Origin: Prevotellaceae bacterium
GTDB taxonomy: Bacteria > Bacteroidota > Bacteroidia > Bacteroidales > UBA932
Length of the DNA: 38,042 bases
Reading direction: 5' to 3'
NCBI GenBank assembly: GCA_031258415.1
Contig: JAIRMW010000021.1
Span: forward strand, 1-38,042
Each line of letters starts with the position of its first letter. Position 1 is the first letter of the stretch. Shown piece after piece: positions 1 to 38,042 of this stretch. Position numbers and translations under genes: made by a program. A model generated the notes under the pieces. That model saw nothing but the letters and a program-made list of their open reading frames with translations, was not told the origin of the DNA and ran no database searches.

Positions 1-189
1 TGCACCGGAGCAGAAACAATTTTCACCGGTGCAGAAACAATTTGCACCGGTGTAGAAACAATTTGCACCGGTGTAGAAACAATTTGCACCGGTGTAGAAA
101 CAATTTGCACCGGTGTAGAAACAATTTGCACCGGTGCAGAAACAATTTGCACCGGTAACAGAATATTTCACACCGGTGGGAAAAAAAAG
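1..189. repeat. 21-bp tandem repeat array (consensus tgcaccggtgtagaaacaatt), 7 good copies plus about 2 degenerate; runs off the left edge
   Basis: Read directly: units at 1-21, 22-42, 43-63, 64-84, 85-105, 106-126, 127-147, then degenerate 148-168 and 169-189; most contain the palindrome CACCGGTG. Confidence 0.97.
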
Positions 190-437
190 AGTACTTTTGC
201 AAAAAGAAAGAGCTACCCCTGCTCATTTTATAGTTAAAAAAAGCGATGCCCTCGATCCGTTTATTTCCTTCTACAAACGTCGCGTTTTTCACGTGGCAGC
301 ATCCCTTTATGAGCAATCTGGCGCCCCGGCGCGTCGTGTACGACGTCCCCGACGACGAGCGGGACGCGCTGACGGCGCGGTAGGCTCCCTGCGCCAATTA
401 TTTTCCGTACATTTGTATGTATTAAAATTATTTTCAC

Positions 438-1292
438 ATGACAGCATCTGCATTATACGAGCAAATCGTTCGGAAGCAATCTTTTCTGTGCGTGGGGTTA
501 GACAGCGATCACCGGCAGCTGCCGGCCTGCCTGTCGTCGGACGCAGAACCGTTGTGGACGTTCAACAGGGCGATTATCGACGCTACGGCGGCCTGCGCCG
601 TGGCCTACAAGCCCAATACGGCGTTCTACGAGGCGCAGGGGGCGGCGGGCTGGCGGCAGTTGGAAAAGACCGTCGACTATATCCGCCGGCAGTATCCGGA
701 CGTTTTTATTATTGCCGACGCCAAACGCGGCGACATCGGCAACACCTCGCGGCTCTATGCCGAAGCGTTTTTCGAGGCGCTGAACGTCGACGCCGTAACG
801 CTTTCGCCGTATATGGGGCGCGATACGGTGCAGCCTTTTCTGGAATACCCCGGCAAATGGGCGGCGCTGCTGGCGTTGACGTCCAACAGGTCGGCTGCCG
901 ACTTTGAAACGCTGGCCGTGGAGGGCGGCGGCGCCGTGTATGAAACGGTATTGCAAAAGTCGAAGGAATGGGGTACGGTCGATAATACGATGTATGTCGT
1001 GGGCGCTACGCAGGCCTCCCTGCTGTCTACGGTACGCCGGATTGTGCCGCAGCACTTTCTGCTTGTTCCCGGCGTCGGCGCGCAGGGGGGAAGTCTGGAA
1101 GCGGTCGCGGAGTATGGCCTGAACGCGCGGTGCGGCCTGCTGGTCGCTATTTCGCGCGATATTCTACAGGCCGGCTTTGGCCTCGACTTTGCCGAGGCCG
1201 CCGCCGCCAAAGCCGCCGTCTGGCAGGGCGCGATGGCGCACTGTTTAAGGCAGTATGCATCCGGCGCCCTCCAAGCCCCCATGCCTCATTAA
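438..1292 (+). CDS. pyrF: orotidine 5'-phosphate decarboxylase
   Basis: 284-aa ORF; FLCVGLDSD, DAKRGDIGNTS and LVPGVGAQGG motifs typical of PyrF. Confidence 0.95.
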   Translation: MTASALYEQIVRKQSFLCVGLDSDHRQLPACLSSDAEPLWTFNRAIIDATAACAVAYKPNTAFYEAQGAAGWRQLEKTVDYIRRQYPDVFIIADAKRGDIGNTSRLYAEAFFEALNVDAVTLSPYMGRDTVQPFLEYPGKWAALLALTSNRSAADFETLAVEGGGAVYETVLQKSKEWGTVDNTMYVVGATQASLLSTVRRIVPQHFLLVPGVGAQGGSLEAVAEYGLNARCGLLVAISRDILQAGFGLDFAEAAAAKAAVWQGAMAHCLRQYASGALQAPMPH

Positions 1293-1319
1293 TCGCTGTT
1301 GCCGTCATCGTTGAACGCC

Positions 1320-3074
1320 ATGAAAAGTCTTTTGCATTATATCAGCGCTATGGAGCAGTCCGGCGAGCTGGTTCGTATCCGGACGTTCGTCGATCCCGTA
1401 CTGGAAATAGCCGAAGTAGCCGACCGCGTAGCCAAGAGCGCCGGCGGCGGCAAGGCGCTGCTGTTTGAAAATACCGGTACGGCATTTCCGGTAGCGGTCA
1501 ATCTGTACGGTTCGCCGTCGCGGATGCGCCGGGCGTTGGGCGTCGCATCGTACGACGACGTCGAGCGGTCGTTGACGGCTTTGTTCGCCGGTCTGCTGCA
1601 GCCCAAATCGACGTTATGGGATAAATTGAAACTGCTTCCCGTACTGAAACAGGCGGCGCAGTGGGCGCCCAAGATCGTGGGCGGACGGGGCGCGTGCCAG
1701 CAGGTGGTGATGCCGCAGCCCGACTTGTCGAAACTGCCGGCACTGCAATGCTGGCCGTACGACGGCGGGCGGTTTATTACCCTGCCGGCGGTGCATACGA
1801 AAGACCCGGCCACGGGCGCCCGCAACGTCGGGATGTACCGGATGCAGGTGATGTCGAACAATACGACCGGGATGCACTGGCACCGGCATAAAACCGGCGC
1901 GCGGCACTTTGCGGCTTTCGCGGCGCAGCACCCCGACGGCGGGCATTTTCCGGTGGCTGTGGCCTTGGGGGGCGACCCGGTATATGCCTACTGCGCCACC
2001 GCCCCGATGCCCGACAACCTCGACGAGTACCTGCTGGCCGGCTTTTTGCGCCGGCGGCCTGTCGAGCTGGTGCGCTGCCTCACGCAGCCGCTCGAAGTAC
2101 CGACCGACGCCGACGTGGTGATAGAAGGCTATATCGACACGCGCGACCCGTTGGTCGTCGAAGGGCCTTTCGGCGATCATACCGGTTTTTATTCGCTCGA
2201 AGACCGCTATCCGCTGCTGCATGTAACCTGCATCACGCATCGCCGGCAGGCCGTCTATCCGGCGACTGTCGTAGGCGTCCCGCCGCAGGAAGACGCCTGT
2301 ATGACGCAGGCGACCGAACGGATTTTTCTAACGCCCATCCGACTGGTCATTGCGCCGGAGATTGTCGATATACACATGCCGGTAGAAGGCGTGGCGCACA
2401 ACCTCGCTATCGTGAAAATAAAAAAGGAATACCCCGGACAGGCCCTCAAAGTGGCGCATGGATTGTGGGGCGCAGGGCAAATGATGTTCAATAAAATAAT
2501 GATTGTCGTCGATGGCGAGACTCCCCTTACGGACTACCCGGCGCTGCTCCGGCGCCTCTCGAGGCATTACGCCCCGGCCACCGACACCTGTTTCAGCTAC
2601 GGCCCCTTAGACGTCCTTGATCACGCGGCAACCACGCCGGCCATGGGCGGCAAACTCTGTATCGACGCCACACAGCCGGTGAGCGAGCCGGAAAGCAACC
2701 GGCGCAACGAGCGCGGCGACAGCCGGCTGCTGGCCTGTATCCACAAAGGCGACCCGATACCCCGGGCGCGCATAGTGGCGATGTTCGACCGACAGGTCGA
2801 TACGGACGATTTTGCAACCTGCCTTTGGCTGTTGGGTAACAACATCGACGTAGCACGCGACTGTAGACTGGAACATGGCCAACTCGTGATAGACGCTACC
2901 GCGAAACCCGCGCAAATAGCCCCGCGACGCTGGCCTAACATTATTTGCGCTCACGCTGCGACCATCGCCGCTGTCGACGCCAAATGGTCGCAGTTGGGGC
3001 TGGGCGATTTGATTGTGTCGCCCTCCCTGCGCTACCGGCGCCTGTCGCAGGGCGAGGCGGCGGCAAGAGACTGA
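1320..3074 (+). CDS. UbiD-family decarboxylase (menaquinone-type)
   Basis: ORF 1299-3074; likely start is the internal ATG at 1320 (MKSLLHYISAMEQSGELVRI). UbiD-like sequence including IVKIKKEYPGQALKVAHGLWGAGQMMFNK. Confidence 0.9.
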   Translation: MKSLLHYISAMEQSGELVRIRTFVDPVLEIAEVADRVAKSAGGGKALLFENTGTAFPVAVNLYGSPSRMRRALGVASYDDVERSLTALFAGLLQPKSTLWDKLKLLPVLKQAAQWAPKIVGGRGACQQVVMPQPDLSKLPALQCWPYDGGRFITLPAVHTKDPATGARNVGMYRMQVMSNNTTGMHWHRHKTGARHFAAFAAQHPDGGHFPVAVALGGDPVYAYCATAPMPDNLDEYLLAGFLRRRPVELVRCLTQPLEVPTDADVVIEGYIDTRDPLVVEGPFGDHTGFYSLEDRYPLLHVTCITHRRQAVYPATVVGVPPQEDACMTQATERIFLTPIRLVIAPEIVDIHMPVEGVAHNLAIVKIKKEYPGQALKVAHGLWGAGQMMFNKIMIVVDGETPLTDYPALLRRLSRHYAPATDTCFSYGPLDVLDHAATTPAMGGKLCIDATQPVSEPESNRRNERGDSRLLACIHKGDPIPRARIVAMFDRQVDTDDFATCLWLLGNNIDVARDCRLEHGQLVIDATAKPAQIAPRRWPNIICAHAATIAAVDAKWSQLGLGDLIVSPSLRYRRLSQGEAAARD

Positions 3075-3128
3075 CGGCGCGATGGAGAAAACAGGCGGTC
3101 GTCTCGAAAACCATTCGGAAAATGGGCG

Positions 3129-5612
3129 CTATGCAAACCGCACCACCGTGATCCCCGATCCGCCAAACTCTACCTGCTCGTCGGCCACAGAAGCAATCCC
3201 TCCGACGGTTTTTAGCCATTTGCGAATTTCTTCCTGTAGAATCCCATGTCCCTTTCCATGCAGGATTTTGACTTCGTCGGCGCCTACCATCAGGGCTTCG
3301 TCGATAAACGGCCTAACGTTGTCGAGCGCTTCATCGACCCGCTGACCACGGACGTCGAGGGTGGGTTTGAAATTCAGTTTGCGTTGCGAGAGGTTGTAGG
3401 AGACGGCGAATGGCGGCGCCGGCCGCGCCTTTTGCAGCTTGCGAAATTCGTTGTCTGATATCCGGCAGAGCGAAGCAAGCGGTACGTTAATAAACAGGTT
3501 CCCACAACCGACGGTGGCTGTCGTCGCGCTGATTTTAGTAATTTCGCCGATCGCCTCCTGACCTTGCAGGCGCACTTTGTCGCCGGGTTGCAGCGGCTGT
3601 TCCTCCGCGCGAATTGTTTCGGTATTGGAGGACGTAGTCTCCTGTTTGCGCTGTATGCGGCGTTCCTGTCGCCGGCGCAACTGTTCCATCTTACGGGCAA
3701 TGCGGGCGTCGGCCTCAGCCTGCGTGTCGGCCTGTAGTTGCTGCTTGAATGCTTCTATCTGCTGCCGAGCGGTTTTGGTGCGTTCCTTTTCGGCCTGCGC
3801 CGTTCTGATTTCAGCAATCGTCCGTTCGATGCGTTTGTTGGCTTCGGCAAGCAGTTGTTTGGCCTCGTTCTTCGCGTCTTGAATAAGCTGTTTCCGAATT
3901 TTCTGCAATTCGTTCAGTTCGCTTTGATAGCGGGCGGTAACGTCGTCGAGGTACTTATCGGTTTGGCGGATGCGCTGCCGTTTTTCTTCCCAGTAACGCT
4001 TGTCGCGGGCAATGTTACGCAGGTTCTTTTCCATATCGACATATTGCACGCCCGCTTTGGCTTCGGCCGCTTTGACCAAGTCTTCGGGCAGCCCCATCTT
4101 ATAGGCCAGTTCAAAAGCAAACGAACTGCTCGGCGTTCCGGTTTCCAGCCGGAACAGCGGTTGTATTTTCTGCACGTCGAACAGCATCGCACCGTTGAGG
4201 AGGCCATCGACCGATGTGGCATAGTATTTTAAGTTCGTATAATGCGTAGTGATAACGCCGAATACCTGCTGTTTGACCAACCTGTCGAGGACGGCCTCGG
4301 CAATGGCGCCGCCCGCCGTCGGTTCCGTGCCGCTGCCAAATTCGTCGATCAACAGCAGCGTCGACGCTCCGGCGCATTGAACAAAATGCTTCATATTAAG
4401 CAACCGCGAACTGTAAGTACTCAAATCGTTTTCGATAGACTGCTCGTCGCCAATATCGATAAACAGCTCGCGGAATAAGCCCATCTCGGAGTTTTCGGAC
4501 GCCGTAACCGGAAATCCGCATTGCAGCATGTATTGCAACAGCCCGACCGTCTTCAAACACACCGATTTCCCGCCGGCATTCGGGCCGGAAATCAATACAA
4601 TATGTTTGTCGGACGTCAGTTGCAAATCCAGCGGCACGATGGGCTTTCCTTCTTTCTTCAACGTCTGCTCCAGCAGCGGATGACGCGCTTTCAGGAGGTT
4701 CACTTGCGGAACGTCGTATACAACCGGCTTGACGGCATTGGCCTGAATAGCCCACTGCGCTTTGGCGCGGATAAAATCCATTTCGCCCAGCAGGTCGGCA
4801 GCCGCCGTTACGTCGTCTATGAAGGGACGCAGGAATGTAGCAAACGCACGCAGAATGGCTATTATCTCACGCTGCTCGGCATAGCCGAGTTCCTTCAGCT
4901 CGTTGTTCAATTCTACGACTTCCAGCGGCTCGAGGAATACGGTTTTCCCGCTGGCCGATTCGTCGTACACCAGACCTTTGATTTTCCGTTTATACCCTGC
5001 CGGCGCCGGCAATACGGCACGCCCGTCGCGAATGGAAACCGATGCGTTTTCATCGATCAGCCCGTCGGCCTGCGCCGTTTTCAGAATCGCCTGCATACGG
5101 CGCGCCACCTGCGCCTGCTTGTCGGTCATTGCCCGCCGGACGTTTAACAGTTCGGGCGAGGCATTGTCCTTAATCGCCCCATGCCTGTTGATTATCGCAT
5201 CGATACGCTGCAATACGGCCGGATAGACGACCACCGGCGCCAGCCGTTTTTTCAGCGACGGGTAGAGCGCCTCTTTTGTCTTTTTAAAAAACAGGATAAG
5301 TGCATGGACGGTTTCCAGCGCCTGCCTCAGCGTCTGCAACTCCGACGCATCCGGGTACAGTCCCTCAATGCGGAGTTTCTTTAAAAAAGGCGACGCATCC
5401 ACATACCCGTCATGCGGAAATGCGTTTTCCGTCAGCAGGCAGATACGCATCTCGTCGGTCAGGGAAAGCTGCCACAGCACCTCGTCGAACGATGCGGAAA
5501 AAGCCACTTCTTCCATTTGCCGCCGCCCCGCACCGGTCGTACAGTACGACGCCGCCCATTCGCGGATGCGATTGAAAGCTAATTTCTGTTCGATGTCGGA
5601 AGGATAATTCAT
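3129..5612 (-). CDS. mutS2: endonuclease MutS2 with C-terminal Smr domain
   Basis: Walker A GPNAGGKSV, LLLIDEFGSGTEP, C-terminal Smr LDVRGQRVDEAL...ILHGKGHGILQ; ORF opens at 5645 but MNYPSDIEQKL (5612) is the likely start. Confidence 0.95.
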   Translation of the reverse strand: MNYPSDIEQKLAFNRIREWAASYCTTGAGRRQMEEVAFSASFDEVLWQLSLTDEMRICLLTENAFPHDGYVDASPFLKKLRIEGLYPDASELQTLRQALETVHALILFFKKTKEALYPSLKKRLAPVVVYPAVLQRIDAIINRHGAIKDNASPELLNVRRAMTDKQAQVARRMQAILKTAQADGLIDENASVSIRDGRAVLPAPAGYKRKIKGLVYDESASGKTVFLEPLEVVELNNELKELGYAEQREIIAILRAFATFLRPFIDDVTAAADLLGEMDFIRAKAQWAIQANAVKPVVYDVPQVNLLKARHPLLEQTLKKEGKPIVPLDLQLTSDKHIVLISGPNAGGKSVCLKTVGLLQYMLQCGFPVTASENSEMGLFRELFIDIGDEQSIENDLSTYSSRLLNMKHFVQCAGASTLLLIDEFGSGTEPTAGGAIAEAVLDRLVKQQVFGVITTHYTNLKYYATSVDGLLNGAMLFDVQKIQPLFRLETGTPSSSFAFELAYKMGLPEDLVKAAEAKAGVQYVDMEKNLRNIARDKRYWEEKRQRIRQTDKYLDDVTARYQSELNELQKIRKQLIQDAKNEAKQLLAEANKRIERTIAEIRTAQAEKERTKTARQQIEAFKQQLQADTQAEADARIARKMEQLRRRQERRIQRKQETTSSNTETIRAEEQPLQPGDKVRLQGQEAIGEITKISATTATVGCGNLFINVPLASLCRISDNEFRKLQKARPAPPFAVSYNLSQRKLNFKPTLDVRGQRVDEALDNVRPFIDEALMVGADEVKILHGKGHGILQEEIRKWLKTVGGIASVADEQVEFGGSGITVVRFA

Positions 5613-5699
5613 ACGCTGTCGTTGATCTGTTTCACATGGGGACAAAGAGAGGCTTTTGGTCGATTTGTTATTTTCGTTTGCAGGCAGAACGCCGTCGCT

Positions 5700-6491
5700 T
5701 CAGGCCTCGTTACATTCGACGCAGAGCCCGTCGCTGGCAGGAAATACATTTGGAGGCAGGCTTGCGGCGAGTTGGGCGTGCGGCTCAAGCTGGTGCGAAA
5801 GGTGCGAAAGGTACAGCCGTTGCGGTTTTAGTTCGTTGAACAGGGCTAACGCTTCGGGCAGGGAGAAATGCGACAGGTGCGGCGTACGCCGGATGACATT
5901 TAATACTAAAACAGCTAATCCGCGCAGCTTCTTCTTTTCGTCGTCGTCAATGCGGCTGGCGTCGGTGATATAGGCAAGGTTGCCAATACGGAATCCGAGT
6001 ACCGGCAATGTATGATGCCATACGCGGACAGGCGTTATCCCAATCCGATGGATAGAAAAGGGGGTTTGGTCAATGGTGCAAAGATTAAATTCGGGCACGC
6101 CCGGATATTTGTTTTCTTCAAACGCATAGGCGTATTCCCGTTTAAGGGCGTCGTGCACGCGCGTTTCGGCATAGATATCAACGGGTCTTCCACTGGTATA
6201 GTTCAACGCGCGGACGTCGTCGAGGCCGCCGGTATGATCTTTATGTTCGTGAGTCAGGAGGATGCCGTCGAGGTGCGTAACTTGTGCGCAGAGCATTTGC
6301 TGGCGGAAGTCGGGGCCGGCGTCGATCAGCAAACGGACGTGGCGCGCGTCGTGCGTAACGTCGAGCAGTACCGAAGCTCGTAGCCGTTTGTCCCGGGCGT
6401 CGACGGAACGGCATACCGCGCAGTTGCACGCAATAACCGGTATGCCCTGCGAGGTACCCGTACCGAGGAAAGTCAGTCGAACGGCAATCAT
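5700..6491 (-). CDS. MBL-fold metallo-hydrolase (PhnP-like)
   Basis: FLGTGTSQGIPVIACNCAVC and LLTHEHKDHTGG metal-binding motif; ATGA overlap with the upstream cstA. Confidence 0.87.
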   Translation of the reverse strand: MIAVRLTFLGTGTSQGIPVIACNCAVCRSVDARDKRLRASVLLDVTHDARHVRLLIDAGPDFRQQMLCAQVTHLDGILLTHEHKDHTGGLDDVRALNYTSGRPVDIYAETRVHDALKREYAYAFEENKYPGVPEFNLCTIDQTPFSIHRIGITPVRVWHHTLPVLGFRIGNLAYITDASRIDDDEKKKLRGLAVLVLNVIRRTPHLSHFSLPEALALFNELKPQRLYLSHLSHQLEPHAQLAASLPPNVFPASDGLCVECNEA

Positions 6492-7918
6492 CCTTTTGTG
6501 TGATTTTTCTTAAAGAACAGACACAGCAGCAGTAACGTAACGCCGACGCCAATACCGTACGACAGAGTATGCGGAAGCGAGAAGCCTTCTTTGGCTGTCA
6601 GGATATACGTGCTGCAAACAGCCGTCATAAACAGGGCGGGGATGAGGGTAAGCCAGTAATTCCTGCGCTCCCTGGCCATATATACCGTTACAGCCCACAA
6701 AGTAAATACGGCAAGCGTCTGGTTGCTCCAAGCGAAGTACCGCCAGAAGACGTCGAAGTTTTCCTGACTTAGCAGCAGCAGAAAAGCACATGCGACAAAC
6801 AGCGGAACGGAAACCGTCAGCCGGTTCTTCAGCCTCTTCTGCGACCGGTGCAGCATATCAGCGATAATCAGACGCGCCGAACGGAAGGCGGTATCGGCAG
6901 ATGTAATAGGCGCCGCCACAACGCCCAGCAATGCCAATATAGCTCCGACGGTTCCCAGCCAGCCATGCGAAATGGTATCGACGACAATGGCGGCGCTGTT
7001 ATGATGCGTTTCCATAAAGGTGTGAAACCCGTCTATCCCTTTAAAGAAGGCCATAGCCGCCGCCGCCCATATTAGCGTTACGACGCCTTCGGCCACCATC
7101 GCGCCAAAGAAGACCTTGCGCCCGTCCTTCTCATTTTTCAGACAGCGCGCCATCAAAGGCGACTGCGTAGCATGGAACCCCGAAATGGCGCCGCAGGCAA
7201 CCGATACAAACAGCATCGGAAACAGCGGCAACTGAGCGGCGTCGGGATGTTGGTTACCAAAGTTCGTCCACGTCAGCTCGGGCATATCGCCCGGATGACA
7301 AAGCATGGCCGCCAGAATGCCCACAGCCATAAACAGCAGTGCAAACCCGAAAACAGGATACATTCGTCCGATAATCGCATGAATGGGAAACAGCGTAGCA
7401 GCAATATAATAACAAAGAATAAGCGCAATCCAAATACGGTAATCGACTGCTCCACCAGTAAGTTTGGCGAGCAGGTCGGCAGGGCCGGAAACAAAAACAA
7501 CGCCTACGAGTATCATCAGAATAACAGTAAAAATGCGCATCACCTGCTTGACAGGCAACCCTAACTGGTCGCCAATGATTTCGGGTAGGCTTTTGCCGTC
7601 GTTGCGGAGAGAAATCATACCCGACAAGTAATCGTGCACCGCCCCGCCAAAGACCGTACCAAGAGCAATCCACAGAAAGACGACCGGGCCGTACATCGCA
7701 CCCATAATCGCGCCAAAGATAGGTCCTAAGCCGGCAATGTTGAGGAACTGTATCAGGAATATTTTCCTGCTCGACAACGGGACGTAATCGACCCCGTCGT
7801 ACAGGGTACTGGCGGGTGTCGGGCGTGCGGGATCAGGCGCAAACACCCGGTCTACGTACTTCCCATACGCAAAATACATAGTGATCATAAAAGCCAAGGC
7901 AATACTAAATGTAATCAT
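6488..7918 (-). CDS. cstA: carbon starvation protein CstA-family transporter
   Basis: Multi-TM protein with LNIAGLGPIFGAIMGAMYGP and FGGAVHDYLSGMISLRNDGKSLPE; ORF track start at 7942 is a TTG inside a -7 motif, ATG at 7918 preferred. Confidence 0.9.
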   Translation of the reverse strand: MITFSIALAFMITMYFAYGKYVDRVFAPDPARPTPASTLYDGVDYVPLSSRKIFLIQFLNIAGLGPIFGAIMGAMYGPVVFLWIALGTVFGGAVHDYLSGMISLRNDGKSLPEIIGDQLGLPVKQVMRIFTVILMILVGVVFVSGPADLLAKLTGGAVDYRIWIALILCYYIAATLFPIHAIIGRMYPVFGFALLFMAVGILAAMLCHPGDMPELTWTNFGNQHPDAAQLPLFPMLFVSVACGAISGFHATQSPLMARCLKNEKDGRKVFFGAMVAEGVVTLIWAAAAMAFFKGIDGFHTFMETHHNSAAIVVDTISHGWLGTVGAILALLGVVAAPITSADTAFRSARLIIADMLHRSQKRLKNRLTVSVPLFVACAFLLLLSQENFDVFWRYFAWSNQTLAVFTLWAVTVYMARERRNYWLTLIPALFMTAVCSTYILTAKEGFSLPHTLSYGIGVGVTLLLLCLFFKKNHTKG

Positions 7919-7939
7919 ATAAATCCAATGTTTGATATA

Positions 7940-7947
7940 CAAAGATA
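7940..7947 (-). promoter_or_regulatory. Bacteroidota -7 element TATCTTTG upstream of cstA
   Basis: Reverse complement reads TATCTTTG, matching TAnnTTTG; no clear -33 element. Confidence 0.5.
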
Positions 7948-8003
7948 CGGCTTTTTGGGGAAGTTAAGAATCACCCGTTAAGAACTAAAAGTCAGAAAAG
8001 AAA

Positions 8004-8033
8004 AAACGCTGCCGTATTCCCGTAGCAGCGTTT
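8004..8033 (-). terminator. Rho-independent terminator downstream of tRNA-Arg/rplS
   Basis: Perfect 9-bp stem AAACGCTGC/GCAGCGTTT with 12-nt loop; minus-strand 3' side continues TTTCTTTTC. Confidence 0.75.
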
Positions 8034-8241
8034 CTCTTTTTGGTCTCCCGCGCAGACCATTTTCCGTTTTCAATTTTTTACTTTCCACTCTTTTGGTCGA
8101 TGGAAATGAAAAGCGCTATTTCACTATATAATCGCTCTTTAAAGTCTCCACACAGCATTAATTATCAAAAAACACTAATAATCAATGTCGTGTAAAAACT
8201 TTAAGAAGTAACTATTCCTCGACAATTAGCACTCTTTTAAG

Positions 8242-8315
8242 TGACCCCGACAGGATTCAAACCTGTAACCTTCTGATCCGTAGTCAGATGCTCTATTCAG
8301 TTGAGCCACGGGGCC
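8242..8315 (-). tRNA. tRNA-Arg (anticodon ACG)
   Basis: Reverse complement folds as a cloverleaf: acceptor GGCCCCG/CGGGGTC, anticodon arm TCTGA-CTACGGA-TCAGA, T arm ACAGG-TTTGAAT-CCTGT. Confidence 0.93.
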
Positions 8316-8361
8316 TTTAATGACCTTTCTTTACTAACAGGAAAGACGCTGGATGGAACTC

Positions 8362-8745
8362 CTAACGCTCTTCTGTCTTTGCTTCTTCCACTATTGCTAC
8401 TCTCTTTTCTTTAATACGCGCTTTCTTTCCCGTCAGGTTGCGCAAGTAATAAATACGTGCGCGACGCACCTTCCCAACTTTATTCAGTTCAATATTCTCA
8501 ATAAAGGGCGAAAACAGCGGGAAAATACGCTCCACCCCTATTCCGTTTGAAATCTTCCGTACCGTAAACGACTGCGTATTACCGGCGCCTTTTCGTTGGA
8601 TACACACCCCACGAAATTTTTGCAACCGTTCTTTGCTCTCTTCCTTTATACGATAAGTTACCGTGATCGTATCCCCCGCTTTAAATACAGGATGACTTTT
8701 TAACGTTACAGCAAATGCTTGTTCGGCAATTTTTAATAAGTCCAT
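8362..8745 (-). CDS. rplS: 50S ribosomal protein L19
   Basis: [38 protein letters not shown]...[22 protein letters not shown]. Confidence 0.97.
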
Positions 8746-8819
8746 TTCTTCTTCTATTTTTAGGCAACATTACAAGGTTCAAAACCGTTTGTAAGCGGTT
8801 GCATTTTCATTTTGGGGTG

Positions 8820-8851
8820 CAAAGATAATTATATTTTTTACGATGTGCAAA
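8820..8851 (-). promoter_or_regulatory. Bacteroidota sigma-ABfr-type promoter for rplS (TTTG-N20-TATCTTTG)
   Basis: Minus strand TTTG (8848-8851), 20-nt spacer, TATCTTTG (8820-8827). Confidence 0.7.
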
Positions 8852-8885
8852 TTTTTTTTATTCCCCTTTTCCTATCAACAAAAAA

Positions 8886-8911
8886 AACCGCCTACTTTGC
8901 GTTAGACGGTT
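8886..8911 (-). terminator. Rho-independent terminator of the giant protein-PorP-OmpA operon
   Basis: Stem AACCGTCTA/TAGGCGGTT (one mismatch) followed on the minus strand by a T tract. Confidence 0.75.
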
Positions 8912-8949
8912 CTTCTCACCATTAAAAAAACAAAACTATTCAAACAAAT

Positions 8950-10461
8950 TTATTTCACCACAACATAGGTTACATAACGGTTAGGCGCATGTTCCTGTTC
9001 CGTACAAGTTACGCCCGGTGCACAAACGCAATTATTAACCAGTTGCGCATAGGCATTGCCCTTCGTTGAAATACGTCCGGCATCAATCCCTTTATTCACT
9101 AAATAAGCTTTCACTGCATCGGCACGATTTTGCGATAACTTCAAATTATACGAATAAGATCCTCTGCAATCGGTATGACCCGATACTTCAATATTAAGCG
9201 TCGGATTATCCTTCAAGTAAGCCAATAAGTTATCTATTTCCTTTGCAGCATCGGGACGGATATTATACTTAGCCAGATCAAACAACACATTGATATGCGG
9301 ACCTGCCGCTGTTTTTTCTTCATCTACTAAGCGTTGGCCAATTTTTTCCAATGTCAGAACCGATCCGTTATATACCGAAGGTAATTTTTCTTTCGCTTCC
9401 AACGGAATATATTCCAGTTTACTGATATTCAAATCATAGAGTTTTTCAGGGAGATAAGCCACCGCTTCGCCGGTCGCATCGGTTGCTACAGTCTTTACAT
9501 CCTCGTTGTTCACATAAGTTACCAACGCCCCTTCAATCGGAAGACCGGTTTTATCCTGTACCCGTACGGATGTCTTCCGTTCCGGTGATTCGGGTATTTC
9601 AAAATAATAAATACGATCGGCGCCTCCGCCACGGTTCGACGAAATATAGCCCGTACGTTCACTAATGAATGTAACGGCAAAATCATCGCCTTTGGAATTG
9701 AACGGCGATATACGTGCCGGCGCCGAAAACTGGCCGTTTACGACCGCCGCCTTAAACACATCCAAACCTCCCATAGAAATATAATTGGACGAATAATAAA
9801 AATTCCCTTGTTTATCGAAACGCGGCGAACGTTCGTCGGCGTCCGAATTGATTTCAGGGCCTAAGTTTTCCGGTTCGCTCCAAGTGTCGCCAACACGTTT
9901 ACTTCTCCAAAGGTCTAAGCCGCCGAGTCCGCCCGGACGGTCTGAGGCAAAATACAGGAACCCATCATCACCCAGCCATGGATCGCCCGATGAAAAAGAA
10001 TCGCTGTTGTACGGAAAATCTACCGGCTCACCCCAACTACCACCGCTTCCTTTGGTTCGCGACTGTATTTGCAACGGGTAGGAGACTTCACTACTGAGGA
10101 AAAATCCTTTATTAATCACGATCGCTTTATCTCCTGATACGGCATAAAACAGTTCATTGCCATCTTTTGACAGGAAGGGCGCTCCGAGATAACTTTTTTG
10201 ATACTCATCTTCGGGGAAAAGCGCTTGTAGTTTTTTATTAGCATCCAACACTATTAAACGGGTTACAACATCGCCCGAATAATTCTTGGCATTTATAAAG
10301 CCGGTATTTGTAAAGATAATTTCTCCATTTGGGCCCGGAATAGCGCCCCAATCATCACCGTCTGTGCCGGTTTCTATCTGCGTCAGTCTATATTGTTGCG
10401 TTTGTGCGCCGGCCGTAAATACAAACACCGACAAAGCAACTACTACTAATAATTTTTTCAT
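8950..10461 (-). CDS. PD40 beta-propeller / carboxypeptidase-regulatory-like / OmpA C-terminal domain protein (PorE-like, lacking TPR)
   Basis: Signal peptide MKKLLVVVALSVFVFTAGAQ; FASDRPGGLGGLDLWRS PD40 motif; VRVQDKTGLPIEGALVTYVN; OmpA GHTDCRGSYSYNLKLSQNRADAVKAYL. ORF opens at 10482. Confidence 0.87.
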   Translation of the reverse strand: MKKLLVVVALSVFVFTAGAQTQQYRLTQIETGTDGDDWGAIPGPNGEIIFTNTGFINAKNYSGDVVTRLIVLDANKKLQALFPEDEYQKSYLGAPFLSKDGNELFYAVSGDKAIVINKGFFLSSEVSYPLQIQSRTKGSGGSWGEPVDFPYNSDSFSSGDPWLGDDGFLYFASDRPGGLGGLDLWRSKRVGDTWSEPENLGPEINSDADERSPRFDKQGNFYYSSNYISMGGLDVFKAAVVNGQFSAPARISPFNSKGDDFAVTFISERTGYISSNRGGGADRIYYFEIPESPERKTSVRVQDKTGLPIEGALVTYVNNEDVKTVATDATGEAVAYLPEKLYDLNISKLEYIPLEAKEKLPSVYNGSVLTLEKIGQRLVDEEKTAAGPHINVLFDLAKYNIRPDAAKEIDNLLAYLKDNPTLNIEVSGHTDCRGSYSYNLKLSQNRADAVKAYLVNKGIDAGRISTKGNAYAQLVNNCVCAPGVTCTEQEHAPNRYVTYVVVK

Positions 10462-10494
10462 ATTCACTAAATTTAAGTTCATGAGGATAGCTAA

Positions 10495-11448
10495 TTAAAA
10501 ATATCTTGGAGTACTGTATACACGTTTCGGCCCTGTCAAGTAATAACCCACCGACACTTCAAAACTGCCGTTATGGTTGGTTGTCAGGTTGTTCAAATCG
10601 AAGTCATACGCTATGCCGATACGGATACGTTCCGTGATGTACGCTTCCGCTATTAACGCAATTGCATCGCGTTGCTGCGTCCGACGAAGGTTCTCATCGT
10701 CCAGCGCAAACGTCAGGCCTGTACGATAGCTCGCACCTATCCAATAGCGCTCTACTATCATCAGCATCGCGTTAATATCCCAGGCGATCGGACTTTTAAA
10801 GTCCGTCTTCAGAAGCGTCGAGGGCATGAGAGCCAAGCTCCGTGTCAACGGGATAGCCCCGCCAACCGTCAGAAAACAACTCGGATCCGTACGCATTATC
10901 AGCAGCGACCGGTTCGCTTCAGTCTTATTCGGTACAAGGCTCATCACCGACAGGCCCGCGTAGAAATGCGGCATGTCGAAATACACGCCTATGTCCACAC
11001 CGGGACGCCACTCGTTCTCCGTCGTCTCCGCCAGCGGGTCGCGACCGACCTTATCCTTGTCTATGCCATAGTGCAGCGCTCCGCCGGACAATCCGAAACT
11101 CAGTCGCGAAATATCACTCGTGTTAAAACGGAACGAATAGCTCAACATAAGACTATTCGTTGCAAATGGTCCTATCACGTCATTGGCAAACACCAATCCC
11201 AAATTTGAACCGCCTGCAATTCTGCCATCTATACTCAACATAGTGGTTTTCGGTGAGCCGTCAATACCAACCCATTGATTCCGATGAACAAAATGGGCGT
11301 ACATGTTTTCTTTGTATCCTGCATACGCCGGATTGACATACAACCCATTGAACATATACTGTGAAAACTGAGGAATCTGTTGTGCTTTTGCCGGAAATAA
11401 ACCTGCCAGCACACTCGTTACACTAATTAGTAGAATCGCTTTTTTCAT
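10495..11448 (-). CDS. PorP/SprF family type IX secretion membrane protein
   Basis: QQIPQFSQYMFNGLYVNPAYAGYKENMYAHFVHRNQWVGIDGSPKTTMLSIDG is characteristic of PorP/SprF. Confidence 0.95.
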   Translation of the reverse strand: MKKAILLISVTSVLAGLFPAKAQQIPQFSQYMFNGLYVNPAYAGYKENMYAHFVHRNQWVGIDGSPKTTMLSIDGRIAGGSNLGLVFANDVIGPFATNSLMLSYSFRFNTSDISRLSFGLSGGALHYGIDKDKVGRDPLAETTENEWRPGVDIGVYFDMPHFYAGLSVMSLVPNKTEANRSLLIMRTDPSCFLTVGGAIPLTRSLALMPSTLLKTDFKSPIAWDINAMLMIVERYWIGASYRTGLTFALDDENLRRTQQRDAIALIAEAYITERIRIGIAYDFDLNNLTTNHNGSFEVSVGYYLTGPKRVYSTPRYF

Positions 11449-11487
11449 ATTATTAAAGGTTTTTGTATTTCTTTATTAGTTAATAAT

Positions 11488-11522
11488 TTTGGGTTTCCGG
11501 ACAACACATCCGGAAACCCAAA
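11488..11522. promoter_or_regulatory. Perfect 14-bp stem-loop between the giant gene and porP/sprF
   Basis: TTTGGGTTTCCGGA / caacaca / TCCGGAAACCCAAA: 14-bp perfect arms, 7-nt loop, no clean U-tract on either side. Confidence 0.85.
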
Positions 11523-11532
11523 CTATTTATTT

Positions 11533-14500
11533 TTAATCTTTCTTTAATGTTATATACCCTGTTTTCACAGTTGTAAGTTTATTATGGTCGGTTAGTTTCA
11601 ATTTATAGAAATAAACGCCATCCTGTAAATTAGAACCGTCAAAGAGATTGTCGTAATACTTCATGTAGAAGACCTGATTACCCCAACGGTTGACAATCGT
11701 CAGTTCATTGGACAGATATTCGTCAAGGCCTTTGATTTCCAATACGTCATTTTCATTGTCTCCATTCGGAGTTAAGATATTGGGAACCACTATTGTATTT
11801 AGAACAATCAATTCCACCTGATTCGAAAGAGCATCGCAACCCGGTAACGAATAGGCTACTACGGTATATATACCCGCATCGAAGGCTTTCACCATATTGA
11901 GAGCCAAGGAACTGCCTCTTTCTCCCGATATTTCATACCCATTGTGATACCACTGGTAGGAGAGCGAGGTCGAATAGTTCGCAATATTAATATTGGTATT
12001 GTCGTCTTTGCGTACGTATACGATGGTTTCATTGCTGGCAGCAGCAATAATCGGTGCAGAAGGCCTTGCCACGGTTATGACAACCACTACACCACTGACC
12101 GACGATTCGCACGAATGCGAACTGATTGCACGTACCGTATAAGAGCCTGCCTCCTTAGCCCAATATTTCATTCCAGTACCTATGGAAGTAGTACTAGCGT
12201 CCAAGTACCATTTGTAGCTTACTACATCAGAGCCTCCGCTTACTACCGCATTCAATGCTACAGAATCGCCCTGGCAAATTTCCAATGCGCCATCTGAAAT
12301 AATAACCGGTTGAGGCGGTAACGGATTTACGGTTAATGTAATCACATTACTTACTTCTGACAAGCATCCGGCCGCACTTATGAAACGAACGCTATAACTA
12401 CCCGACGTTGAAGGCAAATAACTAGCGGCCGTAGCAAACGGTATCACTACGCCATTTCTATACCACGCAATCGTATTGGTTCCGACAGGCGTGCTTGTTG
12501 TCAATGTCGGCACATCATTTTCGCATACGGATGTATTCGAGACCGAGGCTATGACCGGCGTCGTCGGTTTTGGATTAACCGTTACTACCACATTGCCGCT
12601 GGTATCCGAAGTACAACCCGCCGCACTGACAGCCACAACCGTATACGTTGAGGTCGCGGTCAGCGTCGCAGTAGTATACAAACTAGTAGTAGCAGCCGAA
12701 ATGACTCCGCCGTTCAGATACCATTGATAGGAGATCAAACCAATCGAGATAGTCGAAACAGCCGTCAGCGTTACCTGTTCGCCTTCGCAGATGTTCACCG
12801 ATTGTGCCGGCGTTACTACCGGAACCGTCGGCACCGGATTTACGGTTACCGTAATAATATCACTCACTGCTGAGGGACATCCGCTGGCACTGACAACGAT
12901 CAGCGTATAATCGCCCGATTCATATGCGACGAAGGTATTAGCCGTCGGCGCGGTATTTAGCGTAACGCCATTTCTATACCAGCGATACGACGTACCGGAT
13001 GGTCTGGTTATCCTGTCGCTAATGGTTACACTGCCTCCTTCACAGAAGGTCGTTACCGACGAGGTATCCAACTGTGGAGTAGCCGGTTTCGGATAGACCG
13101 TGAAACTCCAGTCGGCTAAGGCATTGCTTGCGCAGCCGGTAGTTATGTTACGATTACCCACTTTATAATTATAGGTGCTATCGTCAACCGTGCTCAATGC
13201 AGGCGCTGTAGTAGTAGCAGAACCATCGGCCAGATACCACACAAATTCATAGCCTTGTTGCGGCGTCGGTAAGGACGGATTCGGGTCGTCCTGACAAGCG
13301 GTCAGCGGCGTCAATATCGGCGCTTCCGGCAACTGATTTACATTGATATGTATAGTAGCCTCAGCCGTACATACGCCTGCCGGAACATTGCTATAGTGTT
13401 TTTCAGCCCGTACCGTATAGGTTACACTCTGACGAATATCCTGTACCAGCGATCCGGGCAGGCCGGTTACCGGCACTACTGTTGTCCAATAGGTCAACGT
13501 ATCGTCGCCCGTGTGGGACGTTACTAAGGATAACAAATCGACGTCCGAACCGTAGCAAACCGTCGTGTCGCGAGCGACGACTGTCGGTACGGCGCGTACT
13601 TCAAACGTAAACGTTGCTCTTGGGCTTTCGCAGAACGGAGCCGACTTTCTCTTTAGCGTTATTTCGTAGGTTGTTACACCTGCCGAATTTGTTGATAATA
13701 CAGGCGGATAAGCCAATGCGTTAGGCTGTCCCGGCACGTACCACTTCAGATCCAAATGATCCGGGTCGTGCGATACCGGTAATGCAGGCGCATTACTGCC
13801 GACACAAGCCGCCACAGTCAGATCATAGGTCGGCGCTGCCGGTTGCGGCGGTAGCGGAATAATCGTTACTGCCACAGCCTCGCTTATACCCGACGTACAA
13901 CTTGCTGCACTGATAGCCTCAACCGTGTAAATTATAGTGGTATCGTTCAGCGTCGTCGGAGTCGTATATTGACTGCCGGTTTCACCGGAAATCGCTATGC
14001 CGTTCTGATACCACTGATAAGTGAGAGACGAAGCATCGGAGATCGTCGAAGAAGCAGTCAGCGTTAGCTGTTCTCCTTCGCAGATGAGCAACGACTGTAC
14101 AGAGGTTACGACCGATGAGGGCCACGTTACAGTCGGAACTGTCGGCAACGGATTTACGGTTACCGTAATAGCATTGCTCTCGTCGGAGAGGCATCCGTCG
14201 GCGCTGACAACTACCAGAGTATAAACGCCCGATTCAGTAGCGACGATAGCATTAACCGTCGGCGCAACGACCAATCTGTTGCTGTCTTTATACCAGCGGT
14301 ACCTTACATTGGTTCTGGTTACCGTATCCCTAATAGTTACACTGCCACCATCACAGAAGGTAGTAACAGACAAAGTATCCAAGTACGGAATAACCGGTTT
14401 CGGATAGACCGTGAAACTCCAGTTGGCTAAGACAGCGCTTTCGCAACCGGTAAGTGTATCACGATTGCCTACCTTATAATTATAGACGCTATCGTCAGCC

Positions 14501-17500
14501 GTGCTCAATGTGGGTACTGTAGTAGTAGCAGACCCATCGGCCAGATACCATACAAATTCATAACCCGGTTGCGGCGTCGGTAACGACGGACTCGCGTCGC
14601 CCTGACAAGCTGTCAGCGGCGTCAATACCGGCGTTTCCGGTAGCGGATTTACAGTGATTTTGATATCCGCCGTACTGGTGCAAACACCTGTCGGACTTAA
14701 ATAAAATTTCTCAGCCTGTACCGTATAGGTTACGCTTTGGCGAATATCCCGCACCAGCGATCCGGACAAGCCGGTTACCGGCACTACTGTTGTCCAATAG
14801 GTCAACGTGTCGTCGCCCGTGTGGGACGCTACTAAGGAGAACAAATCGACGTCTGATCCGTAGCAGACCGCCGTATCGCGCACAACGAGTGTCGGTACGT
14901 CGCGTACTGTGAATGTAAACGTCGCCCTTGAGCTTTCGCAAGATGGCGTCACTTTGTTTCTCAGCGCTATCTCGTAGGTCTCTATACCTACCGCAGCCGT
15001 TGATAACGAGGTTATAGTAGTATCCGTATTAGTACCCGGTATGTACCATATCAGCTCCAAATAGTCCGGGTTGTGCGATACCGGTAATGCAGGAGCAACG
15101 CCGCCCACACAAGCTGCTATGTTCAGATCATAGGTAGGCGCTGTCGGTTGCTGCGGGATAACAGGAAGGATAAACCAACCATTTGTAGTAGCATAGGTTA
15201 CTGACGAACTCGCATCTACTACGGAGATTGTATATTGTGGCGCCCTATTCACTAATGAGTTATTTCTGTTGATAATTCGCAGATTCAGACGCGCCTCGCC
15301 AAGCGGTAAGCGATATGCACCTTGCGGGTGGAACGACAATTGTCCGCTCGTATCAAAGAAACTGTTCAGCGACAACCATACCGGTGCAGCGGGATTCTTA
15401 GCCACATCCGTTTCCTCATATTCCAATTCAAAATATTGCAGTTCGTTCGTGTCTATAGTAAGATAGATGTTTACTAAGGAGTCGATACATCCGCCCACAG
15501 TGGCTACCGTAAAGGAGGTCGTATCGCATCCTATCGAAGAGCCATTGAGGAGGTCGACAGTAATAGAAGGCGGCGTTAATGCTTTGAGCGTTACAACTCC
15601 ATGGTTCGACGCCAATTCTGTGCCATCAGCTTTACTTATAATCGATACTTGATAGACTAATTGGTCGTCGAACTGCGAATAGTTGGTGTTGGCAATACGG
15701 AAACGTAATGAGGTATCCACAGCAAACCCGTAGAAAGGCCCTACCTGTGTACCGTCGCTACCGATCGTAAAGTCGAACCATTGATTATAACCATGTCCTT
15801 CATAGTACTGCATCAGATAGTAAGAGGTGTCGGCCGGATTGAGTACTTTCAGTCTCACAACGGATTCTGTTCCTTTGTGGCAACCAAGAATAGCATTGAC
15901 GTCAAATTCCGTCCAGTCGCATTCTATGGTAGCGCCATCTAATGATGTGCTATCTGTCAACAATATATCAATTTCCGGCTGCGGTTCTACGACTACCTTA
16001 ATCGTATCGGGCAGCGTGTAATACGTGGTCGTTTGAGTCGGAACATCTACAGTAGATACTATAAATTTAAGTTCTACCGCGCTCCCGGTGGTATTCGTAT
16101 TCGTGATTCGGAGCGGTATTTTTATAAAGTTAGTGTCTCCCACGATGTAATAAGTCCAGCCGTATACGATGTTGTCGCTATATCCGTCCACCGTCAGGTA
16201 GTCGGTGGTTCCGTTGACTTGAGCTTCTAATTTAAAGACGCTCGTATCTACTACATTGCTGTTAAGCAACCGTATTTTTAGAAGTTTAGAAATATTCGTA
16301 TCGCAATAATCCCATGCCTCTAACGTGAATTTATTTTCCCGTTCGCAGAGTAGCACCGACGGAATGTCGGTTTTTATGCCCTTGTAAGGCAGTACGACTA
16401 ACGTATCTTTAAAGGCCTTGCCGACCACCGACGAATCCGACGCCAGTACGAAACTTATCTCATAAGGTATGGCACGCGTAATCGTATCAAACGTATTGGC
16501 ATTGGCAATCCTAAACCAGGTGTTGCCCGTGAGATTTCCTATTGGCGCATTCGGATCGCTGTACATAACTCCATCGTCAAAGTACTGGTTTGCATTCAAC
16601 CAGCCCCAGGGCACGGAGTAGTAATCTAATTTAACATATTGTAAGAGCGAATCCGGCAAAGTTATTCGTATGCGTTTATCGACGTCGGAATAACATTTAT
16701 CCTCCGCAACGAAATGCAGGTAGAATTTCGTCGTATCGCAGGAAAGGGTATCCAGCGTGAACGGGTCCGTCAGATAAGCGCTATCCGTTAATTTTATATA
16801 CGGTTGCTGTTTCAGGTAGAGGGTATCTTTCAGTGACACTAATGCCACCGAATCGCCTACGTTCAACAAGTTCACCGTATAGGAAACCGGCACTACCGAA
16901 TCGCGGGTATTGTTGTTTTTAGCGATAATCGTTACGGAATGCTCAGCGGCAAAGATTGTATCGGCGCCGCCCCATAGCTCGCCCGTAGCGTCATCAATAA
17001 AGCTCTGCAACGAGGTGTTGCCTGCATCGAACAATTCAAACAAATCCTTAATCGAACTATAATCGTCTATTACTAACTGCAATATCTTAGGGGCAGGACA
17101 GTTGCTTGCACTAACCGTTATGTCTATCCGATTTGTCGACGAACACTCCAGCGAATCAGGCGCGACCAGCGTTATTTCCGGCAGCGGTGCTACGACTACC
17201 TTAACCGTATCGGGCAGCGTGTAATACGTGGTCGCTTGAGTCGAAACATCTACAGTAGATACTATAAATTTAAGTTCTACCGCACTCCCGGTGGTATTCG
17301 TATTCGTGATTCGGAGCGGTATGTTTATAACACTATTGTTACCTTGGATGTAATAAGTCCAGCCGTATACGATGTTGTCGCTATATCCGTCCACCGTCAA
17401 GTAAGTGGTAGTTCCGCTGACCTGAGCTTCTAATTTAAAGACGCTCGTATCGGCATTGTTGTTAAGTAACTCTATTTTTACAAGTTTAGCGGTAGCCGTA

Positions 17501-20500
17501 TCGCAATAATCCCATGCCTCTAACGTGAAGGCTTTTTCCCGTTCGCAGAGCAGCACCGACGGAATGTCGGTTTTTATGCCCTTGTAAGGCAGTACGACTA
17601 ACGTATCTTTAAAGGCCTTGCCGACCGCCGACGAATCCGACGCCAGCGCTAACGTGATCTCATAAGGTATGACATACGTAAGCGTATCAAGCGTATTGGC
17701 ATTGGTGATCCTAAACAGGGTGCTGTCCGTGAGATTTCCTATTGGCGCATTCGGATCGCTATACATAACTCCATTTTCAAAGTACTGGTTTGCATTTAGC
17801 CAGCCCCAGTTCGAGGAGTAGTAATCCAATTTAACATATTGTAAGAACTCTTGCCGTAAGGTTATTTTTATGCGTTTATCGACGTCGGAATAACATTTAT
17901 CCGCCGCAACGAAATGTACGTAGAATTTCGTCGTATCGCAGGACAGGGTATCCAGCGTGAACGGGGCCGTCAGATAAGCGCTATCCGTCAATTTTACATA
18001 CGGTTGAGGTTGCAGGTAAATGGTATCGCTCGCCACCGCTAATTCTACCGAATCAGCTACATTGAGTAAATACACCGTATAGGAAACCGGTACTATCGTA
18101 TCGCGGGTATTGACGCTGGAGGCCTTCAGGGTTACAGTGTGCGCAGCGCTACGGATTGTATCGCCGCCGCCCCACAACAGAGCCGTACCATCCCCTTGTG
18201 GCATAATAAATCCATTCAACAATGAGCCGTCTGCTTCGAACAAATTAAACAAGCCGACAATCGAATCGCCTGCCGCGTAGTTATCTACTACGAGCTTCAA
18301 TATCTTAGGATTGTCGCAAGTATTAGCGCCAACCGCTATCGTTATATCGCTCGGCGTCGAACAGACCAGCGTATCTGCCGCTTGAGTAAGCGTTACGGTC
18401 GGTAGCGGATCTACATATATGGTAAGCGTATCGGGATAGGTATACTGCGCGGGAAAACCTGTCGTCGTATCGACAACCGATAATACAAACTTGACTGTTT
18501 GCGTAGCCGCAGTAGTATTCGTATTCACCACCCGGAAGTTTACGGAGGTGGAAGCGGTAAACAAGTCGCTCATGCCATATAATATACCGTTTACATAATC
18601 AGTGCTTTTCACTTCGGAGAAGCCTGCGGGAGTAGGGGCTCCGGGGTTGAACCAATATTCCAATTTAAAGAAGTTGGTATCCGCCTCACTCAGCAGTTGC
18701 AGTTTTATAGCCTTCCCTGCGGTGGGATTGCAGAAACCCCAAGCGCTCACAGAAAATTCTTCCCGTTCACAACGCAACGTATTGGAGCCGCCCGAAAGAC
18801 TCGTTTCCACGTCGGTAACGATCCCGTACCGCGGTTTTACTACAATCGTATCATAGTATGTCCGACCTACGGTATTTTTCTCTACTATCTCCTCGAAGTA
18901 TATCGTAAAGGGAATTTTGCGCGTAATAGTATCAAACGTATTAGCGCTAGTTATCATTAATGAGATGGAATCCGAAGTACCCGTTGGCACCCTATCAAAT
19001 CGTTCTGTCCCATTGGGAAGTTTCATCGCCGTATAAGTAGAGCTCCCTATTCTTTTATAACTCAAATCAATATACTTCCTTAAGAGGGAATCCGACAAGG
19101 TTATGTGCATAAGTTTTGCGGCGTTGTTATAGCACGCATCTTCTACAAAATAATTCAAGAAGAATGCTGTCGGATCGCACTCGGCTACTAACGAAGTAAT
19201 CACCTCGCCGGAAGCATCTCCCTTATGCAGTTCGAAATACGGTTGCGGCAGCAGGTAAATGGTATCTTTCACCGATACTATTCCTACCGAATCGCTCGTG
19301 TTCGCCAAATAGACCGTATAATAAACCGGGACTACCGTATCGCGGAGATTGAGGTTTGCGGACGCAAACGTTACGGTGGCCGCATTTCCGGTGATCACAG
19401 TGGCGTCCCATAGCACGCCCGTACTGTCGACGCCTGTCAACGCTAAGACTTCGGCAATCGAGTCGGTCGCGTAATTATCTATTACGATCTTTAATACTTT
19501 ATCGTTGTCGCAAGAACTGCTACCGACATGGACTGTTATAGAGCCGCCCGACGCGTTGTCGCAGTGCAGCGTATCTTTGTTCGTTTGGTCAATCGCGATG
19601 GTCGGCAGCGGGGCTATATGTAGTAGTATTGTGTCGGGATAGGTATATAGCACGTTGGATAAAGTGGCCGAATCGACCACAGATAATACAAACTTGACTG
19701 TTTGCGTAGCCGCAGTAGTATTCGCATTCACCACCCGGAATGGTACGGAGGTGGAATCGGTAAACACATCGCTCATGCCGTATAATGCACCACTTGCATA
19801 ACCGTTGTTCGGCACTTCGTAATAGCCTGCCGGGGAAGCAGGGGTGCTGCCGGCGAACCAAAATTCCAATTTAAAGAAGTTAGTATCCGTTACATTCTTC
19901 AGTTGCAGTTTTATAACCTTGTTGTCGGAGTTACAGAAGTCCCAAGCATTTACTGTGAACAGTACCCGTTCGCACCGCAAGGTGGTATCGGCCCCTAAGT
20001 TCGTCTGTAAATCGGTTTCTACTCCGCCGGTAGGCAATACGAAAATCGTATCCGTATACGAATGGCCAATCGCCGTACTGTCGCTGGCTTTTACGATTTC
20101 CATCATATAAGGTATTGCGATTGTATCGCTACCAAAGACATGGGTGTTGGTTGCCCGGAACGGATGGGTATAACCGTTTGGCGTGTTCGCCGATATTTGG
20201 GTACTGTAAACTACCGCATTGCCGCCGCCTATGGTATAAGTTGCATTCTGATAAACGCTGCTGCCGTCCATCCATTCCAGATCAATATACTTTAATTTAT
20301 CTGCCGGCAGAGTTAAGCGTACGTACTTAGCCGTATCGGCATAGCAAACACCCGCTATATTGTATTGTATACGGAATTCTTCTGCCGTGCACCCCAGCAT
20401 ACCTAAAGAAAAGGCCGTGATAGTAGAAACATCTTTATTAATCAGCTTTATGAAGGGTTTCGGGAGCAGGGTAATCGTATCGCGTACCGAGACAATCTCC

Positions 20501-22365
20501 GACCCATCAAGATTGACTACGCTCACCGTAAAATAGACGACCTTTGCCGAATCGTGATCGTTGGTACTGAGAGCCGTGAATTTAATCCCTCCCGGATCGT
20601 AACCGGACGGAATGGTATCAGGGCCAAACATGGCGCCATTCCCTGCATTCAATTGGTCTGTCAAGGTATCCGTATCATTAAGAACAAGCGTAAACAAATC
20701 CTTCACACTGGCGTAGTCGTCTATTTCCAGCTTAACAAGCGAAGGAGCGCTGCACGAGCCGTCAATGTCAACGGTAAGCGCTTCAGCAACGCAACTTAAC
20801 GAATCCGGAGCGGTAATCGTTATGGCAGGCAGTTTTTTTAATTTTGTTGTACCTGACATAAGAGTATCTAGAAACGTAGTGGCAAAGCCATTAAGATTAC
20901 AGGTTGAGAAGCCGATGGCATAGCCCAAATTAACATCCGAACTTGAACGATTGGTATTCGTCAACCTGAACTTGATGTACTTGACTTCCGTGTCGCCTGT
21001 CGTGATCCCATGCCCTAATCCTATCAGGGACGAGTCGGACCATATATTGGCCGGCTTAAATGTATTATCATTCTCGTCAAAGAATTCTATACCGAGTATG
21101 TCGGAGCCGGGGGTCCACCCTTGCGTTAGCTTCAGATAGGGATAATAGGTGCCTGACACCGGCACACACGGATTTATAACCTCCAATGTAAATGTTGCGG
21201 GATCACAAGAGATCGAATCGGGCACCGTAACATTTATTTTAGGCTTCGGCGCTACCTTAATCGAACCCTTATAGGGCGTTACGTCATAGGCAAAGGCGGT
21301 GGAATCTTCGGTAACCAACGACACGGTATAAGACAACGGAGTGAAATTTAGAGTTGTATTATTATTGTGTGCGGTGAAAGAAAAAGCGCTGTCTGAGCCG
21401 GAGGAAGGCAGTGTAAACGTGAAACTGGTAAATGTGGCCGGCGAAGCGTTTCCCGTGCCGTCGTAAGTCAATAGATATAAGTCGGTCGGTTCCGGGCCTT
21501 CAAATTTCAATCTTACCGTTTCAGACAAACAGGAGCCATGCACGGTTACTGTTACCGGCACGTTTTCACACCGCAACGTATCGGCGTGCGCCACTTCAAT
21601 CCATGGTAGCGGGGGTACTATAAAGGCGCTGCTGAACGGAAGTACACCTTCCAGCGACTGCCCGGTAGAAGGATCTATTAAAGTTACCGTATAGGAAATT
21701 GTATCCGTTTTGTGCGAATTGTTTTTATTTTTTACACGAAACACAAAGGCGATGGAGTCGACATTCAGTTCAAACGTCTCGCTGGTAAACACGTTAGGCG
21801 CCGCCGGCTGGCCATTATAGCTCAAATCTACAGCATTGTTGAGTTCCGTAGATTCAAACTTCAATCTTACATCACTGCCACGATAGCAACTGGCATCAAT
21901 GGATTTTAACACTACCAGCGCGGTATCGGTTCCGCAGAACGATGCCGGTTGTGTAACGGAAATCTGAGGTACCGGCTTTACCGTAACAACAGCACTTGCG
22001 ACACCCGCTGAAACCCCACTATTAGTCAGGTTAGCTAAAATATTAAACCATTCTTGCTCAGGAAAATCCGCGTCAATAGTAACAATTGTCGTGGTAGTAT
22101 TTCCGTATTGGGGATTTACATGAATTTTAGCCTCTAATGAGGAAGCATTGGCATTACCGGGATTAACAGCTATCTTCCATTCCACATGAGTAAAGGTTGC
22201 GTCAGTGATGGTCGCTGTAAAACTCGTTCCCGCGCAAACCGTAGTTGCAGGTACTGTTACAGTCGCTGCCTGTCCGAAGGAAAAGGGTACTGCGCATAGC
22301 GTAATTGCTAAAGTCGTAAATAGCTTCCGCATTTTCAAACCGCGGAGAATTTCACTTTTTTTCAT
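11533..22365 (-). CDS. Giant (3610 aa) modular T9SS cargo / surface protein with type B (CHU_C, gliding-motility-associated) sorting domain
   Basis: One uninterrupted ORF; signal peptide MRKLFTTLAITLCAVPFSFGQ; repeated beta-rich modules; C-terminus VVPNILTPNGDNENDVLEIKGL...LTIVNRWGNQVFY...LQDGVYFYKLKL...GYITLKKD. Start could be 22365 or 22332. Confidence 0.95.
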   Translation of the reverse strand: MKKSEILRGLKMRKLFTTLAITLCAVPFSFGQAATVTVPATTVCAGTSFTATITDATFTHVEWKIAVNPGNANASSLEAKIHVNPQYGNTTTTIVTIDADFPEQEWFNILANLTNSGVSAGVASAVVTVKPVPQISVTQPASFCGTDTALVVLKSIDASCYRGSDVRLKFESTELNNAVDLSYNGQPAAPNVFTSETFELNVDSIAFVFRVKNKNNSHKTDTISYTVTLIDPSTGQSLEGVLPFSSAFIVPPLPWIEVAHADTLRCENVPVTVTVHGSCLSETVRLKFEGPEPTDLYLLTYDGTGNASPATFTSFTFTLPSSGSDSAFSFTAHNNNTTLNFTPLSYTVSLVTEDSTAFAYDVTPYKGSIKVAPKPKINVTVPDSISCDPATFTLEVINPCVPVSGTYYPYLKLTQGWTPGSDILGIEFFDENDNTFKPANIWSDSSLIGLGHGITTGDTEVKYIKFRLTNTNRSSSDVNLGYAIGFSTCNLNGFATTFLDTLMSGTTKLKKLPAITITAPDSLSCVAEALTVDIDGSCSAPSLVKLEIDDYASVKDLFTLVLNDTDTLTDQLNAGNGAMFGPDTIPSGYDPGGIKFTALSTNDHDSAKVVYFTVSVVNLDGSEIVSVRDTITLLPKPFIKLINKDVSTITAFSLGMLGCTAEEFRIQYNIAGVCYADTAKYVRLTLPADKLKYIDLEWMDGSSVYQNATYTIGGGNAVVYSTQISANTPNGYTHPFRATNTHVFGSDTIAIPYMMEIVKASDSTAIGHSYTDTIFVLPTGGVETDLQTNLGADTTLRCERVLFTVNAWDFCNSDNKVIKLQLKNVTDTNFFKLEFWFAGSTPASPAGYYEVPNNGYASGALYGMSDVFTDSTSVPFRVVNANTTAATQTVKFVLSVVDSATLSNVLYTYPDTILLHIAPLPTIAIDQTNKDTLHCDNASGGSITVHVGSSSCDNDKVLKIVIDNYATDSIAEVLALTGVDSTGVLWDATVITGNAATVTFASANLNLRDTVVPVYYTVYLANTSDSVGIVSVKDTIYLLPQPYFELHKGDASGEVITSLVAECDPTAFFLNYFVEDACYNNAAKLMHITLSDSLLRKYIDLSYKRIGSSTYTAMKLPNGTERFDRVPTGTSDSISLMITSANTFDTITRKIPFTIYFEEIVEKNTVGRTYYDTIVVKPRYGIVTDVETSLSGGSNTLRCEREEFSVSAWGFCNPTAGKAIKLQLLSEADTNFFKLEYWFNPGAPTPAGFSEVKSTDYVNGILYGMSDLFTASTSVNFRVVNTNTTAATQTVKFVLSVVDTTTGFPAQYTYPDTLTIYVDPLPTVTLTQAADTLVCSTPSDITIAVGANTCDNPKILKLVVDNYAAGDSIVGLFNLFEADGSLLNGFIMPQGDGTALLWGGGDTIRSAAHTVTLKASSVNTRDTIVPVSYTVYLLNVADSVELAVASDTIYLQPQPYVKLTDSAYLTAPFTLDTLSCDTTKFYVHFVAADKCYSDVDKRIKITLRQEFLQYVKLDYYSSNWGWLNANQYFENGVMYSDPNAPIGNLTDSTLFRITNANTLDTLTYVIPYEITLALASDSSAVGKAFKDTLVVLPYKGIKTDIPSVLLCEREKAFTLEAWDYCDTATAKLVKIELLNNNADTSVFKLEAQVSGTTTYLTVDGYSDNIVYGWTYYIQGNNSVINIPLRITNTNTTGSAVELKFIVSTVDVSTQATTYYTLPDTVKVVVAPLPEITLVAPDSLECSSTNRIDITVSASNCPAPKILQLVIDDYSSIKDLFELFDAGNTSLQSFIDDATGELWGGADTIFAAEHSVTIIAKNNNTRDSVVPVSYTVNLLNVGDSVALVSLKDTLYLKQQPYIKLTDSAYLTDPFTLDTLSCDTTKFYLHFVAEDKCYSDVDKRIRITLPDSLLQYVKLDYYSVPWGWLNANQYFDDGVMYSDPNAPIGNLTGNTWFRIANANTFDTITRAIPYEISFVLASDSSVVGKAFKDTLVVLPYKGIKTDIPSVLLCERENKFTLEAWDYCDTNISKLLKIRLLNSNVVDTSVFKLEAQVNGTTDYLTVDGYSDNIVYGWTYYIVGDTNFIKIPLRITNTNTTGSAVELKFIVSTVDVPTQTTTYYTLPDTIKVVVEPQPEIDILLTDSTSLDGATIECDWTEFDVNAILGCHKGTESVVRLKVLNPADTSYYLMQYYEGHGYNQWFDFTIGSDGTQVGPFYGFAVDTSLRFRIANTNYSQFDDQLVYQVSIISKADGTELASNHGVVTLKALTPPSITVDLLNGSSIGCDTTSFTVATVGGCIDSLVNIYLTIDTNELQYFELEYEETDVAKNPAAPVWLSLNSFFDTSGQLSFHPQGAYRLPLGEARLNLRIINRNNSLVNRAPQYTISVVDASSSVTYATTNGWFILPVIPQQPTAPTYDLNIAACVGGVAPALPVSHNPDYLELIWYIPGTNTDTTITSLSTAAVGIETYEIALRNKVTPSCESSRATFTFTVRDVPTLVVRDTAVCYGSDVDLFSLVASHTGDDTLTYWTTVVPVTGLSGSLVRDIRQSVTYTVQAEKFYLSPTGVCTSTADIKITVNPLPETPVLTPLTACQGDASPSLPTPQPGYEFVWYLADGSATTTVPTLSTADDSVYNYKVGNRDTLTGCESAVLANWSFTVYPKPVIPYLDTLSVTTFCDGGSVTIRDTVTRTNVRYRWYKDSNRLVVAPTVNAIVATESGVYTLVVVSADGCLSDESNAITVTVNPLPTVPTVTWPSSVVTSVQSLLICEGEQLTLTASSTISDASSLTYQWYQNGIAISGETGSQYTTPTTLNDTTIIYTVEAISAASCTSGISEAVAVTIIPLPPQPAAPTYDLTVAACVGSNAPALPVSHDPDHLDLKWYVPGQPNALAYPPVLSTNSAGVTTYEITLKRKSAPFCESPRATFTFEVRAVPTVVARDTTVCYGSDVDLLSLVTSHTGDDTLTYWTTVVPVTGLPGSLVQDIRQSVTYTVRAEKHYSNVPAGVCTAEATIHINVNQLPEAPILTPLTACQDDPNPSLPTPQQGYEFVWYLADGSATTTAPALSTVDDSTYNYKVGNRNITTGCASNALADWSFTVYPKPATPQLDTSSVTTFCEGGSVTISDRITRPSGTSYRWYRNGVTLNTAPTANTFVAYESGDYTLIVVSASGCPSAVSDIITVTVNPVPTVPVVTPAQSVNICEGEQVTLTAVSTISIGLISYQWYLNGGVISAATTSLYTTATLTATSTYTVVAVSAAGCTSDTSGNVVVTVNPKPTTPVIASVSNTSVCENDVPTLTTSTPVGTNTIAWYRNGVVIPFATAASYLPSTSGSYSVRFISAAGCLSEVSNVITLTVNPLPPQPVIISDGALEICQGDSVALNAVVSGGSDVVSYKWYLDASTTSIGTGMKYWAKEAGSYTVRAISSHSCESSVSGVVVVITVARPSAPIIAAASNETIVYVRKDDNTNINIANYSTSLSYQWYHNGYEISGERGSSLALNMVKAFDAGIYTVVAYSLPGCDALSNQVELIVLNTIVVPNILTPNGDNENDVLEIKGLDEYLSNELTIVNRWGNQVFYMKYYDNLFDGSNLQDGVYFYKLKLTDHNKLTTVKTGYITLKKD
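12300..15160 (-). repeat. Ig-like domain region with a two-copy 1308-bp (436-codon) supermodule
   Basis: gtcaacgt(g/a)tcgtcgcccgtgtgggac at 14801 and 13493 are exactly 1308 bp apart; the protein repeats APTYDLN/TVAACVG...HTGDDTLTYWTTVVPVTGL...GYEFVWYLADGSATTT. Confidence 0.9.
15900..20950 (-). repeat. In-frame tandem supermodules of ~1.2 kb (about 400 aa), roughly four copies, the last two near-identical
   Basis: Blocks near 16033 and 17236 repeat at 1203 bp (401 codons); older copies anchored near 18.83 kb and 20.03 kb by the GxxTD...LRCE segment. Confidence 0.9.
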
Positions 22366-22452
22366 AGTAGGTTATAATTTTAATTTATAAATTTCCAATT
22401 GTTTACGAGCATACTAAGTAGTATTATGTAGTTGTTTTTTTAAAAGACTGTG

Positions 22453-22484
22453 CAAATTTATAGAAGAATATTTAATACCACAAA
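22453..22484 (-). promoter_or_regulatory. Bacteroidota promoter for the giant gene (TTTG-N20-TAAATTTG)
   Basis: Minus strand TTTG at 22481-22484, 20-nt spacer, TAAATTTG at 22453-22460. Confidence 0.7.
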
Positions 22485-22580
22485 TTTATTTTGCTTTTTT
22501 TTTATAAAAAAAACGTTAAAAATTGCCGATTCTTTTTCAATATATTGATTTTCAATACGGATTTTTTAAAAAAAAGTATG

Positions 22581-23687
22581 TTAATTTTTTTGGAAAGGGG
22601 GCTCTGTAACCGTTGCTTTCAGTAGTCGCTCCCTAATTTTCACCCCGACCACTGTTCCCGGGTCCGCCCATTCCGGCGGGAGGTATCCTAAGGCAATGCC
22701 CTGTTTCAAGCAGGGCGACATGGTGCCGGAAGTAACCGTTCCTATCCGGTTTCCGGCGTCGTCGCACAGTTCGTATCCGTGTCGCGGGACGCCCCTGTCG
22801 GACATGAGCAGCCCCACGAGCTGTCGAGCTACGCCTGTTTCCTTCTGGCGCAGGAGGAGATCGCGGTCGAGGAAGCGTCCTTTTTCGGGACTGAATTTGG
22901 TAATCCAGCCCAATCCGGCTTCGATAGGCGAGGTGTTGTCGTCGATGTCGTTACCATAGAGGCAAAAGCCCATTTCGAGGCGGAGGGTGTCTCTCGCCCC
23001 CAGTCCGGCGGGTTTGACGTCCCATTCTTTGCCGGCCTCAAAGACGGCCTCCCAGAGGCGCAGGCCGTCGGCGTTGTCGACATAAATTTCGCAGCCGCCG
23101 GCGCCGGTATATCCGGTAATGGAGAGGATCGCCCCGCGTATGCCGGCGACGGTTGTCTTGGCAAAGGAGTAGTAGGGCATCCGGCGGAGGTCGTCGTTGC
23201 AGATTTTTTGTACGGCGTCTAAGGCGTGCGGCCCCTGCACGGCTATCTGGCAGATTTCGTCGGAGGCGTTGTAAAGTTCTTTGCCGGGCGTCAATCCGAA
23301 GCAGGGGGCATAGCGGCATAAAAAAGCCCAGTCCTTATCGATGTTGGCGGCATTGACGACCAGCAACCAAGTATGGGGGTCGAAGCAGTAGACCAGCAGG
23401 TCGTCGACAATCCCCCCCTGCCCGTTGAGGAAGCAGGAGTACTGCACTTTTCCGGGGGTCAGGCGGGCGGCGTCGTTGGAGGTTAGGTACTGAATAAAAG
23501 CCAGCGCGCTGGGGCCTTTTACCCATATTTCCCCCATGTGACTGACGTCGAACACGCCGACGGCCCGACATACGGCGAGGTGCTCGTCGTTGATTCCCGA
23601 ATATTCTACCGGCATCCGGTAGCCGGCAAAGGGCGCCATCTTCGCGCCCAGGCTGATATGTGTATTTGTAAATACGGTAGATTTCAT
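22581..23687 (-). CDS. gcvT: glycine cleavage system aminomethyltransferase (T protein)
   Basis: [38 protein letters not shown]...[27 protein letters not shown]. Confidence 0.97.
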
Positions 23688-23749
23688 TTTTTTCGTTATG
23701 TATTGGCGGTTAAAAAAACGGCAGGCGATGCGTCGGGACTGCGCGTGGT

Positions 23750-24607
23750 TCAGGGTTCCGCGATTTTGAACGGGATCGTTATTCGTCGCAGTTCTTCCTT
23801 GAGGAATCCGCGCTGTTTGGGGTTGCGCACCTTGTGGCGCTTGAAGTAGAGCAGCTCATGGTTGTCGCAGGCAATCAGCATCGTGTAGCAGTAGGGGGCT
23901 TTGAGCCGGTCGTCGATCGGGTAGAGGGTGATCCCTACGACCGTATTCGGTCGACCATCTGTTATGGCGTCGGCGATTTCGGTTCGGTCGACTATTTTAA
24001 GGCGCCCGTCGAACCGTTGCATCTCCTCGTCCGGGATGGGCGCCGAGAGGTCTTCGGCGGCCAAAAGGATCGTCCGGTCGCGCAGCTTGGGTATGTATAT
24101 ATTATAGGTGTCCATGTCGGCGCGAGCGAGAGCTGGGTTCTGCTGTAGCAGGCGGATATGGTTCTGAATGATGTCGACAAACGCTTCCATCAAGAGCAGG
24201 GCCTGGTCTTCGTCCTGTCCTTTGCAGGTAATCGGCCAGAGGATGAAATCGGCTAATTTTTCGAGTTGCAGGCTGCCCCCCATGACCAGATTGAGGAAGG
24301 TGTAGCCGTTTTGGGCGTCGTCGTCTTTGAAGGTTCCGCCGACGATGAGCAGGAATGTCCGGTTTGCGTCGGCGATATGGCGGTTAAATTCGGCGGTGTC
24401 TATAAATACGACCGGCGTCAGGGTCCATTTTTTTTCGACGGCCGAGCGCAAAGCGGCTTCCAATAGAATATTGTGGCCGGTGAGGACGACGCCGGTCGTT
24501 GTCCGAACGACCCGCTCGACCTGCTCCGGCGTGGGCGCCACCCGTTTTTGGGCCATCAGGCCTGCCGTGCTCCAGCACAACAGGATTAAGAGTAAATATG
24601 GTTTCAT
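23750..24607 (-). CDS. Secreted hypothetical protein, family not recognised
   Basis: Start [20 protein letters not shown] looks like a signal peptide; the ORF track extends upstream past a TATCTTTG motif (24645-24652). Confidence 0.75.
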
Positions 24608-24904
24608 CAATATGTAAAAATGTAACGCTTTTTTTAATCGGACACAAAGATACATGAAAATTTTGAATGTACGAAGTGGTGAGTGGTGAGTAATGAGTGG
24701 GCCGGAGGCCATCCATCGCACGTCGCATGGCGGCGACCCTTATTTCCACCTTATTTAAAAAACAAAACAACCTTAGTAGCACGGGCAGCCCCCCTCTCCC
24801 CGAACCTTATTACCTTATTAAAATGAACAGGGTATTTCGATTCTCGATCCTCGACTTTGTGAACCTCGACGCTCGACCTCAGGGCTGAAAGGGCGGCGAC
24901 CGAA

Positions 24905-25031
24905 GGACGGGGGGTGGCGTATGCTCAAGCCGTAAGCTGAAGCATACGCCGCAACGCCGCCTTCGCAAATGCGACCAGCAGCAGGCAGGCTTAGCCTGCC
25001 ACGATGTCCCGGACAAGGTAGAACCTTGTCC
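24905..25031. repeat. Array of short intergenic hairpins
   Basis: GGCGTATGCT(N15)AGCATACGCC 24916-24950; TCGC-AAAT-GCGA 24963-24974; GGCAGGC-TTA-GCCTGCC 24984-25000; GGACAAGGT-AGA-ACCTTGTCC 25011-25031. Confidence 0.9.
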
Positions 25032-25161
25032 AAACAAAGGAGTAAGGCGTGTATAAAACAGGTTGCTTTGTATTGATTATCAGTAATTAATATCCTTTCG
25101 GTCTGCTTACTGCCTTTGCAATGCGCTTGTTTTCAGTTCGTTGAAAAGGCTTCTATAAGCA

Positions 25162-25194
25162 TCGCTGTATCGTCGCTGTATCGTCGCTGTATCG
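25162..25194. repeat. 11-bp tandem repeat (tcgctgtatcg) x3
   Basis: Three exact copies, bracketed by direct repeats ttctataag at 25151-25159 and 25201-25209. Confidence 0.93.
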
Positions 25195-25403
25195 ACTTGT
25201 TTCTATAAGGTACTATTTTCCGTATCGGTGTTTCCCGGACGGTCGAAAAATGGCATATCCTGAAAAAAGGGGACAGGTATCGCTTCTTTTTTATGGTTCT
25301 TTTTCCCTGTAAATTCATTCAAAGAACACCTAAAACCTTGCCGGTCGATTTGCGAACAATAAAAGACCGAAGGGTTGAATGAGCGTCCACCCCCGCCGGC
25401 GGA

Positions 25404-25445
25404 CGACCCAAACTCATTTTAGGGCGACCCAAATTCCTTTTAGGG
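25404..25445. repeat. Two-copy 21-bp tandem repeat cgacccaaactcattttaggg
   Basis: 25404-25424 and 25425-25445, two mismatches. Confidence 0.9.
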
Positions 25446-25549
25446 CAATCCTACATTGTTTATAATAAGCGTTTTCTATTTTATATATAAAAAACGATGG
25501 CGGCTGCCCGCCCACAAAGCAGGGGGCGCCGTCGCGGGGGCGTTTTCGT

Positions 25550-26530
25550 TTAGAGGGTTCCCGTGCAGGGTCGGCCGTCGCGTCGGCCGCAGGGGGAGGG
25601 TCGGCGGTTGTTGAGTTTGTAGATAAGGATGGCTTCGATGGTGCCCATGGGGTGCACCATTCCTTCCCTGGCGTACTGTAGGGGGTATTCGTAGACGCAG
25701 GAGAGGTTGAAGGCTCCCCGTTCAAAGCCGATAATCAAGCCGGCTTCCGACGTGGTGCGGTAGAGGACGCCGGCGGTGAGCACGTTCGAGGCGAGGTTGA
25801 AATGGAGGTTGGCGTTACATTCTTCCTGCAGGACGTTGGGCGAGTCGCTGGTTCTGGAATGAATCACCGTAATGGCGACCGAGAAGTCCCATGTTCTTTT
25901 TTGCCGGTCGAAGTAGTAGAGTCCATGGTTGGAGCGGTAACGTCCGTAAAGGAAATTGGTGTTGGAGAAGGGCTCCAAACTTGTTTGGAACAGCGAGAGC
26001 AGGTTTCGCGAAGCGAGGCCGACGCTCCAGAGGCCATGGTAGGGCCAGACGAGTTCCAGTCCGACGTCGGCGTTGTAGCCGACCTGCGGGGCGAGGGCAA
26101 AGAGCGCCGGGTCGACCATCGAGGTTTCCGTTCGCGCCTGCGACCAGTCGTATGCTAATCGCTGGTATCGGAAGGCTAACCCCAAGTTGAGGTCGACGTT
26201 GTTCCAGCGAACGGAGTAGGCGTAGGTGAGTCCGGCGTCGATGGTCGAGGTGTATCCTATCTGGTCGAATACGGCGTGGAGGCCGAACTGCGAGCGCATT
26301 TCGTCGTGGTAATAGGCGCCTGTGAGGAGGTAGGTTCTTGGGGCTCCTTCAAAGTTGACCCACTGGCTCCGGTGGCCGGCGGCAATTCTCAGGGGGGAGA
26401 GGGCAACGTCGAGCGCGGCGGGGTTGATAAAGTAGGCGTCGAGCCAGTAGTTGCTCATGCGGATGTTGGATTGTGCGGCCATCCATCCGTGCATGAGCAA
26501 TCCAATCAGTATGAGTATTATTTTTTTCAT
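25550..26530 (-). CDS. Second PorP/SprF family type IX secretion membrane protein
   Basis: MKKIILILIGLLMHGWMAAQSNIRMSNYWLDAYFINPAALDVALSPLRIAAGHRSQWVNFEGAPRTYLLTGAYYH. Confidence 0.92.
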   Translation of the reverse strand: MKKIILILIGLLMHGWMAAQSNIRMSNYWLDAYFINPAALDVALSPLRIAAGHRSQWVNFEGAPRTYLLTGAYYHDEMRSQFGLHAVFDQIGYTSTIDAGLTYAYSVRWNNVDLNLGLAFRYQRLAYDWSQARTETSMVDPALFALAPQVGYNADVGLELVWPYHGLWSVGLASRNLLSLFQTSLEPFSNTNFLYGRYRSNHGLYYFDRQKRTWDFSVAITVIHSRTSDSPNVLQEECNANLHFNLASNVLTAGVLYRTTSEAGLIIGFERGAFNLSCVYEYPLQYAREGMVHPMGTIEAILIYKLNNRRPSPCGRRDGRPCTGTL

Positions 26531-29500
26531 TTATCGAATGACTGTAACATAACCGCAATTTTTGATAGCTCCCGTAGCTCCTTTATCGAAGATGCAATAG
26601 AAGTAGGTGTCGTTGCTTACCGGTCGTCCGTTGTAGTTGCCGTCCCATCCTTCGTTTCCTCTGTAGAAGAGGACGCCGTTCCGGTTATAGACTTCCAACT
26701 GCCATCCTTGCATAAAGAGGTCGTTGACGCCGTCGCCGTTAGGGGAGAAGGTATTCGGGTGCAGGGCGTTGTTGGCGTGCAGGGTGGCTTCATCCGTTTC
26801 CAGACATCCGTAGAGGTTTACGACGGCTAATTGTACGATGAAGTAGTCGTCGTCCGTAACCGTATAGGTGTGCTGTACGGGGTTGCCATAGCCTTTTGCG
26901 CCGTCGCCGAAGTCCCATGAGTAGAAGGTGTCCGGGGTTTCGTGCGTCCACATGAGCACGAGGGGGTCGTTGTTGGTTACTTCCTGTTTGTCCATTAGTA
27001 TGGTATAGTTTTCAAAGGGGTACAGGCCGACGACGAAGGATCGTTCGTTTTCGCAGCCGGCGGCGGAAAATCCCTGTAGGGTATAGGTTCCTTCTTTGTA
27101 TACGGTAATGACGTTTCCGACCGTGCCGTCGCTCCAGCGATAGGTTTCGGCGCCGGCGGCGGTGATTACGACGGAGCTGTCCGGGCAGATTTTGGGGTCT
27201 TCCGGGTAGATACTTAAGTCGGGCAAGCCTTCTACGCCGAGCTGTAGGGAGAGGACGTAGGTGCAAAGCTGGTTGGTTACGGTTAAGGACACCGTATAGA
27301 TGCCGGCCCGGTCAAAGCGGTGGGTCGGTCGGCGGCCTGCGAGGGTTGTCCCGTCGCCGAAGTTCCAGAGGTAGACGTCGCCGGGCTGTTCGTTGTAGAG
27401 GATTGCGTCGAAGGCGTAGAGGCGTTGGGAGCAGTCTTTCAATTCCGGCAGGATGCCGAACAGTTCGTGCTCAATGACGACCTCGAAGGATGCTTCGGCG
27501 CGGCAGCCCCGCTGGTCGGTAACGGTAACAAAGGCCATTCCTTCCTGAGCGGTAGCCATGCTTTCGCCATTGGCGCCCAAGGGGGTTCCGCGCGACCAGT
27601 CGTAGGTGTAGGGGGGCAGGCCTCCTGTGGCAATGGCTGTGGTAAGCTGTATATTGCTGTTGATTTCGCAGTCGAACGAGGGGACGCTTTCTAATTGGAT
27701 GCGTATCGGCGGGAGTTGTTGGACGGTGTATATCCGGCTGGCCGTACAGCCGTTGGCGTCGGTAACGTCGATCATGTAGTCGTTGGCGGCGACGGCGGTT
27801 AGGTGGTCGATGGTGTCGCCGGTCGACCAGAGATAGCGATAGGGCTGCGTTCCTCCCGAGACGTTCAGGTAAATAGCCCCGCTGTTGACGTCGTGGCAGT
27901 CGAGCGCATGGGTGATAGCGGCCGACAGGGTTATCGTCGAAGGTTCGATGACTGTAAAGGTGCGGTCGAAGCGGCAGGGTTGCGCATCGCTAATGTGTAC
28001 CGTATAGGTTCCCGCCGCGAGGTGCGTCCGGTCGGAGCCGGCGTTCGGGTCGTCTTCCCAAGCGAAGCTCACCGGGGCGACGCCGCCTTCAAAGTAGAGC
28101 CGGATGCTTCCGTCGTTGGCTCCGTAGCACGATACGTGCCGGACTACCGGATACATGACAAACAACGGCGGCTCCGCAATATGCGCCTCTACCGACGAGG
28201 CGCAGCCGGTGGCGTCGGTAACGGTGATCACGTAGTCGCCCGGCGGCATGTTGTCTTTGTAGAAGCCGGTGATAAACGTGTTCCAGCGGGCTTGAAACGG
28301 CGCGACGCCGCCCGACAGCACATTGATTGTAACCGTAGCGTCGTCGGCGCCATAGCAGCTGATCTGCGTAACGACCGCTTCCAAGCGTATTTCGTCCGGC
28401 TGGGTCAAGGTATAAGTGGCGCCGGCGGTACAGAAGGCGTCTTCGACCGTTACCGTATATTCGCCGGCAGGCACGCCTTGCAGGTTTTGCCCGTGGCTTA
28501 CGAATCCGTTCGGACCTGTCCATGTGTATACATAGCCTAATTCGCCGGACGGGAGGCTTATTTTGATCCCTCCTTCTACTTTTATTTCAATGACTCCGTT
28601 GGCGTCGCCGAAGCAAAGCAGGTCGGTTTTATAGACCAGCGAGACGACAAGCAATTCGGGTTCCGTGATCACGATCGTATCCCTGATAGGGAGGCAGTTG
28701 TTGGCGTCGGTTACGACGAGGATGTAGCTCCCCGCCCCCAGTCCCGACAGGTCGGCCGAATTGGAAATCAGATGACCGTCCTTTGTCCATACATAGCTAT
28801 AGGGAGCCACGCCGCCCGACACGCTTATGGAAATGGCGCCGTTCGTCGCTCCGAAACAGGTTACATGGGTCGCTTCCAGAAGTTGCAGCGCCAGCGTGTC
28901 CGGCCGTGCCACCGTATACACCCCGCTGTATGTTCCGCCCCGGCTGTCCGTAATCAGCAGTTGATAGTCGCCGGCGTCCAGATTGTAGATGGCGGTCGTG
29001 TCGGCGACGAAGCCTCCGGGACCCGTCCATGCTACCGTATAAGGCGGAACGCCGCCGTAGATGGTCGTTTCGATGCTTCCGCCGTCGGTTGAATAGTAGC
29101 AGGGGAGATTGGTAATGGTAGCCGCCGGCGCAAAGGGTGGAAATACGGTTATCTCCACCATAAACGGAAGCCCTTCGCAGTAAGCGGTTCTTGGCGTTAC
29201 GCGGTAGGTAACGACCGCCGGCACTAAGGCACCATCTAACCATTGGCTGATCACCGCCTGCGGCGTCTGCTCGTCCGAAGCCCCCACGACGCCGCCCGGA
29301 GGCACGATCGACACGAGCTCCCATGTGTAGGTCGTTCCGGCAGGCACTGTATCTACCGCATCGGTAACCGGCGCAATAAGAAACATTGTCCCGGTATTGA
29401 TCGAATCGGCTTTGTCGGAAATCACCGGCACCGGCCGTACCGTTACCGGCACTATGTCGGACGTTACGTGAGTGCATGTAAACGTTATGATACAATAATA

Positions 29501-32500
29501 ATAGGTCGTTCCCGCGACGCCGGTGGGCGGCATATAGGTGGCGGCCGTGGCGCCTGCAATGGCTACGCTGTCGCCATACAGTCCGGTGGCGCTTTGATAC
29601 CATTGATAGCTCGGCGTCCCTACGCCGTACTGCGTCTCGACCGTCAGCATCGGCGTCGCTCCGGGACAGACGTCGAATGCCTGTGGCTGTACGGTGATTT
29701 CAGGTTCCGGCACCCCTTCTACGATTGTTGTGAATGTGGCCGTGCATCCGCTGTAAGTCTGTTCGATGACACAGGTATAGGTGGTCGTGCCGAGAACGCC
29801 GTGGATTGCCAGATAGGGGGACGAGGATATGTGCACCCCATTGGCAAACCAAGAATAGTTCACTATCTCGCCAATGCCGCCCGCGACCGTAACCCACAAC
29901 ATCCTCGAATAACCGACGCAGATCGTCAGGCTGTCTGGGGTCGGCGAACTAAAAATCGGCGGTTCGTAGACCTGTATGGCCGCTATCACGGCGGCTATCG
30001 ATTCGCAGCCGCTATCGGGAAAGTCGATCGTGGCATAGTAATAATAGGTGCCGGCGGCGCTAAAGTCCGACGACGGCGGCGTGTAGGTATCCGTCGTGGC
30101 GCCGTCGATCAACATCCCTCCGACCGTCGAAGCGGTCGTATTTCTGTACCATTTATAAACGGGGGTTCCCACGCCGTTGGTATAGGCCACGCTCAGGGGC
30201 GTCGCCACGCCGCCGATACAGATTTTTTGCGTATCGACAGGCTGTTCGATAGCCGGCGGCAAGGCAATCGTTACCGTCCATTCCATATACGGCTCGCCGC
30301 TGCATACGTTCACGCTGGCGTCGGTTACGCGTACCAGCGAATAGACGTAGACGCCGGCGTTGGCCGTCGGCACGAGGACGGTGGCCGTGCTGCCGGTAGC
30401 GACCAGCGACTGTTCGCTGCCGCCGTTAATGGTATAGAAAAAAGTATAGGGGGCGACGCCATTTTCACCGGTAAACGTCAAGGCAGGCTCCGGCGACAGC
30501 AGGCAGACGTCGGAGCCGCCGCTAATCTTTCCGGTGGGCGCGGGCAACACTGTAATCGTTACGGTGAACGGCTCGCCGACGCAGGCGCCGGCCACAGGCG
30601 TAACCGTATAGGTAAGCGTCGCGGCGCTCAGCGCGGTATTGACCAGCGTTTGGCCGATAGCGGACTGTCCGGTAGCGGCACTGCCGCCCGTAACGACGCC
30701 GGACGGGTTGCAGTCAGGAGCCGGCCAACTGAACGTTGTACCGGGAGGCGCAATCGTGCCGTTCCCGTGTGTCGGGACGATGGAAAACGAACCGCCGCTG
30801 CAAATGGTATCCGTCCGGTTTCCGATAGCCGGTTTCAGGTTTACGGTTACGATCACGATAAACGGCTCGCCGACGCAGGCGCCGGCGTTGGGCGTTACGG
30901 TATAGGTAGCGGCCTGTAGGTGGTCGGTCGTATTCGTCAGCACGCCGGAAATAGCCGGAGCATTCGCTCCGGCAGCGCCGCCGGACATACCGGCGTCGGT
31001 GGTTGGCGCAGCCCAGCTGTATAGGGTTCCGGTGGGGATAATGGCGTTTGCCCCGCCGGTCGGGACGATGGAAAATGGCTCCCCGCTGCATACGACGAGC
31101 GTTTGGGTATCTATCGCCGGTCGGGGATTGACCGTTATACTATAATCAGCCGTCGGACCGACGCAAAAAGGACTGTTCACCCCTTCGGCATAGGCGCGAT
31201 ACACGACGGTTATCGGGGCACTGGTCGTGTTCGTTAAGGCATGAGCAGGAATGGTCGCCGCGCCGGACGTCAGTATACCGGTAATGCCGCTTACCGGCAC
31301 GGGCGACCAGTGGAACGACACGCTGTCCGTCGCGCTGCTCAGCGTTACCGGCAACGTAGTATCGCCGGAGCAAATAGTTTGAGCGGATGGCGAAAACTGC
31401 ACGGCGGGCAATGGATAGACGATGATCCTAAACGTGTCCGGCGAGCCCGGGCAACCGCCCGTCGACGGCGTAACGACGATCGTCGCCGTATCGGGCTCCG
31501 TCCCGTTGTGGCGGGCGGTAAACGACGGTATCGAGCCGTTGCCGCCGGCCGGCAGGCCTATGGCCGGGTTGGTATTGGTCCAGCTAAAGGAAGCCGTCGG
31601 CGTGGCGCTAAATGAAATGGCGGGGAACAGGGCGTCGGCGCACACTTGCCGGTCGTCGACAGGCGTCATGGTCGGCGCCGTGTAGATGGTGAGGGTACTC
31701 GACTCCGTAGTGGTACCGCAGGCATTGACCGCCTGTAGGGAAATTGTTTTCTCGCCCGGCGTGGAATAGACGACGGTCGATGATACCTGACTCGTCGTTA
31801 CAACGCCGCCGTCTGTGGCAGGCGTACCGCCGGGGAACGACCACGCATAGCTGACCGTACCGCCGTTGCAACTGTCGACCGTGGCGGCCGGCGTAATGGT
31901 GGTACCTGCCGGTATTTCGCAAGCTGTCAGCGGAGCGATGGACGACAGTTTCGGTTTGTCGTTTACCGTAACGGTTTTCGCGGCGGAGGTATTGGTACCG
32001 CACGCATTGGCCACCGTCAGCCGGAAGGAATACGTGCCGGGGTTAATCACCTCAATGGTGGGAGAGGCCGACGACTGGCCGCTCAAGAACGTGTACGAGG
32101 TACTGGTGCCGCAGTTGCCCACGGCATATCCGCCCGTCCACGTATAGCGCGGCGGGTGGCAGGAGTAGGTCGTTTCGGTGGTACTGACGGGATGGATCGT
32201 CAGCGGGGCGCAGCCGGTGGTGGCATCCAGCGTAAAGGTGGGCGTCATGGCCTCTCCCACGCAGATGACGGTGTCTTTTACGTCGATGCCGCACTTGTTC
32301 CCGATCCTGATCGTAATCGTATAGAAGCCGGGGTCGGTAAATGTCGGGCATATCTGATCGTCGCCGGAAAGCCATGTATTCGGGTCGAGCGGGTTGAAGT
32401 CCTGCCCCATATTTCCCGTTAGGGTATAGCCGGTAGCCGGCGTAATTTTCCAAACTAATTTAGCCACCCGGCAGTACGCGCTTGTTCCGCCCGAAGGCAC

Positions 32501-33811
32501 CACTTCGGTAGCGCTTTCCGAATGGTTCGTGATACACACCGGCGAGCCGACGCAAATACTATCGGACGTTACTTCGATGCCGGCTTTCGGCGGCGCCGAG
32601 ACGTAAATCGGATAGACGTCGCCGGACGCAACGCCGCAGTAATTCTCGGACAGAATAGAAAACCGGAACGCGCAGGAATAAGTCATCCCGCCGGCGCCGA
32701 GAATCGAACTTTCGCAGGAATTGGTATCATACCGGTGAGAAATGCTGGCAGGCAGCGGATCGGGCATGGTAATCACAGGCGTCCCGTCGCCAAAATTAAT
32801 AGTATAGGTCGTCGACCCGATAGGGTTGTCGCTCGACGCCGCCAGCGGGAACGTGATGCTGTTGCCGGCGCAAATCTGCGTATTGGCCGGCTTAGTAACC
32901 GTTACGCCGGGCACATTCCCGATAAACACCGTATACGTTTGCGACCGCGAACAGGCGCCCGCTCTAACGGTAAACGTCAGCGTCCACACCCCGAACGAAT
33001 AGGTATGCGATACGGAGGAAAACGTCGGCGCACTGAAGTCGGGGCTTCCGTCGCCCCACTGGATGGAATAATGGGTATTGATGGCCGAGGTAGACGAAAA
33101 ATTATAAAAAGTAAATTCCTGCGGCGTCGTATCGTCCGTACATTTCCTAAACACAAACGGAATATCGGGATCCGGCCCCAAACGGGGATCCGGCACCTGA
33201 TAGGCGGTAACCTGCTTGCTGACGGTATTCGCACAGTGGCGCGACGTATTGTCGTGCACCGTCAGGCTGACGGTATACGTCGTACTGCCGGTTAAGGTGC
33301 CGGAGTATCCATACGCGGGATTCTGGTACGTCGAACTCCCGCCATCGCCAAACAACCAAGAATAACTGGACATGCTCGGCGTACCGGTATACGTAAACTG
33401 CGTAGAAGCGCACTGGTTGGACGAAACCGTAAAATCGGGCGCCGGCAGGGGAAGTACGATGATCTTCTTCGAGACCTCCATCGCAAACGTTACATTGACA
33501 TGGTCCGTAACCGAAGTAATGGTATATTGTAGAGTGCCGGACATCGAAGTAGGCACCGCGACGCTCACCGCATCACTGTAGGGCGAAGTATTGGCGGTAT
33601 AGGGCGTCCCATTCACGGTATATGTAAATACATAAGGCGCCGTCCCTCCCGCGCCCGTCAGGGTAACAACAGGCGACGGAGCGCCTTGACATACACTGTC
33701 CGAGGAGGCCGTAATCGTAGCTGTCAGCGCTTGCCCCCGCATACTCGACCAAAGGCAGGAAAAGCAACACAACAGACACGCGGCCGTAACAAGTTTAATA
33801 TTCCGCAACAT
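26531..33811 (-). CDS. Giant (~2430 aa) SprB-like adhesin: PKD domains, PKD/Ig-like repeats, SprB repeats, C-terminal type B T9SS sorting domain
   Basis: WLFGDGGSSTYQNP and IQWGDGSPDFS PKD motifs; CYGAxDGSI..GGVAPxxxxW SprB repeats; C-terminus HPNTFSPNGDGVNDLFMQGWQLEVYNRNGVLFYRGNEGWDGNYNGRPVSNDTYFY. ORF opens at 33907; likely start MLRNIKLVTAACLLCC (33811) or 33832. Confidence 0.95.
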   Translation of the reverse strand: MLRNIKLVTAACLLCCFSCLWSSMRGQALTATITASSDSVCQGAPSPVVTLTGAGGTAPYVFTYTVNGTPYTANTSPYSDAVSVAVPTSMSGTLQYTITSVTDHVNVTFAMEVSKKIIVLPLPAPDFTVSSNQCASTQFTYTGTPSMSSYSWLFGDGGSSTYQNPAYGYSGTLTGSTTYTVSLTVHDNTSRHCANTVSKQVTAYQVPDPRLGPDPDIPFVFRKCTDDTTPQEFTFYNFSSTSAINTHYSIQWGDGSPDFSAPTFSSVSHTYSFGVWTLTFTVRAGACSRSQTYTVFIGNVPGVTVTKPANTQICAGNSITFPLAASSDNPIGSTTYTINFGDGTPVITMPDPLPASISHRYDTNSCESSILGAGGMTYSCAFRFSILSENYCGVASGDVYPIYVSAPPKAGIEVTSDSICVGSPVCITNHSESATEVVPSGGTSAYCRVAKLVWKITPATGYTLTGNMGQDFNPLDPNTWLSGDDQICPTFTDPGFYTITIRIGNKCGIDVKDTVICVGEAMTPTFTLDATTGCAPLTIHPVSTTETTYSCHPPRYTWTGGYAVGNCGTSTSYTFLSGQSSASPTIEVINPGTYSFRLTVANACGTNTSAAKTVTVNDKPKLSSIAPLTACEIPAGTTITPAATVDSCNGGTVSYAWSFPGGTPATDGGVVTTSQVSSTVVYSTPGEKTISLQAVNACGTTTESSTLTIYTAPTMTPVDDRQVCADALFPAISFSATPTASFSWTNTNPAIGLPAGGNGSIPSFTARHNGTEPDTATIVVTPSTGGCPGSPDTFRIIVYPLPAVQFSPSAQTICSGDTTLPVTLSSATDSVSFHWSPVPVSGITGILTSGAATIPAHALTNTTSAPITVVYRAYAEGVNSPFCVGPTADYSITVNPRPAIDTQTLVVCSGEPFSIVPTGGANAIIPTGTLYSWAAPTTDAGMSGGAAGANAPAISGVLTNTTDHLQAATYTVTPNAGACVGEPFIVIVTVNLKPAIGNRTDTICSGGSFSIVPTHGNGTIAPPGTTFSWPAPDCNPSGVVTGGSAATGQSAIGQTLVNTALSAATLTYTVTPVAGACVGEPFTVTITVLPAPTGKISGGSDVCLLSPEPALTFTGENGVAPYTFFYTINGGSEQSLVATGSTATVLVPTANAGVYVYSLVRVTDASVNVCSGEPYMEWTVTIALPPAIEQPVDTQKICIGGVATPLSVAYTNGVGTPVYKWYRNTTASTVGGMLIDGATTDTYTPPSSDFSAAGTYYYYATIDFPDSGCESIAAVIAAIQVYEPPIFSSPTPDSLTICVGYSRMLWVTVAGGIGEIVNYSWFANGVHISSSPYLAIHGVLGTTTYTCVIEQTYSGCTATFTTIVEGVPEPEITVQPQAFDVCPGATPMLTVETQYGVGTPSYQWYQSATGLYGDSVAIAGATAATYMPPTGVAGTTYYYCIITFTCTHVTSDIVPVTVRPVPVISDKADSINTGTMFLIAPVTDAVDTVPAGTTYTWELVSIVPPGGVVGASDEQTPQAVISQWLDGALVPAVVTYRVTPRTAYCEGLPFMVEITVFPPFAPAATITNLPCYYSTDGGSIETTIYGGVPPYTVAWTGPGGFVADTTAIYNLDAGDYQLLITDSRGGTYSGVYTVARPDTLALQLLEATHVTCFGATNGAISISVSGGVAPYSYVWTKDGHLISNSADLSGLGAGSYILVVTDANNCLPIRDTIVITEPELLVVSLVYKTDLLCFGDANGVIEIKVEGGIKISLPSGELGYVYTWTGPNGFVSHGQNLQGVPAGEYTVTVEDAFCTAGATYTLTQPDEIRLEAVVTQISCYGADDATVTINVLSGGVAPFQARWNTFITGFYKDNMPPGDYVITVTDATGCASSVEAHIAEPPLFVMYPVVRHVSCYGANDGSIRLYFEGGVAPVSFAWEDDPNAGSDRTHLAAGTYTVHISDAQPCRFDRTFTVIEPSTITLSAAITHALDCHDVNSGAIYLNVSGGTQPYRYLWSTGDTIDHLTAVAANDYMIDVTDANGCTASRIYTVQQLPPIRIQLESVPSFDCEINSNIQLTTAIATGGLPPYTYDWSRGTPLGANGESMATAQEGMAFVTVTDQRGCRAEASFEVVIEHELFGILPELKDCSQRLYAFDAILYNEQPGDVYLWNFGDGTTLAGRRPTHRFDRAGIYTVSLTVTNQLCTYVLSLQLGVEGLPDLSIYPEDPKICPDSSVVITAAGAETYRWSDGTVGNVITVYKEGTYTLQGFSAAGCENERSFVVGLYPFENYTILMDKQEVTNNDPLVLMWTHETPDTFYSWDFGDGAKGYGNPVQHTYTVTDDDYFIVQLAVVNLYGCLETDEATLHANNALHPNTFSPNGDGVNDLFMQGWQLEVYNRNGVLFYRGNEGWDGNYNGRPVSNDTYFYCIFDKGATGAIKNCGYVTVIR
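27720..29135 (-). repeat. Array of about six SprB-type repeats within the giant adhesin
   Basis: PCYYSTDGGSIETTIYGGVPPYTVAW; VTCFGATNGAISISVSGGVAPYSYVW; LLCFGDANGVIEIKVEGG; ISCYGADDATVTINVLSGGVAPFQARW; VSCYGANDGSIRLYFEGGVAPVSFAW; LDCHDVNSGAIYLNVSGGTQPYRYLW. Confidence 0.9.
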
Positions 33812-33843
33812 AATAAAGTGTATAGGGTGCATTATTTGGGGAA

Positions 33844-33851
33844 CAAAGGTA
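33844..33851 (-). promoter_or_regulatory. -7 element TACCTTTG upstream of the second giant gene
   Basis: Matches TAnnTTTG; -33 element weak. Confidence 0.5.
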
Positions 33852-34018
33852 CTAAAAAAATGATAAATCCAATTAACACACAATCTGAAATGATTTTCCC
33901 GCGCCATCTTGCATTCCCCGCACTCTGCTGCTCCCGACGCGCCCCCTCCCCTACCCTTTTCCCCCGGATACGGCGCAGTGTCTTTCGCTAAAAAAGTTGA
34001 CTCCTAAAAGAGCAAGAA

Positions 34019-34399
34019 ATGCATTCACAGACGAGAAAACAACTTTTGTATTTTAAAGAAGTAATCCGGTTACATTATGAGTATGGCTATGGAGAGGATC
34101 GCATATCACGGATTTTACCCATCGGTCATTCGACGGTGTCAAGATGGCTTGCTATCTTTGCGGCAGAAAACGATGTAAAATCGGTACCCATGCGAAAGCG
34201 AAAGCGCACGAAAGCGACACCTCCATCCCCGGAAGTTCCGGCGGGCAGCGAGTTAAAAACCCTTGAGCGGGAAGTATCGCGGTTGCAGACACAGCTTAAA
34301 GCAGAGCGGCTACGGGCGGATGCTTACGAAGAGATGATAAAAGTAGCCGAGACGAAGTTTAAGATCGCGATACGAAAAAAAGCTGGCGCCAAACGGTAA
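34019..34399 (+). CDS. IS3-family transposase OrfA (HTH)
   Basis: 126-aa ORF with HTH (YGEDRISRILPIGHSTVSRWLAIF) and a coiled-coil-like C-terminus. Confidence 0.83.
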   Translation: MHSQTRKQLLYFKEVIRLHYEYGYGEDRISRILPIGHSTVSRWLAIFAAENDVKSVPMRKRKRTKATPPSPEVPAGSELKTLEREVSRLQTQLKAERLRADAYEEMIKVAETKFKIAIRKKAGAKR

Positions 34400-35002
34400 A
34401 TAACCTGCATGCAAAGGAGGCACGGAAATATCCGGTCGATGACCTTTGCAGGCTGTTTGGCGTAACAAAGCAGGCCTATTACAAGTATAATGAGCATTCG
34501 ATGCTATTGAAAATGGCACAGGAAGAATTTGTGTTACAATACATCCGTGGTATACGTAGAAAGGATCCGGGCATAGGCGGCATGAAGCTTTGGTACATGT
34601 ACCGGCAAGCGTTTGGCGGGCACAGTCCGGTAGGTCGCGATCGCTTCGAGGCTATCGTTGACCGGTATGGACTGAAGGTACGATCGCGGGTGCGGAAGCC
34701 CAAGACAACGGACTCCACACACGGTCTGCCTGTGTATCCCAACCTCCTAAAGGATTTCCTTCCGGATGCTCCCAACCAATTATGGGTAAGTGATATAACA
34801 TATATTACCATCTGGCAGAATCAATACACTTATCACTTCTGTTATTTATCCCTGATACTGGATGCCTATACGGAAGAGATCGTCGGCTGGAGCGTGGGGC
34901 CCTACCCTTGCAACCATCTATCCGATAGCCTCTCTCAAAAAGGCTGTAAGGTATCGGGAAATGCGCTCCGCGGCGGGCGACCCATTCTATTGCTGTGGAT
35001 AG
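34381..35002 (+). pseudogene. IS3-family transposase OrfB (rve integrase), truncated and frameshifted
   Basis: Frame 1 is open from 34381 (SWRQTVNNLHAKEARKYPVDDLCRLFGV) and continuous with ORF 34501-35040 until the frameshift. Confidence 0.85.
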
Positions 35003-35031
35003 CCTCCGGCCAATTGTTCGCCGGGCAGCCC

Positions 35032-35076
35032 CTCCTCTAACTCCACTAACTCCTCTAACTACTTTAACTACTCTGT
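35032..35076. repeat. Degenerate 9-bp tandem repeat (ctcctctaa / ctccactaa / ctcctctaa / ctactttaa / ctactctgt)
   Basis: Read directly in 9-bp register between the IS remnant and rdgB. Confidence 0.85.
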
Positions 35077-35206
35077 TCTTCCGTTGTAACCGAAAAAATA
35101 CGTACCTTTGATTCGTGCGAGCATGTATTTTCCCTTGCCTTGCTGTTATCATGGTACCGGCTACTTGAAAGAGCCTTTTTTGTTAGAACTATATTATTTG
35201 CTGTAT

Positions 35207-35830
35207 ATGAAAATTCTTTTTGCTACCGCCAACCCGCATAAGGTCGAAGAGGTACAACGCTTGTTGGGCGCCGCATTTGAAGTTGTTACGCCGGCGCAGG
35301 CGGGCTATGCGGACGACATTCCGGAAACGGGCGATACGCTGGAACAGAACGCGCGGCAAAAAGCGCGGTTTATCTTTGAAAAATTCGGCCAACCCTGCTT
35401 CGCCGACGATACCGGACTGGAAATCGACGCACTCGACGGCGCTCCGGGCGTATATTCCGCACGGTATGCCGGCGATGCGAAAAATCCGGCGGCCAATATG
35501 CAGTTAGTCCTACAAAATATGCTTGGCGTAACCCGCCGCACAGCCCGCTTCCGCTGTGTGATTGTCCTGATTTTAGACCGCCGGGAATACCTCTTCGAGG
35601 GCCGGGTGGAAGGCGAAATCCTGACCACATTACACGGCACGCAAGGCTTCGGCTACGACCCGATATTCCGCCCCGCGGGCTACGCCTGCACCTTTGCCGA
35701 GATGCCGGTAGAAGAAAAGAACCGGCTCTCGCACCGCGGCAAAGCCGTCGCCCAGTTAGCCGCCTTCCTGCAAGGCGTCAAAACCGCTGCAACCCGCCGG
35801 AACGAACAGTCGCCGGCGACGCCGCGTTAA
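35207..35830 (+). CDS. rdgB: RdgB/HAM1 family non-canonical purine NTP pyrophosphatase
   Basis: MKILFATANPHKVEEVQRLL, FADDTGLEIDALDGAPGVYSARYAG, GYDPIFRPAGY. Confidence 0.95.
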   Translation: MKILFATANPHKVEEVQRLLGAAFEVVTPAQAGYADDIPETGDTLEQNARQKARFIFEKFGQPCFADDTGLEIDALDGAPGVYSARYAGDAKNPAANMQLVLQNMLGVTRRTARFRCVIVLILDRREYLFEGRVEGEILTTLHGTQGFGYDPIFRPAGYACTFAEMPVEEKNRLSHRGKAVAQLAAFLQGVKTAATRRNEQSPATPR

Positions 35831-35850
35831 AGACTGCAACCCGCCGGATT

Positions 35851-36576
35851 ATGCTCGAAAAACTCACCGCCATCGTTCTGCATACGAAAAAATACAGGGA
35901 AAGCAGCTTGCTGGTCTACGCCTATACCGACGTTTTCGGACGGCAAACCTATATCGTCAACGGCGTGCGTTCCGAAAAGAACAAAGCAGGCCTTGCGCTG
36001 TTCCAGCCCCTGACATGGCTCGACGCCGTAGCAAGCCATCACCCGAAAAGCGAAATCCACCGGCTGCGGGAATACCGCCTGTGGCAACCGCTGCACAGTA
36101 TTCCGTTTGATATTACGAAAAATGCGCTGGCGCTGTTTATCGGCGAAGTACTCTGCAAAACCATTCGCGAGCAGGAACCCAACGCCGAACTGTTCGACTT
36201 CCTCTGCCGCGCCATTCACGATCTGGACGCGCTGGAGCAGGGCGTCGCCAACTTCCATCTGTATTTTCTTGTACATCTCCTCCGCTATGTAGGCTATGCG
36301 CCGGGCAACAACTACTTTCTTGAGACGCCCTATTTCGACGTGCCGTCCGGCGAATTTACGCCCCTGCGCCCCACCCACGACCTGTTCTTCGACCCGCCGC
36401 AAACGCAGCTTTTTGCGACGCTGCTCAACGCCTCGCCCGCCCAACTGTCGCAAATCGCCCTGCACCGCGAACAGCGAAACCGTTTTATCGATAATATGCT
36501 CTCCTTCCTCAATCATCATTTCGATACGCCGGTACCCATACGGTCGGCAGCCGTTTTGCAGGAGGTTTTTAAATAA
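35851..36576 (+). CDS. recO: DNA repair protein RecO
   Basis: MLEKLTAIVLHTKKYRESSLLVYAYTDVFGRQTYIVNGVRSEK. Confidence 0.92.
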   Translation: MLEKLTAIVLHTKKYRESSLLVYAYTDVFGRQTYIVNGVRSEKNKAGLALFQPLTWLDAVASHHPKSEIHRLREYRLWQPLHSIPFDITKNALALFIGEVLCKTIREQEPNAELFDFLCRAIHDLDALEQGVANFHLYFLVHLLRYVGYAPGNNYFLETPYFDVPSGEFTPLRPTHDLFFDPPQTQLFATLLNASPAQLSQIALHREQRNRFIDNMLSFLNHHFDTPVPIRSAAVLQEVFK

Positions 36577-36665
36577 CCGTGTTATAAAATTTTCTACTAC
36601 CTTTGCACGTCGTAATGTAAAAACAACGGACGGCAAACTGTCCATACCGATTAACAGGCTGATTT

Positions 36666-37604
36666 ATGATTCCAAAAAAGTTGAACGCTATTTTAGCATC
36701 CCTCTACGCCTTCCTGCTGCTACCGGCGACGTCGGGCATCTCCAACCCTCCGGTGGTCGGCGGGTTGCCGCAGGACGGAGGCGGCGCGGTATTTTATCAA
36801 ACCATCGCCAACCCGCCACTGCCCGACGCCCTCGAGTTTGCCGGCGAGCCGGTGCCGCTGCATTATTTCGATGTACGCGAAGCGCTGCAACGCGAATTGA
36901 CCGTGCTCTGCTACTGGCATGCCAGCATGATCCACACCCTGCAATTAGCCAACCGGTTTTTCCCGATTATCGAGCCGGTGTTGCGGGAAGAAGGCGTGCC
37001 CGACGATTTCAAATACCTGTGCGTGGCCGAAAGCAATTTGCAACAGGCCGTATCGCCCATGAAAGCCGTCGGGTTCTGGCAATTTCTCGAACAGACAGCC
37101 AAAGAATACGGATTGGAAATCACAGCGGAAATAGACGAACGCTATCATATCGAAAAAGCAACCCGGGCCGCGTGCGCCTACCTCAAAAAAGCCCGTGAGA
37201 AATACGGCAGCTGGTCGATGGCCGCCGCTTCCTACAACACCGGCCAAAAAAACCTCGACCGCTATATTGCACAACAACACCAGACCTCGTACTACAACTT
37301 GCTGTTGCCCGAAGAAACCGGCCGGTACCTGTTTCGGGCGGCCGTCTTCAAACTCATCCACCGCGCCCCCGCACGGTATGGCTTCCACCTACAGCCCGAC
37401 GACCTGTTTAAGCCCCTCCGCTGGACAGAAGTCAAAATCACCGGCGCGATCGACAATTGGGCGGCCTTTGCCGCCGGACACGGCACAAATTATAAAATCT
37501 TCAAATACTTTAACCCCTGGCTCCGCGACGCAGGCCTTGTCAATGCGAATAAAAAGACCTATGTGGTAAAAATTCCGACGCGCGGGTTTCGGGAGTTGGA
37601 GTAG
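36666..37604 (+). CDS. Lytic transglycosylase domain protein (MltD-like)
   Basis: Signal peptide; PDDFKYLCVAESNLQQAVSPMKAVGFWQFLEQTAKEYGLE and MAAASYNTGQKNLDRYI (SLT-type motifs). Confidence 0.9.
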   Translation: MIPKKLNAILASLYAFLLLPATSGISNPPVVGGLPQDGGGAVFYQTIANPPLPDALEFAGEPVPLHYFDVREALQRELTVLCYWHASMIHTLQLANRFFPIIEPVLREEGVPDDFKYLCVAESNLQQAVSPMKAVGFWQFLEQTAKEYGLEITAEIDERYHIEKATRAACAYLKKAREKYGSWSMAAASYNTGQKNLDRYIAQQHQTSYYNLLLPEETGRYLFRAAVFKLIHRAPARYGFHLQPDDLFKPLRWTEVKITGAIDNWAAFAAGHGTNYKIFKYFNPWLRDAGLVNANKKTYVVKIPTRGFRELE

Positions 37605-37803
37605 TAGACGATTTTTCCGCGCCGCGCGGAACAGGGAACTTTAGTCCGGCTATGTACTATATATATAATAAGTGTGGGCTAAAGCTCCGGGAACAGGGAG
37701 CGTGTCTTTTCCTGATTTGGGTTGACTGTTTGTCCGTCTTATCGCGAATAAAAGTAGACTCGGATTATACTTATACCTGATATTTGTTTACTCTCGGAGT
37801 CTT

Positions 37804-37860
37804 ATCCCTGACAGGGGTATCCTTCCGGGCTACGCCCTCCGGTCAACCCCTGTCAGGGAT
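37804..37860. repeat. Nested inverted repeat (15-bp perfect outer arms)
   Basis: ATCCCTGACAGGGGT (37804-37818) / ACCCCTGTCAGGGAT (37846-37860), enclosing GGGC-TAC-GCCC. Confidence 0.93.
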
Positions 37861-37959
37861 GCAAAGGTACTCCTTTTTCAGCGATATCCAAGCCTTCCAG
37901 TCGATTTTTTATCGCCATAGCTATCGCCGCCTTGTCCCGCAGGAACGGCCCTTTATTAT

Positions 37960-38005
37960 CCGTATGCTTCAGCATACGGATTGAGCATACGCCGCCACCC
38001 TCCGC
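37960..38005. repeat. Dispersed palindromic element, inverted homologue of 24905-24950
   Basis: CCGTATGC-TTCA-GCATACGG hairpin followed by attgagcatacgccgccaccctcc; reverse complement aligns to ggggggtggcgtatgctcaagccgtaagctgaagcatacg. Confidence 0.85.
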
Positions 38006-38042
38006 ACGGGCGCCGCTATGCGACATGCGGGCGCCGCGGGGG

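Follow-up and report, generated by a model that had tools for sequence, protein, structure and literature searches.

Ig-like modules in a giant T9SS surface protein: a stalk perhaps stapled by disulphides between neighbouring domains

Giant cargos of the T9SS serve adhesion, gliding and predation, and how very long chains of small Ig-like domains resist being pulled is the question addressed here. The cysteines of one such cargo, P0001, co-occur in neighbouring domains in a manner that points to a simple answer, and one that can be compared with the deposited grappling-hook structures. It suggests that in this giant surface protein of a gut bacterium each domain is stapled to the next, making of the whole one long reinforced stalk.

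The locus and its array of modules

The window (the whole stretch of DNA analysed, 38,042 nucleotides from a Prevotellaceae bacterium) carries the gene for P0001, an open frame for 3610 aa, at 11533..22365 on the minus strand, as are all the features of the window whose coordinates are given below. P0001 begins with a putative signal peptide (aa 1–32, 22270..22365), marked by a charged start and a hydrophobic core and including one cysteine, C24. An N-terminal Ig-like domain follows (aa 33–125, 21991..22269); it matches no Pfam family and has a single cysteine, C44, at the AB position, the same state as in the module-bearing giants P0008 and P0009. Next come the 17-module array (aa 126–2398, 15172..21990), delimited by cuts at its C-x-C segments and by HMM, and 13 serial Ig-like domains of the Ig_7 family (PF19081, ‘Ig-like domain CHU_C associated’; 11791..15171), assigned from a Pfam scan, an Ig_7 profile and the ledger of cysteines. 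Six stretches of the Ig_7 array exceed the Pfam cut-off by themselves, and the best Ig_7 stretches listed in the whole-protein scan sit in aa 3125–3607. The protein ends in a type B (CHU_C) sorting domain, or CTD (aa 3526–3610, 11533..11790), which passes the cut-offs for CHU_C and TIGR04131 (73.8 bits versus 27, and 41 versus 35).

This CTD, an adjoining PorP/SprF gene and a translocon in the genome together place P0001 among the T9SS type B cargos. The PorP/SprF-family outer-membrane partner, P0003 (10495..11448; PF11751, E 9.9e-68), has a counterpart after the giant gene in all three species that carry the modules, 78–100% identical (78–79% in the two other species), and SprA_N, a translocon family, occurs in the window’s own genome (E 6e-155) and in 7 of 8 congeners. 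Downstream lies P0006 (8950..10482), an OmpA-domain protein with a PD40 repeat and a CarboxypepD_reg-like domain; at the related locus L033 an ORF of a size close to that of P0006 (510 aa) stands behind PorP. Upstream of the giant gene, all three species have an ORF of gcvT size, which in the window looks from its sequence like the glycine-cleavage T protein. The type of cargo, then, is a known one; what is new is the module that it carries, a domain family that neither Pfam nor NCBIfam contains.

The first-pass annotation of this DNA had counted about 17 paired-cysteine modules in P0001, and a regular expression finds exactly 17 C-x(12–16)-C segments, at aa 144–2293 (window ~15487–21936). Cut at these segments, the modules are 121–142 aa each and follow one another head to tail. 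The HMM derived from them recovers 17 of 17, in order, within P0001 (E 1e-25 to 1e-43) and has no other significant match in the protein; across the whole genome, too, it matches at these 17 sites only (E 4.8e-23 to 2.6e-41). The repeat is far beyond chance. Two accessory motifs described earlier, N-x-N and D-T-[IL], hold for most modules, with m1, m3 and m17 deviating from them. Both module cysteines are invariant among 45 aligned modules from three species.

Pairwise identities divide most of the array into three subtypes that the annotation had passed over, as it had the lone C44 and the 13 trailing Ig-like domains: B (m4, 7, 10 and 13), C (m5, 8, 11 and 14) and A (m6, 9, 12 and 15). Three leader modules, m1–m3 (20848..21990), are succeeded by four B-C-A trios, accounting for 12 of the 17 modules—m4–m6 (19618..20847), m7–m9 (18418..19617), m10–m12 (17200..18417; the trio modelled with AlphaFold2) and m13–m15 (15976..17199)—and then by two closing modules, m16–m17 (15172..15975). 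The closing modules are the best conserved across species, with interspecies aa identities of 60–62% for m16 and 51–54% for m17. Trios 3 and 4 are 82% identical in DNA, which indicates recent growth of the array by one trio. Judged from the succession of its C-x-C segments, the homologue in a congener (G003; 4093 aa) has three leaders, five trios and two closing modules, so that copy number varies by whole trio; one additional m17-like module sits within its Ig_7 array. A sliding three-module alignment proved to be out of register and was replaced by trios taken in phase.

A module new in sequence and ordinary in its predicted fold

The modules had been reported as unrecognised, and so they are by sequence: hmmscan finds no Pfam family over cut-off for any of the 17, Pfam and NCBIfam together give no match over aa 1–2400 of P0001, and a profile search of the PDB with the module yields no match, the best being only E about 1. 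Nor do they belong to Ig_7, to which just one of the 17 bears any resemblance by hmmscan (E 0.14). The two kinds of domain are alike in being tandem Ig-like sandwiches near a T9SS sorting domain, with a cysteine in the AB loop and a neighbour-pairing pattern, and the Ig_7 array trails the modules in the same protein. The modules differ in length (121–142 aa versus ~84), in their trio organisation and in having no Pfam match. They differ, too, in their second cysteine, which by strand assignment lies right after strand B, in the BC loop, rather than in the FG loop as in Ig_7.

Of the structures solved, the nearest to the Ig_7 part is that of GhpA, the grappling hook protein A of Aureispira (PDB 9flp series), which matches it with E 7e-173 over the array. 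Like P0001, GhpA is a giant with many tandem Ig-like domains, and AB and FG cysteines are visible in the alignment; the 17 modules, in contrast, have no sequence match in GhpA or elsewhere in the PDB.

A beta-sandwich had been suspected within a long repeat protein, and modelling bears this out in a long multi-domain T9SS cargo. AlphaFold2, given a 45-row alignment, predicts m12 (pLDDT 89.6, pTM 0.81) as ten strands in sandwich-like order, and Foldseek matches the model to Ig-like domains of integrin alpha legs, PAD and complement MG proteins (E 5.6e-5). Strand order and fold matches alike fit an Ig-type sandwich of 7–9 strands, with TM scores that are moderate, 0.59 at most. These likenesses concern fold class only: sequence identity is 10–15%, and we know of no cysteine plan that the integrin alpha, PAD or complement MG domains share with the module. 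A search of BFVD gave weak, generic matches only. Unmatched in sequence by Pfam, NCBIfam or the PDB and Ig-like in its model, the module is best described as a new sequence family of an ordinary fold class, a predicted Ig-like beta-sandwich.

The family is narrowly distributed in the genomes searched. Among 60 relatives, clear copies occur in G003 and G006 only, both in the window’s genus, and among 399 genomes of the family they occur in the same three, the window’s own included; within the family sample the modules are confined to a single genus, where 3 of 9 species have them. A scan of genomes in the GTDB collection picked out two MAGs labelled Prevotellaceae (Nc350_bin165 and Pcl387_bin39); their codes are similar in style to those of the termite-gut samples in PMC7024585, in which Nc150 denotes Nasutitermes corniger. 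A wider, order-level sample returned weak single matches only. The best of them (G634, E 9e-6) falls at the start of a 664-aa ORF (L059, 2303–4294), on an N-terminal domain in which the matched stretch has neither cysteine; judged by sequence, a distant relationship to the modules is plausible but unproven. Matches in G430 and G043 look like chance or generic Ig similarity and were discarded. G003 also encodes a second cargo, of 2367 aa and split over two contigs (L058 11989–19090, plus strand, with L149), which has Ig_7 domains and no modules; it adjoins a PorP protein 73–82% identical to P0003, and is a paralogue without the module array.

Cysteines and their neighbours

In the first-pass annotation each C-x-C pair formed a disulphide that pinned its own module. 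The models speak against this. A strand occupies the interval between the two cysteines, residues 28–37 between C25 and C39 in m12, and residues 29–35, 169–176 and 303–309, one per module, in the three-module AlphaFold2 model; in every modelled module it is 7–10 residues long. A 10-residue strand spans about 30 Å, and a disulphide needs Cα atoms within about 7 Å. As far as strand assignments allow, then, the cysteines are far apart, an outcome that the annotation had itself listed as a refutation, and C1 and C2 are probably not paired within a module. In the usual Ig topology strand B starts at the C-terminal end of the domain and finishes at its N-terminal end. Since C1 precedes strand B and C2 comes after it, C1 of one module should lie beside C2 of the next.

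The ledger of cysteines agrees with this arrangement. P0001 has 62 cysteines, of which 60 lie in its 31 domains once C24, in the signal peptide, and C489 are set aside. The N-terminal domain has the AB cysteine only (C44), all 17 modules have both, Ig_7 domains 1–12 carry an AB and an FG cysteine each, and domain 13, which adjoins the sorting domain, carries FG only (C3510). Pairing between neighbours uses all 60, over 30 junctions; in P0008 it uses 66, over 33 junctions. In P0009, C1 is missing from m1 and C2 from m2, precisely the pair whose joint absence is expected from neighbour bonding. Across the giants of the three species, 92 of 92 junctions are concordant (91 with both cysteines, one with neither), whereas pairing within domains leaves 8 of 96 domains with one orphan cysteine. 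Two cysteines stand outside the pairing scheme: C489, in m3 of P0001, and C2023 of P0008 (L037), which sits beside the C1 of a module in the motif ‘LCCER’.

The same rule can be read in Ig_7 arrays at large. Tandem-Ig_7 loci from Bacteroidota genomes were read with our own Ig_7 profile and runs of at least two domains were kept, giving 84 runs of 2 to 27 domains, 360 domains in all from 16 genera, related proteins included. By the general plan of Ig folds, the AB and FG loops of Ig_7 should lie at opposite ends of the domain. When the AB cysteine of each domain is compared with the FG cysteine of the next, 270 of 276 junctions are concordant and six discordant; compared with the FG cysteine of the same domain, 39 of 360 domains are discordant. 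Shuffling domain order within runs gives a mean of 25 junction discordances and a minimum of 16 in 5000.

The ends of the arrays obey the rule as well. Ig_7 domains directly ahead of a CTD lack the AB cysteine in 17 of 18 cases and retain the FG cysteine in all 18, while those with another Ig_7 domain after them lack the AB cysteine in only 4 of 276 (Fisher 6.6e-23, a value that overstates independence, the AB-less last domains being partly related by descent). Where an extra, non-Ig_7 domain intervenes ahead of the CTD, 22 of 23 cases have the AB cysteine. Of 32 AB-less domains, 19 have an AB-less nearest sequence neighbour and 13 an AB-bearing one, from which it follows that AB loss has recurred. 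The CTDs of the set, assigned by eye, include both type A and type B. Four loci (L096 and L097, in their repeat blocks, and L098 and L100) contain internal blocks of 2–3 Ig_7 domains that end in a domain lacking the AB cysteine despite the further domains that follow it, as if the blocks were separately stapled segments. Cysteine states of SprB repeats from a quick HMM were left unused, as Ig_7 domains had been mixed in.

The proposed stalk and its alternatives

We consider it likely that the modules are a lineage-specific Ig-like family in a T9SS surface stalk whose domains are joined by disulphides, the proposed bonds running from domain to domain. The modules would occupy the N-terminal two thirds of the exported stalk, each with C1, in its AB loop, at its C-terminal end and C2, in its BC loop, at its N-terminal end. 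Once the chain had folded in the periplasm, C1 of each module n would bond C2 of module n+1, and a chain of staples would run from C44 through the 17 modules, and on through Ig_7 as AB Cys (n)–FG Cys (n+1), to C3510. Short, proline-containing linkers and staples together would fix each domain on the next and produce a stiff, pull-resistant rod of 31 domains. The folded chain would then be exported and anchored at the outer membrane through its type B CTD and the adjacent PorP/SprF protein, its modules making up the distal part of the rod; P0001 may, in addition, have some part in adhesion.

The staples could instead run sideways, with cysteines bonding the parallel chains of an oligomer and so joining stalks side by side. 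GhpA lends this some substance, with 56 chains in eight entries, an average of seven per entry, and a staggered pairing between chains could yield the same rule at the ends. We nonetheless think it improbable: joint loss of C1 in m1 and C2 in m2, and the chain-end rule, are accounted for more simply within one chain, and a side-by-side arrangement would need all the Ig_7 runs, from 2 to 27 domains long and diverse in their neighbours, to bundle in register.

It is also conceivable, and to our minds very unlikely, that the cysteines form no bonds with one another, serving as free thiols or metal ligands, and that their co-occurrence was inherited through domain duplication. DsbA was not found in the window’s own genome, which is 68% complete; in nine congeners VKOR was not found either, and Thioredoxin_4 matched only below cut-off. 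These negatives are the main biological weakness of the disulphide proposal, and some AB-less last domains do cluster by sequence. Inheritance, however, leaves unexplained why the AB cysteine is lost ahead of the CTD and the FG cysteine kept, and this loss spans type A and type B CTDs and many domains with AB-containing nearest neighbours.

Bonding within each module, for all that both cysteines are invariant in 45 modules and that nearly all domains have two, we hold to be very unlikely, given the 7–10-residue strand between them, the cysteines that it leaves unpaired at either end of the giant protein and in m1 and m2 of P0009, and the wrong pattern of discordance that it predicts for Ig_7 arrays.

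Disulphides that bear load already have a place in this machinery: SprF of Flavobacterium johnsoniae is disulphide-linked to GldK, by way of a twin-cysteine motif in its C-tail (PMC12635249). The C-tail of P0003, in contrast, is without cysteines, and the stalk of P0001 is thus probably not tied to the gliding track as SprF is. P0001 otherwise resembles the SprB-type gliding adhesins and their SprF/PorP partners, being a giant cargo with a type B CTD and an adjoining PorP/SprF gene; unlike them it has no SprB repeats (PF13573) by Pfam scan.

Linkage of domains by disulphides is possibly a general trait of the T9SS stalks of Bacteroidota. On balance we lean towards the reading that these stalks are generally laced, the AB loop of each Ig-like domain bonded to the top loop of the next so as to resist bending and unfolding under load. 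The scheme would take in Ig_7, the new modules and probably PKD-like and SprB domains also, with the 17-module family a new type of domain plugged into it by means of a different top-loop cysteine. The rule appears to be general in T9SS Ig arrays and was not found described in the literature searched, where no report of inter-domain disulphides in such arrays turned up, although one may stand in papers outside that search. For annotation it offers a guide to paired cysteines in repeats of this kind, and it predicts that the neighbour of a sorting domain will have no outgoing cysteine.

The window encodes a second giant cargo, P0002 (26531–33907; 2458 aa), with PKD, PKD_5 and SprB repeats and CHU_C. 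Read by eye, its cysteines follow the neighbour rule: the domain ahead of the first SprB repeat has no AB cysteine and that first repeat no FG cysteine, and the final PKD domain, ahead of the CTD, shows the FG cysteine only (C2368). Beside it lies P0005 (25550–26530), which by eye looks like a second PorP/SprF-type protein; its C-tail has two cysteines (SPCGRRDGRPC), at a spacing unlike the C-x-C of SprF.
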